In this document: piece after piece, positions 1-64,000 of the stretch
Layout: every line of letters starts with the position of its first letter
Numbering within the stretch: position 1 is the stretch's first letter
From: Myxococcales bacterium 68-20
Lineage (GTDB): Bacteria > Myxococcota_A > Polyangia > Polyangiales > Polyangiaceae
Assembly (NCBI GenBank): GCA_001899635.1
Contig: MKVQ01000041.1
Coordinates: 186,001 to 250,000, forward strand
Reading direction: 5' to 3'
DNA: 64,000 nt
Program-made: the position numbers and the translations under genes
Notes under the pieces: model-generated
What the model saw: the letters and a program-made list of their open reading frames with translations, nothing else
The model's database searches: none
What the model was told of the DNA's origin: nothing

Positions 1-1065
1 GAGGACGCGAGCTCGAGCGCACCGGCGCCGGCCGCATCGTGCGTCGACGGTCGCAAGGAGCGTACGTGCTTCGCACCGGAGAGCATCCTCACCAAGAATT
101 CGGGCTACGGGGGCCGTCCCGATCGCGACGCGGCGCCTCCGCCGCCGCCGACACGCGACGCGAACGGCTGCGTCGTCCTCGAAGAGGTCATGAACGGCTG
201 CTGCAACGAGGCCATCTCCGGGCCCACGCTCGAGGACGGCAAGTGTTGCTACGAGTTCTGCGCCGGCTCCTGCTGTGGGCGCCCGCTGGTGATCGACGGG
301 CTCGCGCGCGTGGCGGAGCCGGCGACGCGCTGGGACTGGGCGTTCGCCCATGCACGCGCCGAGGTCGTCGGGCCGCCCCGCGCCGCGCTCCGTGAAGCTT
401 GGACCCGTGACGCGCTCCTCGAGCACGCGTCGATCGCCTCGTTCGCGACGTTCACGCTCGAGCTTCTCGCGCTCGGAGCGCCGCCCGACCTCGTGCGCGG
501 CGCACAGGCGGCGATCGCAGACGAGATCGATCATGCGCGACTGACGTTCGCGATCGCCAGCAGCCACGCCGATGCGCCGCTCGGACCGAGCGCGCTCGAC
601 GTCGGCGGGGTTGCGCCCCAGACGAGCCTCGCCGCCGTGGCCGCCGCGTGCGTGCGCGACGGCTGCGTGAACGAGACGATCGCCTCCGCGATCGCGGGTG
701 CGCAGGCGAAGAACGCGGTCGACCCCGAGCTTCGCGCCACGCTCGAGCGCATCGCCGAGGACGAGAGCCGGCACGCAGAGCTCGGATGGCGCTTCGTCCA
801 GTGGGCGCTCTCGCTCGGGAAGGCGGATGTCCGCGAGGCCGTGCGCGCAGCGTTCGAAGCCCCCGTCGCGGAAGCGCCGTCGATCCCCGAGGGTGTCGAC
901 GTCGCCGTCTGGCGAGCGAACGGACGCCTCTTGCCGTCGGAGCACGCGAGCGTCGTCCGGTCCGTCATGGAGCAGGTGATCGCGCCGTGCCGCGATCTCC
1001 TCATGTTCTGCTCGGCGTCGCCCGCCATGGACGACCGCCGAGCGACGACCTCCGCGCGCTCCTGA
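1..1065 (+). CDS. Ferritin-like domain protein, 5' end outside the window
   Basis: The frame is open from the first base, so the start lies upstream; 354 residues are visible. The first 100 or so residues are Ala/Pro-rich with a Cys-rich patch (CCNEA, KCCYEFCAGSCCG), which suggests an exported or surface protein whose signal peptide is missing here. The rest is helical. EHASIASFATF, ADEIDHARL and EDESRHAELGW are the Glu/His pairs expected of a ferritin-like four-helix di-metal bundle. In the family such residues bind two iron or manganese ions, but no substrate can be assigned. It converges on the TlpA-like gene, with a perfect hairpin between them. The fold is likely; the function is unknown. 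Confidence 0.75.
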   Translation, partial: EDASSSAPAPAASCVDGRKERTCFAPESILTKNSGYGGRPDRDAAPPPPPTRDANGCVVLEEVMNGCCNEAISGPTLEDGKCCYEFCAGSCCGRPLVIDGLARVAEPATRWDWAFAHARAEVVGPPRAALREAWTRDALLEHASIASFATFTLELLALGAPPDLVRGAQAAIADEIDHARLTFAIASSHADAPLGPSALDVGGVAPQTSLAAVAAACVRDGCVNETIASAIAGAQAKNAVDPELRATLERIAEDESRHAELGWRFVQWALSLGKADVREAVRAAFEAPVAEAPSIPEGVDVAVWRANGRLLPSEHASVVRSVMEQVIAPCRDLLMFCSASPAMDDRRATTSARS

Positions 1066-1184
1066 TCGAACGCCCGATTCGAAACTCCTCCGCTCACTCG
1101 CAGTCTGATGCTGCGGTGGCCAGCTGCAACCACGTGCAGCGCGACTTCAGTGAGAGTGACTCTCGCGAGCGACGACACGACTCG

Positions 1185-1210
1185 GTCGAGGAGCGCCTTC
1201 GCTCCTCGAC
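1185..1210. terminator. Perfect 11-bp hairpin between convergent genes
   Basis: GTCGAGGAGCG, a CCTT tetraloop and CGCTCCTCGAC form a perfect stem in the gap between the ferritin-like gene and the converging TlpA-like gene. There is no T-run on either side. It is probably a bidirectional terminator or an mRNA 3'-end stabiliser. Confidence 0.5.
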
Positions 1211-1356
1211 GTCGTGGATGAGGACGTACCGGCTCTGATGGGCGCGCGCAGCCCAATCGGCGTGCGCGCGCTTCGTGCTTCCGGGTCAGGCGCAGATGGT
1301 GTCGAGGCCTCGACGCGACCGCCCCGCGTTCACGTCGCGAACGACCCGCCAGGCGC

Positions 1357-2160
1357 TCACTTCTTCTTGGTCGCCTTCTTCCCACCCTTCTTGGTGGGCT
1401 TGCCCTTCCCGGCGGCCTTCTTTGCTGCCTTCTTCTTCGGGGGCGGCGGCGCCGCCTCGGCCTCGTCCTCGTCGTTCGACGCGCTCGCTGTGGGCGCGCT
1501 CTTCGAGCTGCCGTGAGCGTCGTCGCTGGAGTCGGACTTCACGTCGTGCGTCGACGGCTCCTTGTCGTTCTTCGCGACGCGCGTGTCCGCGTCGCTGGCA
1601 GGAGCGTCCTCGAACAGCGAGGCAATCTCCTTCTCCATCTCCTTCGTTTCGCCGTCGTGGTAGCCGCCGTGGATGAAGCGGACCTTGCCGCTTCGATCGA
1701 CGATGAACGTCGTCGGCATCTTCTCGACCTTCCACCGGCTCGCGATGGTGTGGCCCTCGTCCCAGCCGATCGCGAACGTCGCGCCGTTCTCCTTGGCGAA
1801 CTCGACGATGCCCTTCTTCTCGTCGTCGACGGAGATCCCGACGACCTCCACCTTGTCGCCGACCCGCTTCGAAAGCTCCTCGAGCTTCGGGAACGACGCT
1901 CGACACGGCTCGCACCACGTCGCCCAGAAGTCGACGACGAGGACCTTGCCCTTCGATGCCTCGAGCGAGATCGGCCCCTTGCCGTTCAGAGACTCGAGCG
2001 ACAGATCCGGCGCCGGCTTTCCGACCTCCGCCGGGCCTCCCCCGTTTCCCCCCTCGTCAACTGCGCTCCTCGCGCCTTTCTCCGCTCCCCCGCAGCCAGC
2101 AGCGAGGGCAGCGAGCGACATGAACAGAGCGGCGCCGAATCGATTGGGAAAGAACGTCAT
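1357..2160 (-). CDS. TlpA/ResA-like thioredoxin lipoprotein with Lys-rich tail
   Basis: This 267-residue protein has a hydrophobic lipoprotein signal ending in LAAGCGG. The redoxin domain spans about residues 45-185, with the active site WCEPC, the motif VVDFWATW and the cis-Pro segment MPTTFIVD. TlpA/ResA proteins reduce or exchange disulfides in the cell envelope. After residue 185 comes a Ser/Asp-rich linker, then a tail of Pro, Lys and Ala (PPPPKKKAAKK, KKGGKKATKKK) that resembles histone H1 C-termini and is not part of the redoxin family. The start was chosen at the ATG preceded by AAGAGG, which also begins the signal sequence; an earlier in-frame start would place about 21 charged residues ahead of it. 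Confidence 0.85.
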   Translation of the reverse strand: MTFFPNRFGAALFMSLAALAAGCGGAEKGARSAVDEGGNGGGPAEVGKPAPDLSLESLNGKGPISLEASKGKVLVVDFWATWCEPCRASFPKLEELSKRVGDKVEVVGISVDDEKKGIVEFAKENGATFAIGWDEGHTIASRWKVEKMPTTFIVDRSGKVRFIHGGYHDGETKEMEKEIASLFEDAPASDADTRVAKNDKEPSTHDVKSDSSDDAHGSSKSAPTASASNDEDEAEAAPPPPKKKAAKKAAGKGKPTKKGGKKATKKK

Positions 2161-2468
2161 GGGGTGACACCTCTTCTTGCCAGGGCTCCGTCCGCGCTCG
2201 CAAGAACCACACTCGCGCGGCACCGGGCCCTCGGCTCTCCAAGTCTACGGCCTCGCGCGGCGAATCCGTCATCGGGCGTGCGTCGGACCTTCACCCGTGC
2301 CTAAAGACGGTCAACTCCACGGCAATTCTACCGACCTGATGGATAGATGTCCCTCCAGGTACGAAGGCCCCGTACCCCTTCCCGCGCATCTCAATACGCT
2401 TAGTCACTGAATTCATTGGAGCTTGCCACCTCCCAGCTCGTCGGCACGCGGATCGCACAACGGCGAGC
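2161..2468. other. Divergent intergenic region
   Basis: These 308 bases separate two divergently transcribed lipoprotein genes. I see no coding frame. It is locally A/T-richer around 2320-2410 than the genes beside it, as expected of promoters. A sigma-54-like site near its right end is listed separately. Confidence 0.5.
2442..2457 (+). promoter_or_regulatory. Possible sigma-54 (-24/-12) promoter
   Basis: CGGCACGCGGATCGCA has the invariant GG and GC spaced by exactly 10 nt, and differs from the TGGCAC-N5-TTGCA consensus at two positions. The -12 element lies 12 nt before the ATG of the following lipoprotein gene. Sites this short arise by chance in G+C-rich DNA, so support is weak. Confidence 0.25.
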
Positions 2469-2975
2469 ATGCCCTTCCCGACGCGCCTCCTTCTCATCGG
2501 AAGCCTCCTCTTCACCGTTGCCTCCACGGCCTGCGCCACCGAGGTCGGTTCCGAAGAAGACGATGAGGAGATGTTCGACGAGAGCGAAGAGGCGCTCACG
2601 AACAAGTCGGTGTCGCTGAAGTACGAGGGCACATGCGATTTCCTTCGGTCCTGCTCGCGCTGGTCGCGCGGCCTGCCCGAAGGCAACGTGCTCTGGGGCT
2701 GCTCGGCCGAGAACACGCGCAGCAGCGGTGGCCAGCGTTACGGCGCCTGCGAGGACGACGAACTCTGGATCGCCGGCCCGACGCGTGGGTATTGCGGCAA
2801 GACCGTGAAGATCTGCAAGAGCGGCAAGTGCGTCGACGCGAAGGTGAAGGACGTGAGCGTCACCCGCGATTGGGAGGCCTCGAACGGCGTCCTCTCCGCG
2901 CTGAACATTCCCTTCGGGCTCACGGGCCAGTGCAGCGGCTATGGCGGCGGCCGCGTGACGGTCACGAGCCGGTAG
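2469..2975 (+). CDS. Secreted Cys-rich protein, double-psi-barrel-like
   Basis: This 168-residue protein has a hydrophobic signal ending TVASTACAT, compatible with either a lipobox or cleavage after Ala. An acidic linker (EEDDEEMFDES) follows. The C-terminal 110 residues carry eight Cys and the pattern YCGKTVKICKSGKC ... VKDVS ... QCSGYGGGRVTV. This recalls the double-psi beta-barrel of expansin, barwin and RlpA proteins, which bind or cleave cell-wall polysaccharides. The catalytic Asp of that fold may be the Asp in VKDVSV or VTRDW. Assignment rests on pattern only; the protein could be non-enzymatic. Confidence 0.6.
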   Translation: MPFPTRLLLIGSLLFTVASTACATEVGSEEDDEEMFDESEEALTNKSVSLKYEGTCDFLRSCSRWSRGLPEGNVLWGCSAENTRSSGGQRYGACEDDELWIAGPTRGYCGKTVKICKSGKCVDAKVKDVSVTRDWEASNGVLSALNIPFGLTGQCSGYGGGRVTVTSR

Positions 2976-3011
2976 TCGGTCAACGTCGCGAGCGACGCGC
3001 GTGGAGCTCGC

Positions 3012-6000
3012 TCAGACGCGCGCTGCGCTCCGGGGGATCGAGGGCTTCGCCGTCTTCTTGCGATCGAAGATGCGAACACGGCGAACGAGCAGATCGATCA
3101 GGTAGACCGCAAGCGCCGCGCCGATGAAGCGCGACCAGAGGTCCTCGTGGTAGCGGATCGACTCGCCCGCAGGATCGAAGACCGCCTTCGGCGTCGGATC
3201 CATTCGGCCTCCTGTCACGAGCGCCGTGCGTGAGAGCGTGACGAGATCGGGCGCGAGCGCGAGGTACTCGCGCGGGTACGGGTTCGTGACGTGCCCGAAG
3301 CTCTCGGCGACCTGCACGCTCCTCTGCCCGCCCTTGCCGTCATCGATCCCCTTCTCGAGGCTCGCGTGCAGGAGGAACGAGCCGAAGCGCTCGAGCGGGA
3401 AGTCCGACTCGTACCGCCCGGGTGCCGTCTGCTTCATCGGGATCTTGCGCGTCTCGCCGTTCGGCTGCGGGCCGGTGACGGTGAGCTTCGCGTCGAGCCC
3501 GTTCTGGAAGCGATCGTCGCCGCCGATGGCGTCGATCGACGCCTTCACGTGACCGGTCGCGGGATCGATCGACGCCACCATGTCGTACTGCTGGCGCTTC
3601 TTCTGGCGCATGTGCTCGCGCACGAGCTGGCCCCAGAACTGGCCGTAGCCCGGCCACCGAAGCCACTCGACCGCCCAGAGGTTCTTCACGTCGCTCGTCC
3701 ACGCGAGCGACCAGCCGAGGCCGACGTGCCACCGCGCGAGGATCGGCTCGGCCACCTCGCTCTGCAGGATCTCCTGCGCCGGCGGCGGCTTCATCTTCGT
3801 CGCGACGTAGCCGTGGAGGAACGGCGCGGAGGCCATGTCGACGCCACGAAGAAAGTCCGCGGGCGAGACGACCTTCGGCTGGAAGTACTCCTCGACGGCG
3901 GCGTTCCGGCTCACCATCTCCGTCTCGCGAGTGAAGACGCGCGGGAGCTGCTGCGGATCCATGACCTTGTAGAGGCGCCCGCCTCCGAGGTCGCTGATCA
4001 TGCGGAGGAGCCCCTCGTCGATCCCGCTCCCGAGCCCGACGGAGGTGACCGTAATCGCCTCGGCGGCCATCGCCTGCACGAGGTCGCGGATGCCGTTGTG
4101 CGATGCCTGACCGTCCGTGAGGAGGATGACATGCTTGCGACGTGCGCGGGTCGACGTGAGCGACTGATACGCCGCGTCGAGTGCGCTGAAGATCTCGGTG
4201 CCGCCACCGGCCTGGACGCGCGCGATGTCGTTCTGGATGCGCGCGCGGTGCTTCGCCGCCGTCATCCGCACGACGCGGGTGGGCGCCGTGTCGAACGCGA
4301 TCACCTCGATGAGGTCGTCCGACGAGAGCGTGTCGGCGGTCGCCTTTGCGGCCGCCTTCGCCATCTCCATCGGCAGGCCGCTCATCGATCCGGAGCGGTC
4401 GATGACGAGCACCATCGCCACCTGCGGCTCATCCCGCTTCTTCTCCGAGTCCATGCGGACCGGGAGGATCCGCTCGATCGTGGTGCGGGACCAACCGCCG
4501 AGGCCGAAGCCCGCCTCGCCGCCGGCGAAGAGGAACCCGCCGCCGAGATCGCGGACGTAGCTCTCGATCGCGTCCTGCTGCGTGAGTGACACCGCCTCGG
4601 CGGGGGCGTCGGAGAGGATGACGAAGTCGTAGCGCTCGAGCTCGCGGATCGACGACGGGACCTCGCGAGGCGAGCGCACGTCGACGTCGAACTCCTGCGC
4701 CGAGAGCGCCGACGCGAGGTAGCTCGCGCGCGCCGTGTTGCCTTCGGCGTAGAGCACCGATGGACGCCCGGGCACCGCGACGCTGACGGCGAAGCGGTTG
4801 TTCTCCCGGAAGCGGTCCTCGGGGATGTCGCTCAGCTCGAGCGCGTAGGTCACCTCGCCGGCAACGCGTACGACGCTCTTGAACGTTACGTCGTTGTCGC
4901 CCGGCTTGAGGTCGACGTCGCGGATGCCATCGAGCCCGTTGATCGCCTCGCCCTGCTTCAGCGTCGCGCGGACCTTCTGCGGGCGCGAAGAGAAGATGTT
5001 CGCATGGAGGTTGAACGGCTCGCCGACGCGCACCTTCTCCGGGAGGCGGAGATCGCGGAGCGCGACCTCACCGGGGACGGGCCGGTGGTACGGGACCGTG
5101 AAGACCTTCACCCCGAACGCTCGAGCGCGGTTCGCCTCGGCGAGGATGTCGCCATCGGTTTGGACGCCATCCGAGAACACGACCGCGCGGCGCAGGTAGC
5201 CCGACGGATAGAGCCCGTAGGCGAGCTGCATCGCGCTCGCGATGTCGGTCGCAGCGCCGAGGCCCGTGCGCCCCTTGGTGGGTACGCCGTCCTTCGACGG
5301 AGGCAAGTCGTGACGCTCGAGCGCCGGTGCCTCCTTCGCGTCGTCGGCGATAGCGACGACACGCGGGCGCTTCGCGAACGTGACGACTCGGACGATCGCG
5401 TCTTCGGGCTTCTCCTTCAGGCCTTTCGTGATCTCCTCGCGCGCGTCCTCGATCGCGGCGTCGGGCACCGACTCGGAGACGTCGACGAGGTAGACCGTCG
5501 CGACCTTCTGCGTCGTCGCCGTTCGTGCGAGCCGCGAGAGGCCCAGCGCGAGCAGCGCGACGAACGCCACGCGGAGGATGACCGAGAGGATCCGCTGCGG
5601 AAGCGGGAGATCGGCGAGGCTCCGACCGATCATCCAGAAGAAGAAGGGCGCGAGCAGCGCGAGCCCGAGCATCTTCGGCGAGAGCAGCTCGTAGTCGGTG
5701 CCGTTCCGCGCGAACGAGATCGTCGCCTCGGAAGCGTTCAGGACCGCGCGCCAGTAGATCCACACGCCGACGAGCCCGACGATGCCGCCGACGACCGCGA
5801 AGACGATTCGCGCCGTCTCGATCGGCTTCCTCGCGCGGAGCTGGAGCGCCAGCTCGCCGAGCGCCTTCAGGATGACCCAGCCGCATCCCGCAGCGATCGC
5901 GCCGGTGAGGAGGAGGTCGGTGCGCTGCGAGAGGAAGCCCCAGACGAGGCCGTTCGTCAGCTTGTTCGACACGAAGACGCCGATCGCGGCCGCGGCGAGG

Positions 6001-6044
6001 GCAAGGGCGAGAATGCCGAGGCGCGTCCTACCGGGGAGCCTCAT
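3012..6044 (-). CDS. Membrane protein with two VWA domains and a GATase-like domain
   Basis: This 1010-residue protein is the last gene of the MoxR operon. Five hydrophobic segments fill residues 10-170. A first VWA-like domain begins at VYLVDVSES (about 185). A beta-rich region follows, then a class I glutamine-amidotransferase-like fold (YDFVILSDA, LGGGFLFAGGE, about 430-520). A canonical VWA domain with MIDAS DRSGSMS sits at about 549, with the threonine loop AGGGTEIF and TDGQAS. A last membrane span lies near residue 980. The GATase triad is not evident, so that domain is probably structural. Start codon and upstream stop overlap as ATGA, which fixes the start and implies translational coupling. 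Such proteins accompany MoxR chaperones. Confidence 0.85.
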   Translation of the reverse strand: MRLPGRTRLGILALALAAAAIGVFVSNKLTNGLVWGFLSQRTDLLLTGAIAAGCGWVILKALGELALQLRARKPIETARIVFAVVGGIVGLVGVWIYWRAVLNASEATISFARNGTDYELLSPKMLGLALLAPFFFWMIGRSLADLPLPQRILSVILRVAFVALLALGLSRLARTATTQKVATVYLVDVSESVPDAAIEDAREEITKGLKEKPEDAIVRVVTFAKRPRVVAIADDAKEAPALERHDLPPSKDGVPTKGRTGLGAATDIASAMQLAYGLYPSGYLRRAVVFSDGVQTDGDILAEANRARAFGVKVFTVPYHRPVPGEVALRDLRLPEKVRVGEPFNLHANIFSSRPQKVRATLKQGEAINGLDGIRDVDLKPGDNDVTFKSVVRVAGEVTYALELSDIPEDRFRENNRFAVSVAVPGRPSVLYAEGNTARASYLASALSAQEFDVDVRSPREVPSSIRELERYDFVILSDAPAEAVSLTQQDAIESYVRDLGGGFLFAGGEAGFGLGGWSRTTIERILPVRMDSEKKRDEPQVAMVLVIDRSGSMSGLPMEMAKAAAKATADTLSSDDLIEVIAFDTAPTRVVRMTAAKHRARIQNDIARVQAGGGTEIFSALDAAYQSLTSTRARRKHVILLTDGQASHNGIRDLVQAMAAEAITVTSVGLGSGIDEGLLRMISDLGGGRLYKVMDPQQLPRVFTRETEMVSRNAAVEEYFQPKVVSPADFLRGVDMASAPFLHGYVATKMKPPPAQEILQSEVAEPILARWHVGLGWSLAWTSDVKNLWAVEWLRWPGYGQFWGQLVREHMRQKKRQQYDMVASIDPATGHVKASIDAIGGDDRFQNGLDAKLTVTGPQPNGETRKIPMKQTAPGRYESDFPLERFGSFLLHASLEKGIDDGKGGQRSVQVAESFGHVTNPYPREYLALAPDLVTLSRTALVTGGRMDPTPKAVFDPAGESIRYHEDLWSRFIGAALAVYLIDLLVRRVRIFDRKKTAKPSIPRSAARV

Positions 6045-8101
6045 ACCGTGATCCTCCGGTGATACGTGATCCACTCGATCGCCGTCAGGATGAGCGCGGC
6101 GATCAGGAGGTAGATCCAGATCTCGCGGCGCACGCCGATCTGGAAGCCCGAAAGCGAGCCGGCCTTCTTGCCGTCGACGACCAGCTCCTTCGCGACTTCG
6201 ATCGAGCTCTCCTCGGCGTCGAGGAGGTTCGCCGCGAACGCCGTCGTCGTCGTGGGCGCGTCGGACGCAGCGGGAGGCGCATCCTTCGCTGCAGGGGCGG
6301 GAGCGTCCGGCGACGGCGCGTCGAGGCCCTTCGTCGGGTCGAGCCCCTCCGCCCCCGCGAGCTCGTAGAAGCCTGCCTGCTCACCGAGGTAGACCGCACG
6401 CCCTTCGTGCACCGGCACGAGCAGCTCGGTGCCGCTCGGCGTCTTCAGCCTCGCCTGCCCCGTCTGCGTCACGACCGGCACGCGCCAGACGTCGCCGGTG
6501 CGGAAGCTCGAGATGTACTGCGAGTCCTCGTCGGTGAAGAAGTTGACGCTGTTGAGGAGCACGAGCGGCCACGCGACGCGGAGCGGGAGATCGCTGTCGC
6601 GGACGTCGAAGCCCATCGCGACGAACTTGTAGCCGCCGCGCTGACCGGTCACGAGGATCGGGCCGTCGACGCTTGCGCCGACGACCTTGTCTCCCGGCTG
6701 CGGCACGAGCTTGCGACCGCGTGCGATGTTCACGTCGTCGAGCGCGGTCCAGCGGACAATCGGATGTTTGCGCTCGATGCGGTCGAACCCCGGGCTCTTC
6801 AGCTCGTTCTCGACCTTCACCGGCGAGCCGGGCCCGCGCGGATCGAGGTAGATCGCGTGCGCGCGCGGGGCATCGGAGGGGGTCGCTCCGTCGAAGATCA
6901 CGACATCGTGCTTCTGCCCGCTCGGCGCGATCTTCTCGGCGTACTCCCGCGGAGAGACGAGCTGCACGTCGAGGTACTCGTCCAGGAGGAGCGCCGCCTC
7001 GAGATAGGTGTTTCCCGGCGTCACGACGAGCACCTTCGCTCGGCGCCGCTCCGGAAGCAGCGCGTACGCGCGATCGTCTGCCGGCAGCTCGTCCACGCTG
7101 TTCGCGAGCACCGCTAGCCTCGCCTCGAGCGCGCGGCTCGCACCGGAGAGGTTCGGATAGAACCGCGGCAGCCGCTCGCCGGGCTTGAGCCGCAGCTTCG
7201 TCAGGTCGACGAGCTGGCCCTTCTCCCCTCCCATCCCCGCACCGGCGCCCGCGCCCGCACCGGCGCCCGCGTGATCCGTCCCCCTCGGATCGGCGTAGAG
7301 CGAGAGCTCGACGTCCTCGGTCTCCGGCCCGGTGTTCGTCACCTCGAGCATCACCTCGTAGCGACTCTTGTCGAGCGGGTAGCGCCGCACCGAGAACGCG
7401 GTGATCCCGACGTTCCGCACGCCTCGCCCGATCGGGATGTACGAGAGCTTGATGTCTTCGCCGAGGTGCACCTTGCCCGACGCGTCGACCGCCTCCCCCA
7501 GCCGTCCGTCCGAGACGACGACGATCTCCGCGTTCTCCACGCTGCGCAGCGAGTCGATCGCAAAGCGGAGCGCCCGCGGGAAGTCCGCCCGCGCGTCCGT
7601 CGCCTTGATCGCGTCGAGCGCGCGCTCGAGCTCCGACGTATCCGAGCTCGTCGGCCCGAGCGGCGTGACCGCCGCGTCCATCTGGGCGATCAACATGCGG
7701 TCCGATCCGCCGAGGCCACGGATCACCTTCTTCACTTCGTCCTTCGCCGCCTCGAGTCGGTTCTTCGCCGGCGCCACGTCGGTCGCCTGCATCGAGGCAC
7801 TCGCGTCGACGATGACGACGAGGTTCCTCCCCTTGATCAGCGTCGCCGCCGCGCGCGGATCACCGAGCGCGAACGCGAGGAGCGCGAGGAGCGCGAGCTG
7901 CACCAGCAGGGAGAGGAGCCGCTTCAGGCGCGAGAAGAGGCTCGTCGCCTCCTTGTCGCGCAGGATCTTCTCCCACAGCTTCGAGAACGGCACCGCAACG
8001 GTCCGCCGTCGCAGCTTCAAGATGTAGAGAGCCGTCGCAAAGACGGCCGCCGCGCCGAACACGGCGGCCAGCTGCGCGAGCGAAAGCCCCGCGAAGATCA
8101 T
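6041..8101 (-). CDS. BatA-like VWA domain membrane protein
   Basis: This 686-residue protein begins with the BatA-type N-terminus: one membrane span, the basic segment LKLRRRTVAVPF, and a second span (SLLVQLALLALLAFALGDPR). A VWA domain follows with MIDAS VDASASM at about residue 97 and a second acidic loop VVSDGRLG. The middle has beta-sandwich character and a Gly-Ala linker. A GATase-like region (KVLVVTPGNTYLEAALL, DVVIFDGATPSD) precedes a C-terminal span. BatA proteins work with MoxR AAA+ chaperones, usually on envelope or metal-dependent targets. The ATG is preceded by GGAGGG. Its operon partner DUF58 lies 1.3 kb upstream because of inserted DNA, and a separate promoter may be needed. Confidence 0.85.
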   Translation of the reverse strand: MIFAGLSLAQLAAVFGAAAVFATALYILKLRRRTVAVPFSKLWEKILRDKEATSLFSRLKRLLSLLVQLALLALLAFALGDPRAAATLIKGRNLVVIVDASASMQATDVAPAKNRLEAAKDEVKKVIRGLGGSDRMLIAQMDAAVTPLGPTSSDTSELERALDAIKATDARADFPRALRFAIDSLRSVENAEIVVVSDGRLGEAVDASGKVHLGEDIKLSYIPIGRGVRNVGITAFSVRRYPLDKSRYEVMLEVTNTGPETEDVELSLYADPRGTDHAGAGAGAGAGAGMGGEKGQLVDLTKLRLKPGERLPRFYPNLSGASRALEARLAVLANSVDELPADDRAYALLPERRRAKVLVVTPGNTYLEAALLLDEYLDVQLVSPREYAEKIAPSGQKHDVVIFDGATPSDAPRAHAIYLDPRGPGSPVKVENELKSPGFDRIERKHPIVRWTALDDVNIARGRKLVPQPGDKVVGASVDGPILVTGQRGGYKFVAMGFDVRDSDLPLRVAWPLVLLNSVNFFTDEDSQYISSFRTGDVWRVPVVTQTGQARLKTPSGTELLVPVHEGRAVYLGEQAGFYELAGAEGLDPTKGLDAPSPDAPAPAAKDAPPAASDAPTTTTAFAANLLDAEESSIEVAKELVVDGKKAGSLSGFQIGVRREIWIYLLIAALILTAIEWITYHRRITV

Positions 8102-8160
8102 GCGGCCGCCCTCCGAACGGTTCTCGACAACCAGTCACGCGATCCGGCCGAAGAGGCGCC

Positions 8161-8742
8161 ATGACCACCCACGCAAAGCATCGACACTGGGACCTGACCG
8201 AAGCCGTGATCGGTGCGCTGATCGAGGTCCATCGCCAGCTTGGCCCGGGGCTCCTCGAGTCGGTGTACGAGCTGTGCCTTGCCGAAGAGCTCCGCTACCG
8301 CGGGCTTCGCTTTGCGCGCCAAGTTCCAATCACGGTGTTCTATCGAGACGTGGTGGTCCGAGCTGCCTATCAGGCCGACCTGATCGTCGAAGAGCGGCTC
8401 CTCATCGAGCTCAAGGCGGTCGAGTCGTTCGCGCCCATTCACATTGCGCAGACGTTGACGTACCTGAAGCTGCTCCGACTCGACCTCGGTCTTCTCGTCA
8501 ACTTCAACTGCGTCGCCCTCAAGGACGGACTCCGGCGACTGACGCTCTCGCCCTCTCGTGGGCCGGACGAGCTCTCGCCCGCCGCTCACCCCTCTCGTGG
8601 GAGAGAGAACAAGCTCTCCCGCTCGCACTCCGCTCGTGGGCAGAACGAGCTCTCGCGCTCGCCCGCCGCTCACCCCTCTCGTGGGAGAGAGAACGAGACG
8701 AAGAGGATTATTCACAGGGAGACAGGGAGACAGGGAGGATGA
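8161..8742 (+). CDS. GxxExxY family protein with repeat-encoded C-terminal tail
   Basis: Residues 1-130 match the GxxExxY family: the name motif is in PGLLESVYE, followed by YRDVVVRAAYQADLIVEERLLIELKAV and LGLLVNFN. The Asp/Glu-x-Lys pattern (DLIVE, ELKA) recalls PD-(D/E)XK nucleases, and the family has been proposed to bind or cut nucleic acid, though its function is not settled. Family members usually end soon after the LVNFN segment. Here translation runs about 60 residues further, through 37-bp repeats, giving a low-complexity tail containing two copies of PAAHPSRGREN. The gene is antisense to the operon it interrupts. The ATG lies 59 bp from the divergent BatA-like gene. Confidence 0.8.
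   Translation: MTTHAKHRHWDLTEAVIGALIEVHRQLGPGLLESVYELCLAEELRYRGLRFARQVPITVFYRDVVVRAAYQADLIVEERLLIELKAVESFAPIHIAQTLTYLKLLRLDLGLLVNFNCVALKDGLRRLTLSPSRGPDELSPAAHPSRGRENKLSRSHSARGQNELSRSPAAHPSRGRENETKRIIHRETGRQGG
8574..8610 (+). repeat. 37-bp direct repeat, copy 1
   Basis: This stretch beginning CTCGCCCGCCGCTCACCCC recurs exactly at 8658-8694, 84 bp downstream, inside the 3' part of the GxxExxY reading frame. Both copies contain the core CTCTCGTGGGAGAGAG, itself a short hairpin, and shorter CTCGTGGG copies lie around them. Confidence 0.85.
8658..8694 (+). repeat. 37-bp direct repeat, copy 2
   Basis: Exact copy of 8574-8610. Because the spacing is a multiple of three, both copies encode the same peptide in the tail of the GxxExxY protein. 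Confidence 0.85.
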
Positions 8743-8830
8743 AGGCCCTCCTTCCTTTTCAACCTGGACCCTCGTGGGTGCTCCCAGAATCGCTGCGCGA
8801 TTCTGCTCGCAGAATTTGAGCCTCCCTTTT
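8704..8830 (+). repeat. Hairpin-bearing element, left arm of inverted pair
   Basis: It contains ACAGGGAGACAGGGAG, a spacer ending CCTCGTGGGT, and a perfect 9-bp hairpin CAGAATCGC-TGC-GCGATTCTG at 8785-8805. A second overlapping palindrome (ATTCTGC-TC-GCAGAAT) follows it. The right arm at 9050-9168 is a diverged inverted copy whose hairpin keeps its pairing through compensatory changes. Confidence 0.75.
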
Positions 8831-9049
8831 GACCTACGAGGTGATTCAGCAGAGGCACTGGCGTCATTGCCGGCTGCACGGGTCTCATGGAGCACGCGCA
8901 CTCGCGAAAGCGAAAGCGAAAGCGAAAGCGGCCCGCGCGAAGACGCAGCCCAGCCCTTGCAGTCCAGACCAATCACACTCTCCCGAAGGTCTCGGGCCAA
9001 AGCTTGGAAGACGCACCGTTTGGGCAAAGACATCGGAGCCCGGAAGTGA

Positions 9050-9168
9050 GATCTCCCTTTCCGGAAGGAAATGCGGAGCATTTCCTGAGGACCCACGAGG
9101 CACCAGGTCGAAAGGGAAGGAACCCCCTCTCGCTCCCTGTCTCCCTGTCTCCCTGTAAATCTCTCTCT
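9050..9168 (-). repeat. Hairpin-bearing element, right arm of inverted pair
   Basis: Read on the minus strand it matches the left arm through ACAGGGAGACAGGGAG and CCTCGTGGGT with identical spacing, then carries AGGAAATGC-TCC-GCATTTCCT at 9066-9086. Three base pairs of this stem differ from the left arm, and both partners of each pair have changed. Confidence 0.75.
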
Positions 9169-9196
9169 TCGTCTTGGTCTCGCAGTGCGAACAACG

Positions 9197-9340
9197 AACG
9201 AACCGCAAGCACCGAACGAACCGCAAGCACCGAACGAACCGCAAGCACCGAACGAACCGCAAGCACCGAACGAACCGCAAGCACCGAACGAACCGCAAGC
9301 ACCGAACGGACCGCGAACAACGAACGGACCGCGAGCGACA
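9197..9340 (+). repeat. 18-bp tandem array (six perfect and two degenerate units)
   Basis: The unit AACGAACCGCAAGCACCG is repeated six times without interruption, followed by two diverged units in which GAA becomes GGA. No spacers are present, so it is not a CRISPR. One plus-strand frame would read NEPQAP repeats, but no proper gene context exists. Confidence 0.85.
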
Positions 9341-9395
9341 GGAACCGAGAGCGAGACCGCTCTCAGCGCAACGCCGCCGGGAAACGACGACAGGA

Positions 9396-10331
9396 TCACC
9401 GTAGGAACCCTCCGCGGCGGAAGACGCGCAGGATGAGCTCGTCGAAGGGGGTGTTCACGTCCGCGCGAATGTACGGCACCTGCTTCGAGGTGCAGAAGCG
9501 ATCGATCTCGTCGAGGTAGCTCCGGTACGCGGACTCGAAGCGCTCGAGCACCTTCGCGGTCACGGTGACCTCGCGCTCGTCGCCCGTCTCGCAGTCGTAG
9601 AGGAGGACGTCGCCTGCGAGCTTCGGCTTGGCTTCCTCCTCGTCGACGACGTGCACGACGAACGGGTCGAACTTGTTGTAGCGGAGCACGTTGATGCCGC
9701 GCTCGAAGCCGTGAGGGTCGTAGAGATCGCTCGCGAGGACGACGAGACCGCGGCGCTTGTTCTGCGCCACGAACGCCTTGATCGCGTCCTCCAGGTTGGT
9801 CCGGCCCTCGGGCTCGAGCTCCTCGAGGAACCGGAAGACCTTGAAGATGCGCGCCTTGCCTCGCGTCGCGGGCATGCGATCGAGCACCTTGTCGGTCGTG
9901 GAGACGATGCTCACGCGATCGAGGTTCGCGAGCCCGACGTACGCGAGCGCCGCCGCAACGCGCTTGGCATAGCGGAGCTTCTTCGCGTCGCCGAAGCCCA
10001 TCGACGAGCTCGCATCGACGATGAAGTAGATGGCGAGGTCCTCTTCCTCCTCATAGAGGCGGAGGAGGAGCCGATCGAAGCGCTGGAAGACGTTCCAATC
10101 GAGGTAGCGGAAGTCGTCGCCCGGCTGGTAGTCGCGGTGATCGGCGAACTCGACGCCCGAGCCGCTCTTCTTCGTGCGCCGCTCGGCGCGCATACGGCCG
10201 GCGAACACGCGCTTCGAGACGAGCGCGAGGTAGTCGAGCTTGCGCTGGAACTCGTCGTCGAAGAGCGCGTCGCTCGACTTCTTCGCTACCGCCGGTCCCC
10301 GCCGCCCGAGGACGGCGTCAAGAAAGCCCAC
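9396..10331 (-). CDS. DUF58 domain protein
   Basis: This 311-residue protein shows the DUF58 signature GSGVEFADHRDYQPGDD followed by RYLDWNVFQRFD, then a VWA-like segment with IVDASSSMG and VLASDLYDP. DUF58 proteins are encoded beside MoxR ATPases and BatA-like proteins and are thought to be part of the same chaperone or co-insertion machinery. The GTG start was chosen because GGGGAGGAG lies just upstream and the codon sits inside the end of the MoxR gene, a 14-bp overlap; a GTG 15 bp earlier is an alternative. The gene is followed by 1.3 kb of inserted DNA instead of the next operon member. Confidence 0.88.
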   Translation of the reverse strand: MGFLDAVLGRRGPAVAKKSSDALFDDEFQRKLDYLALVSKRVFAGRMRAERRTKKSGSGVEFADHRDYQPGDDFRYLDWNVFQRFDRLLLRLYEEEEDLAIYFIVDASSSMGFGDAKKLRYAKRVAAALAYVGLANLDRVSIVSTTDKVLDRMPATRGKARIFKVFRFLEELEPEGRTNLEDAIKAFVAQNKRRGLVVLASDLYDPHGFERGINVLRYNKFDPFVVHVVDEEEAKPKLAGDVLLYDCETGDEREVTVTAKVLERFESAYRSYLDEIDRFCTSKQVPYIRADVNTPFDELILRVFRRGGFLR

Positions 10332-11394
10332 GCGTCTCCTCCCCACGGCCGCGTGGGGTTCCCTGCGCCTCCGAGCGACCCGCGCCCGGCTTCGTCTCCG
10401 GGAGCGCCTTCAGGATCGCGTCGAGGACCTCGTCGGTCTTCACGCCTTCGGCTTCGCCCTCGAAGTTGAGGAGCGTGCGATGGCGGAGCGCGGGGAGCGC
10501 GACGGCGCGGACGTCGTCGATGCTGGCGGCGAAGCGCCCCTCGAAGAGCGACCGGATCTTGGCGGCGAGGAGCACCGACTGCGCGCCGCGGGGCGAAGCG
10601 CCGAAGCGGACGAAGCGCTTGCACATGTCCGGTGCGTCGGGCCCGTCGGGGTGCGTCGCCTGGACGACGCGGATGGCGTAGTCCTGCACGTGCCTGGCGA
10701 CCGGCACGCGGCGAACCAGCGACTGCATCCGGAGGATGTCGTCGCGGTGCAGCACCGCCGCACGACCGGGGCGAGCCTCTCCCGTCGTGAGATCGAGGAT
10801 GGCGTGGAGCTCCTCGCGGTTCGGGAACGGTACGTGGAGCTTCATGAAGAAGCGATCGAGCTGCGCTTCGGGAAGCGGATAGGTACCTTCCGACTCGAGC
10901 GGGTTCTGCGTCGCGAGGACGACGAACGGCTCCTCGAGCGAGTGGGTGCGACGACCGACGGTGACGCGATGCTCCTGCATCGCCTCGAGGAGCGCCGACT
11001 GCGTCTTCGGCGTGGCGCGGTTGATCTCGTCGGCGAGGACGATGTTCGCGAAGATCGGTCCCTTGCGGAACTCGAACACCCTTCCCCCCGCCTGCGTCTC
11101 GTCGATGACGGTGGTGCCGAGGATGTCGGCGGGCATCAGGTCGGGCGTGAACTGCACGCGCGAGAACGCGAGGCTCAGCGCCTCGGCCAGCGTGCGGACG
11201 AGCATCGTCTTGCCGAGCCCCGGGACGCCTTCGAGGAGCGCGTGGCCACCGGCGAGGAGACACATCAGCACGCCGTCGATGACCGGCTCGTTGCCGACGA
11301 TCGTCTTGCCAATCTCCGTCTTCAGCGTCGCGATCGAAACGCGAAACTGATCGACCTCGGCGCGCACCGCGCCCGCGTCAACGCTCTCAGCCAT
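10318..11394 (-). CDS. MoxR family AAA+ ATPase
   Basis: This 358-residue protein is of typical MoxR length. The Walker A motif GVPGLGKT lies at 56-63, Walker B VLADEINRATPKTQSALLEAM at about 119-139, and sensor 1 in VVLATQNPLESEGTYPLPEAQ. The C-terminal AAA lid domain carries GASPRGAQ. MoxR proteins use ATP to mature or activate partner complexes, with VWA proteins as adaptors. The C-terminal 25 residues are basic and disordered and overlap the DUF58 gene. Upstream lie 171 bp containing one copy of the interspersed hairpin repeat. Confidence 0.93.
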   Translation of the reverse strand: MAESVDAGAVRAEVDQFRVSIATLKTEIGKTIVGNEPVIDGVLMCLLAGGHALLEGVPGLGKTMLVRTLAEALSLAFSRVQFTPDLMPADILGTTVIDETQAGGRVFEFRKGPIFANIVLADEINRATPKTQSALLEAMQEHRVTVGRRTHSLEEPFVVLATQNPLESEGTYPLPEAQLDRFFMKLHVPFPNREELHAILDLTTGEARPGRAAVLHRDDILRMQSLVRRVPVARHVQDYAIRVVQATHPDGPDAPDMCKRFVRFGASPRGAQSVLLAAKIRSLFEGRFAASIDDVRAVALPALRHRTLLNFEGEAEGVKTDEVLDAILKALPETKPGAGRSEAQGTPRGRGEETRGLS

Positions 11395-11470
11395 GGTGTG
11401 TCAGTGCCTTCGGTGGTTGGGGATCGCAATGCTCGAGGACCGAGCGGGTGAAACTCGAAGCGGGTCGTCG

Positions 11471-11510
11471 GGGCGACCTCTGCGGGTGGTTGTCGGGGCG
11501 CAGCCCAAAG
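11471..11510 (+). repeat. Interspersed hairpin repeat, copy A
   Basis: GGGCGACCTCTGCGGGTGG and CGGGGCGCAGCCC match three other places in the window (37449-37479, 46150-46190 inverted, 63309-63337). It lies 77-116 bp upstream of the MoxR start. Confidence 0.6.
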
Positions 11511-11565
11511 CTTGCCGCGGACAGCGGCACCACGCGCGTGCGGGATCGGGAGGCGGGCTTCGCGC

Positions 11566-13614
11566 TCACGGGTCCGCCGGTGGCGCGGGCGGCTTCGCGG
11601 CTCCGCTCCCGTCGTCGCGTGGGCGGATGAGCTGGAAGTAGCGGCGCACGTAGAAGCGATAGCCGCCGGGGATCTCGTCCTTCTCGAGGGCCTCTTCCGC
11701 GACCGTGTGGTACTCGCGGTAGACCTTGTTGTAGCCCTTCGAGGCAAAGCCGCGCTCGGCGGCGCCGAGGATCACCTCGCTGCGTGAGCCACCCTGCCCG
11801 GTCTCGTTGCCCTGGACCTGCGTGTCCTGTGTGCCGCCCTTCAGGTTGGTGGCCTGCTTGCCCTGCACGTTCTCGTCGTGGCCGGTGCCCCAGCCTTGTC
11901 CCTGCTGGCCCTGACCGCCGCCGCCGCTCTGGCCCTGGCCGCCCTGCCCCTGGCCCTTGGTCAGCATCAGGATCTTCTCGCCGTTCGGACCGAGGATCCA
12001 CGTCTCGCCTTGGCCTTGGCCTTGGCCTTGGCCTTGGCCCTGGCCTTGCCCCTGACCCTGGCCCTGCTGCCCCTGGCCCTGGCCGTTGCCCGCCTGCTGA
12101 CCCTGACCTTGCTGGCCCTGGCCCTGCTGACCCTGACCTTGCTGGCCCTGGCCCTGTTGACCGCCCTGCCCGGGTTGCCCCTGCCCTTGTGCGCGCTGCT
12201 GGAAGACGCGAAGCCGCTGCATCTGCCCGGCGCCACCCTGTGACTGCTGGCGCATCATCTCGCGGAGCTCCTGGAGCTTCTGCCGGAGCTGCTCCTTCTC
12301 CTCCTGCGTCATCTCCTGCTTCGCCATGCGGTTGATGTCCTGCGCGGCGCTCTCGAGATCGTTCGCGGAGAGGCCGAGGTCCTTCATCAGGTCCTCGGCG
12401 GCCTTCTGCAAATCGCGGTCGAGCCGCTCGAGCTCGCGCTGCGTCTTCTGCTGCTGCTCGTGCTCGCGATCCAGCCGCTCGAGCTCGCGCTCCTTCTTCT
12501 GGAGGAGGCTCTTCTCCTGTTCGTTCGCCCCCGCGTCGCCCATCTTCTGCTTCTGCTTGAGGAGGTCCTGCTTCAGCTCCTCGCGCTTCTGCGCGAGTGA
12601 CTCGGCGCGCTTCGCCTGCTCCTCGCTCGCCTTCTTCATCGCCTCGCGCAGCTTCTCGAGCTGCTGCTTGTCGATGCCGCCCTTGGCCTGGTCTTCCCGG
12701 AGCTTCTTCGCGAGGTCCTTGAGCGCCTTCTCGGCGGCCTCGAGGTTCTTGTCCGAGAGCGCCTCGCCCGTGGGCTTCGACAGCTCGCTCTTTTTCAGCT
12801 CCTCGCCCATCTTCTTGAGGGCCTCTTCGAGCGCCTTCGCGTCGGCCTCGCGGCCTTGGAGGAGCTTGTCCTCGAGCTGCTGCATGCGCCGGAAGGCCTC
12901 GGTCCGATCGAGGCGCTTGTTCGCGAGGTCTTCGATGAGCTGGTTGAACTCCTGGGTCGCGGCCTTCGCCTCGTCGGTCTGGAGGCGCTGGTCGATCTCG
13001 CGGAGGAACTCGCGCATCGCGTCGAGATCGTCCTGCGTCACGTCGACGGCGTCGATCGTCCTCGCGATGGCGATCGGCTCGTGGCGACGTACCTCGAACG
13101 CGAGGATCGCAACGATGGCGACGCTCATGGCGACGAGGAAAGGCCACTCGCGCGGCGACTGCATCGGGACGGCGCGCCTCGGGTCGACACGCTGCGCGTG
13201 CTCGAGGGCATCGTCGATGGCCGCCAGCATGAACGGCGTGCGCTCTTCGCTCTTCAGCTCACCGAACGAGAGCGCGCTCGAGAGGCGATCGGCGAGACCG
13301 TGGAAGCGATCGAGAGCGACGGCCCCCGCGCGGCGCGGGAGCCGGCGGGCATACGCGATGCTTGCGGCGACGAAGACCTGGAGCGTCGAGAGGGCGAGCC
13401 CGATCCGGCAGACCTGCTCCGAGATGACGCCGACCTTGCGAAGGACGAGGAGCACCGCGACGGCCACGAGACCGCCCGCGACCGCCTTCGCCGCCCAGAG
13501 GATCGCGCGACGTATGCGGAGACGTCGTTCGGCCCTCCGAGCCGGCCGCTCGATCGAGTCGAGCGACGGCACGCGCGTCGGCATCGGGGGTTCAGCGACG
13601 GCTTCCGAGGTCAT
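11566..13614 (-). CDS. Membrane-anchored coiled-coil protein with Gly-Gln repeats (DUF4175-like)
   Basis: This 682-residue protein is the first gene of the MoxR operon. Two membrane spans (about 42-60, 70-88) and a third near 160 are followed by about 250 residues of Glu/Lys/Leu/Gln-rich coiled coil (for example LEKLREAMKKASEEQAKRAE). Then comes about 120 residues of almost pure Gly-Gln repeats, interrupted by ETWILGPNGEKILMLTKG. A short folded end (GYNKVYREYHTVAEEAL ... YRFYVRRYFQLIRP) closes it. DUF4175-type proteins often precede MoxR operons; no biochemical role is assigned. The ATG has GGAGAG upstream. The Gly-Gln tract is encoded by 6- and 12-bp ladders, so its length may vary between strains. 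Confidence 0.75.
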   Translation of the reverse strand: MTSEAVAEPPMPTRVPSLDSIERPARRAERRLRIRRAILWAAKAVAGGLVAVAVLLVLRKVGVISEQVCRIGLALSTLQVFVAASIAYARRLPRRAGAVALDRFHGLADRLSSALSFGELKSEERTPFMLAAIDDALEHAQRVDPRRAVPMQSPREWPFLVAMSVAIVAILAFEVRRHEPIAIARTIDAVDVTQDDLDAMREFLREIDQRLQTDEAKAATQEFNQLIEDLANKRLDRTEAFRRMQQLEDKLLQGREADAKALEEALKKMGEELKKSELSKPTGEALSDKNLEAAEKALKDLAKKLREDQAKGGIDKQQLEKLREAMKKASEEQAKRAESLAQKREELKQDLLKQKQKMGDAGANEQEKSLLQKKERELERLDREHEQQQKTQRELERLDRDLQKAAEDLMKDLGLSANDLESAAQDINRMAKQEMTQEEKEQLRQKLQELREMMRQQSQGGAGQMQRLRVFQQRAQGQGQPGQGGQQGQGQQGQGQQGQGQQGQGQQAGNGQGQGQQGQGQGQGQGQGQGQGQGQGETWILGPNGEKILMLTKGQGQGGQGQSGGGGQGQQGQGWGTGHDENVQGKQATNLKGGTQDTQVQGNETGQGGSRSEVILGAAERGFASKGYNKVYREYHTVAEEALEKDEIPGGYRFYVRRYFQLIRPRDDGSGAAKPPAPPADP

Positions 13615-14036
13615 CCTGGTCTCTCTCCAAGCTTCTCTCTCTCGACTCTCGTGTCAGCCCCTGAACCTCGGTTTTGACATCTCGGCCACGGCCGTCTTCA
13701 TGTGACGTGGGACCCCTCACAAAGTTCCCTTCGGGGTAAGGAGATCGAACGACAAAACGCTCGGTGGCGCAGCGTCCTTACATCGTAGCAGGGATCCCGG
13801 ACCCCTGGAGGCCACCTCACCAGAGGCCATACGCCGCCGGTGGGGTGCTTCATTCCCCGCTCGGCTGTAGCGGGGCGCGGCGTGCCGACCGCAGCTGCGA
13901 CAACTCAGCCGTCGCGACGCACACGAGCACGGCGCGCTCCGGCCCCCCACGCGACGTGCCAAGAGGCCACGTGCCAGGAGGGAAGCGATTCGGCAGAGAC
14001 CGAACCGCATCGAACCTGGGTTAGTATCCCGCCCCC
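13615..14036. other. Divergent intergenic region
   Basis: These 422 bases lie between the MoxR operon and the Nudix gene. No coding frame is convincing. A hairpin CCCCGCT ... AGCGGGG lies near 13855-13880, preceded by GGTGGGGTGCTTCATTCCCC, which resembles the flank of the interspersed hairpin repeat at 46190. A TAGTAT box lies just before the Nudix start. Confidence 0.5.
14022..14027 (+). promoter_or_regulatory. -10-like box TAGTAT before the Nudix gene
   Basis: TAGTAT ends 9 nt before the GTG start, with no Shine-Dalgarno in between. It fits a leaderless or near-leaderless transcript. Confidence 0.4.
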
Positions 14037-14669
14037 GTGGCCGTCCTGCCGGAGCTACCAAAGGTCGCGCTCGAAGTCGTCGCCGATCGGTCCGACACGC
14101 GCGAAGGATTCCTGAACCTCGAACGCTACGAGCTCGCCGTCATCGACGCCGCGGGACGGAGCCGTCCTTTCCGCTACGACATGGTCGTGCGGCGCGCGCT
14201 CGACGCGTCGATCATGGTCGCGCACCACCTCGACGCGTCCGGAGAGCCGTGCGTCTACCTGAGGAGCTCCATACGGCCGCCGATCGCCTTCCGGCGCGTG
14301 GAGCCGAAGGTGGCGGCCGTGCTCTGGGAGGTGCCGGCGGGTCTGATCGAGCCCGGCGAAGCTCCCGCCGTGGCGGCCGCGCGCGAGCTGGAGGAGGAGC
14401 TCGGCTTCACCGCTCTCCCCGACCAGATGCAACCGCTCGGCCCGAACACCTTCCCTGCTCCCGCCGTCGTCGGCGAGATCCACTTCTTCTTCCACGTTCG
14501 CGTCGATCCGAAGACGAGGATGGAGCCGGGCGGCGACGGCTCGCCGCTCGAGGAGGCCGCTCGAATCGTCAGCGTCCCGCTCTCGCGCGCCCTCGCCGCG
14601 TGCAAGGCCGGCGAGGTCGCCGACGCGAAGTCCGAGCTCGCGCTCCGCCGCCTCGCCGAGATCCTCTGA
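14037..14669 (+). CDS. Nudix hydrolase, ADP-ribose pyrophosphatase-like
   Basis: This 210-residue protein contains a complete Nudix box at residues 102-124: G-LIEPG-E-(7)-RELEEELGF. The Glu residues coordinate Mg2+ for cleavage of nucleoside diphosphates linked to another group. WEVPAGLIEPGE and the flanking sequence resemble ADP-ribose or NADH pyrophosphatases more than MutT. It starts with GTG. One base separates its stop from the ATG of the NAD kinase, so the two are co-transcribed and probably coupled. This suggests a role in NAD(P) or ADP-ribose turnover. Substrate specificity is inferred, not seen. Confidence 0.85.
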   Translation: MAVLPELPKVALEVVADRSDTREGFLNLERYELAVIDAAGRSRPFRYDMVVRRALDASIMVAHHLDASGEPCVYLRSSIRPPIAFRRVEPKVAAVLWEVPAGLIEPGEAPAVAAARELEEELGFTALPDQMQPLGPNTFPAPAVVGEIHFFFHVRVDPKTRMEPGGDGSPLEEAARIVSVPLSRALAACKAGEVADAKSELALRRLAEIL

Positions 14670-14670
14670 G

Positions 14671-15570
14671 ATGGCCAGACGGAGGAAGCCGCGCGTTGCC
14701 GTCGTCGTCAAACGCACGTCGTATCGAAAGTTCATCCTCGAAGTCCACGACCCGCTGATCGCTCGCCTCCTGCGTCGCCGCGATCCCACCGTCGGCCGCC
14801 TGAAGCAGTCGCACGAGGATCACGAGTCGACCACGCGCGAGGTCGAGGATGCGCTCGACGAGCTGGGCGCCGAGATCGTGTTCCGTGGCGGCCCGCGCGC
14901 GCGCGTCCCCCCGCGTGTCGATCTCGTCATCACGGTAGGCGGTGACGGCACCCTCCTCGCTGCTTCACACATGCTCGGCGACGGGATCCCGCTGCTCGGC
15001 ATCAACAGCGCCCCCGGGCACTCCGTCGGCTTCTTCTGTGGCGCGACGAAGGGTACGGTGAAGAAGACGATCGAGCGCGCCCTCGCGGGCGATCTCTCGA
15101 CGACCGAGCTCACACGCATGCGCGTCGAGCTCAATGGGAAGGTCCTCCACGCCCGCGTGCTCAACGAGGCGTTGTTCTGCCACTCCTCTCCCGCCGCGAC
15201 GTCGCGCTACATCCTCGGGCTCCGGTCCGGACAAGAGGAGCAGCGCTCGAGCGGGCTATGGGTCGGCCCGGCCGCGGGCTCGACGGCGGCGCAGCGAAGT
15301 GCCGGTGGAAAGGTGCTTCCTCTCGAGTCGGAGCGCATCCAGTACGTCGTCCGCGAGCCGTACACCCCGGCCGGCGGTCGCTTTCGCTATGCGCGTGGCC
15401 TCGTCGAGCCCGGTGAGGAGCTCGTTCTCCGCAGCAAGATGCGCGAGGCGAAGGTCTTCCTCGACGGGCATCGCATCGTCCACTCCGTGACGATGGGCGA
15501 CGTCCTCACGATGCGCCGGAGCGACGAGTCGCTGACCGTCCTCGGGATCGCGCGAAAGCGCCGAGTCTGA
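14671..15570 (+). CDS. nadK: NAD kinase
   Basis: This 299-residue protein is likely to phosphorylate NAD to NADP with ATP or polyphosphate. The diagnostic GGDGT motif is at 90-94 in DLVITVGGDGTLLAA, followed by INSAPGHSVGF, the NE motif region (VLNEALF), and GLWVGPAAGSTAAQRSAGG, which matches the conserved TPTGSTAY...SAGG segment. WVGPAAGST replaces the usual STPTGST, a small deviation in the substrate loop. The N-terminus (VVVKRTSYRKF) is about 20 residues longer than in many bacterial enzymes. It follows the Nudix gene by one base. Confidence 0.88.
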   Translation: MARRRKPRVAVVVKRTSYRKFILEVHDPLIARLLRRRDPTVGRLKQSHEDHESTTREVEDALDELGAEIVFRGGPRARVPPRVDLVITVGGDGTLLAASHMLGDGIPLLGINSAPGHSVGFFCGATKGTVKKTIERALAGDLSTTELTRMRVELNGKVLHARVLNEALFCHSSPAATSRYILGLRSGQEEQRSSGLWVGPAAGSTAAQRSAGGKVLPLESERIQYVVREPYTPAGGRFRYARGLVEPGEELVLRSKMREAKVFLDGHRIVHSVTMGDVLTMRRSDESLTVLGIARKRRV

Positions 15571-15623
15571 CACCGACACGCGCCGCCCCGAGGGACAGCC
15601 TACCTGCGCGAGGGGCGGCAGCG

Positions 15624-15629
15624 TATACT
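15624..15629 (+). promoter_or_regulatory. -10-like box TATACT, leaderless arrangement
   Basis: TATACT ends exactly 6 nt before the ATG of the following lipoprotein gene. No ribosome binding site is present. It belongs to a recurring pattern in this window. Confidence 0.55.
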
Positions 15630-15635
15630 CGAGCT

Positions 15636-16289
15636 ATGGTCGTTCGCCGACGCGGCGTCCCAGCGATGGTGACGCTCGGCCTCATCACCCTCCTCGTTGC
15701 ATGCGCGTCGACGTACGGCGAGGCCACCGGTGACGACGCGGGAACGTCGCCCCCGAACGAGGACGCCTCGCCTTCCGAGCGCGATGCAGCGAACGCGGCG
15801 GACACGGCGAAGCCACCGGATGCTCCGACCGACGACGATGGCGGCGCACTGGAGGACTGTCCTCCGTGCTCCGGAGGTACCTGCGTGGCAGCCGGGTGCA
15901 AGGGTAGCGCGACCGCGAACAGCTGCAGCAAGCCGTTCGACATCACGGAGTCGACCAGCGTGCTCGCCTTCGTGTGCCCCGAGGCGTCGACGATCGACTT
16001 CTCGCAGGCCTGCGTCCCTGGCGGGGCGACGAAGGGGGTCCACGTCGCCGCCTTCCGGATGGGAATGTCGAGCGGTCCGAACAAGAGCTGGGAGGTGACC
16101 CTGCCCATGGTCGCCGGGTCGAATACGTTCGTCGCGCAGGGGACGACGTGTCAGGGGATCACGAACTGCAGTGGAGGGACGAGCGCGCCGAACGCCGTCA
16201 ACTTCGCTGGCACCCCCACCGTCTTGATCGGCACGACGAACCCTTTGACGACGTGCCAGTCGATCGCGATCGACTTCACGATGAAGTGA
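15636..16289 (+). CDS. Putative lipoprotein of unknown function
   Basis: This 217-residue protein has a signal peptide and lipobox (LLVACAS). An Asp/Ala/Pro-rich linker to about residue 70 precedes a Cys-containing domain (CPPCSGGTCVAAGCKG ... ITESTSVLAF). The linker style is common in Polyangia surface lipoproteins. I do not recognise the C-terminal domain. It is transcribed alone and converges on another small lipoprotein gene. Confidence 0.7.
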   Translation: MVVRRRGVPAMVTLGLITLLVACASTYGEATGDDAGTSPPNEDASPSERDAANAADTAKPPDAPTDDDGGALEDCPPCSGGTCVAAGCKGSATANSCSKPFDITESTSVLAFVCPEASTIDFSQACVPGGATKGVHVAAFRMGMSSGPNKSWEVTLPMVAGSNTFVAQGTTCQGITNCSGGTSAPNAVNFAGTPTVLIGTTNPLTTCQSIAIDFTMK

Positions 16290-16417
16290 CCCCCGCGCTC
16301 GAGGCGCGTGAACGCTTCACGGCCCTCGACGCGAAGCCGCGCGATCGCTTCACGCCTCGGCTCCAGACACTCGCAGCTGACGCCGGCAATAGCGCACGGC
16401 ACGGCGCGATCTACCGC

Positions 16418-16879
16418 TCACTCGCCGGCGTCGACGAGGACGCAGCGGCTTTCGCGGCAGCCCGCCTTTGCCGGAGCCGGCGCCACGCATGGCGGGAGCG
16501 GACACGTGCATCGCTGCCCGATTCCGCTGAGGCCCTGGTCGAACGACGTGGCGCGCGACGTCAGCATCGGCCGCGGCGTGCTCGGACACGCGCAGTAGTC
16601 GCCCGCGAAGCGCACGGTGCATTCGTCGTCGCTCGTGCACCCGGGACCGCCGCTGCTCGCGTTCTCGGTCGCGGCGTTGTCCTCGATCGTGACCGTCTCG
16701 ACGGCACACGCGTCACCGTTCGCGGGCGCGCGGCCGGACGCCTGACGGGTCGCCTCGCCGTCGAAGCCGCCATCGAGCTGATCGAGCGGCCCACCTCCCC
16801 GACATGCGATCTCGAGGAGGCCGCCGGCGACGAGGACGATGAGCGGCATGGTGAGCGCAGCGCGCGCCTTACGATTCAT
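16418..16879 (-). CDS. Small Cys-rich putative lipoprotein
   Basis: This 153-residue protein has a hydrophobic N-terminus (MPLIVLVAGGLLEIACRG) with a plausible lipobox LEIAC. The mature part has a Gly/Asp linker and the pattern CTSDDECTVRFAGDYCACP ... CTCPLPPCVAP ... GCRESRCVLVD, with paired Cys as in the small secreted Cys-rich modules common in myxobacteria. No enzymatic motif is visible. Function unknown. Confidence 0.65.
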   Translation of the reverse strand: MNRKARAALTMPLIVLVAGGLLEIACRGGGPLDQLDGGFDGEATRQASGRAPANGDACAVETVTIEDNAATENASSGGPGCTSDDECTVRFAGDYCACPSTPRPMLTSRATSFDQGLSGIGQRCTCPLPPCVAPAPAKAGCRESRCVLVDAGE

Positions 16880-17136
16880 GAGTGCCCTCCAGCAAGCGAG
16901 CGATGAGAACGCAGCGTCGGGGCCGAGACCCCAGCTCAGTCATTCTGACCATCCACGCGCCTCTGCGCTCTCGCGTTGTCTCCGTCCTGCGTCGCTGCCA
17001 GCGTGCCGCGCGCCTGCGTGCCCTCGCTCCGCGCGACGACGCGTCGTTCGCTCGAGACCGGCACGCGCGTAGCTCGAGCATGTGTCGCGGGCGCGCGAGC
17101 CGAGCGATCCCGGCGCGCTGCGATGCGGAGTACGAG

Positions 17137-17142
17137 TACAGT
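17137..17142 (+). promoter_or_regulatory. -10-like box TACAGT, leaderless arrangement
   Basis: TACAGT ends 6 nt before the ATG of the peptidyl-prolyl isomerase gene. It supports that ATG over any start further upstream. Confidence 0.5.
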
Positions 17143-17148
17143 GGCCGC

Positions 17149-17709
17149 ATGACGCTTGCCGCGGTCCTCTCTCGCTCCGCTTGGATTCCGCTCGTCGCGC
17201 TCACCACGCTCTCCGCGTGCTCGGGCAGCGCCGCCGGCCGGTACGCACAGGCTCCCGCAATGACGATCAACGCGACGAAGAGCTACGCGGCGACGATGGT
17301 GACCTCGAAGGGGACGATCGAGCTGTCGCTCGACGCCAAGGCCGCTCCGAGCACGGTCAACAACTTCGTCTTCCTCGCGCGAGACAAGTTCTACGACGGG
17401 CTCACCTTTCATCGGGTCGAGCCGGGCTTCGTCATCCAGGGCGGCGACCCGAGCGGCAACGGTACGGGTGGGCCCGGCTACACGATCCCCGACGAAGCGA
17501 GCGGCCTGAAGCACATCGACGGAGCGCTCGCGATGGCGAAGTCGACCACGCCGAACTCCGCCGGCAGCCAGTTCTACATCACGCTCGGACCGCAGGCGGA
17601 CCTCGACGGGCGCTACACCGTCTTCGGCGCCGTCACGAGCGGCAAGGACGTGGCGAGCAAGATCGCCGTCGGCGACAAGATCACGAGCGTCACCATCACC
17701 GAGCAGTGA
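17149..17709 (+). CDS. Cyclophilin-type peptidyl-prolyl cis-trans isomerase lipoprotein
   Basis: This 186-residue protein has a lipoprotein signal (LTTLSACSG, Cys24) followed by a complete cyclophilin domain. Motifs include FYDGLTFHRVEPGFVIQGGDP with the catalytic-site Arg, GNGTGGPGYTIPDE, ALAMAKSTTPNSAGSQFYIT and LDGRYTVFG. The enzyme would isomerise Xaa-Pro bonds in the envelope. The frame is open further upstream, but the ATG used here begins the signal peptide and sits 6 nt after a -10-like box. Confidence 0.92.
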   Translation: MTLAAVLSRSAWIPLVALTTLSACSGSAAGRYAQAPAMTINATKSYAATMVTSKGTIELSLDAKAAPSTVNNFVFLARDKFYDGLTFHRVEPGFVIQGGDPSGNGTGGPGYTIPDEASGLKHIDGALAMAKSTTPNSAGSQFYITLGPQADLDGRYTVFGAVTSGKDVASKIAVGDKITSVTITEQ

Positions 17710-18009
17710 TCCGCGGCCCCCTCGCACGGGTGAACGGCGCCGCGGACAGTTCGAGACTCGCGGCGCGCGATCGCGACGCGCTGCGGTCGACGACGAGCAC
17801 CTCGCGGCCACCACCCCGCGGCGCAAGCGTGGCTCGTTGGCGGTTCGGATCGAGGCCATGTCGCGGTTCGCGACGACGGCAGCATGTCCTCGCTGCACCT
17901 CGACCACGCCGGGGACGCGCACGCTCGTGCTTCGAGCGTGCCGGCGGCTCGGCGCAGCGCTCGCGCCGGATGAGTCGCGGCCGGTATCGGCGTTGCACGC
18001 GTCCCGCCG
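17710..18009. other. Intergenic region with one hairpin
   Basis: These 300 bases hold no gene I can support on either strand. A perfect 8-bp hairpin CACGCTCG-TGCTT-CGAGCGTG lies at 17930-17950 and could end the preceding transcript. Confidence 0.5.
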
Positions 18010-18948
18010 ATGCCCGCAGGTGCCCGTCACGATCGTGAGCTCATCGGCAACCTCGTGCGGCGGATTCACGAGTCCGATGCGATCGAGCGCGCCGGCGAGT
18101 TGCTCGGCGCCCTCGCCGCTCCCGCGTTCGCGTTGAGCAGCGCGCTCCGACGGGCACGCACGTTCCACCCGCGCGGCGACTGCGCCGACGCCGACGTATC
18201 GGTCGCAGACAACGTCCCTCGAGCGCACCGCGCGCTGGCGGAGCGCCTTGCTGGGAACGCGTTCGTTCGCTTCTCCGACGCGCTCACGAAGAAGCGGGCG
18301 CGCTGGCCCGACGTCCTCGGCTGCGCGATCCGCTTCGGCGGCGAGGTCGACGATCCCGCGGTCGAGGGCGACCAGGACTTGCTCCTCGCGACCATCAAGC
18401 GTCCCTGGACGATGCCGTTCTCGCCGTTCACCACGAAGGTGCACGACTACCTCGCGAACGACTACTTCGCGGTCTCGCCCTTCTCCATCGTCGCGCCCAG
18501 AACGATCGCCGATGGGTCGAAGGCGCCGCGGGTCTACTTCCGCCTGCGTCCTGGGTCGAAGGAGCCGGGCGGGGTGATCACGATCGACATGTCGACGGGA
18601 CCGATCTCGGCCCTTCGCGCATCGACGCCGCGAACGCGACGGAGCCCCGCCGAGCAGCGCCGCCGCCGGTTCGAGCGCGCGATCGCGAACGGCTCGGCGG
18701 TCTTCACGCTCGGCATCTCGAACGGGCCATGGGGTCCCTTCGCGCCGCTCGTACGCATCCAGCTCGTGAGCGTCCGCCTCACCGATCCCGCGAGCCTCCG
18801 CTTCGATCCGTTCCGGAGCGGACGCGGGATCGAGCCGCAAGGCTTCGTCCACGCGCTCCGCCGGAGCGTCTACGGCGCCAGCCAGCGTGCGCGGAGCGTG
18901 AAGGAGCGCTCCCCGTCGAGGGTCCCGCCGCCGGCGCCCGTTCGCTGA
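18010..18948 (+). CDS. Hypothetical protein, possibly catalase-superfamily-like
   Basis: This 312-residue soluble protein has the order FHPRGDCADADV, AGNAFVRFSDALTKK, WPDVLGCAIRFG, DLLLATIKRPWTMPF and NDYFAVSPF. It resembles the short catalase-related proteins of actinobacteria, in which a HP/HxRG segment and an R(F/L)S segment precede DVLGLA(I/V)R. The heme-binding Tyr and catalytic His-Asn pair of true catalases are not evident, so activity is doubtful. The C-terminal tail is basic. Start uncertain: no ribosome binding site is clear. Confidence 0.5.
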   Translation: MPAGARHDRELIGNLVRRIHESDAIERAGELLGALAAPAFALSSALRRARTFHPRGDCADADVSVADNVPRAHRALAERLAGNAFVRFSDALTKKRARWPDVLGCAIRFGGEVDDPAVEGDQDLLLATIKRPWTMPFSPFTTKVHDYLANDYFAVSPFSIVAPRTIADGSKAPRVYFRLRPGSKEPGGVITIDMSTGPISALRASTPRTRRSPAEQRRRRFERAIANGSAVFTLGISNGPWGPFAPLVRIQLVSVRLTDPASLRFDPFRSGRGIEPQGFVHALRRSVYGASQRARSVKERSPSRVPPPAPVR

Positions 18949-19016
18949 GCCGCGCAGAGCGGACCCGCGCGGCGAGACCGACGCGTCGGCGCGGCCATGG
19001 CGGTGCTCACTTGCAT

Positions 19017-19069
19017 TGACCTCCGATTCACGCCCGCCTGTTGGGCGAGCGGGCGTGAATCTCCGGTCA
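19017..19069. terminator. Strong bidirectional hairpin
   Basis: GATTCACGCCCGC and GCGGGCGTGAATC form a perfect 13-bp stem around an 11-nt loop. Outside a 3-nt symmetric bulge, TGACC pairs with GGTCA. It sits between two convergent genes and lacks a T-tract. Confidence 0.7.
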
Positions 19070-19130
19070 AAGCCTGCTCGTGTGAGCTGACCGCTTCGAC
19101 CTTTCAGGAGCGGCGCAACTGAGTTGCGCC

Positions 19131-20417
19131 TTAGTTCGGACCGCCCGGACCGGGCTCCTTGACCGTCTTGCAGCCGAGGATGATCTTGACCTTGCCCTCG
19201 GGGTCCGCCTTCAGCGTGTCGCACGAGGTGCCGTGCAGGATGACCTTCGTCGGCGCGTTCGGGTCGTCGTAGGTCCAGCCGTTGGCCGAGTCCTGCTTGA
19301 TCTGCGAGGTAGTGCCGGCGCCGGACGTGTACTCGACGTTGACCTTGGCCGGATCGACGTTGCCGGACGAGAAGTCGAGCGTGAGCTCGCAGCTCGAAAC
19401 GGTGTCGCGGATCTTGTTCACCGCCGCGAGGAAGTCCGCCTGGATCTGCTGCGCGGTCTTCGAGCCGGGCGTGATCTGGAAGTGACAGGGCGTGCCCGTC
19501 ATGTTCGTGTCACTCCAGGTCGGGTTGCAGCCCGCCGGCGCCGTCCCGCCTTTCACGGCGAGATCGCCGACGAAGAGCTCGTCGTAGACCGTGCTCGCGT
19601 TCGCGTTCACATCGCCGACGCCGACCGCGAAGGTGAGCACCGAGGGCGTGCCGGAGAGCGCCGACGACGCTGCATTGAGGCACGCCTGCCTTCCGTCGCT
19701 GGGGATGCCGTCGGTCATGACGACGAGGACGTATTTGCCACCGGGCTTGACCGGCGCGGCCGGGGAGTAGGCCTTCAGGATCGGCAGCTGGCCGTTCATC
19801 GAAGCCGCCAGCGGTGTGCCTCCGGTCGGGAAGACCGGCGGCAAGAGCCGAGTCTTGAGCGCCGTTGCGTGCGCGGCGTCGACGAACGAGATCGGGACGT
19901 CGGCCTGGTTCGCGGGCTTCGTCGCGTTGCTCGAGAAGAGATACATGCCGACGGCGAGGTTCGGATCCGGCTTGGCCGCGAGGTCGTCGGCGAAGGCGGA
20001 GAGCGCGCCTCGGATCGCGATCCACTTCTTGCCGGTCTGACCCACCGGGTTGCTCGGCCGGGTCGGCGCGAGCGGATCGGCCTCGCGCTCGCCCGCGACG
20101 AACACGCTTCCGTCATAGCCATCCATGCTGCCGGACCCGTCGACGACGAGGAGCATGTAGACGGGGACGCGGGTCGCCTCGGCGCTCGCCGTCGCGCAGC
20201 TGCCGCCGTCGCCGTCGTCGTCGTCGTCGTCGCTGCCGCCGCCCCCGGAGTCGGGGGAGTTGGGGTCGAAGCCGCTGCTCGACGAGGCGCCGCTGCTACC
20301 GCTGCTCGACGAGGTGCCCTCGTTGAACGTGGAGCCGGAGGTGCTACCGCACCCCTGGCCGAGGGCGGTCATGGCGGCAAAGACGACACAGCTCGAGACG
20401 AAGGTAATGTGCTTCAT
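19131..20417 (-). CDS. VWA domain lipoprotein
   Basis: This 428-residue protein has a lipoprotein signal ending LGQGCGS, followed by a Ser/Gly and then Asp-rich linker (SDDDDDDGDGG) to about residue 75. The VWA domain carries MIDAS VVDGSGSM, the loop Thr in FPTGGTPLAASM and the acidic VVMTDGIPSDG. A C-terminal domain with paired Cys (PAGCNPTW ... GTPCHF, SSCELTLDF) completes it. Proteins of this type are abundant surface or periplasmic metal-dependent binding proteins in Polyangia. The ATG has GGAGAGG upstream. Confidence 0.85.
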   Translation of the reverse strand: MKHITFVSSCVVFAAMTALGQGCGSTSGSTFNEGTSSSSGSSGASSSSGFDPNSPDSGGGGSDDDDDDGDGGSCATASAEATRVPVYMLLVVDGSGSMDGYDGSVFVAGEREADPLAPTRPSNPVGQTGKKWIAIRGALSAFADDLAAKPDPNLAVGMYLFSSNATKPANQADVPISFVDAAHATALKTRLLPPVFPTGGTPLAASMNGQLPILKAYSPAAPVKPGGKYVLVVMTDGIPSDGRQACLNAASSALSGTPSVLTFAVGVGDVNANASTVYDELFVGDLAVKGGTAPAGCNPTWSDTNMTGTPCHFQITPGSKTAQQIQADFLAAVNKIRDTVSSCELTLDFSSGNVDPAKVNVEYTSGAGTTSQIKQDSANGWTYDDPNAPTKVILHGTSCDTLKADPEGKVKIILGCKTVKEPGPGGPN

Positions 20418-20681
20418 GCAGTCCTCTCCAACGACGCACGCGCCGCAAGCCCCCGGCCGCCTCTCGATGCCCCGACTCCTGCACCAAGACGCAAACGTAC
20501 CGTAGCATCACCCGACGCTCGGCGTGGGAGCGAAGCGCGCGTCGGGACGGTGCCATTCCGGCGGCGTCGCCTCACCGGATCGTCGCGACACCAGTCACCG
20601 GACCGGTCGGCCCCGCGATGCGGGCGGCCTCCCCGGCGGATGCGCGGGCCTCGGTTCGTGAAGCAACGTCCTTTTCCCGTG

Positions 20682-20687
20682 TATGTT
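20682..20687 (+). promoter_or_regulatory. -10-like box TATGTT, leaderless arrangement
   Basis: TATGTT ends 6 nt before a GTG codon. The same spacing is seen before other single genes in this window, which supports this GTG as the start of the WYL regulator. Confidence 0.5.
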
Positions 20688-20693
20688 CACCGG

Positions 20694-21701
20694 GTGGGAC
20701 AACGGAGCTCGACGGAGACGCTGTTCGGGATCGTCGCCGCCTTCCTCGAACGGCGGACATGGACGCAGGCGGAGCTGGCGCGGAAGCTCGAGACCCGTGT
20801 GGAGACGGTCCGCCGCCAGCTCGGCGAGCTCTCGGCCGCCGGGCTGAAGCTCGAACGGGAGGAAGAGCACCCGCACGTCTATTGGAGCGTCCCCAAGAAC
20901 TGGATCCCCGGGGCCCTAGCCTTCAGCGCCGACGAGGCCCGTGACCTCCTGCGCCTCATCTCTCGCGCGCCGCGCGGGTCGCTCCGCGAGCGGGTGGTCG
21001 AGATGACGCTCTCCCGCCTCGCCAGCCTCGGCCGCGCGAGCAGCGGCTTCGATCCCGAAGCCGTCCGTCCTGCCGGGATCACCGCCGACGAGGAGCGGTG
21101 GCTCTCGCTCATCGAGGACGCGACCGCCGCGAAGGTGGCGCTGCAGATGCGCTACTTCTCCGCGAGCCGGCGCCACGAATCGAAACGCTACGCATCGGTG
21201 CAGCGGGTCGAGGTCGGCGGCCGCCCGCAGTTCGTCGCGGTCTGCCATCGAGCAAACGAGCTTCGCCGCTTTCGCGTGAGCAACGTATCCGAGGCCAGAC
21301 TCGCCCACGAAGAGCCATTCCGCGGCGTCTCCGCGACGGAGCTCGCGAAGTTCGATCGTGAGAGCTTCGCCGGCTACCACGACGTCGGACCGGCCGTGCG
21401 CTGCACGTTCTTCGTCCGTGATCCGGAGGCGGCGTGGGTCGAGAAGAACCTCCCCGACGAACGCATCGAGCAGGAACACGTACGTGAGGGCGGGCTCCGC
21501 TTCTCGATCGAGACGACGGGCGTGGCGGCCCTCGCCCGCTTCGTCGCGGGCCTCGGCGAGGTCGCACGTCCCGAGACGCCGGAGCTCGCGGCGGAGGTCC
21601 GGACGATCGCACGCGCCGCCCTCGCGAACGCCTCCGGCACCGACGACGATCCGGCGCCTCCGCGCGCCGCGCGCCCAGCGCGCACCAAGTCTCGTCGTTG
21701 A
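20694..21701 (+). CDS. WYL domain transcriptional regulator
   Basis: This 335-residue protein begins with a winged helix-turn-helix (TETLFGIVAAFLERRTWTQAELARKLE followed by TRVETVRRQLGELSAAG). The WYL-type domain contains KVALQMRYFSAS, RYASVQRVEVGGRPQFVAVC and ELRRFRVSNVSEAR. The WCX C-terminal extension follows (VRCTFFVRDPEAAWVEK). WYL domains bind ligands or nucleic acid ends to control transcription. The GTG start fits a -10-like box 6 nt upstream; an ATG 54 bp earlier (20640) is the alternative. It ends 36 bp from the stop of a second, shortened family member on the other strand. Confidence 0.82.
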   Translation: MGQRSSTETLFGIVAAFLERRTWTQAELARKLETRVETVRRQLGELSAAGLKLEREEEHPHVYWSVPKNWIPGALAFSADEARDLLRLISRAPRGSLRERVVEMTLSRLASLGRASSGFDPEAVRPAGITADEERWLSLIEDATAAKVALQMRYFSASRRHESKRYASVQRVEVGGRPQFVAVCHRANELRRFRVSNVSEARLAHEEPFRGVSATELAKFDRESFAGYHDVGPAVRCTFFVRDPEAAWVEKNLPDERIEQEHVREGGLRFSIETTGVAALARFVAGLGEVARPETPELAAEVRTIARAALANASGTDDDPAPPRAARPARTKSRR

Positions 21702-21737
21702 ACGACGTACCGCACGAGAGTCGACCGCGGCGCACGC

Positions 21738-22286
21738 TCAACGCGCATGCGCAGCGAAGACCCGACGTGCACGCTCGGCGATCTCGTTCCGGAGCGCCAG
21801 CGGAGCGAGCACCTCGACCTCGTCGCCGTGACCGAGGAGCAATCGTCGCGTCAGGGAGGAGTCGTCGACCGCGGCGGCGACGATGACGAAGAGCGGGTCC
21901 TTCGCGTCGCCGGAGACCCGCGCGCCGCGCGCCCCGAGCCGCCCGGCGACGAGCTCGAGCGCCGTCCTGCGCACGCGGAGCGAGATGTCGATACCGGACT
22001 TGTTCACCTCGTCGGTCCGCGTGCCCGTCACGCTGCGATGCGGCGCCGGCACGTCGAACGCGGGCTCCGCGTCCTCGGACCATCGCCAGCCATACGGACG
22101 CGCACGCTCGTCGGCGACGATGGGGAAGACCTCCGCGAGCTCGATGAGGTCCCGCTGGATCGTGCGCCGATGGACCTCGATCCCGCGCTCGCGGAGGCGA
22201 GACTCGATCGCGCCCGTGTCGATGCGCCGAGGTGACCTCGGCAGCATCGTCAGTACATGCCATTGGCGCAGGGTCGTGGCGCTCAT
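21738..22286 (-). CDS. WYL-family regulator lacking the WYL core
   Basis: This 182-residue protein has an N-terminal winged HTH (LRQWHVLTMLPRSPRRI, RRTIQRDLIELAEVFPI) and the short linker YGWRWSEDA. It then passes directly to what resembles the WCX domain (IDISLRVRRTALEL ... DEVEVLAPLALRNEI). The roughly 80-residue WYL core expected between them is absent, with no frameshift remnant visible. It could therefore bind DNA without the usual sensor. The ATG lies 6 nt after TACGTG, a weak -10-like box. The tail-to-tail neighbour is a full-length WYL protein. Confidence 0.7.
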   Translation of the reverse strand: MSATTLRQWHVLTMLPRSPRRIDTGAIESRLRERGIEVHRRTIQRDLIELAEVFPIVADERARPYGWRWSEDAEPAFDVPAPHRSVTGTRTDEVNKSGIDISLRVRRTALELVAGRLGARGARVSGDAKDPLFVIVAAAVDDSSLTRRLLLGHGDEVEVLAPLALRNEIAERARRVFAAHAR

Positions 22287-22429
22287 GCTGAACACGTACG
22301 GTGTCGCGCCGTGCGAAGCGCTCACGCTGTTGGACGTCGCTGCTTGCGCGTTCAGTCGATCACCGGCGCCGATCGTTCCATGCTGTCGCACGAGCAGACG
22401 TGCGCGACGGGAGCGGGCGCACGCGCCCG

Positions 22430-23842
22430 TCACGTCGTCTCGGGGACCTGCTCCGGAGGCTCGCCCGACGCGACGCGCGGCGCGCGGAGGAACCAGCTCG
22501 CGACGAGCGACGCGATCAGGAGCACGAAGCCGAGCACGACGGCGATCGCCCCCCACTCGAGCAGCGAGCGCGGCGCGGGGACGAGGCGCGCCTGCACGAC
22601 GAAATGAGCCATCGACATCGCGAGCAGCGCCATCGCGATGCGGGCTCCGGCCTTCCATGTCGCGAGCACGACGGCCACGGTCGCGAGCAGGTCCAGCCCG
22701 AGGACGTGTGCCGGCCAGGGACCACCCGACCATCCGAAGGTCCAGAGCGAGAGGTAGAGAGCCGCTCCAGCGCCGATGAGCAGCCGCCGCCTCGCCGCGG
22801 CGAGGGCCTCGGTCGACCCGGCAGACACCATCGCCGGCGCGTCCACTTCCATGGGCGTCTCCGATCCACGGACGCGATACGGCATCGCCGGCACCGACGG
22901 CCTCGCGACTGCGCGACCGCGGTCACGCCGTGCATGCGTGAATGCCTCGAGCGTCGACCTCGAAGCGCGGAGGACGAGGGCGACGGCGGCGACGAACGCC
23001 GTCACCGAGAACGCGCCGGGCAGCTTCAGGCCGACGACGAGGAGCGTCGCCATGACGACACACCAGACGCGGACCTCGCTCCGGATCCATCGCACGCCCA
23101 ACAGCGGCGCGACGGCCGCGAGCGCGGCGATCGAGAGACGCGACTGCGTCGACCAGAAGAGGACGTGGAGCGCGAGGAGCAGCGCCGAGAGGAGCCACGC
23201 GGCCGTGACTGCGCGACGGAGGACGGTCTGGCCCCACGCATCGAGCTCGACGAGGCTCGTCACCGCGCCGGGCCGATAGAGCGAGACGCCTCCGACGAGC
23301 CAGAGCACCACCATCGCGTTGGCGCTGCGAGCGTCCGTCCCGTGGAGCCAGTGCGGGAGGACTGCGAGGCCGAGCGCGCCGAGCGTGAGCGTCGCGACGG
23401 CCGAGCGCGCGAGGCGGATCTTCATCGCCCACGCGAGCGCGTGGAGCTTGGCGACGAACAGCACGAGCCAACCGCCCGCCGCCCATACACCTGCTGCGCC
23501 GAGGCTCTTGCACGTCTCGGTGTGCAGTGTGAGGTCGTACTGATAGAGCACGGTGAGAAGCGCCAGCATGACGGCGGGACGGCGATGGCCGATGCGCGTC
23601 AAGAATGCAGCGCCGCCGATCAGCGCAACCGCGTAGAGCTCGGCGATCGCCGCGACCCCGATCTCGCTGCCAGACCCGCTGCCCTGCGCCAGGCCGCGCG
23701 AGATCAGGATGATCCCGCCGAGGACCAACGACGCGCTGAAAAGGTAGAGCGGGTTGTACTCGACGAACCACCGATGAAGCAGGCGCCGCCAGAAGCGCTC
23801 CGGATGGTCCGCGTCGCGTCGTCTGGAGATCGTGTCGTGCAT
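22430..23842 (-). CDS. Polytopic membrane protein of unknown function
   Basis: This 470-residue protein has about a dozen hydrophobic segments and a cytosolic basic loop near residue 320 (HARRDRGRAVARP). The N-terminus RFWRRLLHRWFVEYNPLYLFSA precedes the first span. No transporter or enzyme motif is recognisable. The start was chosen at the ATG preceded by GAGGAG, giving MHDTISRRRDADH; an earlier in-frame start adds 18 residues without a ribosome site. It is transcribed toward the shortened WYL gene, 143 bp away, and may share its regulation. Confidence 0.7.
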   Translation of the reverse strand: MHDTISRRRDADHPERFWRRLLHRWFVEYNPLYLFSASLVLGGIILISRGLAQGSGSGSEIGVAAIAELYAVALIGGAAFLTRIGHRRPAVMLALLTVLYQYDLTLHTETCKSLGAAGVWAAGGWLVLFVAKLHALAWAMKIRLARSAVATLTLGALGLAVLPHWLHGTDARSANAMVVLWLVGGVSLYRPGAVTSLVELDAWGQTVLRRAVTAAWLLSALLLALHVLFWSTQSRLSIAALAAVAPLLGVRWIRSEVRVWCVVMATLLVVGLKLPGAFSVTAFVAAVALVLRASRSTLEAFTHARRDRGRAVARPSVPAMPYRVRGSETPMEVDAPAMVSAGSTEALAAARRRLLIGAGAALYLSLWTFGWSGGPWPAHVLGLDLLATVAVVLATWKAGARIAMALLAMSMAHFVVQARLVPAPRSLLEWGAIAVVLGFVLLIASLVASWFLRAPRVASGEPPEQVPETT

Positions 23843-24303
23843 GGATGCTCCTCTCGGGTCGGCCGCGGTGCAACCGGCGTACCCTCCGCGCGACATCGCA
23901 CCCCCGCGAGGAACGTGAGCGCGCTCGACGCTGGCCCCGCCAAAGTGGCAGCGCGCGGACGCGACGATGCTCGAAGTGTCACCTCATACTCGGCTCGATC
24001 GAGCGACGCGCACGCTGGACCGGTCCGCGCTGATCACCGTCCGGCTCGGCATCGCCGAACCCGAGGTGACGAGCGCCGGCGGTCGATGCCCCTGCTCGTC
24101 GAGCTCCACGAACGACTCGACCTCAAGCTCGTCTGTCGCGTGACGGGCGAGAGATCTCGGTGTCCTCGTCCGGCGGTCGCGTGCTTCAGCTCGTTCTCGA
24201 CACCGGAGCGCCCCTCCCCAACCGTCATGATTTGACCACAAAGGCGTGAGGTTGCGTGGAAGGGGTCGACCTCTCACGCGCAGGTGGGTATTGAGGGCAG
24301 CAT
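23843..24303. other. Divergent intergenic region
   Basis: These 461 bases precede the KAS III gene. Reading frames on both strands are short and show no recognisable family. The stretch 24231-24240 contains TTGACC but no matching -10 at normal spacing. Nothing else can be supported. Confidence 0.5.
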
Positions 24304-25356
24304 ATGGGGTTCGAGCTCATCGGCACTGGGCACTACGTGCCTGGGTCTCCAGTACCCAACGAACGCCTCTCGAAGGTGATGGACACCTCCGACGACTGGA
24401 TCTTCCAGCGGTCGGGTATCCGGCAGCGTCATTTCGCCGGTGAGGGACAAGCAGCGAGCGACTTCGCGTTCGAGGCGAGCAAGCGCGCGCTCGAGTCCGC
24501 CGGGATCACCGCGAAAGATGTCGACTACATCATCTTCGCGACGATGACGCCCGACTACGTGTTCCCGGGATCGGGGGCCGTGCTCGGAGCGAAGCTCGGC
24601 ATCGAGGGCGTGCCCGCGCTCGACGTCCGCCAGCAGTGCGCGGCGATGATCTTCATGCTCCAGCTCGTCGACGGCCTCATCAAGGGCGGCGTCGCGAAGA
24701 CGATCCTCGTCGTCGGCGCCGAGGCGCACGCCGGCTTCATGCCGTGGGAGGACTGGGACATCGTCGACGGCAAGTCCGACGCGGACGCCTCGCCGGAGGC
24801 CCGGGCTCGCGCGAACGATCACCGCGCGCTCGCCGTGCTCTTCGGTGACGGAGCCGGTGCGCTCATCTTCCGCGCGACCGATCGCGACGCCGGCCTCGTG
24901 GCGTCGAAGGTCCACACCGACGGTCGCTTCGCCGAGACGCTCTACGTCCCGGGCGGCGGCTTCCGCACGCGGCCGTACTGGAAGGCGAAGCACTGGGACG
25001 AGCAGGCCCACATCCCGCGGATGGATGGCCGCGAGCTGTTCAAGTTCGCCGTCACGAAGCTCCCGCAGTGCGCACGCGAGCTGTGCGAAGAGTCGAAGGT
25101 GCCGATCGGCGAGATCGACTGGTTCCTCGCGCACCAGGCGAACTACCGCATCAACAAGTACGTCCGGGAGCAGCTCGGCGTGCCCGAAGAGAAGATGCCG
25201 ATGAACATCGATCGCTTCGGTAACACGAGCGCCGGCACGATCCCGATCCTCATCGACGAGTGCACGCGCGCCGGCAAGCTCAAGAAGGGCGAGCTCAACA
25301 TGCTCCTCGCCCTCGGCGCCGGCATCCACTGGGGCTGCGCGCTCGTCCGCTGGTGA
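24304..25356 (+). CDS. Beta-ketoacyl-ACP synthase III-like thiolase-fold enzyme
   Basis: This 350-residue protein has the KAS III N-terminus (GTGHYVPGSPVPNERL, TSDDWIFQRSGIRQRHF). The catalytic Cys112 is in DVRQQCAAM, the His in WFLAHQANYRIN and the Asn in GNTSAGTIP: the full Cys-His-Asn triad for decarboxylative Claisen condensation. Family members start fatty acid or polyketide chains, or join acyl chains as in OleA. An insert around 150-170 (MPWEDWDIVDGKSDADA) is longer than in FabH. No acyl carrier protein or other fatty-acid genes are adjacent, so it may not be the housekeeping FabH. GAGGG precedes the ATG. Confidence 0.88.
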   Translation: MGFELIGTGHYVPGSPVPNERLSKVMDTSDDWIFQRSGIRQRHFAGEGQAASDFAFEASKRALESAGITAKDVDYIIFATMTPDYVFPGSGAVLGAKLGIEGVPALDVRQQCAAMIFMLQLVDGLIKGGVAKTILVVGAEAHAGFMPWEDWDIVDGKSDADASPEARARANDHRALAVLFGDGAGALIFRATDRDAGLVASKVHTDGRFAETLYVPGGGFRTRPYWKAKHWDEQAHIPRMDGRELFKFAVTKLPQCARELCEESKVPIGEIDWFLAHQANYRINKYVREQLGVPEEKMPMNIDRFGNTSAGTIPILIDECTRAGKLKKGELNMLLALGAGIHWGCALVRW

Positions 25357-25466
25357 TCGTGCGTCGCGTGCGCCTCGCGTTCACGCGCAGCTGACGCGCC
25401 GCCGTCGACCGAGGCAGGCACGGAGCGGCAGGTAGCCGACCAGCGGCCTCCGGCTCGGCTCCGTGC

Positions 25467-25472
25467 TACCTT
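25467..25472 (+). promoter_or_regulatory. -10-like box TACCTT, leaderless arrangement
   Basis: TACCTT ends 6 nt before the ATG of the following secreted-protein gene, with no Shine-Dalgarno. Confidence 0.45.
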
Positions 25473-25478
25473 GTCGGC

Positions 25479-26165
25479 ATGTTCTCGCTTCGAAGCGCCT
25501 TCTCGCGTCTCCTCGTCGTCGGCGCCCTCGCCCTCCCCGCGGCGGCCGTCCTCGTCCCGAGCGACGCGGCTGCCTCGGTGTCGATCGCCGTCGGCTTCGA
25601 CATGCTCGTCAAGGACTCCGACGTCGTGGCCGTGGTCACCCCCGGCGAGCAGACGAGCGTCTGGGAGGACGGCCGCATCTACACGTACACCAAGGTCCGC
25701 GTCGAACGAGGCGTCGCCGGTGAAATCGGTGCGGGCGCAGACGGATGGGTCCGGACGATGGGCGGCGTGGTCGGCAAGATCGGCCAGCTCGTCGACGGAG
25801 AGCCCGTCTTCGTGAAGGACAAGGCCTCGCTCCTCTTCATGCGCAAGTTCAAGGCGGGCGGCGTCTTCGAGGTGTCCGCGCGCGCGCAGGGCCAGTACCC
25901 CATCACGATCGACGAGACCACGAAGCGGCAGAAGCTCCTCCGATCCTCGGCCGTCGGGATGCTCGTCCCGCCGAAGTACACTCAGACCGTGACGGCGGGA
26001 CCTCCCGCCTCCGGCTCCGTGCAGACGCAGAGCAGCGCGCTGAGCGACGCGGTCAAGGTCCGCCTCGCCCAGGAGGTCATGCACGAAAAGCCGCTCGACG
26101 ACGTCGCTCGCGAGATCGCGACCGCGTGGAAGCGCCTGCACCCCGTGGAAGTGAAGGCGAAGTAG
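25479..26165 (+). CDS. Secreted protein of unknown function
   Basis: This 228-residue protein has a clear Sec signal (RLLVVGALALPAAAVLVPSDAAA). The mature part has a beta-rich pattern: VVAVVTPGEQTSVWEDGRIYTYTKVRVERGV, GEPVFVKDKASLLFMRKFKAGGVFEV and YPITIDETTKRQKL. This looks like proteins that measure or coat surfaces, but I recognise no family. The C-terminal helix (LDDVAREIATAWKRLHP) is amphipathic. It lies 148 bp upstream of RNase D. Confidence 0.65.
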   Translation: MFSLRSAFSRLLVVGALALPAAAVLVPSDAAASVSIAVGFDMLVKDSDVVAVVTPGEQTSVWEDGRIYTYTKVRVERGVAGEIGAGADGWVRTMGGVVGKIGQLVDGEPVFVKDKASLLFMRKFKAGGVFEVSARAQGQYPITIDETTKRQKLLRSSAVGMLVPPKYTQTVTAGPPASGSVQTQSSALSDAVKVRLAQEVMHEKPLDDVAREIATAWKRLHPVEVKAK

Positions 26166-26312
26166 CGCCGCCTTTCGACGAGATCCTTCGACGCAATCGT
26201 GAGCTTCGAGCGCGGCACCTGCGCGCTCGGCGCGACCTCGTGCACGAGACGCATGCCCTCGCCGGTACGAGGCCGCATCTGGCCCAGGATCTGGTAGACG
26301 ACAGACGTCTTG

Positions 26313-27536
26313 ATGGCCGATAGCTCGAAGGAAATGCCCGTGATCCTCGTCACCCGCGAGGATGAGCTCCGCCTCGTCGTCGCGAGGCTCCGCCGGGCGC
26401 AGCGCATCGCGGTCGACATCGAGTCGAACGGCCTCTTCCGATACAAGGCAACGCTCTGCACGATGCAGCTCGCGACGACTGACGAGGTCGTCGTGGTCGA
26501 CACCATGGCGACGCCGCTCGGCGCGCTGGCCGAGCTCCTCGGCCCCGACGGCCCGCGCAAGATCGTGCACGACGTCTCGTTCGATGCGCGCATCCTCGCC
26601 GAGGCCGACCTCGTGCTCGCGAACGTGCTCGACACCTCGCTCGCCGCGCGCATGCTCGGCCGAACCGCGACCGGGCTCGCCTCGCTGCTCCAGAGCGAGC
26701 TCGGCATCGCGATGGACAAGACGCTCCAGCACCACGACTGGACCGAGCGCCCGCTCCGCAGCCAACAGCTCCACTACCTCGCCGGCGACGTGATCCACCT
26801 CGAGGCGCTCGCCGACAAGCTCTCGGCCGAGATCGCGGAACGCTCGGGTGACCGCGCGGTCGGTGACGCCGTCGAGGAGGAGACGCGGTACCGGCTCGCG
26901 CAGTCGATCACCGCCGCCGGCACCGTCGATCCACGCCCGCCGTACGTCCGCCTCAAGGGCATCGACCGCGTGCCGAAGGAGGAGCTCCCCATCCTCCGCC
27001 GCCTCGCGGAGGTGCGCGAGCAGAAGGCCAAGAGCCTCGACGTGCCGCCGTACAAAGTCATCGGCCCCGACGTCCTGTTCGCGATCGCGCGGGCGAAGCC
27101 GAAGACGATGGCTGACCTCGCGCGCATCAAGGGCGCCGCGAGCGGCCATCGCGCGCGCGCGATCGCGCCCTCGATGCTCGAGGCCGTCGCCGCGGGCCTC
27201 GCCGACGGCGGCGTCATCCCTGCGGAGGAGCGCGCGATGCTCGAACGTCCGCGCCTTCCGCCGGCGATCGTCAAGACGCGTCGCGGGCGCGAGAACCGGC
27301 TCACGAGCTGGCGCAAGGCCGAGGCGAAGCGGCGCGGTGTCGACGAGCAGGTCGTCCTTCCCGGTCACGTCCTCCAGGACCTCGCCGACCTCGCGGACGA
27401 CGCGTCGCTCGACGCGATCGCCGCCGTCCCGGGGATCGGCGCGTTCCGCGTCGCCAGGGACGGCGCCGCGCTCCTCGCCGCGCTCGCAGCGGCGCCTCTC
27501 GATGTCGAGTCGCCCGGCGGTCCGGAGGGCTCGTGA
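26313..27536 (+). CDS. rnd: Ribonuclease D
   Basis: This 407-residue protein has the DEDD-type 3'-5' exonuclease domain. Exo I is in VDIESNGLF, Exo II in KIVHDVSFDARIL, and Exo III in HYLAGDVIHL. Two HRDC-like helical regions follow (LPILRRLAEVREQKAKSLDVPP; QDLADLADDASLDAIAAVPGIG). RNase D trims tRNA 3' ends. The ATG follows an in-frame TTG directly. The last codons overlap the LpxB start as GTGA, so the two are translationally coupled although functionally unrelated. Confidence 0.92.
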   Translation: MADSSKEMPVILVTREDELRLVVARLRRAQRIAVDIESNGLFRYKATLCTMQLATTDEVVVVDTMATPLGALAELLGPDGPRKIVHDVSFDARILAEADLVLANVLDTSLAARMLGRTATGLASLLQSELGIAMDKTLQHHDWTERPLRSQQLHYLAGDVIHLEALADKLSAEIAERSGDRAVGDAVEEETRYRLAQSITAAGTVDPRPPYVRLKGIDRVPKEELPILRRLAEVREQKAKSLDVPPYKVIGPDVLFAIARAKPKTMADLARIKGAASGHRARAIAPSMLEAVAAGLADGGVIPAEERAMLERPRLPPAIVKTRRGRENRLTSWRKAEAKRRGVDEQVVLPGHVLQDLADLADDASLDAIAAVPGIGAFRVARDGAALLAALAAAPLDVESPGGPEGS

Positions 27537-28699
27537 CGGGCGATCTCCTCGTCGTCGCGGGAGAGGCGTCCGGCGATCGCGCTGCTGCGGCCGTCATCGC
27601 GAAGCTCCGCGGCGTTCGAGCGTTCGGGATGGGCGGTGGCGCCCTCCAACGCGAAGGCGTCGAGCTCGTCGCCGACCTCCGGAGCACGACGGCTCTCGGC
27701 GTCACCGAGGTCGCGCGGCGGGCATACGGCGTCGGCTTGGCCTACGGGAAGCTCCGCGCCGCGATCCGGCGCCAGAAGCCGGCCGCAGCGCTCCTCGTCA
27801 ACTACACCGAGTTCAACGCACGCCTCGCTCCGACGCTGTGGAGCGAAGGGACGCGCGTGCTCTGGTACGGCGCCCCCCAGATCTGGGCCTGGCGCTCGGG
27901 CCGCGCGAAGCCGCTCCGTCGTCACCTCGATCGCCTCGCGGTGATGCTCCCCTTCGAGGAGCCGCTCTGGCGCGAGCTCGGCGTCGACGCTCACTACGTC
28001 GGTCATCCAGCGCTCGAGGATCGGCGCGGCCCGGAGCATCGCGTCGCCGCACGCGAGCTGCTCGGGCTCACGCCGTTCGCATGGGCCGTCGCGATCCTGC
28101 CGGGCAGCCGTCCGCACGAGGTCCGCCGCCTCCTCGAGCCGATGCTCACCGGCTACGAATCCGTCCGCGGCGATCGCGCCAGCGTCGACGCACGGGTGAT
28201 GCTCGCCGCGAGCCTCGACGATCGCACGCGCGCATGGGCGAGGGAGCTCGCGCACGCACGCGGCGTCGAGGTGGTCGACGTCGACTCACGCGCGGGCATC
28301 GCATACGCGCTCCCGGCGTTCGACGCCGCGCTGTGTGCATCCGGTACGGCGTCGCTCGAGTGTGCGCTCGCGCGCGTCGTCCCCGTGGTGTGTTACCGCG
28401 TCGGGTGGGCCACCGAGGTCGGCGCTCGAGCGTTCCTCAAGACGCCGCACGTCGCGCTCCCCAATGTCCTCCTCGGCCGGGAGGCGTTCCCCGAGCTCCT
28501 CCAGCGCAGTGCCGCCGCGAATCGCATCGCCGAGACGCTCGCTCGCGTCCTCGACGAGCGCGACACGTTCCTTGCAGCGTGCACGGAGCTCGAACGAGTG
28601 CTCGGCGACCATCCCTGCCCCTCCCGCGAGGTCGCTCGAATGCTCGAGCCGTGGCTCGCCGCTCCCACGTTCGGACCACGCACCCGGAAGGCCTGCTGA
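27533..28699 (+). CDS. lpxB: Lipid-A-disaccharide synthase
   Basis: This 388-residue protein is likely to join UDP-diacylglucosamine and lipid X to form the lipid A disaccharide at the inner membrane. Family motifs are present: VVAGEASGD, AFGMGGGALQREG, NYTEFNARLAP, WYGAPQIWAWRSGRAKPL, YVGHPALE, LPGSRPHEV and SGTASLECALARVVPVVCYR. It begins with GTG overlapping the RNase D stop. No other lpx gene is nearby. Its presence supports a Gram-negative organism that makes lipopolysaccharide. Confidence 0.93.
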   Translation: MTGDLLVVAGEASGDRAAAAVIAKLRGVRAFGMGGGALQREGVELVADLRSTTALGVTEVARRAYGVGLAYGKLRAAIRRQKPAAALLVNYTEFNARLAPTLWSEGTRVLWYGAPQIWAWRSGRAKPLRRHLDRLAVMLPFEEPLWRELGVDAHYVGHPALEDRRGPEHRVAARELLGLTPFAWAVAILPGSRPHEVRRLLEPMLTGYESVRGDRASVDARVMLAASLDDRTRAWARELAHARGVEVVDVDSRAGIAYALPAFDAALCASGTASLECALARVVPVVCYRVGWATEVGARAFLKTPHVALPNVLLGREAFPELLQRSAAANRIAETLARVLDERDTFLAACTELERVLGDHPCPSREVARMLEPWLAAPTFGPRTRKAC

Positions 28700-28738
28700 A
28701 GCCTTCCCCAACACCAAGCCCCAGGCCTCGCCATCGCC

Positions 28739-30475
28739 ATGCGCGCCCTCCTCGCCGTCAGCGTCGTCTTGTTTGGCCTGAGGCTCTGGGCTGCGGCGCA
28801 CGTCGGCTTCGGCGACAGCGAGGCGCTCTACGCATCGTGGGCGATTCATCCGCAGCCGGCTTACCTCGACCACCCGGGCCTCATCGGTCTCGTCGCTCGT
28901 GCGATCGGCGAGGGAGCCGCGCCGACGCCGGCGCGCGCGCATGTCATCACGACGTTCATCGCCACGCTCCTTCCCTGGCTCGTGGTCGCGGTCGCGCGGG
29001 CCGCGGGCGCCGAGAAGCGACACGCCGCAACGGCGGGGCTCGTCGTCGCCGTCGTGCCCGAGATCGCCGTGGGCCTCTTCGCTCTCACACCCGATCTCCT
29101 GCTCGCGCCATTGTGGCTCGGCGCGCTCGGCCTCGCGATCGTGGGCCTGGCACCGCGGGTCGAGACCGGCGATGACGTCGGCCCCCCGGCGTCCGAGCGT
29201 CTCGGCCCGAACCTGCGCACCGCCGGAGCGTTGCTCGGCGCCGGGCTCCTCGCCGGAGTCGCAGCCTCGGCGAAGGTCTCCGGGCTCCTTCTGGTCGCGG
29301 CGCTCATCGCAGCCTATGTCCAGATCGCGCGCTCGGGCGGAGACGCGCGCGCCACGAGCGCAGCGCGATCGCTCTGGCCCTGGGCAGGTATCGCCGCCGG
29401 CGCGATCGTCCTCGTCCCCTTCGTGTACTACGAGGGCCACCTCGGCTGGCCGATGCTCCGGCATCGCTTCGTCGACACGCAGCACGGGGCCGGGATCGCG
29501 GTGCAGAACCTCGGCGCGCTGCTGGGCGGCCAGCTCGTGTACCTTTCGCCGATCGTCGCGTGGCTCGCGCTCGTCACGGCGCGTGATCTCGTGCGTCGAC
29601 GCAACGACGACGTGGTCTCACGCGTCCTCTTCTGGTCGTTCGCGTTGCCGATCGTCCCGCTCGTGCTCCTCTGCGTATGGAGCCCGGTCGCAGAGCCCCA
29701 TTGGCTCGCGCCTCCGCTCCTGGCGCTCCCGATCCACGGCGCCCGCCGCGCGAGTGAGGCGGCGGCGTTTCTCGGGAAGCGCCTCGTACGGGCGGCCACC
29801 GCGATGGGCGCCGCCTTCACCGCCCTGGCCTACGCGTGGGTGCTCATCCCTGCATCCGCGAAGCTGATGCCCGCCGACGTGGATCCGAAGGCGGACATCG
29901 CGAGCGAGCTCTACGGCTGGCCGCAGGCGCTCGAGTCGGTGCGCGAGCAGATGGCGCTCGCTGCCACGCCGGTCGACCCCGAGGGCCGCGAGGTCATCGT
30001 CGTAGGACCGCACTGGACCATCTGCGCGCAGCTCCATGCCGCGCTCCCGGGCGTCCACGTCGGCTGCGCGACGAGCATCCCCGACGACTTCGATCGCTGG
30101 CTGCCGCGCGAGACGTGGCGTCGAGCCGACAACGTCCTCTTCGTCACGGACAGCCGCTTCCCAGGCGACGGCGCCGATCAGCTCCCGCTGCTCGTACGTG
30201 TCTCGCAGAGCCGCGTGCGCATCCTCCGCGGAGGCCGTACGGCGCGCGTCTTCGACCTCTACCTCTACTCACGCCGCCAAGGCGCCGACCTCGCTCCGCG
30301 CCCTTCACCAGCCGCGCTTCATGCGAGCGCGCCAGCACATCACGGCGACACCGAAGCCCTCGCCGCTCGCACGCTCCTTGCGACCGATCCGGGGCATGAC
30401 TCGCATCCGTATCCTTCCCGTGATCTCGATCTCGCTGCTCGTGGCTTCCGCCTGTGGGAGCGAGGGCAACGGTAA
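28739..30475 (+). CDS. ArnT/PMT-like membrane glycosyltransferase
   Basis: This 578-residue protein has roughly ten membrane spans. The first periplasmic loop carries the acidic motif GDSEALYASWAIHPQPAYLDHPG, cut here as GDSEALY and YLDHPG, typical of polyprenol-phosphate-sugar transferases such as ArnT and dolichyl-P-mannose:protein mannosyltransferases. A soluble C-terminal domain contains VGPHWTICAQLHAALPGVHVG and ADNVLFVTDSRFPGD. Family-like sequence ends at DLYLYSRR; the last 65 residues are low-complexity and overlap the next gene by 80 bp, as if an original stop was lost. The acceptor could be lipid A, given LpxB just upstream. Confidence 0.8.
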   Translation: MRALLAVSVVLFGLRLWAAAHVGFGDSEALYASWAIHPQPAYLDHPGLIGLVARAIGEGAAPTPARAHVITTFIATLLPWLVVAVARAAGAEKRHAATAGLVVAVVPEIAVGLFALTPDLLLAPLWLGALGLAIVGLAPRVETGDDVGPPASERLGPNLRTAGALLGAGLLAGVAASAKVSGLLLVAALIAAYVQIARSGGDARATSAARSLWPWAGIAAGAIVLVPFVYYEGHLGWPMLRHRFVDTQHGAGIAVQNLGALLGGQLVYLSPIVAWLALVTARDLVRRRNDDVVSRVLFWSFALPIVPLVLLCVWSPVAEPHWLAPPLLALPIHGARRASEAAAFLGKRLVRAATAMGAAFTALAYAWVLIPASAKLMPADVDPKADIASELYGWPQALESVREQMALAATPVDPEGREVIVVGPHWTICAQLHAALPGVHVGCATSIPDDFDRWLPRETWRRADNVLFVTDSRFPGDGADQLPLLVRVSQSRVRILRGGRTARVFDLYLYSRRQGADLAPRPSPAALHASAPAHHGDTEALAARTLLATDPGHDSHPYPSRDLDLAARGFRLWERGQR

Positions 30476-31505
30476 GAAGCAGGGCGGCGGCTCCGGGGGG
30501 GCCGACGATCCCGGCGGCTCGCGGTCCGCTCCCGCGGCCGCCCTCACCGCCGACGAGCGGACCTGCGAAGAACAGTACCGGACGCAGATCGCGTGGACGC
30601 ACCGCTGCGGCGGAATCATCAACGAGTCACCGGCGGCGATCGCGCGGTTCCGCAAGCTCTGCGCGCACGAGATCAACGCCCCGGGCGCAGAGAAGCTGCG
30701 AGATGCCCGGCTGAAGTGTGGTGAGCGCCGCAAGAACGCGGCGTGCGACGCCGTGATCCCCGAGTGTGAGCTACCGCCAGGGTCTCTCGCCAACGGCGCG
30801 CCGTGCGGGTCACGCTCCCAGTGCCAGAGCCGCTACTGCAGGATCGACGACACCGGCTGCGGGGTCTGCGCGACGCCTGGCGCGGCGGGAAGCGCCTGCA
30901 CGAGCGCGGTCGACTGCGCATTCGGGGAGAACGAAGTATCGACCTGCGACCCGCAGGAACAAGGGGCGACGACGGGCGTCTGCAACTCCTGGAAGGTCGT
31001 GAAGGCGGGCGAGACCTGCGGGAAGGACTCCCTCTGCAACGCGACCAGCCACTGCGACGTCGCGGACGAGAAGGCCACGACGGGCACCTGCCTCGAGAAC
31101 GAAGGCGTCGGAGGAAAGTGCGATAACAAGTTCAGCTGCAAGCTGGGCTTGGCCTGCATCTCGGGCAAATGCGCTGCTCGGCCTAAGGAAGGACAGGCGT
31201 GCAAGGAGGTCGACGACTGCGCGGACGGCCTCGCATGCGACAAGACCTGCCAGCGCGTCGTCTACGTCGGCGTGGACGAGGAGTGCGGTCTCGTTCGCAG
31301 GTGTGCGCGCGGCCGCTGCATCCAGAAGGTGCAGCCCGGGCCGAACGGCGAGGCCAGCGCGGCGGGGCCGGCCACCTGCGTCGATCCCATCGCCGATGGC
31401 GGCGCGTGCGGCCAGGAGCAGGCGAACACCGGTAAATACTGCGACGATTTCGCCCGTTGCGTCGGCGGCCGGTGCACGTTCGTCGATCCGGCGCAGTGCA
31501 AGTGA
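30396..31505 (+). CDS. Cys-rich lipoprotein with repeated Cys modules
   Basis: This 369-residue protein has a lipoprotein signal ISISLLVASACGS and a Gly-rich linker. About 250 residues of repeated modules follow, of the form GxxCGxxxxCxxxYCRxD, CGVCATPGAAGSACTSAVDCAF, CDNKFSCKLGLACISGKCA and CKEVDDCADGLACDKTC, with some 35 Cys overall. Such arrays, reminiscent of Dickkopf or granulin spacing, are typical of Polyangia surface proteins; no enzymatic site is seen. The start is the ATG that opens the signal peptide; it lies inside the end of the preceding glycosyltransferase gene. Confidence 0.78.
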   Translation: MTRIRILPVISISLLVASACGSEGNGKKQGGGSGGADDPGGSRSAPAAALTADERTCEEQYRTQIAWTHRCGGIINESPAAIARFRKLCAHEINAPGAEKLRDARLKCGERRKNAACDAVIPECELPPGSLANGAPCGSRSQCQSRYCRIDDTGCGVCATPGAAGSACTSAVDCAFGENEVSTCDPQEQGATTGVCNSWKVVKAGETCGKDSLCNATSHCDVADEKATTGTCLENEGVGGKCDNKFSCKLGLACISGKCAARPKEGQACKEVDDCADGLACDKTCQRVVYVGVDEECGLVRRCARGRCIQKVQPGPNGEASAAGPATCVDPIADGGACGQEQANTGKYCDDFARCVGGRCTFVDPAQCK

Positions 31506-31574
31506 CGCGGGCCGCACGCGCGCCTCAATCCTCTCGTCGCCGAGAGACGTCGGGGCCGCGCGACGGCGCGAGCG

Positions 31575-31606
31575 CGGTGAGGCCGATCCAGCGACCGGCC
31601 TCACCG
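31575..31606. terminator. Perfect 11-bp hairpin between convergent genes
   Basis: CGGTGAGGCCG and CGGCCTCACCG pair around a 10-nt loop, between the Cys-rich lipoprotein gene and bioB. No T-run follows on either strand. Probably a bidirectional terminator. Confidence 0.65.
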
Positions 31607-31620
31607 TCGATGCGTGAAGG

Positions 31621-32583
31621 TCACTCCGCGTCGGCCGAGACCCGCGGCGGCATCGCCTGGAGGCCGGCGTCGCGGATCAGCGCCATGTCGTCGTCCTCGC
31701 CCGGGTTCGGCGTGGTGAGGAGCGTGTCGCCGTAGAAGATCGAGTTCGCCCCGGCGAGCATGCAGAGCATCTGCGCCTCGCGGGTGAGCGACGTGCGGCC
31801 TGCGGACAGGCGAACGCGCGACTTCGGCATCAGGACGCGCGCGACGGCGATCATACGGACGAGATCGAGCGGGTCGACCGGCTTCGCGTTCGCGAGGGGC
31901 GTGCCCTCGATGGGGACGAGCGCATTGATCGGGACGCTCTCGGGCTGCGGCTCGAGGTTCGCGAGGGTGCGGAGCATCTCGCAGCGATCGTCCGTGCTCT
32001 CGCCCATGCCGATGATGCCGCCGGAGCAGACGGTGATGCCTGCCTTGCGGACGTTCTCGAGGGTACGAAGGCGATCGTCGAACGTGCGCGTCTTGATGAT
32101 CGAGCGGTAGTGCTCGCGGCTCGTGTCGAGGTTGTGGTTGTAGGCGTCGAGCCCCGCGTCCGCGAGCTTCTTCGCCTGCTTCTCGTCGAGCATGCCGAGC
32201 GTCACGCAGGCCTCGAGCCCGAGGTCCTTCACGCCCTTGACCATGTCGACGACGCGGTCGAATGCCGGGCCGTCCTTCACCTCGCGCCACGCCGCGCCCA
32301 TGCAGAAGCGGGTCGAGCCGAGCTCCTTCGCGCGCTTGGCGCTCGCGATGACCTGCTGCACGTCGAGCATCTTCTCGGCGTCGGTGCCCGTATCGTAGTG
32401 GCTCGACTGCGGGCAGTAGGAGCAGTCCTCGGGGCAACCGCCGGTCTTCACGCTGAGGAGCGTGCAGAGCTGGACCTCGTTGTCCGGGTGGTGCGCGAGG
32501 TGGACACGACGCGCCTCGTCGAGGAGCGGCAGGAGCGGCTGATCGTAGAGAGCGCGGACCTCTTCGCGACTGAACTTCGGCAT
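31621..32583 (-). CDS. bioB: Biotin synthase
   Basis: This 320-residue radical SAM enzyme is likely to insert sulfur into dethiobiotin. The radical cluster motif CPEDCSYC (Cys50, 54, 57) is followed by the conserved [16 protein letters not shown] region. [38 protein letters not shown] and [14 protein letters not shown] supply the other family signatures, including the Arg and Cys ligands of the second cluster. It stands alone, without bioA, bioD or bioF. TATGGT lies 9 nt before the ATG and there is no Shine-Dalgarno, so a short-leader or leaderless mRNA is likely. Confidence 0.95.
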
Positions 32584-32840
32584 GGGGCCCGGACCATAGC
32601 CGATATGCCGCGCCGTCACCACGCCGGCGCAAAGCCCCGGATCCGCTGCAATCCCGGCGCTTTGTGCTTGCATCCGGCACCGAGGCCGGCTCGCCCTCGC
32701 GGCACCGACCCCGGGCGGAAGTGGGCGCTCGGCCGGGGCTCTTTCCGAATCGGAGACCGTCCGGCGTCTCGTGGGCGGCGTCTGCGTCGACGAGCTGCCG
32801 CCTCCTCCGCCGCCGAACTGATCCGATTCGGACGGCGAGA

Positions 32841-34430
32841 TCAGCCGTCCTCGTCGCAGGCGCCCGGCCGACTCTCGCGATCGTCGGTCACGCTCTCGCG
32901 CTCGCCCTTCAAGATCCGACCGATCGTGTTGCGCCCAACATCGAGACGCCGCGCGGCCTCGGCCTTGTTCCCATCGCAAACATCGACCGTCGCGGCGACG
33001 TAGCGGCGCGTCGCCTCCTCGAGCGTCAGACCGAGCGGGACGATCGGCGCCGTCGTCGTGGCGGCCGGCGCCGCCGGGAGCCCAGGATCGGAGGTGCGTC
33101 CCGTTACCGAAGCCGCCTTTCGCGGCCGCGGCAGATGCGATGCCCCGACGCGTCCGTCCGGAGCCAGGACGATTGCGCTCTCGACCCAGTGCTCGAGCTC
33201 GCGCACGTTGCCCGGCCACGTATGCGCACGGAGCACCGCGAGCGCGTCGGGGCCGAGGACCGGCGGCGGCCGCTTGTAGCGCTTGGCGTACATGTCTGCG
33301 AAGTGGATCGCGAGCTGCTCGATCTCGGTCTCGCCTCGCGTGCGCAGCGGCGGGATCTCGATCTCGACGACGCGGATCCGATAGTAGAGGTCCCCGCGAA
33401 AGCGCCCGTCGGCCACGCGCTGCTCGAGGTCCTGATGCGTCGCGCACACGACGCGGACGTCTGCGGTCATCGTCTGCCGCCCACCGACCCGCTCGAACGT
33501 GCGCTCCTGGAGGAAGCGGAGCAGCTTGCCCTGGACGTCGTGCGGAAGGTCGCCGATCTCGTCGAGGAAGAGCGTGCCTCCCTGTGCAAGCTCGACGCGC
33601 CCGGGTACGCGACGATCCGCGCCGGTGAACGCGCCGCGCTCGTGACCGAACAGCTCGCTCTCGACGAGCTGAATCGGGAGCGTCGTGCAGTCGACGGTGA
33701 CGAACGGCCCCGCCTGACGTCCGGAGTTGACGTGGATTGCACGGGAGAAGAGCCCCTTGCCTGTGCCGGTCTCGCCGCGGAGGAGGACCGTGGCGTCCGT
33801 CTGCGCCGCGAGCGTGACGCGCTCGTAGACGGCACGAAGCTCCGGGCTCCGACCGATGATCCGGTTGAACGGACCGCGAAGCGTGAGGCCTGGACCGCCC
33901 TCGTTCGCGGGACGAAGCGTCGTCAACGAGAAGGCACGCGCGATCTGTCCTGCGAGCGCGAGCAGGTACTTCTCGTCTTCCTCGTCGAAGGCGACGGGCG
34001 AGGCCGTTGTGGCGTTCGTGCCATGCGCGCTGCGGTTGAGTACCTGGACGACGCCGCGCACCGGCCCCCTGCCCTCCTCGCGGATCGGCACGGCGAGGAT
34101 CGAGCGCGTCGTGTAGCCGGTCGTCTTGTCGACCGAGGCATCGAAGCGTTCGTCCTTCGAGGCGTCCGCGATCCGAACGGGGTCGCCCGTCCGCGCGACC
34201 CATCCGGCGATGCCACGACCGAGCGGCAAGCGCAGCGTCGGGAGCTCCGGCAGGATCGCGACGCGCGAGACGAGGTCGCCCCGCTCCGCGTCGACGAGCC
34301 AGATCGTCGCCCGCTCGGCCGAGAGCGCCTCCGCGACGCGCTCGCAGGTCGTCGCGAGCAACGCATCGAAGTCGACCTCGCGCGTCAGCAGCGAGGCGAG
34401 ATCGACGAGGAGTGAGAGGCGGTTGACCAT
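32841..34430 (-). CDS. GAF domain sigma-54-dependent transcriptional activator
   Basis: This 529-residue protein has an N-terminal GAF domain (about 1-170: [34 protein letters not shown]). The AAA+ domain has Walker A GETGTGKG (219-226), the sigma-54 contact loop GAFTGA (266-271) and Walker [15 protein letters not shown] Fis-type HTH lies at the end ([21 protein letters not shown]). Such proteins remodel RNA polymerase at -24/-12 promoters in response to a small molecule bound by GAF. No paired histidine kinase is adjacent. The chosen ATG begins the GAF helix; a weak GGAAG precedes it. Confidence 0.9.
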
Positions 34431-34600
34431 CGAAGCGTGCTTCCCGAGAGGCTCCGAGCCCGGCGGTCGCCACGACGGCGGCTCAGCAGGAAGGAGAGCG
34501 TGCCTCTCGAAGGTAGCGGTGCAGTGGGGCGGTTGCACCTCGTTCTCGTCAGGCTCGCGAGGTTGCGTGCTGTCCGTCGTGCTCCACGCACCGCGACCGC

Positions 34601-35473
34601 TCACGCGGCCGCTCGCCCCGTGAGACAAGTGAGCCCCGTTCGCAGATCGATCTCCATGCCCTCGCGTGCCGCGATGCTCGAGCGGAAGAGAGCTCGTGCC
34701 TTCGCCTCGATCTCCACGACGCCATCGTCCGCGCGCATCGGATCGTGATGGAAGAGGACGAGCGTACCGACCCCGGCCGCGCGCGCGAGCTCTGCGCCGG
34801 CGACGTACGTGGAGTGGCCCCAGCCGACCTTGCCTCTGTACTCGTCGGGCGTGTACTGCGCGTCGTAGACGAGGACGTCCGCCCCCTCGCAGAGCGCGCG
34901 GAGCGCCGGGTCGACGCACGCGTAATGCTCGGTGTCGGTCGCGTAGACGACGCTCTTGCCGTCGTGCTCGATCCGGTACGCGAGCACACCGCCGGGATGA
35001 TTGCCGCGCGCGACGCTGACCTTCGCATCGCCGACGTGAAAGACCTCGCCGAGCTTCACTTCGCGCGTCGCGATGCGCGCGCCGACCTCGTCGAGCCGCA
35101 CCGGGAAGACCGGCGCGCTCATCTGTCGCTCGAGCGTCTCGCGGATGCTCGTGACGCCGTTCTGAGCGCCGACGATCGTGAGCGACGCTTGCTTCATGTA
35201 GACAGGGACGAAGAACGGCAGCCCCTGGATGTGGTCCCAGTGGCAGTGCGAGAGGAGGAGCGTGAGCGGGTCACACGCAGCGCCGCTCGTGACGAGGTGA
35301 TTGCCGAGCGCACGCAGGCCGGTGCCGGCGTCGAGGACGATGCGGGTCTCGGCGGAGGCGCCTCCTCGTGCGGGGAGGCGGACCTCCACGCAGCTCGTGT
35401 TGCCACCGACCGCCGCGGTGTCGTGACCCGGCGATGCGATGCTGCCCCGGACGCCCCAGAATCGGATCTTCAT
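34601..35473 (-). CDS. Metallo-beta-lactamase-fold hydrolase
   Basis: This 290-residue protein has the N-terminus MKIRFWGVRGSIASPG typical of the phosphoribosyl-cyclic-phosphate phosphodiesterase and RNase Z-like branch. The metal motif HCHWDH (His76, His78, Asp80, His81) is complete, and further ligands lie in GNHPGGVLAY, YATDTEH and LFHHDP. Myxobacterial proteins of this type are often annotated as cyclic-nucleotide or RNA phosphodiesterases; substrate is not evident. It is divergent from the small receiver gene 180 bp away. Confidence 0.85.
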   Translation of the reverse strand: MKIRFWGVRGSIASPGHDTAAVGGNTSCVEVRLPARGGASAETRIVLDAGTGLRALGNHLVTSGAACDPLTLLLSHCHWDHIQGLPFFVPVYMKQASLTIVGAQNGVTSIRETLERQMSAPVFPVRLDEVGARIATREVKLGEVFHVGDAKVSVARGNHPGGVLAYRIEHDGKSVVYATDTEHYACVDPALRALCEGADVLVYDAQYTPDEYRGKVGWGHSTYVAGAELARAAGVGTLVLFHHDPMRADDGVVEIEAKARALFRSSIAAREGMEIDLRTGLTCLTGRAAA

Positions 35474-35640
35474 GGCGGGCCCCTACTTCAAGAGCGGTGC
35501 CACCACGCGGGGCGCGAAAAACACGCGTTGTGTCGCTTTGGAAGCACCAAACCGGACCGCTCGTCCGACCGTACGTGCACCGTTCTGGGGCATCGCCCGC
35601 GAGCGCTTCGAGGCAGCTGCGCTCCGGGTCGAACCGGCGG

Positions 35641-35646
35641 TATGCT
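35641..35646 (+). promoter_or_regulatory. -10-like box TATGCT, leaderless arrangement
   Basis: TATGCT ends 6 nt before the ATG of the orphan receiver gene, with no ribosome binding site between. Confidence 0.55.
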
Positions 35647-35652
35647 TGCGCC

Positions 35653-36006
35653 ATGTCGCAGCGGGTGCTCATCGCCGACGACTCTGCCGTTGCACGGGTG
35701 ACCCTCGCGCGGCGCGTCCGGGCGGCAGGGTTCGAGGTCGTCGAGCACGACTCGTGCGCGAGCGCCTCGACGGTCGACCCGAACACGATCACCTGCGCGC
35801 TGCTCGACTTCGACCTCGGCGACGGCTACGGCGTCGACATCGCGGCCCGCCTCCGCTCCACGCAGGACGCGCTGCCGATCGCGTTCTTCACGAGCACGAG
35901 CAAGGGCGAGGTCACCGCGCAGACGTCGGCCTTCGGGCCCGTCTTCACGAAGCCTGACGAGCTCGACGCCGCCCTCGACTGGATCGCGCGCCACGGCGGC
36001 GGCTGA
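35653..36006 (+). CDS. Orphan single-domain response regulator
   Basis: This 117-residue protein is a bare receiver domain. VLIADDS provides the acidic pocket, Asp52 in CALLDFDLGDGYG is the phosphorylation site, FFTSTS carries the Thr/Ser switch and FTKP the Lys. There is no output domain, so it would act by protein contact, as CheY does, or within a phosphorelay. No kinase is adjacent. The start is supported by a -10-like box 6 nt upstream; an earlier in-frame start would add unrelated sequence. Confidence 0.88.
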   Translation: MSQRVLIADDSAVARVTLARRVRAAGFEVVEHDSCASASTVDPNTITCALLDFDLGDGYGVDIAARLRSTQDALPIAFFTSTSKGEVTAQTSAFGPVFTKPDELDAALDWIARHGGG

Positions 36007-36078
36007 CCGACTCGACTCGCTTGCAACGATGAAAAGAGCGCTTCAGTAGCTCGATGTAGCAACGGGGAACGGGCCTAG

Positions 36079-36170
36079 AAGGCTTCGCCAGCGCGAGGAG
36101 CCATCATCCGCGAGGCCGATGAGCTCGCCACCATGCTCATCCTGTTCACGCGCCTACCGGCGGTAGACGG
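36079..36170 (+). pseudogene. Possible remnant of a four-helix-bundle (S23/IVS-type) protein
   Basis: Just after a stop codon, one frame reads RGAIIREADELATMLILFTR, which resembles the last helix of the four-helix-bundle proteins linked to 23S rRNA intervening sequences. Nothing upstream in frame continues the match, and downstream lies a 7-bp GTTCCCT ladder. The match is short, so support is weak. Confidence 0.25.
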
Positions 36171-36268
36171 ACGTTCCCCGTTTCACTTGCCCGTTCCCTG
36201 TTCCCTGTTCCTCGTCCTTCCCTCCAGCCTGCAGCCACGAGCGACTCGCCGGAGAAGGCGAACGCTCG

Positions 36269-37357
36269 TCAGAAGCCCGCGGCGGCGCGCGCGATGTCCT
36301 TCTCGACCATGCCCTGCATGAGGAGCTGCTTGAGGTGCATCTCGAAGGTCTGCATCGAGTACGGGTGGGTCCCCTTCTCCATCAGCTCCTTGAGCGAGGG
36401 GTTGCCCTCGGGTCGCTTGATCGACTCGCGCACCGTTCCGGTGGCGACGAGGACCTCGGCCGCGAGCACGAGACCGCTGCCGTCCTTCTTCGGAAGCAGA
36501 CGCTGCGCGACGATCCCCTGTAGCGCGTCGGCGATCCGCTCGCGGAGCTCGTCGCTCGCGCCCGGCTGGTTGCGCGGCGCGAGGGCGAGCATGCGGCCGA
36601 CCGTGCGCGCGACGTCCGGGGTATGGAGCGTCGAGAGGACGAGGTGGCCCGTCTCGGCGGCCTTCAGCGCGATATCGAGCGTGAGCTCGTCGCGGATCTC
36701 GCCGACGAGGATCACGTCCGGGTCCTGACGGAGCGCGGCGCGGAGCGCGTCGGCGAACGTGCCGGTGTCGATGCCGACCTCGCGCTGGCTGATGCTCGAC
36801 TTGTCGTCGGTGTGGAGGAACTCGATCGGGTCCTCGATCGTGACGATGTGGAGCGGCTGTGTTCGGTTCAGGTGACCGATCATCGCGGCGAGCGTGGAGC
36901 TCTTGCCGTTGCCCGCCGCGCCGACGACGAGCACGAGGCCGCGCTCGCGCTCGGCGAGGTACGCGCACGGCGAGGGGCAGCCGAGATCCTCGAAGCTCGG
37001 GATCCTCGTCGGGATCGACCGCATCACGATCCCGAGCGTCCCCCGCTGCCGGTACACGTTGACGCGGAACCGGCCGACGCCCTCCGCTGCGTACGCGCAG
37101 TCGTACTCGCGGAGCGTCCCGACCTCGCTTCGCACACGGGCGTCGCGGATCACGAGGCGCGCGATGCTGTCGGTGTCTTCCTTGCGGAGCGGGTCGGTGC
37201 GGAAGAACACGAGCTCGCCGCGCACACGCGCCGCCGGCGGGATGCCGACCTTCAGGTGAATGTCGCTCGCCTTCGCCGCGACGGCCTTGGCGAGCAACTG
37301 GTTGAAGTACGCTTCGCTCGCATACACGTTCGACGAGGGGGCGCCGGACTCGACCAT
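36269..37357 (-). CDS. PilT-like type IV pilus twitching ATPase
   Basis: This 362-residue secretion ATPase has Walker A GAAGNGKSST (146-155), the Asp box VTIEDPIEFLH, Walker B DPDVILVGEIRD and the His box ETGHLVLSTLHT. The N-terminal PAS-like domain has ASDIHLKVG. PilT and PilU retract type IV pili, which drives social motility in myxobacteria. No other pil genes are adjacent, so it could be a PilT paralog. The ATG follows GAGGG by a short gap. The last residues (GMVEKDIARAAAGF) match the usual PilT end, without the AIRNLIRE motif intact. Confidence 0.88.
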   Translation of the reverse strand: MVESGAPSSNVYASEAYFNQLLAKAVAAKASDIHLKVGIPPAARVRGELVFFRTDPLRKEDTDSIARLVIRDARVRSEVGTLREYDCAYAAEGVGRFRVNVYRQRGTLGIVMRSIPTRIPSFEDLGCPSPCAYLAERERGLVLVVGAAGNGKSSTLAAMIGHLNRTQPLHIVTIEDPIEFLHTDDKSSISQREVGIDTGTFADALRAALRQDPDVILVGEIRDELTLDIALKAAETGHLVLSTLHTPDVARTVGRMLALAPRNQPGASDELRERIADALQGIVAQRLLPKKDGSGLVLAAEVLVATGTVRESIKRPEGNPSLKELMEKGTHPYSMQTFEMHLKQLLMQGMVEKDIARAAAGF

Positions 37358-37448
37358 AGGTGCCCTCACGATACCCGGTTTCGCACGCGCGCAACCCCCG
37401 CTCTGCCGAACGCTGCGCCTTCCATCCCGCTCGAAACAATTCGACGCT

Positions 37449-37479
37449 GCTGCGGGTAATTGGGCCGCGAGCCCCGAGC
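37449..37479 (+). repeat. Interspersed hairpin repeat, copy B
   Basis: CTGCGGGTAATTGGGCCGCG then AGCCCCGAGC matches the other copies with four or five changes. It lies 92-122 bp upstream of the PilT-like start and directly before a truncated ceramidase-like coding remnant. Confidence 0.6.
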
Positions 37480-37504
37480 TCGAGGAGCGGCGAGCACGCG
37501 GCCG

Positions 37505-37603
37505 GGCACGTACCGCATCCGCCAATCCGCCTCGTGGAAGCACGGCGTCACGGGCGTCATCTCGCCGTACCAGGGCACGACGCGCGAGCTCCAGGTCCGC
37601 TGA
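37505..37603 (+). pseudogene. C-terminal remnant resembling neutral/alkaline ceramidase
   Basis: A 32-codon stretch ending in TGA reads GTYRIRQSASWKHG, then VTGVISPYQGTTRELQVR. This matches the end of neutral/alkaline ceramidases, where GTYRIRHFG and a (I/V)xPFxGTSRxFxV strand close the C-terminal beta-sandwich. Nothing upstream in frame continues the protein; instead copy B of the interspersed repeat lies 25 bp before it. The rest of the gene therefore appears lost. Confidence 0.5.
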
Positions 37604-37659
37604 AGCCGAACGGCCGATCGTGATCGCAATCACGCTCGGCGCTCATGGCGAGATGGCGA

Positions 37660-38349
37660 CTACTTCGCGTCGACGTCGGTCGGGAGGGCCTCGGCGTCCT
37701 CCAGCGGCGGGCACGGCATCATGCGGAGGGCGCGGATCGCCGCGACCCTCCGTGGACGCGGGCGGGCCGTATCGCGCGCGAGGGCGACGAGGCCCGCGCA
37801 CCCGTGCCGGAGCTCGTTCGAGTCCTCGGGATCCTCGGCGCGGCGCGGACGCGTTGCGAGCTCGATCGTCGACTCGAGCGCGAGCCGCGCCTCCTCGTCG
37901 TCCTTGCCGGTCGACGCCTTCGCAAGGAACGGCAGCTGGGCCCAGCCGCGTGCGTAGGCCATCGCCTTGATCGCGGCCTTCCGGAGCGCCGGATCGCTGG
38001 TCGCCTCGACGAGCCCGATCGCGCCCTCGTGAGCGGCGAGCGTCGCGAGGTCCTCGAGCTCGCCGTCCTTCGCGTTGTGCCACATCAACATGTCGCGGAG
38101 CGCGGCGGCGTCGGCCTCGACGCCGTCCGCGTGCAGCGGCGCGGAGCCGTCGCCGCCGGCATGTTTCGCCGCCGTCGTGTCGCCGCCGGCAGGCTCCCGC
38201 TTCCCGCAGCCCCCGCACGTCGCGAGGGTGGCGATGGCGAAGAGGAGACCGCCGCCCGCGAGTGCAAGCGGGAGCCGCACTCGCGGGTCGAGATCGCGCA
38301 GCGTCGCGAGCGAGACCGATGATCGCTTCTTGCTGGGGCCCAATGACAT
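37660..38349 (-). CDS. Membrane-anchored helical-repeat protein
   Basis: This 229-residue protein has a basic cytosolic start, one span (RLPLALAGGGLLFAIATLAT) and a possible lipobox-like TCGGCGK. The exported part has paired helices (LEDLATLAAHEGAIGLVEATSD; LRKAAIKAMAYARGWAQLPFLAKA; ALESTIELATRP) as in HEAT-like repeats. It probably mediates protein contacts. The stop of thiC lies 37 bp upstream on the same strand, so the two may be co-transcribed. Confidence 0.65.
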   Translation of the reverse strand: MSLGPSKKRSSVSLATLRDLDPRVRLPLALAGGGLLFAIATLATCGGCGKREPAGGDTTAAKHAGGDGSAPLHADGVEADAAALRDMLMWHNAKDGELEDLATLAAHEGAIGLVEATSDPALRKAAIKAMAYARGWAQLPFLAKASTGKDDEEARLALESTIELATRPRRAEDPEDSNELRHGCAGLVALARDTARPRPRRVAAIRALRMMPCPPLEDAEALPTDVDAK

Positions 38350-38386
38350 GCGGCCTTCGCGTTCGCCTCAGCGAACGCGTCGCTCC

Positions 38387-39793
<1,407 letters not shown>

Positions 39794-39819
39794 TTAGGGG
39801 CAAGGGCCGGGCGATGGGC

Positions 39820-39825
39820 TACGAT
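39820..39825 (+). promoter_or_regulatory. -10-like box TACGAT, leaderless arrangement
   Basis: TACGAT ends 6 nt before the lipoprotein ATG, with no Shine-Dalgarno. Confidence 0.45.
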
Positions 39826-39831
39826 GGGGAC

Positions 39832-40557
39832 ATGAGGGGGCTCCGGGGGGCGGCCACGGCCGCAGCAGGACTCGCGCTCGCGCTGGTCGTCGCGTGCGGA
39901 CGGCAGCTCGGCGGCGGTGACGGCGACGACGGGAGCGCCCTGCCCGAGGGAACCGACGCTTCGACGACCGGCGCAGCTCCCGACGACGCGGGCCTCGGGC
40001 GGGACGGCGCGCCGCACGAGCTCGACGGTAGCGCGCCGCTCACCTGCCCTCCCCGCGACGCAAACGGTCCGAGGATCGCATTCGTGACGTACGTAAGGTT
40101 CCCCGGTGACCATCCCGGCGACGGAGCTCCCGGGCCCGCGAAGTTCGACGCGCTCTGCACCAAGCTCGCCACCGACGCGAAGATCGCCGGCAAGTTCGTC
40201 GCCTACGTGAAGGACGGCGCCGACGAGCCGGAGAGGCGGATCCGCAACAGCGGCGTCGGCTGGATGCGTCCCGACCACCAGCCTCTCTTCGTCGGGTCGA
40301 CGATCCCGCTCGATGTCCCGGCGACCCCGCTGGAGGTGACGGAGAAATGCACCCTCGTCGTCGACGACGCCGGGGCGTGGACGGGCCTCTCGCCGACCGG
40401 CACGAACGAGCAGAGCTGTACCGACTGGACCAACGCCGCGCCCCAGGCCCAGGGACACTACGGCGCTCCCTCCGCCACCACCGCCTCATGGCGGACCGAG
40501 GCGGCCGGGTCGTGCGCGACGCCCCGCCACTTCTATTGCTTCGAGACGGCGGACTGA
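39832..40557 (+). CDS. Lipoprotein with DUF1554/endostatin-like lectin domain
   Basis: This 241-residue protein has a lipoprotein signal (LALALVVACGR) and an Asp/Gly linker to about residue 65. The domain then reads IAFVTYVRFPGD, FDALCTKLATDAKIAGKFVAYV, GVGWMRPDHQPLF, AWTGLSPTGT, CTDWTNAAP and CATPRHFYCFE. The order W(V/M)RPD..LF, (V/A)WTG, C..W and YC.E is that of DUF1554 and collagen-endostatin-like C-type-lectin folds. It is a probable surface binding protein. The start is the second of two close ATGs, the one opening the signal peptide. Confidence 0.72.
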   Translation: MRGLRGAATAAAGLALALVVACGRQLGGGDGDDGSALPEGTDASTTGAAPDDAGLGRDGAPHELDGSAPLTCPPRDANGPRIAFVTYVRFPGDHPGDGAPGPAKFDALCTKLATDAKIAGKFVAYVKDGADEPERRIRNSGVGWMRPDHQPLFVGSTIPLDVPATPLEVTEKCTLVVDDAGAWTGLSPTGTNEQSCTDWTNAAPQAQGHYGAPSATTASWRTEAAGSCATPRHFYCFETAD

Positions 40558-40605
40558 GCTCTCGCTCGACCGTGCATCGGACACTCCCGGCCCGGTCGCT
40601 TGTGG

Positions 40606-40611
40606 CAGAAT
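40606..40611 (+). promoter_or_regulatory. -10-like box CAGAAT, leaderless arrangement
   Basis: CAGAAT ends 6 nt before the ATG of the cyclase gene. Its first base deviates from TAnnnT but the spacing matches the other cases. Confidence 0.4.
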
Positions 40612-40617
40612 GCGACC

Positions 40618-42210
40618 ATGGCGCAAGCCGAGAATTCCGACACGTCGCTCCGCGCTCTCTACGAGCTTCGCAACATGGTCGATGAGCTCATCGAAGAAGG
40701 TCTCGTTCACCACTGGAGTGTGAGCGAGATGCTTGGTGCCCTCCTCCCGCGCGTGGGCGAGCGCCTCGGCGCGACGAGCGCCTTCGTCGAGACCTACGGC
40801 GAAGACCTCTCGCTACGTCTCTTCGCCTGGAGCGGTGATGCCGGCAAGCCCGTGTCGATCCCGGACAAGGCCGACGTGTTCGCGCGCACGAGCGAGGAGC
40901 AACGGGAGCGCGTGATCCTCGACGGCCCCTCCGCGGTCGTCGTCGCGCAACATCTCGACGTCGCCGGCGCCTGGTTCGGCCGCGCCGGCCTCGTTGCCCC
41001 GGCAAAGAGCGACGCCCCGCGCCTCGCCGCGAGCCTCAACGCGATCTGCGAGGTGCTCGACAACTACCTCTTCAGCATCCGCGCGATGCGCGAGAAGCAC
41101 CTCGTGATGATGCAGCTCGGCAATGCGCTCCGACATCGCGTCCTCGGAGAGGGCGTGAAGCAGGCGGTGAGCATCCTCGCCAAGACGATCCCCATGGAGC
41201 GCCTCGTCATCGTCTACGTCGCCGAGGAGAACGCCGCAAAGACGCTCCACGTGCAGATGTTCGTCGGCGACGACCTCGCGGTCGACACGCTCGCCGGCGA
41301 GCAGCAGACGCACGCGCCGCTGCGCCTCCTCGGCCGGGAGTACCTCGCCGGCGAGAGTACCAAGCTCCTCGACGAGCTCGGAGTGACCGCGGCTCAGGAA
41401 GAGGTGCTCATCAACGGCATCACGAAGAGCGTCGTCGTCGGCAAGGTCGTCGTCACCTCCAAGCACGGCGTGTTCAACACGTACGACCGCGAGCTCCTCT
41501 CCGCGTTCGCTGGATTCATCCGGCAGCGCGTCGTCGACTTCAACAAGGAGTGGCGCTCCCTCGCGAGCTCGTTCCGCCCCGACGACGTCGCGCGCCTGCT
41601 CCAGAACGACGACTACGAGCAGCGCTTCCTCGCGCCTCGCGAAGAGACCGTCGCCATCCTCTACGTCGACATCTCCGGCTTCACCCGGATCTCGGAGACG
41701 GTCTTGAAGACGCCGGCGAAGGTGGCCGAGCTCGTCGAGACCTGGAGCCGCGACGCCGTCGAGCTCGTCTGGGACCACGGCGGCGTGTTCGACAAGATGG
41801 TCGGCGACTGCGTGATCGCGCTCTTCGGGCCGCCCTTCTACGACGATCCCGCAGGCAACCGCCTCTCGCGCGCGCTCCGCTGCGCCAAGGCGATCCGCGA
41901 GATGACGAACAAGCTGCCGCAGCGGGTGGCGTTCGAGGTCCTCCGCGAGGGCGGCATCGCGGTCTCGACCGGGGTCAACCTCGCGCCGCTCTTCGTCGGT
42001 CAGTTCGGGCCGAACAGCAACTTCACCGGCTTCTCGAGCGGGATGAACAACACCGCCCGCCTCCAGGGCTGCGCCGGCAAGGACGAGATCCTCGTCATGG
42101 AGGAGGCCATCGGTGCGCTCCCCGCGAACCACACCTTCGAGTTCGGCGCGCGCAAGAGCGCGCCGGTGAAGAACGTCGCCGAGCCGCTCGAGTTCCGCGC
42201 GCTGCTTTGA
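40618..42210 (+). CDS. GAF-GAF-class III adenylate/guanylate cyclase
   Basis: This 530-residue soluble protein has two GAF-like domains (about 40-155 and 165-310) and a C-terminal cyclase homology domain. Catalytic residues are in place: metal Asp351 in LYVDISGFTRIS, Asp397 in FDKMVGDCVIALFG, base-contacting Lys393, and the transition-state Asn and Arg in SGMNNTARLQG. It would make cAMP (or cGMP) in response to a ligand or partner acting on the GAF domains. It is monocistronic and converges on the SUMF1-like gene. Confidence 0.9.
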   Translation: MAQAENSDTSLRALYELRNMVDELIEEGLVHHWSVSEMLGALLPRVGERLGATSAFVETYGEDLSLRLFAWSGDAGKPVSIPDKADVFARTSEEQRERVILDGPSAVVVAQHLDVAGAWFGRAGLVAPAKSDAPRLAASLNAICEVLDNYLFSIRAMREKHLVMMQLGNALRHRVLGEGVKQAVSILAKTIPMERLVIVYVAEENAAKTLHVQMFVGDDLAVDTLAGEQQTHAPLRLLGREYLAGESTKLLDELGVTAAQEEVLINGITKSVVVGKVVVTSKHGVFNTYDRELLSAFAGFIRQRVVDFNKEWRSLASSFRPDDVARLLQNDDYEQRFLAPREETVAILYVDISGFTRISETVLKTPAKVAELVETWSRDAVELVWDHGGVFDKMVGDCVIALFGPPFYDDPAGNRLSRALRCAKAIREMTNKLPQRVAFEVLREGGIAVSTGVNLAPLFVGQFGPNSNFTGFSSGMNNTARLQGCAGKDEILVMEEAIGALPANHTFEFGARKSAPVKNVAEPLEFRALL

Positions 42211-42270
42211 CCCGCGATCCTCTCGCGCCTCTCGCGCGCGCGTTGCCCGGCGCGTCCCCGCTCAGCGCGT

Positions 42271-43209
42271 TCAGTCGGAGCAGCAGCGAAAGCCGACGTT
42301 GCGCTGGCGGAGGTCGCGGCGGACGTTCGACGACTCGTTGCGGCAGTCGTGCGCGGGCCCACGATCGACGTACGAGCCTCCCTTGAGTAGGCAGCCGTCG
42401 CTCGCAGGCCCGCCGTCGCCACCGTCGACCTCGAGCGCGCGGTCGTTGGTGCATGGGCCGTCGAACCACTCCCAGACGTTGCCGACGAGATCGTGGATGC
42501 CCTGATAGCCGCCGACACAGCCGGGCGCCGTGCCGACCGGCAGCGCCGCTCCGGCGTCGAGCTCGGCAAGGTTGCACTTCTCGGGATCGTGGAGGCCACC
42601 GTACGGGTAGCGGAGGCGCCCCTCGGCGGAGCACGCGAGCATCCACTGATGGGACTTGTAGTCGGAGAGCCCCTCGAGCGTGACGGGGCCGGTCTTCTTT
42701 CCGTTCTCGACCTTGCCGCAGAGGTACTTGCCGGCCCACGAGCAATACGCGCGCGCGTCGCACCAGTCGACGCCGACGGCCGGCTCGTTCGGGATCCCGC
42801 CGCCGTCCGGCCGCTCGCGCGCGAAGCTGGAGTTCCAGACGCACTCCGCGGGTTGGCTCTTCGGATCGACCTTCGCCGCGATGAACTCGTCGTACTGCGC
42901 GTTCGTCACCTCGGTGGTGTCGATGCAGAACGTGTTGCCCGGAGCTCCGACGCGAACGGCTGGCGGAGCGGGCTTGCCCGGACAGGGGACCCCGCTGTCA
43001 TCGGGAGGAAGGACGCGTGCGTCCTCGTCGAACACCGAGTCGAAGTCGCTCGCGTCCGGCGCGCAGGGCCCGCCCTTGCACTCGCCGATCGTGTAGTCGT
43101 CGATACCCGCGAGCGTTCCGCAGGCGACGACCGTCGCGATGGCCACCAGCGCGAGCGCGAGGTTCGACGCGAACCCCAGCCTCACACGTCGACGCGGCCG
43201 TTCGATCAC
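42271..43209 (-). CDS. SUMF1/FGE-like domain lipoprotein
   Basis: This 312-residue protein has a lipoprotein signal (ALVAIATVVACGT), a linker, and a formylglycine-generating-enzyme-like domain: FCIDTTEVTNAQYDEF, EPAVGVDWCDARAYCSWAGKYLC, DLVGNVWEWFDGPC, LLKGGSYVDRG and RNVGFRCC. The catalytic Cys pair of true FGE is not found at its usual place before the final GFR motif, so it is probably a binding domain rather than a formylglycine generator. The GTG start overlaps the upstream stop as GTGA, so it is coupled to the PEGA gene and kinase. Confidence 0.82.
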   Translation of the reverse strand: MIERPRRRVRLGFASNLALALVAIATVVACGTLAGIDDYTIGECKGGPCAPDASDFDSVFDEDARVLPPDDSGVPCPGKPAPPAVRVGAPGNTFCIDTTEVTNAQYDEFIAAKVDPKSQPAECVWNSSFARERPDGGGIPNEPAVGVDWCDARAYCSWAGKYLCGKVENGKKTGPVTLEGLSDYKSHQWMLACSAEGRLRYPYGGLHDPEKCNLAELDAGAALPVGTAPGCVGGYQGIHDLVGNVWEWFDGPCTNDRALEVDGGDGGPASDGCLLKGGSYVDRGPAHDCRNESSNVRRDLRQRNVGFRCCSD

Positions 43210-44288
43210 TGGAAGGTCCCTCCGATGCCTGCTCCCGTGGGCCCGACGGTGATCGTCCCCCCGTCGGAGGAGCGTCGCAGAGCGCCGGTCCAGTCCCAGG
43301 TCACTGCCGCACGCGTCGACGCGCGCGCGGTGGGACGTCGAGGTAGGAGCCAACCGACGGCGCCCGCGACGACACCGACGCCGCCGGCGACGAATGCGAT
43401 CGTCGAGACGGTCGCGAACGTGTTCGCGCTGTCGAGATCGCCCTTCGCCGAGGGGGCGCAGATGCCGTTCTCGCATTGCGGCTCGACATCGGACGCTCTC
43501 GAGAACGTCATCGCCCCGGTGACCGCCCCGACCCCGAGGCCGACGACGCCGAGACCGAGGCCTCCGTAGACGAGCACCTCGGCAAGCGGCGTGCGCTCAC
43601 CAGCCCGGTCGACGTCGTCGTTGCCGAAGCTCTCGACCCGGAGGGCACGCGGCGCCGTGCCGGCGCCTTCGGGGGACGACGCCCGGGCCCCCGCCGCGTT
43701 CGCCGAGGCGGGGAGCACGAGCTCGATCTCCTTCGCGTCGCGCTCCGCGACCTCGAGCGTCTCCTTCGCCTCGCGGCCCTCGGCGTTCCTCACCGAGAAC
43801 ACGCGCTTGCCCGGATTCACGGCGACGGGCTCGCCGATGGCCGACGGCGGAACCTCGACGTCGTCCACGGCGACGCGCGCTGCGGGGCCACCCTTGATCT
43901 TGATCCGCACGGTCGGCATCCGCGCCTCGAGCTGCGCCACGAGCTCACGCGCTTGTTTGCGCGCAGCGTCGAAGACCGGAGGATCTCCGGGATTGCGAGG
44001 CATGCGGCCGACCTCGAGGGCCAGCTCGCGCGCCTCGACGAGATGACCGGCGGCGAGATGCGCTCTCGCGAGCGCCATCCCCGTCGTCGGCACGTGCATG
44101 ATGTCGTGCGCCTTCCGGAACGCCTCGATGGCGCGACCGACCTCTTCGGCGTTGAGGCGAGCCTTTCCCTCGTCCATGAACCGGCGCGCGGTCTCGCGCT
44201 CTGCGGCTGACGGAGAGGCCGCTGCAAGGCGGGTGACGGAGAGCACCGCCGCGAGCGACACGACCCAGATCGTCCTTGTGGAAGCCAT
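43206..44288 (-). CDS. TPR/PEGA domain membrane protein
   Basis: This 360-residue protein has a signal peptide (TIWVVSLAAVLSVTRLAAA), a TPR-like helical region (ERETARRFMDEGKARL, GRAIEAFRKAHD) and a PEGA-type beta domain (RVAVDDVEVPPSAIGEP, VNPGKRVFSV). Two hydrophobic segments near 255-280 and 305-330 lie near the end. PEGA domains are thought to bind surface or periplasmic ligands. The ATG chosen begins the signal; an ATG immediately after the kinase stop adds 17 basic residues and is possible. It is the middle gene of a kinase-PEGA-SUMF1 operon, a common myxobacterial arrangement. Confidence 0.8.
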   Translation of the reverse strand: MASTRTIWVVSLAAVLSVTRLAAASPSAAERETARRFMDEGKARLNAEEVGRAIEAFRKAHDIMHVPTTGMALARAHLAAGHLVEARELALEVGRMPRNPGDPPVFDAARKQARELVAQLEARMPTVRIKIKGGPAARVAVDDVEVPPSAIGEPVAVNPGKRVFSVRNAEGREAKETLEVAERDAKEIELVLPASANAAGARASSPEGAGTAPRALRVESFGNDDVDRAGERTPLAEVLVYGGLGLGVVGLGVGAVTGAMTFSRASDVEPQCENGICAPSAKGDLDSANTFATVSTIAFVAGGVGVVAGAVGWLLPRRPTARASTRAAVTWDWTGALRRSSDGGTITVGPTGAGIGGTFQ

Positions 44289-44339
44289 TTCTCGAATGCG
44301 CTCTCTCGAAGCGCGTCTCGGTCTCGTTCGCCCGTTCAT

Positions 44340-46037
44340 CTAGAAGCCGTACTCGTCGCTCTCGGCCTTCTGCCCGCCCGGACGCGCGCCCGCGCCCGCC
44401 TTGCTGCCGCTCTTCTTCCCCGCAGCAGCGGCCTTCACCGGCGCGGCTGACTCGACCGGCGATGGCGCCGTCACCGCCGACGCTGCCGAGGCGGAGCCCG
44501 CATCGCTCGCTCCGATGACGGCGCCGCCGAGATCTCTCGGCTCGAGCACCACGGAGGGAACCGCGACGACGGACGACGACGGCGCGGAGGCCGCGTCGAA
44601 GAGGTCGGTCGATGCGGCCTCGGTCGTGGACGCGGCGGGAACCGGCTGCGTCCACGGTGCCGGGGCGGAGCCGGTGCCCGCCACCATTCCGTTCCGCGAA
44701 GCGATGACGCCCCCGACGACGCCGAGCACGGCGACGAGACCGAGGACGACGAACGCGCCGAGGAGCTTGGCGGCCGACGTGCCCGTGCGCGGCCGTGGCG
44801 GTAGATCGGACATCGACGCGCCCTGCATCGTGCGCATCGACGGTCCGGTGCCCGGCCCCTCACCGACGACGAGCGGGGTCACGCCGATGACCTGCGTTCC
44901 CCTCGGTCCGACGAGCATCTGTCCGCGCATCGGATGCTGACCCACGGGCGCCTGGAGCGGCGCGACGAGGGTGTGCGCGCTCGCGCGCGAGCCGTCCGCG
45001 CCCGGAGTCGACTTCTCCTTGTCGAGGGCGTGCGCGGCGCGGAGCGCGCTCTCGATCGCGTCCTTGCGTCGCCGCGTGCGCTCGCGTGAGAAGTGGCTCA
45101 GCACGTTCGCGACGTCGTCGCTCGTCGCGACGTGACCGATGGTGACCATGGCCTGCTCGAGGGCATGGCGCATGTCCTCGGCCGTGCGGTACCGGAGGTC
45201 CGGATCGCGAGCGAGCGCGCGATCGACCAACGAGCGCACCGGCAGCGGCACCGAGTGATGAAGCGACTCGTAGGGCGCGCCGGTCATGAGCTCGTGGAGC
45301 GCGAGGAGCTGTCGCCCGTCCTCGGTGCTGCGAACGGGCTCGCCCGCGAGCAGCTCGTAGAGGACCGCGCCGATCGCGTAGACGTCCGCACGCCGATCGA
45401 TGCGGTCGCCCCGCGCCTGCTCGGGCGCCATGTACTCGATCTTGCCCTTCAGCGTGCCCGCGGTCGTGTCCTCGGTCCGGCGCTCGCGCGCCTTCGCGAC
45501 GCCGAAGTCGATCAGCTTGATGGCGCCACGGACGTTGAGGAGGATGTTCTGCGGGGAGACGTCCCGATGGACCACCTCGAGAGACGCACCGTCGGGCCCG
45601 CGGAGCTCGTGGACTGCATGCAGACCGGCGCAGGCGTCGGCCGCGATCCGCAAGGCGACGGCGAGCGGGAACGGCGCACCGACGGCGCGGATGTCGCGAT
45701 AGAGCTTGCGGAGGGACTCTCCGTCGATCAGCTCCATCGCATGGTAGAGGACGCCGCGGTCCTCACCGATCTCGAGGATGCGCGCGACGTTCTCGTGGTC
45801 GATCTGCGCGGCGATCCGCGCCTCGTCCAGGAACATGTCGCAGAACTGACGATCGTTGCCGTGCGTCGGGAGGATCGTCTTCAGCGCGACGAGACGCTCG
45901 AAGCCATGTTTGCCCGTCAGGCGCGCGAGCCAGACGGTGCCCATGCCGCCCTGCGCGAGCACGCAGAGCAGCTCATAGCGGTCGAGACGATCCCCAGGCG
46001 AAAGCGCGGTCGCGGGGGGAGGTGTGAAGCTCCCCAT
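44340..46037 (-). CDS. Hanks-type Ser/Thr protein kinase, membrane anchored
   Basis: This 565-residue protein has a complete kinase domain: Gly loop AQGGMGTVW (28-36), Lys53, HRDVSPQN (157-164), DFG (177-179) and APE (204-206). HRDVSPQN is the form typical of myxobacterial PknB-like kinases. A long linker, one span (LLGAFVVLGLVAVLGVVGGVIA) near 430 and an Ala/Ser/Pro-rich extracytoplasmic tail follow. The tail ends with a basic patch and SDEYGF. It would phosphorylate Ser/Thr in partner proteins. It heads the operon containing PEGA and SUMF1-like genes. A hairpin repeat lies upstream. Confidence 0.93.
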   Translation of the reverse strand: MGSFTPPPATALSPGDRLDRYELLCVLAQGGMGTVWLARLTGKHGFERLVALKTILPTHGNDRQFCDMFLDEARIAAQIDHENVARILEIGEDRGVLYHAMELIDGESLRKLYRDIRAVGAPFPLAVALRIAADACAGLHAVHELRGPDGASLEVVHRDVSPQNILLNVRGAIKLIDFGVAKARERRTEDTTAGTLKGKIEYMAPEQARGDRIDRRADVYAIGAVLYELLAGEPVRSTEDGRQLLALHELMTGAPYESLHHSVPLPVRSLVDRALARDPDLRYRTAEDMRHALEQAMVTIGHVATSDDVANVLSHFSRERTRRRKDAIESALRAAHALDKEKSTPGADGSRASAHTLVAPLQAPVGQHPMRGQMLVGPRGTQVIGVTPLVVGEGPGTGPSMRTMQGASMSDLPPRPRTGTSAAKLLGAFVVLGLVAVLGVVGGVIASRNGMVAGTGSAPAPWTQPVPAASTTEAASTDLFDAASAPSSSVVAVPSVVLEPRDLGGAVIGASDAGSASAASAVTAPSPVESAAPVKAAAAGKKSGSKAGAGARPGGQKAESDEYGF

Positions 46038-46149
46038 GAAATTCAGGATCGCGCCGACGGATGCTCAACGCAAGCTCGTGGTCGCAGCATACATGTGCGG
46101 GGTGCTGCCCTTGGACCTCGGGTCCGCAGGAGCGCCACTCCGAGCCTTC

Positions 46150-46190
46150 GCTTGGGGCTCGCGCCCCAGCCCCCGCAGGGGTCGCCCCCC
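46150..46190 (-). repeat. Interspersed hairpin repeat, copy C (inverted)
   Basis: On the minus strand it reads CCCCTGCGGGGGCTGGGGCG then CGAGCCCCAAGC, matching copies A, B and D. The core GGGGC-GCGA-GCCCC is a perfect stem. It lies 113-153 bp upstream of the Ser/Thr kinase start. Confidence 0.65.
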
Positions 46191-46200
46191 GCTGGGGTGC

Positions 46201-46240
46201 TCCATCCCCTCCGCCGAGATGATCCATCCCCTCCGCCGAG
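46201..46240 (+). repeat. 18-bp direct repeat, two copies
   Basis: TCCATCCCCTCCGCCGAG occurs at 46201-46218 and 46223-46240, separated by 4 nt. It lies next to hairpin repeat copy C, between the glycosyltransferase stop and the kinase start. Confidence 0.8.
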
Positions 46241-46273
46241 GTGCGCCTTCGGCGCTCGTCGGATGGCGCGAGG

Positions 46274-47683
46274 TCAGGTCGCGATCTGCGGGTGCAGCGC
46301 GGCCTTCGTCTTCGAGTGGTTCTCCGCCGGGCGGAGATGACCGACGAGGTAGAGGCCACCGTTGACCGCCGCCCACGAGCGGAAGTGCTCGAACGTCGTC
46401 ATCCACTGGAGGACGCGCGGGCCCTCGGCGACGGCGCCGATCCGGCACGCAGCGGCGTGCTCCTGCGCGTGGATGAACGCGTCCGCGATGCGCTGCTGGA
46501 CGGCGAGCGGAGAGCACCGCTCGCGCGCGAGCTTCGAGGCGCTCTTGCCGAGGCGAGCACGCTCCTGAGGATCGGAGATGAGGTCGATGATGGCTCGTCC
46601 GAAGGTGGCGTCGGCTTCCTGCTCCTCGCGCGCGCCCTTGCCGGGCGACAGGAGGACGCCGTTCACGCCGTCCTTGATCTGCGCGGAGACGCCCATCCCG
46701 TCGGCGAATGCAACCGTCGGCGTGCCGCACCAGAGCGCCTCGCCCATGACGTTGCCGTAGGTCTCGCTGAGGGACGCGTGCACGAAGAGGTCGGAGTAGG
46801 CGTAGTAGCGCGCCATCTCGGTGAAGGGGACCTCGCCGGCGAAGAAGACGCGATGAGCGACGCCTTCCTCGCGCGCGACGCGCTTGTAGTATTCGGTGTC
46901 GGGGCCTTCGCCGAGCAACGTCAGCGTTGCATCCCGATCGGCGGGCGCGACGTGCCGCGCGAAGATGCGGATGATGCGGTCCTGGCTCTTCTCGCGCGTG
47001 TGACGACCCGCGCAGAGGAGACGAGCGCCGCGCCACGCGGCGTCGCCGACGCCCTCGAGATGGGTGTACGGATCGTCGCCGAGCGGACGATCGAAGATCT
47101 CCGGCTGCACCGCGCGCGGGATGACGTGAATCGGGCAAGTGACGCCGCGCTCACGCCAGTAGGAGCGAAGCCCTTCCGACAGGACCACGAGCCCGTCCGA
47201 GTCGTTGTAGATGTTCGCGAAGAGGTTGTCGCACGGACGCTTCAGCGCGAACTCGAGGCCGGCGTTCACCCAGCCGAGGCGCTTCACGTTCTCGGGGAGG
47301 AGGACGTCGTACGCGGCCGAGAGGTGCGTGGTGTTCACGCAGATGAGGGGGATGCCTCGCATCTTGCGGAGCCAGACGCCGAAGTGGAGCGAGAGCGTCG
47401 TCGCCTGCGCGAAGACGATGTCGAAGTTCCAGCGGCTCGCGTCGTAGACCCACCGCTCGAGCGGGAGCGGAACGTGCAGACCGGGATAGGTCTTCAGCGG
47501 TAGGCTGGGAAGCGCCACCGTTCCGGGGGCGAGCTCCTCCGGCTTGGCGTCGGGGTCATGCGGACCGATCAGTGTGACTTCGTGACCACACCGACGCAAT
47601 TCTTGGTACAGGAACCGTGTCTGAAACGCTGCACCGTTGGCGTACGGGATTCGAGTGAAATCACTGAGGATGGCAACTCGCAA
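46274..47683 (-). CDS. GT4 family glycosyltransferase
   Basis: This protein of about 469 residues has the N-terminal Rossmann start LRVAILSDFTRIPYANGAAF and NFDIVFAQATTLSLHFG. The GT4 C-terminal half contains LLCAGRHTREKSQDRIIRIF, TLLGEGPDTEYYKRV, FFAGEVPFTEMARYYAYSDLFVHAS and the acid motif ETYGNVMGEALWCGTP (E-x7-E). It probably transfers a sugar to a lipid or polysaccharide. The start is uncertain: a TTG just before the Rossmann strand avoids overlap with the divergent gene, while ATG at 47893 would add 70 low-complexity residues and overlap it. Confidence 0.82.
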   Translation of the reverse strand: MRVAILSDFTRIPYANGAAFQTRFLYQELRRCGHEVTLIGPHDPDAKPEELAPGTVALPSLPLKTYPGLHVPLPLERWVYDASRWNFDIVFAQATTLSLHFGVWLRKMRGIPLICVNTTHLSAAYDVLLPENVKRLGWVNAGLEFALKRPCDNLFANIYNDSDGLVVLSEGLRSYWRERGVTCPIHVIPRAVQPEIFDRPLGDDPYTHLEGVGDAAWRGARLLCAGRHTREKSQDRIIRIFARHVAPADRDATLTLLGEGPDTEYYKRVAREEGVAHRVFFAGEVPFTEMARYYAYSDLFVHASLSETYGNVMGEALWCGTPTVAFADGMGVSAQIKDGVNGVLLSPGKGAREEQEADATFGRAIIDLISDPQERARLGKSASKLARERCSPLAVQQRIADAFIHAQEHAAACRIGAVAEGPRVLQWMTTFEHFRSWAAVNGGLYLVGHLRPAENHSKTKAALHPQIAT

Positions 47684-47833
47684 AGGTCGACCGTGCCGCG
47701 CGGTGAGCGCCGCGAACGGTGATTCGCTGGTCTCGTTGGCAGCCTGGGCGACCCGTGAAAACGCGGACCTCGGCCCATCGGCCCGGTGCGTACGCGCCTG
47801 CGCAGCGGCCCCCGCGAACGGAGCACCGTCGCT

Positions 47834-49135
47834 GTGAAGGTCCTCGACGTTACGGAATTCTATTCCGAAAGGGGCGGCGGGGTTCGAAGCCATCTGGCTC
47901 TCAAAGGTCACGTTCTGTGCCAGCTTGGGCACGAGCACGTCGTCGTGGCCCCCGGATCCCACGATGACGAAGGGATTGGACGAGAAGGTGATTCGGAGGA
48001 GCGCCGTCTAGCACGCGATCGTGGAAGCGCACGGGTGATTCGGGTTCGGGGCCCCGCCTCACCCTATGACCCGAGCTACCATCTCTTGTTGAATACAAGC
48101 AAAATTCGGGATGTCGTGGCCCGCGAGCGGCCGGACGTCCTCGAGATCCACTCGCCCTATATGGCGGCGGTGGGAGCCCTCCGCGCGGCCCCGTCGACCT
48201 ACGGCGTCCGGACCTTCCAGTGGCACTCGGACTTCATCGACACCTACGGAGGGGTGCTCGAGGACAAGGCCCCCTTCCTCCCCTCGCCGCTCGTGAGGAC
48301 CGTGACGCGCCCGCTCTGGTCGCTCGTTCGTTCGATCGCGCGGCGATGCGATGCGACGCTCGTCGCTTCGGCCTGGCAGGTCGGCAAGCTGACCGCGCAC
48401 GGCGTGCCGAACGTGGTCCATCGCCCGTTCGGGATCGAGCGCGACGTGTTCCGTACCGATGCGCGATCGCCCGAAGGGCGCCGCGAGCTCCTCGCGCTCG
48501 CCGGCCGAGACGTGCACGACGAGACGACCGCGATCGTCGTCGGCGTGGGACGCTTCGCGATCGAGAAGCGCTGGGACCTCGTGATCGACGCGTTCTTGCA
48601 GGTCCGCGCACGCGGACGCGACGCGATCCTCGTTCTCTTCGGCGACGGCCCCGAGCGCGAACGGATGAAGGCTCGCGCACGAGGCGAGCGCGATGGCGGC
48701 GCTTCGAGCCATCCGGGCGCGTCGGGCGCGTTCGCGGCCGATGTCGTCTTCCCCGGCTTCTCGAAGGACCGCGCCGGGCTCGCGCGGAGCCTCGCGAGCG
48801 CCGACGTGCTCCTCCACGGCTGTCCGTTCGAGACGTTCGGGCTCTCGATCGCCGAGGCGATGAGCTGCGGACTGCCCGCCGTCGTTCCCGACGACGGGGG
48901 CGCTGCGGAGATGCACGATCCCGCGAGCGGCGAGCGCTATGCGGCGGGTGACACGGACGCGTGCGCGGAGGCGCTCGAGCGTCTCCTCGATCGCGTCGCT
49001 CGTGACGGCGACGCGATGCGCGCAGCAGCGGCCCGAGCGGCCGCGAGACTGCCGTCCGTGCGCCAGCAGTTCGACGAGCAGATCGCGCTCTACACCGAGC
49101 TCGTCGCCCGACGCGGGGCTGCGCGGGCGACCTGA
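47834..49135 (+). CDS. GT4 family glycosyltransferase
   Basis: This 433-residue protein starts at GTG with VKVLDVTEFYSERGGGVRSHL, the sugar-transferase glycine-rich N-terminus. DVLEIHSPYMAAV and TFQWHSDFIDTYGG precede the C-terminal half, which has VGVGRFAIEKRWDLVIDAF, LVLFGDGPER, FPGFSKDRAGLARSLASADVLLHG and the acid motif ETFGLSIAEAMSCGLP. It is divergent from another GT4 gene and may share a pathway with it. An earlier in-frame start would add 16 residues ahead of the first strand. A 7-bp palindrome lies 17 bp after the stop. Confidence 0.88.
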   Translation: MKVLDVTEFYSERGGGVRSHLALKGHVLCQLGHEHVVVAPGSHDDEGIGREGDSEERRLARDRGSARVIRVRGPASPYDPSYHLLLNTSKIRDVVARERPDVLEIHSPYMAAVGALRAAPSTYGVRTFQWHSDFIDTYGGVLEDKAPFLPSPLVRTVTRPLWSLVRSIARRCDATLVASAWQVGKLTAHGVPNVVHRPFGIERDVFRTDARSPEGRRELLALAGRDVHDETTAIVVGVGRFAIEKRWDLVIDAFLQVRARGRDAILVLFGDGPERERMKARARGERDGGASSHPGASGAFAADVVFPGFSKDRAGLARSLASADVLLHGCPFETFGLSIAEAMSCGLPAVVPDDGGAAEMHDPASGERYAAGDTDACAEALERLLDRVARDGDAMRAAAARAAARLPSVRQQFDEQIALYTELVARRGAARAT

Positions 49136-49151
49136 GCTCGCGATCCTGAAA

Positions 49152-49166
49152 CGTGCATCATGCACG
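49152..49166. terminator. 7-bp inverted repeat after the glycosyltransferase gene
   Basis: CGTGCATCATGCACG is a perfect inverted repeat around one base, 17 bp beyond the stop codon. The loop is too short for a stable hairpin, so it may instead be a protein binding site. Confidence 0.3.
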
Positions 49167-49420
49167 GTGCGATGCGCGCGCGGCCACGGCGGGCAGCGCG
49201 CGCCGCTGGCTCGGACGGACGTTCATCGGAGCGGTCCGGTGAACGGGCGCGGGGCGCGGGGCGCAGACCGCGACTTCGAATGCTCCAGCCGCAAAGGCTT
49301 CGATAACCAAGCGGGGTTCGCGGTGTGATTCCTGGCAACGCCCACGACATCGCGATCAGGTGCGAGCGATCGACGGGCAGAAGGTTGCGAGGCGCGATGC
49401 TTCACGTGACGATACCGCGT

Positions 49421-50110
49421 ATGAAGATCTCCCTTCTCCTTGGCATGGCACTCGGCACGCTGCTGGTCACGACGGCGGCAAGCGCGGCGAAGACGACGTA
49501 CACGGCGGAGATGAGCGGCGCGAACCAGCTCCCCCCGGTCGCCGGGGAAGCAGCGGGAGTCGCGATCCTGACCGTGGACGACGTCGCCAACACGATCTGC
49601 GGGACGATCACCTACTCGGGACTGAGCGGCGAAAACGCCGCGCCGACCGCGATGCACATCCACACCGGCGACGCGAAGACCGCCAGCGGCAACGTCCTCG
49701 TCCCGCTGCCGACGGGCGCGAGCCCGGTGAAGGTCAACCTCACCGGCGTAGCCACCGACAAGATCGCCGCGCTGAAGGCGAACGAGCACTACGTCAACGT
49801 CCACACCACGGCGAACGCGAACGGCGAGATCCGCGGTCAGCTCGAAGAAGGCGGCGCCGAGCAGTCCTGCGACGAGGCGACCGATGCTGGCACCGACGGC
49901 AAGGACGCGGGCGGCAGCGGCAACAACTCGAGCGGCGGCACGAACGACGCCACCACCGTGCGCGCCGACGCCGGAACCAACACCGCGGCTCCGGCCAAGG
50001 AAGACGACGGCTGCTCGACGACGGGCTCGTCGCCGGCGAACGGCCTGGCCATCGCCTTCGGCGTCGGGATCGCCGTCGCCGCGATCGGACGAAGCCGCCG
50101 CAAGCGCTGA
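49421..50110 (+). CDS. CHRD domain protein with MYXO-CTERM-like anchor
   Basis: This 229-residue protein has a Sec signal (LLLGMALGTLLVTTAASAA). The CHRD domain runs from about 25 to 145 (YTAEMSGANQLPPVAGEAAG, TICGTITYSGLSG, AMHIHTGDA, YVNVHTTANANGEIRGQL). An Asn/Thr/Asp-rich linker leads to DDGCSTTGSSPANGLAIAFG ending in RRKR. A Cys, one span and a terminal Arg cluster match the MYXO-CTERM sorting signal, in which the Cys is processed and the protein retained at the cell surface. The ATG used begins the signal; an ATG 24 bp earlier is possible. Confidence 0.88.
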   Translation: MKISLLLGMALGTLLVTTAASAAKTTYTAEMSGANQLPPVAGEAAGVAILTVDDVANTICGTITYSGLSGENAAPTAMHIHTGDAKTASGNVLVPLPTGASPVKVNLTGVATDKIAALKANEHYVNVHTTANANGEIRGQLEEGGAEQSCDEATDAGTDGKDAGGSGNNSSGGTNDATTVRADAGTNTAAPAKEDDGCSTTGSSPANGLAIAFGVGIAVAAIGRSRRKR

Positions 50111-50151
50111 GGCGCGGTCTCGCCGGCACCAAACGACAACGGACTCCGGGC

Positions 50152-50157
50152 TAGGAT
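50152..50157 (+). promoter_or_regulatory. -10-like box TAGGAT, leaderless arrangement
   Basis: TAGGAT ends 6 nt before the ATG of an 88-codon gene. The preceding CHRD gene ends 41 bp earlier. Confidence 0.45.
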
Positions 50158-50163
50158 GTCGGG

Positions 50164-50430
50164 ATGGCCGAGCGGCTCGTCGTCGTCGAAGAAGCGTTCG
50201 TGGCTCGTGGGCGTGGCGTCCTCATCGCTCCGAGGTTCACGGCCGTCACGCCCCGCCCAGGTACGTTTCGCGTCCAGCTCCGGTTCCCTGATGGGACGAC
50301 CCGCGAGACCGCCGCCGAGCTCGAGGTCTCGCACATGCGCGGCTCGCTCCCGCCGTTCGCGATGGTTCGCTTGCCGGAGCTCACCGTGAACGACGTCCCG
50401 CCGAACACCGAGGTCTGGATACCGGAGTGA
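50164..50430 (+). CDS. Small protein of unknown function
   Basis: This 88-residue protein has alternating hydrophobic strands (RLVVVEEAFVARGRGVLIAP, FRVQLRFPDGTTRETAAELEV, AMVRLPELTVNDVPPNTEVW) consistent with a small beta-barrel. There is no signal peptide. Support comes from codon use like that of its neighbours and the -10-like box at the fixed spacing. Family unknown. Confidence 0.6.
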   Translation: MAERLVVVEEAFVARGRGVLIAPRFTAVTPRPGTFRVQLRFPDGTTRETAAELEVSHMRGSLPPFAMVRLPELTVNDVPPNTEVWIPE

Positions 50431-50522
50431 CCTGCTCGTCCCCGCCGCCGGAGCGTGAGTTCCGCGCTGGCTGGATGGAGCCGCTTCGTGCGCCAGCGCC
50501 CTCGTGCTAGGTACTGCCGTTC

Positions 50523-51641
50523 ATGGCAACAATCGTCGAGAACCTGGGCAAGGAACTGGAAGAGCTCGACCGTGAGTACGCGTCGAGCTTCGCTGGACAA
50601 TCGCGCCTCACGCGCGATCTCGACCTGCTCGACAACATCATCAAGCGGGCGTCGTCGGTCCTCCAGCGCATCGACCAGATCCCCAGCGCGGCCCAGGGGC
50701 CGGAGCTCATTCGCCTGCGCGAGGCGGCGACGCAGAACCTCGGGCTCTATTCCCAGGAGCGCACGGCGATCCAGCGGGCACAGGAGGTCGGTCCCTCCTT
50801 CGAGGCGTTCTCCCAGGAGGCCACGAACGCGAACCTCGTCTTTGCCCGCTACGGCCGGCACTTCGCGGGCAAGGACCGGTCGACGCGCGACCTCGCGCTC
50901 CTCGGCGAGCTCGTCGACGAGCTCAAGCAGATCGACAAGCGCATGACCGCCTTGCTCGAAGAGTCGAAGACCCAGGACTTCGAGCGCGATCGCAAGGTCG
51001 TGAAGGACAACCTCGCGCAGTACCAGTCCGAGATCGAGCAGATCGAGAACGCTCAGAAGAGCGGTACCCCGGAGCAGCGCGCGAGCATCCTCGCCACCCT
51101 CGCGAACGACCAGTTCGCGCTCTACCAGGCTCACTTCGCGGGCGAGCCGCGCATCTCGAGGCGGCCCGCTCTCCTCATGCGCATCGTCTCGTCGCTGAAG
51201 AAGGTGCACGAGCGCATGGTCTCCTATCGGGACGGCGGCCTCGACCTCGACTTCAACACCAAGAACATCAGCATCGTCGAAGACCGCCTGAAGGTCTACG
51301 ACACGGAGCTCGCCGAGATCCGCAAGGTCCGTCAGGCCACCGCGATGCCCGACATCATGGGCGAGCTCGGAGGCGCGGCGAACAAGCTGTTCGACGAGTA
51401 TCGCAGCGGATTCGCCGACAAGCCGCGCACCCAGGTCGATCTCGAGAAGCTCGGCAAGGTCTGCGACAAGCTCGCCGAGATCCGGCGCCAGATGAACGAG
51501 ATGTCCTGGGCCGAAGAGAACGAGATGAACGCCAGGAACCTCGAGATCGTCACCGAGCAGCTGGTGATGTTCGAGGGTGAGTTCGAGGCCGTCGTCGCCG
51601 CGAAGTCCCAGGCGAACGGCGGATCGAAGCCGACGGCCTGA
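50523..51641 (+). CDS. Four-fold 91-residue repeat helical protein
   Basis: This 372-residue cytosolic protein is built of four copies of one unit. Each begins with YxxxFAGxxRxTRDLxLLxxI: EYASSFAGQSRLTRDLDLL (19), RYGRHFAGKDRSTRDLALL (110), LYQAHFAGEPRISRRPALL (201) and EYRSGFADKPRTQVDLEKL (293). Each unit then has a second helix pair (for example NLAQYQSEIEQIENAQ). Charge pattern suggests antiparallel helical hairpins. No known family is recognised. It is monocistronic; TAGGTACT precedes the ATG without a Shine-Dalgarno. Confidence 0.8.
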   Translation: MATIVENLGKELEELDREYASSFAGQSRLTRDLDLLDNIIKRASSVLQRIDQIPSAAQGPELIRLREAATQNLGLYSQERTAIQRAQEVGPSFEAFSQEATNANLVFARYGRHFAGKDRSTRDLALLGELVDELKQIDKRMTALLEESKTQDFERDRKVVKDNLAQYQSEIEQIENAQKSGTPEQRASILATLANDQFALYQAHFAGEPRISRRPALLMRIVSSLKKVHERMVSYRDGGLDLDFNTKNISIVEDRLKVYDTELAEIRKVRQATAMPDIMGELGGAANKLFDEYRSGFADKPRTQVDLEKLGKVCDKLAEIRRQMNEMSWAEENEMNARNLEIVTEQLVMFEGEFEAVVAAKSQANGGSKPTA

Positions 51642-51674
51642 ACGCGCCGGCAACGGCGAACCGCACACGGACTC

Positions 51675-52427
51675 ATGCCCGTCCACGTCTCCATCCACGA
51701 CGTCTCCCCCGCGTGGGAGCGCGAAGTCGATGTCGCGCTCGAGATGGCCCACGCTGCCGGCGTGCGCCCTGCCCTGCTGGTCGTCCCCGACTTTCACGGG
51801 CGCGCTCCGCTCTCCGAGCATCCTCGGTTCATCGAACGCCTGCGCGCGCTCGAGGCGGACGGGCACGAGATCTACCTCCACGGCTACTACCATCGCTCGC
51901 GCGCGTGGGACGATCCCGGGACGCGCGACAACCGTGAGCAGGGCGCGGCGGCGCGGCTCCGTCATCTCTTCGCGCAGAAGGTCGTGTCGGCGAGCGAGGC
52001 CGAGTTCAGCGACGTCTCACGCGAAGAGGCCATCGCACGCCTCGACGCCGGAGAGCGCGTGCTGCGGGATGCAGGGCTCACGATCGCCGGCTTCGTCGCT
52101 CCTGCCTGGTCGATGCCGAGCTGGGTGCTCACGCTGCTCGGTGAGCGCGGCTACCGCTTCACCGAGGATCACGTCCGCATCCATGATCCCGCCGGTCGCC
52201 GCTCCCGTCCGAGCGTCGTCCTCAACTACGCGAGCCGCACGCCCGCGCGTCTTCTCTCGAGCGTCGCGTGGTGCCGGCTCGCTCGGCCCGCGCGTCGTGT
52301 GCTTCCTGCCCGCATCGCGATCCATCCGGCGGACATGCGGTATGCGCTCCTCAGGAGCGAGGTCGAGTCGGTCCTCGACTGGGCGAGAGGCGACTTCGTT
52401 GCGACAGGCGAAGCCCTCTTCTCCTGA
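51675..52427 (+). CDS. DUF2334-type polysaccharide deacetylase
   Basis: This 250-residue protein has the NodB-like core: VHVSIHDVSPAWE with the catalytic and metal Asp, DGHEIYLHGYYHRSR with the metal His pair, RLDAGERVLRDAGLTIAGFVAPAWSMPSW, and IAIHPADM near the end. The family removes N-acetyl groups from sugars of glycans. There is no signal peptide, so it would act in the cytosol or be exported another way. It follows the four-repeat protein by 33 bp on the same strand and may be co-transcribed. Confidence 0.87.
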   Translation: MPVHVSIHDVSPAWEREVDVALEMAHAAGVRPALLVVPDFHGRAPLSEHPRFIERLRALEADGHEIYLHGYYHRSRAWDDPGTRDNREQGAAARLRHLFAQKVVSASEAEFSDVSREEAIARLDAGERVLRDAGLTIAGFVAPAWSMPSWVLTLLGERGYRFTEDHVRIHDPAGRRSRPSVVLNYASRTPARLLSSVAWCRLARPARRVLPARIAIHPADMRYALLRSEVESVLDWARGDFVATGEALFS

Positions 52428-52503
52428 CCGACGAAGGTAAACGGCAAGCGCGACCACGGCAGAGCTGGCAGCGCTATCAGGGTGGTGGTAATTCGCTGCC
52501 GCG

Positions 52504-53346
52504 ATGACCGGCAAAGGGCTGACTTGGACGGCCGCGCATCTGCGGGCCGCCGCATCCCCCGAGGACGTCCGGACTGCGATCGCCGAAGCAGCTGGACAGC
52601 TCGGCGATGGTCCTGTGCCCGCGGCCACAGCGCTGTCGCACCTCGAGGAGCTCGCGCTCGATTGCGCCCGCATGCGCGCCGACCTCCGCGCAGCGACGCG
52701 CATCCGCGAGGTGCTGCTCGCGAGCGTCGCGCACGACCTCCGGAACCCGCTGAACACGTTCGCGATGAGCGCCGGGCTCCTCCGCGACGACCTCGAGGGC
52801 CCCGACTTCGATCGAACGCGAGCGCTCTCTCTGCTCACGCGCATGGAGCGCGCATCGACGCGCATGCAGTCGCTCATCGAGGACCTCCTCGAGGCGAGCC
52901 GCGTCGAGGGCGGCGCTGTCGAGTTCATCCGCCGCCCGGAGAAGGCCGCGGTCGTCGCGCGCGCCGCGATCGCCAAGGCGAAGCAGCTCTGCGCCGACAA
53001 GGGCACGACCCTCGACGAGGGGGCGATCGACGACGACGCGGTGATCGAGGTCGACAGGATGCGCGCCACGGACGCGCTCGTGAAGCTCATCGCCGTTGCG
53101 CTCAAGTCGACGGGCGAAGGCGGCGCGATCCGGATCGGCGTCGAGCGCCACGAAGGCGACGTCCTCTTCACGCTCCGCGCGACCGCCCCGCGCGGCACGA
53201 CGAGCACCGTTCCTCAGGACGAGAGCCGAGGCGGCCTCGGCTTCCTCATCGGCCGCGGCCTCGTCACGGCTCAGGGCGGGCAGCTCCTCACCGAGTCCAC
53301 GCAGGAAGGACCACGCATGGTGGTGGCCTTCCCCGAGAAGGCTTGA
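52504..53346 (+). CDS. Orphan histidine kinase with degenerate ATPase domain
   Basis: This 280-residue soluble protein has a good dimerisation/phospho-acceptor motif, LLASVAHDLRNPLNTFAMSAG (His77). The ATPase part is poor: the N-box Asn is missing (DALVKLIAVALKSTGEGGAI), no DxGxG G1 box is visible, and only a G2-like GLGFLIGRGLVTAQGG remains. It may be phosphorylated by another kinase, or signal without catalysis. There is no sensor or membrane span. It converges on the 920-residue hybrid kinase, with stops 15 bp apart. Confidence 0.78.
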   Translation: MTGKGLTWTAAHLRAAASPEDVRTAIAEAAGQLGDGPVPAATALSHLEELALDCARMRADLRAATRIREVLLASVAHDLRNPLNTFAMSAGLLRDDLEGPDFDRTRALSLLTRMERASTRMQSLIEDLLEASRVEGGAVEFIRRPEKAAVVARAAIAKAKQLCADKGTTLDEGAIDDDAVIEVDRMRATDALVKLIAVALKSTGEGGAIRIGVERHEGDVLFTLRATAPRGTTSTVPQDESRGGLGFLIGRGLVTAQGGQLLTESTQEGPRMVVAFPEKA

Positions 53347-53361
53347 GCCTGCGCAGACTGC

Positions 53362-56124
53362 TCAGGCCGCGCTGAACGAAGACGTGCGCGGCCGAGGAGG
53401 CGGCTCACCGCGCGCGAGGAGCCGCTCGACCACGCTGCCGAGCATCGCGGGCTGCACGGGCTTCGCGACGTGGGCGTCGAAGCCGGCGGCGATCGCCTTC
53501 GTCGCGTCCTGCCTCGACGCGTAGGCCGTGAGAGCGACGGCGGGAATGGCCCCGTCCTTCTTCCGCGCCCGGACCGCCTTGATGAGGTCCATTCCGTCCA
53601 TGTCGGGGAGCCCGATGTCCGAGACGAGCACCTGCGGTCGAGCACCGTCGAGCGCATCGAGCGCGGCAGCGGCCGTCATCGCCGACGTCACGCGAGCACC
53701 ATAGCGTTCGAGGATCGTGCACACGAGCTCGTTGCCGTCGGGGTCGTCCTCCACGATGAGCACGTGCACACCGGTGAGGTCGGGATCTCCTGCGGGCGAG
53801 AGCGAGTGCGCCTCCTCCTCGCGCCCCAAAGACGACTCGGCGGCGAGAGGAAGCTCGACGGTGAACGACGCGCCCTTCCCGTGTCCCTCGCTCGAGGCCG
53901 ACACGGAGCCGCCGTGCTCTTCCACCAGGTGCTTGACGATCGCGAGGCCGAGCCCGAGCCCCGCGTGAATCGATCGGGGCTGCTTGCTCGCGGAGGCGTC
54001 CCTCGAGTCGCTCCCGCCCGCTCCCAGATGGCTCGTGTGCTCCTGGCGGAAGCGCTCGAAGACGTGGGGGAGGAAGTCGGGCGCGATCCCCTCCCCCGAA
54101 TCGGAAACGACCACGCAGACGCGCTCCTCGTCTCCCTGGACCGCCACCGACACCGTCCCGCCGCGCGGCGTGAACTTGATCGCGTTCGACAGGAGGTTCG
54201 CGACCACCTGGCGGAGCCGACCGGGGTCGCCGAGGACACCGCCGGTCTTCGCGACCGTGAGCTCCAGCGCGATCTCCTTGTTCGCGCACTGAGGCCGCGC
54301 CGCGATGACGGCGGCATCGACGACCGATGCGAGCGATACGTACCTGGACTCGAGCTTCAACGTCCCGGTGACGATGCGCGAGACGTCGAGCAGGTCACCC
54401 ACGAGCCCCGAGAGCGCATGTGCGTTGCGGTCGATCGTCTCGATCGCACGCGATAGCTCGTCGCCTGCGAGGAGGCCGTTCTTCATCATGTCGGTCCAGC
54501 CGACGATCGCGTTGAGCGGGGTTCTGAGCTCGTGCGAGAGCGTCGCCAGGAAGACGTCCTTGCTCTTGTTCGCGAGCTCGAGCTCCTCGCGGCGACGCTC
54601 CATCGCCGCATGGAGGCGCGTGTTGTCGATCGCGACCGCGATCCGACGAGCAAGGTCCCCGGCGAGGTCGACATCGGCCTGCGCGAACCGTTCACCGGCG
54701 GAGAGCTTCACGAACGTGAGGGTGCCGAGCGTGCGACCGCGACTGACGAGCGGCACGCAGACGTACGCGCTGACGCCGAGCTCTTCGAGGAACCGCAGGT
54801 GCTCGGCGCCTCGACCGGAGTGGACCGGGCTGCACTCGCAATCGCGCAGCGCGACGCGGGCCTCGTGCTCGACATCGAGGAAGACCTCGGCCCGGCCGCT
54901 GTAGATGACGATGGCGGGGCCTAGCGACAGGCGCGGATCCGCGAGGCGGCTCGGGTCGATGCCGTCCACGGCGACGGCGAGGCGCTCGCTGGCGGTCCCC
55001 GTCACGCCGGGCGCGAACGGCTCCCCCATGCTCCAGGGCTCGGCTCCCTGGATGTCGAGGAGCGCACCGTCTCCGAGGATCGGCAGCGCGCTCCGCAGGA
55101 CGATCTCGAGATCTCGCGTCGGCGTCGCGCCGGCGTCCGGGTGTCCGGGGTCGACCCCGAGCGAGCGATTCAAGCGGTGACTCGCGTCGGCGAGCATTCG
55201 GAGGGCCCGGTCAGCGCGGACGCGTGCGTCGATGTCCGTCGCCGTCCCCACCCACGCCATCACGTTGCCGTGCTCGTCGTGATGGGGAACCGCGCGAACG
55301 AGATGAAAGCGGTAGCCATGCGGAGGCGCGCCCAGACGGAGCTCGGCCTCCCACTCAGCGCATGCCTTCACCGCGCTGCTCCACCCCGATGCGAACGACG
55401 CGAGGTCCTCCGGATGCACGATCGTCGCGATCTCCGAAGCGCCGGGCGTACGCGGCGCTTCGGTCCTCTCGGGAGACTGCAGGGTCTCGTGATGGCCCGG
55501 CCCGGACGCCGCGAGCGCGGCCCAGCGCTGGTTGTGGTACGTGATGTTCCCCGCGGCATCCGCCGTCCAGACGATCTGCGGCATGGAGTCGGCGAGGTCC
55601 TCGTAGCGCCGCTCGCTCCACCGCTTGAAGTCGGCGAGCGCTCGCTCGCTCCCGATCCGCAGCGCCTCGTGCTGCGCGCGGATGACCGCATTCTTCTTCC
55701 CGAGCTCGACGAAGGTGGCAACCTTCGTGCGAAGAGCATCCGGATCGTACGGCTTGAAGAGATAGTCCACCGCGCCTGCCTCGTAGCCGCGCGTGACGTA
55801 GCTCGCATCCTTGCTGATCGCCGTCAGGAAGATCACCGGCACATCGCGGGTCGTCGGGCGCTTGCGGAGCATCTCCGCCGTCTCGATCCCGTCCATCTCC
55901 GGCATCTGCACATCCAGGAGGACCACGCAGAACTCCGTCTTGAGCGCATGACGGAGCGCCTCGACTCCCGAGGCGGCGGCGATCACGCGTTGCCCGAGCG
56001 GCTCGAGGATCGCCTCGAGCGCGAGGAGGTTCGACGGCTCGTCGTCCACGATGAGGATGTTGCAGACGGGGCTCTCCACGCCGCTCGGCGGGAGTGTCGT
56101 GCCCGACTCCTTCGGGAGGGTCAT
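53362..56124 (-). CDS. Hybrid sensor kinase REC-PAS-GAF-HisKA-HATPase-REC
   Basis: This 920-residue protein has an N-terminal receiver (ILIVDDEPSN, Asp71 in LLDVQMPEMDG). A PAS domain (SMPQIVWTADAAGNITYHN ... WVGTATDID) and a GAF domain follow. The HisKA box is FLATLSHELRTPLNAIVGW. The ATPase has N-box LLSNAIKFTPRGG, G1 SDSGEGI and G2 GLGLGLAIVKH. A C-terminal receiver ends it (VLIVEDDPDG, LVSDIGLPDMDG). No membrane span is present, so it is cytosolic. Start overlaps the CheB stop as ATGA. It is the last gene of the operon and could pass phosphate to the receivers of the poly-HAMP kinase, or receive it. Confidence 0.93.
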   Translation of the reverse strand: MTLPKESGTTLPPSGVESPVCNILIVDDEPSNLLALEAILEPLGQRVIAAASGVEALRHALKTEFCVVLLDVQMPEMDGIETAEMLRKRPTTRDVPVIFLTAISKDASYVTRGYEAGAVDYLFKPYDPDALRTKVATFVELGKKNAVIRAQHEALRIGSERALADFKRWSERRYEDLADSMPQIVWTADAAGNITYHNQRWAALAASGPGHHETLQSPERTEAPRTPGASEIATIVHPEDLASFASGWSSAVKACAEWEAELRLGAPPHGYRFHLVRAVPHHDEHGNVMAWVGTATDIDARVRADRALRMLADASHRLNRSLGVDPGHPDAGATPTRDLEIVLRSALPILGDGALLDIQGAEPWSMGEPFAPGVTGTASERLAVAVDGIDPSRLADPRLSLGPAIVIYSGRAEVFLDVEHEARVALRDCECSPVHSGRGAEHLRFLEELGVSAYVCVPLVSRGRTLGTLTFVKLSAGERFAQADVDLAGDLARRIAVAIDNTRLHAAMERRREELELANKSKDVFLATLSHELRTPLNAIVGWTDMMKNGLLAGDELSRAIETIDRNAHALSGLVGDLLDVSRIVTGTLKLESRYVSLASVVDAAVIAARPQCANKEIALELTVAKTGGVLGDPGRLRQVVANLLSNAIKFTPRGGTVSVAVQGDEERVCVVVSDSGEGIAPDFLPHVFERFRQEHTSHLGAGGSDSRDASASKQPRSIHAGLGLGLAIVKHLVEEHGGSVSASSEGHGKGASFTVELPLAAESSLGREEEAHSLSPAGDPDLTGVHVLIVEDDPDGNELVCTILERYGARVTSAMTAAAALDALDGARPQVLVSDIGLPDMDGMDLIKAVRARKKDGAIPAVALTAYASRQDATKAIAAGFDAHVAKPVQPAMLGSVVERLLARGEPPPRPRTSSFSAA

Positions 56125-56684
56125 GACACGCTCCTCCGCACGAGCTCGCCGGCGATGTCGCCCAGGGAGAGCACGTGGTCGACGGCGCCCCTCGTGATCG
56201 CGGCGGCCGGCATCTCCGGGCTCTCGGCGGTCGCCGGGTCCTGGACGATCGCAACGCCGCCAGCGGCTCGGATCCGGGTCAGGCCACGCGCGCCGTCGTG
56301 GTTCGCTCCCGTGAGGAGCACCGCCAGCACACCGGGCCCGTAGGTGTCGGCGGCGGACTCGAACAGGACGTCGATCGACGGCCGGCTGAAGCTCACGGGC
56401 TCGTCGGTCGAGAGCGCGAGGCCGCCGCCCGGCTCGAGGAGAAGGTGGTAATCGGGCGGCGCCAGATAGACACCTGGAGCCGCGAGCGCCTCCTTGTCCT
56501 CCGCCTCGCGGACCGGAAGCGCGATCCTTCCCTGGATCACAGTCGCGAAGAGCTCGGACTCGCGGGAGCGATGCTGGACGGCCACGATCGGGACGTCGAA
56601 CCCTGGGGGAAGGCTTCCAAGCACCTTCTCCAGCGCGCGCAGCCCTCCCGCGGACGCACCGACGACGACGACGTTCGGCCTCAT
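56121..56684 (-). CDS. Stand-alone CheB methylesterase domain
   Basis: This 187-residue protein is only the CheB catalytic domain. The Ser-His-Asp triad is in place: Ser11 in VVGASAGG, His38 in VAVQHRS, Asp in LTGANHDGARG. It also has GVYLAPPDYHLLL. CheB removes methyl groups from glutamates of chemoreceptors and is normally held inactive by its receiver, which is missing here; activity would be constitutive or controlled by neighbours. It overlaps genes on both sides by 4 bp (ATGA). Confidence 0.92.
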   Translation of the reverse strand: MRPNVVVVGASAGGLRALEKVLGSLPPGFDVPIVAVQHRSRESELFATVIQGRIALPVREAEDKEALAAPGVYLAPPDYHLLLEPGGGLALSTDEPVSFSRPSIDVLFESAADTYGPGVLAVLLTGANHDGARGLTRIRAAGGVAIVQDPATAESPEMPAAAITRGAVDHVLSLGDIAGELVRRSVS

Positions 56685-57793
56685 CCGGTCCCCCTTGTTC
56701 GTGTTGGACGAGACGACGGCGCGAGCTCACGATCGAGATGCCCCTCGAGCTCGACCTCGCGGTGGGGACGCGGCGGACCGGCCCTCCGATAGATGCGCTC
56801 CTTCGGATCGAGCTCCTCGAACTCCTGCTCGACCTTCGTGAAGCGGAGCGACTCCCGCCGGCCGAGACAGAGGAACCCGAGCGGCGACAGACTGTCGCCG
56901 AAGAGCCGGAGCGTTCGCTCTTTCAAGTCCCGATCGAAGTAGATGAGGACGTTCCGGCAGAGGATGACGTTGAACTCGCTGAACGACGTGTCGGTCGCGA
57001 GGTTGTGCTGCGCGAAGAGCACGTTCTCGCGGAGCCGCGCGTGGAAGAGCGCCGCGCCATAGCTCGCCGTGTAGTACTCGCTGAACGAGCGCGTCCCACC
57101 GGCCTGCAGATAGTTGGTCGTGTACTCGCGCATCCGCGCGATCGGGAAGATCCCGGTCCGCGCGTGCTCGAGCGCCTCCGCGTTCATGTCCGTCGCGTAG
57201 AGGCGCGAGCGCTCGTAGAGCCCCTCTTCCTCGAGAAGGATCGCCATCGCGTAGACCTCCTCACCCGAGGCACAGCCAGCGTGCCAGATCCGCACCGACG
57301 GATACGTGCGCAGCATCGGCACCACCTTCTCGCGCAGCGACCGGAAGAAGGTCGGGTCGCGGAACATGCCGGTCACGTTGACGGACATGTCCCGGAGGAG
57401 CGCCTCCATCGCCGCGGGCTCGTGGAGCACGCGGTCCTGCAGAGCGGAGAACGTGGCGAGCCCTTCCCCCTCGAGCCGCCTCTTGAGGCGGCGGCGGAGC
57501 GAGGACGGAGCGTATTGCCGGAAGTCGTAACCGTAGTGGCGATGAATCGCCTCGAGGAGCAGCTCCATCTCGAGCCGCTCGAGTGGCGAGACGCCGGCGA
57601 ACGCAGGCACCGCCGGCTCAGCGCGCGTCGCCCGGCCCGCCTCCAGCGGCGTCGCACGAGACTCCGCGGAGAGCGGCCCGCCCTCACGCGTCATGGCTCG
57701 GCTCGTCGCGTGGGCCGACGCAGCGCTCCCCTCGGCCTCGGCCGAAGCGGCGACGTCGAAGCGTCCATGGATGCCGCTGCGGGAGCTCATCAT
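56681..57793 (-). CDS. CheR methyltransferase
   Basis: This 370-residue protein has an N-terminal disordered stretch of about 60 residues, then the CheR helical domain (YDFRQYAPSSLRRRLKRRL) and SAM domain: IWHAGCASGEEVYAMAILLEE, LYATDMNAEALEHARTGIF, FNVILCRNVLIYF. It would methylate receptor-type glutamates using S-adenosylmethionine. The pentapeptide tether of classical CheR is absent. No chemoreceptor is in the window; the poly-HAMP kinase 15 bp upstream or an unlinked protein may be the substrate. It overlaps CheB by 4 bp. Confidence 0.92.
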   Translation of the reverse strand: MMSSRSGIHGRFDVAASAEAEGSAASAHATSRAMTREGGPLSAESRATPLEAGRATRAEPAVPAFAGVSPLERLEMELLLEAIHRHYGYDFRQYAPSSLRRRLKRRLEGEGLATFSALQDRVLHEPAAMEALLRDMSVNVTGMFRDPTFFRSLREKVVPMLRTYPSVRIWHAGCASGEEVYAMAILLEEEGLYERSRLYATDMNAEALEHARTGIFPIARMREYTTNYLQAGGTRSFSEYYTASYGAALFHARLRENVLFAQHNLATDTSFSEFNVILCRNVLIYFDRDLKERTLRLFGDSLSPLGFLCLGRRESLRFTKVEQEFEELDPKERIYRRAGPPRPHREVELEGHLDRELAPSSRPTRTRGTG

Positions 57794-57808
57794 CGGATCG
57801 AAGGACCT

Positions 57809-63283
<5,475 letters not shown>

Positions 63284-63308
63284 TCAAACGAGCGCCAAAG
63301 GCGCACCT

Positions 63309-63337
63309 CCGCGGGTGGTTGGGGCGCGAGCCCCGAG
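63309..63337 (+). repeat. Interspersed hairpin repeat, copy D
   Basis: CCGCGGGTGGTTGGGGCGCG then AGCCCCGAG contains the perfect stem GGGGC-GCGA-GCCCC. It lies 26-54 bp upstream of the poly-HAMP kinase start. Confidence 0.65.
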
Positions 63338-63482
63338 TGGGTGCCCCTCCTCGGGCAGGTCGCGGGTGCGTATGCAAGCCCCACACCGTGGCGAAAGCGC
63401 GATCGCCCGATCGGAAGCCTGCGAAATCGAGGCGCGCGGGCGCGATTGCCGCACAGGATCGCCACAGCGAAACGGATCTGCC

Positions 63483-63944
63483 TCAAGTCTGCGCCAACGC
63501 CACCTGACCGCGCTGTGCCCGCTGGATCGCCGACGCGAGCGAATACGCCTCCGCGGTCGCGACACGGAAGCGGGCCGTGATCGCCTCGCCGAGATCGCGC
63601 GCAGCCGACGTGTTGGTACCGGCGAGGATGCGCGCACATTCGGCGATCAGCCTGACATCGGGACAACCGTCGACGACGGTCGCCGTCGACGCGAGCCACT
63701 CCCACCGGAGCCGCTCGCATGTCCGTGCGCGGGGGCGCGCGTCGATGCCCCAGTTGCTCGCGGCAGCGATCGTCGCGTCGAGGAGCGAACGGAGGAAGCT
63801 CGCAGCGCTCTTCGCAGCAACCGCGATCATCTCGTCCTGCGTGCGCCGCGCGCAGAGATCGAAGCCGACAGATGCAGCGTTGCACGCCGAAGCAAGTGCA
63901 AGCGCGGCGTCCGGGAGCTTGCCAAGCCCGTTCGGAGTGATCAT
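63483..63944 (-). CDS. Hypothetical helical protein
   Basis: This 153-residue Ala-rich, mostly helical protein (PDAALALASACNAASVGFDLC; MIAVAAKSAASFLRSLLDATIAAASNWG; ARDLGEAITARFRVATAEAYSLASAIQRAQRG) has no signal or membrane span. Pattern suggests a helical bundle. A GTG five codons earlier, preceded by GGGGAG at very short spacing, is an alternative start. It lies upstream of the poly-HAMP kinase on the same strand with 199 bp between. I recognise no family and it could be a chance frame. Confidence 0.5.
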   Translation of the reverse strand: MITPNGLGKLPDAALALASACNAASVGFDLCARRTQDEMIAVAAKSAASFLRSLLDATIAAASNWGIDARPRARTCERLRWEWLASTATVVDGCPDVRLIAECARILAGTNTSAARDLGEAITARFRVATAEAYSLASAIQRAQRGQVALAQT

Positions 63945-64000
63945 CTCTGCGGGCGCCACTCCCCGTGTGGTCCTGTTCGATACGATGTGGACTCCGTCCG

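Follow-up and report, generated by a model that had tools for sequence, protein, structure and literature searches.

MITEs have inverted ends, carry no gene of their own, are dispersed and vary in length. We analyzed a window of 64,000 nt from Myxococcales bacterium 68-20, in which an element at positions 8714 to 9156 resembles MITEs in its inverted ends, its dispersal and its variable length, and in that no gene of its own was seen. The element also resembles the REPIN/RAYT system, as described by Bertels and Rainey 2011 (PMC3116915), in having short inverted pairs that form hairpins, dispersed copies without a gene and a linked enzyme gene. Our best reading is that it is a non-autonomous, REPIN- or MITE-like repeat of an apparently undescribed class linked to GxxExxY genes; the link between the element and GxxExxY is new here.

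The element, its hairpins and its site

The element is 443 nt long and is made up of inverted arrays of an 8-bp unit, hairpins and a variable center of roughly 300 nt. An earlier note, made from the sequence alone, had described an inverted pair of hairpin elements with a common ladder, and so it proved: the ladder has three ACAGGGAG units per side, at 8714 to 8737 on the plus strand and at 9133 to 9156 on the minus strand. A repeat search of the window placed the long inverted arms at 8689 to 8783 and 9087 to 9181 (95 nt each, 80% complementary, 303 nt between them). An AT-rich and GA-rich outer part starts at about 8696 on the left, and the outer part on the right extends to about 9175. From outside in, each arm carries the three units, a stretch common to both arms that runs from CCTGG to CCTCGTGGG, and a hairpin with an overlapping palindrome; the outer unit ACAGGGAG is a nonpalindromic direct repeat, and the palindromes are internal. 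Both hairpins have a 9-bp stem and the 3-nt loop seen earlier, and their stems differ in sequence as had been claimed: the left one (8785 to 8805, plus strand) reads CAGAATCGC-TGC-GCGATTCTG, the right one (9066 to 9086, minus strand) AGGAAATGC-GGA-GCATTTCCT. The second, overlapping palindrome reported for both arms is likewise present, as ATTCTG-CTCG-CAGAAT on the left (8800 to 8815, plus strand) and TTTCC-GGAA-GGAAA on the right (9058 to 9071, minus strand). To the right of the element, between 9190 and 9330, lies a tandem 18-nt repeat (GAACGAACCGCAAGCACC).

Four of the nine stem pairs differ between the left and right arms in the window, every one of them compensated; the compensatory change that the earlier note had seen is real, but its count of three was too low. 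Its proposal that the stem is kept by paired change holds within this genome. Over 15 arms of the eight long copies (the right arm of L006, which has lost its hairpin, was left out), 99.3% of the cells are paired, and four of the nine pairs changed on both sides, in 26 cells. None of 500 shuffles reached the observed pairing percentage, double-change cell count or covariation score; the observed number of double-change pairs was reached by 313 of 500, and that of further pair types by all 500. Sliding the stem alignment by one to three columns lowers the pairing to 32 to 53%. Independent covariation events are few, because most double changes amount to one split between left and right arms, alongside which two left arms carry a C-G/T-A change. 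By pattern match the hairpin is kept in 8/8 left and 7/8 right arms of the long copies. Z-scores for folding as DNA range from −2.4 to −4.0. The small-RNA reading fared less well: nothing specific to it was seen, and the five Rfam matches between 8400 and 9500 all lie far below gathering scores.

The genome (11.9 Mb, 52 contigs) contains eight long copies in unrelated places, the window copy included; where they match that copy, identity to it is 73 to 90%. A ninth copy (L078) is a short pair without hairpins. Terminal inverted repeats and dispersed copies are thus present, as in a MITE. Brought into one orientation, the eight copies are alike in the arrays and in what these enclose, apart from a variable center, and outside the arrays only the AT-/GA-rich fringe is alike, so that the arrays are the outermost common sequence of the alignment. 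Arrays differ in how many units they have, and the span between the outermost units is 410 to 707 nt in the long copies and 40 nt in the short one. The 16-mer ACAGGGAGACAGGGAG occurs 28 times in the genome, its reversed pattern, used as a control, not once. No consistent target-site duplication was found among the nine copies, the longest common flanking word having a p value of 0.07 or more in eight of them; the flanks of L007 have a 9-nt CT-run in common (p = 0.003). The eight-copy alignment showed no outer MITE ends, and the nine copies no CTAG-type ends.

In the window, the element is part of a 1.3-kb insert (8102 to 9395) between the genes for BatA (6041 to 8101, minus strand) and DUF58 (9396 to 10346, minus strand). 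The suggestion that it splits a conserved operon is confirmed: the two genes lie side by side in 9 of the 12 genus genomes searched, own included (G001, G002, G003, G005, G007, G008, G009, G010 and G011), their aligned ends overlapping by up to 11 nt or separated by up to 30 nt. The contrast between occupied and empty orthologous sites was hence seen for the window site. G004 (72% complete) matched only weakly. G006 (Labilithrix ACE_MYX7) has a 1.1-kb insert there, with a GxxExxY gene, ACAGGGAG units and a different interior. Together with the dispersed copies and the outermost position of the arrays, the empty sites give good support to the non-autonomous element that the earlier note had listed among its readings, and we are confident that the repeat is real, dispersed and non-autonomous and that its hairpins are maintained.

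The GxxExxY genes of the two occupied sites (window 8161 to 8550 against L365) share 59% of their residues and have a dS of about 1.5, whereas DUF58, BatA and MoxR have a dS of 0.30 to 0.38 between the same two congeners; the dN/dS of the two GxxExxY genes is about 0.22, with dS near saturation. To judge by these sequences, the difference in dS points to a probable replacement, separate arrival or very fast change of the gene at the common site, rather than simple descent.

GxxExxY genes and the arrays that bracket them

The GxxExxY gene of the window (8161 to 8742, plus strand) has its domain at 8191 to 8538, and its frame enters the left array; CTCTCGTGGG repeats lie between the domain and the array (8552 to 8700), and the frame crosses them. 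The gene matches PF13366/TIGR04256, a PD-(D/E)XK nuclease, at 138.6 bits in both profile libraries, above the curated cut-off; the family is PD-(D/E)XK by profile, and the window gene has the corresponding residues. Among 71 GxxExxY proteins without an internal stop, E33 is conserved in 69, D73 in 71, E83 in 70, K85 in 68, Q97 in 67 and Y101 in 68. We take the protein to be RecB/Cas4-like by its ExK and QxxxY residues. GxxExxY proteins were found in several phyla. A sequence search up to an E-value of 10 identified no relative with a solved structure, and an AlphaFold2 model from four sequences was too poor for use (mean pLDDT, 42). In the literature searched, nothing ties the family to repeats, mobility or any role, and no work on bacterial repeats carries the unit strings of the arrays. 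A GxxExxY gene next to a reverse transcriptase is the subject of one passage in PMC8934634.

How far does the ladder reach beyond this genome? The earlier note had expected further copies in related genomes, which holds for the ladder and not for the hairpin stem, seen in its own genome only. In 58 genomes searched, own included, the hairpin-bearing long form had no match outside its own genome, and the matches elsewhere were short stretches, mainly ladder, in four genomes. When 96 genomes, own included, were scanned for the pattern WTTYACAGGGAGRCRRGGAG, 4 had it (13 times in G000, 3 in G006, 44 in G014, a Byssovorax MAG, and 8 in G029), and none of the 96 had its reversed control. Among 84,980 species genomes, 61 stretches matched WTTYACAGGGAGRCRRGGAG; the carriers are Byssovorax, Sorangium and Labilithrix records, two Myxococcales MAGs, and one record each named Candidatus Odyssella, Lachnospiraceae and Rhodospirillales. 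Byssovorax and Labilithrix belong to the Polyangiales, and the Candidatus Odyssella MAG is alphaproteobacterial by name.

Other genomes contain elements that bear a GxxExxY gene and share the unit of the element. In the window, as in G006, the gene stands beside the ACAGGGAG pair (left of it in the window) and not inside, in which the window differs from the gene-bearing elements that we propose; in G014, G029 (where the gene is in two frames) and palsa_1104 the gene lies inside a ACAGGGAG pair. A decayed GxxExxY piece in So0008-312 (L240) also has ACAGGGAG arms and is outside the locus count that follows.

We scored inverted repeats in the 250-nt flanks of GxxExxY genes against a threshold set at the 99th percentile of 1503 control positions at the same loci. 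One set of 11 loci came from genomes chosen through the ACAGGGAG pattern (11 of 17 matches; the partial or contig-edge L236, L239, L240, L243, L246 and L247 were left out). Another 60 loci were taken and 59 tested, L345 lying too near a contig end; 20 of the 59 had been examined beforehand, among them L364 and L365, known to lie near the ACAGGGAG pattern. Weaker, partial or contig-edge matches had been left out by hand before the test. Inverted arrays bracket the gene at 43 of 71 loci: 11/11 in the genomes picked by the ladder, 12/20 of those already examined, 20/39 fresh ones and 0/1 for the window. New random controls gave 44/71, and 500-nt flanks gave 47/71. The same score was reached by 1 of 211 neighboring genes and by none of 40 window genes. 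Among the 28 loci that fail are those of the window and G006 (scores of 17 and 19), which have no left array before the gene.

At the 43 bracketed loci, the arrays run toward the gene in 37 cases, away from it in 3 and undecided in 3, and a clear 8- or 9-nt period is found in 18/43 left arms versus 5/400 random stretches. The median distances between arrays and profile match are 28 and 38 nt. Most bracketing arrays have units of the form RC-NNN-RAG, such as ACAGGGAG, GCACAGAG, GCACGGAG, GCACGAAG, ACGCCAAG, ACGCGGAG, GCGGGAAG and ACGCAAAG; a few passing loci depart from it or run the opposite way (for example, L323, L342, L347 and L360). The window pair, with ACAGGGAG three times on both sides, has this inward-array form. 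On plasmids, 4/8 GxxExxY loci are bracketed (Gemmatirosa, Sphingomonas, Bacteroides and Bernardetia), spanning Gemmatimonadota, Alphaproteobacteria and Bacteroidota; the Gemmatirosa gene scores 107, where one control reached 43, and the weakest, Bernardetia, scores 36 against controls of up to 21. The element of the window is likely, in our view, to be a member of a class of elements that end in arrays and are linked to GxxExxY.

On the Sphingomonas plasmid (L415), the GxxExxY gene and its arrays separate fabD from fabG, which may be a further case of a split operon.

Gene-less pairs and their dispersal

Units can differ within one genome: the GxxExxY genes of Sorangium cellulosum So ce26, where a unit is CCACAGAGG, carry CGCCAAG twice, CCACAGAG and GGCGGGAA. 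Arms tend to be more similar where protein identity is higher (Spearman coefficient of 0.215 over 48 loci, the window arms being placed by hand), a value that 20 of 5000 permutations reached; this is weak evidence for recognition, because close relatives inherit units by descent. The unit pattern ACCACRGAGGCACRGAG of GxxExxY arms occurs 95 times in So0008-312, 29 times in So ce26 and 15 times in the Candidatus Odyssella MAG, each of which has a GxxExxY gene with this pattern in its arms; the remaining 12 of the 15 genomes have 0 to 2 occurrences each, and the reversed control has none in the 15. Gene-less pairs with the unit of a gene abound in some genomes that contain this gene. G026 has a bracketed gene and ACCACRGAGGCACRGAG only in the two arms of that gene, with no dispersed copies; G030 has one ACCACRGAGGCACRGAG pair and no match to the window protein; and G366 has a gene with related arms and no occurrence of the exact pattern. 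No empty site was found among the Sorangium loci compared: one orthologous site is occupied in both So0008-312 and So ce26, and at a second the alignment fails at the element.

We hypothesize that the nuclease recognizes its own unit in paired arrays, which may then be folded into a cruciform or a single-strand hairpin, a form that the conserved inner hairpins would help to produce. It would then cut at the arms, moving or copying its own gene and gene-less pairs. We infer that GxxExxY may bind the units, cut and mobilize the pairs. We give an even chance to the reading that the element is a non-autonomous repeat of a class whose gene-bearing form is the array-bracketed GxxExxY gene, the nuclease mobilizing the pairs. 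That GxxExxY mobilizes the element is plausible, if somewhat short of probable, and we propose only tentatively that it is the mobilizing enzyme of widespread minimal bacterial elements, each with its own 8- to 9-bp unit, and that it spreads gene-less pairs in trans.

The element and its copies could instead be ordinary MITEs of a conventional transposon (DDE or other) whose partner is absent or unrecognized, with GxxExxY as cargo or a chance neighbor. Inverted ends and a variable center fit this, and in Sorangium and Byssovorax such cores are indeed found within a MITE that looks conventional. Of the 18 sites inspected in So ce26 (L396 to L412 and L378), 16 are enclosed by this MITE, which is flanked by CTAG and has inverted ends of roughly 20 nt, the remaining two being the gene-bearing copy and one standing alone; in the Byssovorax MAG, 23 of 39 sites with a ACAGGGAG core lie inside a MITE with CTAG ends of the So ce26 type. 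The MITE, seen in Byssovorax at L089 to L101, carries different array cores in the two genera. The cores in both are interchangeable passengers of this MITE or have entered it repeatedly, and much of the dispersal in these two genomes needs no GxxExxY, because most of the pairs lie inside the CTAG-ended MITE. Such ends were missing from two pairs that we looked at in the Candidatus Odyssella MAG and from 22 sites scanned in other ladder-bearing genomes. In the genome of the window, however, the arrays are outermost and the eight-copy alignment has no outer MITE ends, target duplication is not consistent, and the bracketing of GxxExxY genes lies far above controls, with gene-specific units; we therefore regard a conventional MITE as unlikely, though a serious alternative. 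The enzyme could also be a bystander in another sense, if GxxExxY elements were passive selfish genes that depended, together with their arrays, on an enzyme of the host or of a third party for movement, which may also be the case for four-helix-bundle genes (23S_rRNA_IVP, PF05635). These genes, which are not nucleases, have flanking inverted repeats too, and arrays may for this reason accompany other small selfish genes: 4 of the 20 loci tested score above 33 (22 loci, 2 of them too short for the test). The strongly conserved active site of the nuclease and the dN/dS of about 0.22 at the orthologous site, where dS is near saturation, argue against a passive gene and suggest selection on the enzyme activity, which makes this explanation improbable.

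An equally improbable origin, by our estimate, is that the arrays are cellular sites (a bidirectional transcription end, a chromosome-structure site or a regulator site) spread by recombination, mobility being incidental. By an open-frame listing, 5/8 copies (L004 to L008) lie between convergent frames, and a simple gene caller places 8 of 13 placed solo pairs of the Byssovorax MAG between convergent genes, versus 41/167 gene pairs. However, the solo pairs of So0008-312 are mostly flanked by tandem genes (6 of 7 placed), and we make no strong claim of an orientation preference because gene caller and frame listing disagree for some copies. Moreover, just 4 of the 96 genomes (own included) have the ladder. 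An intrinsic terminator was rejected because of the order of the AT tracts, T-rich before the pair and A-rich after it.

Among the four-helix-bundle matches above 50 bits, three of four are flanked by inverted repeats, of a CGTGGT/CGTAGT hexamer type in L120 (own genome, C40:446228) and L122 (G029) and less regular in L123 (G014).

Comparison with MITEs and REPIN/RAYT

Returning to the GxxExxY-linked repeat that we favor, the element departs from MITEs in that it lacks a consistent target duplication and has a hairpin inside each arm, and no parent transposon with a known transposase was identified for it. If GxxExxY acts on the arrays that bracket it, this would account at once for a set of unexplained intergenic repeats and for an orphan nuclease family, and it would reveal a nuclease system that is sequence-specific and whose unit recognition has diversified in nature. 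A RAYT/Y1 transposase partner (PF01797) was looked for in G000, G006, G014 and G029 and found in none of the four; 5 of 14 control genomes were positive. The ends of the element are arrays of 8-bp units, not REP palindromes, and the enzyme linked here is a PD-(D/E)XK protein, not a Y1 (HUH) transposase. If our reading is true, the GxxExxY-linked elements would be a parallel to REPIN/RAYT on another enzyme fold.
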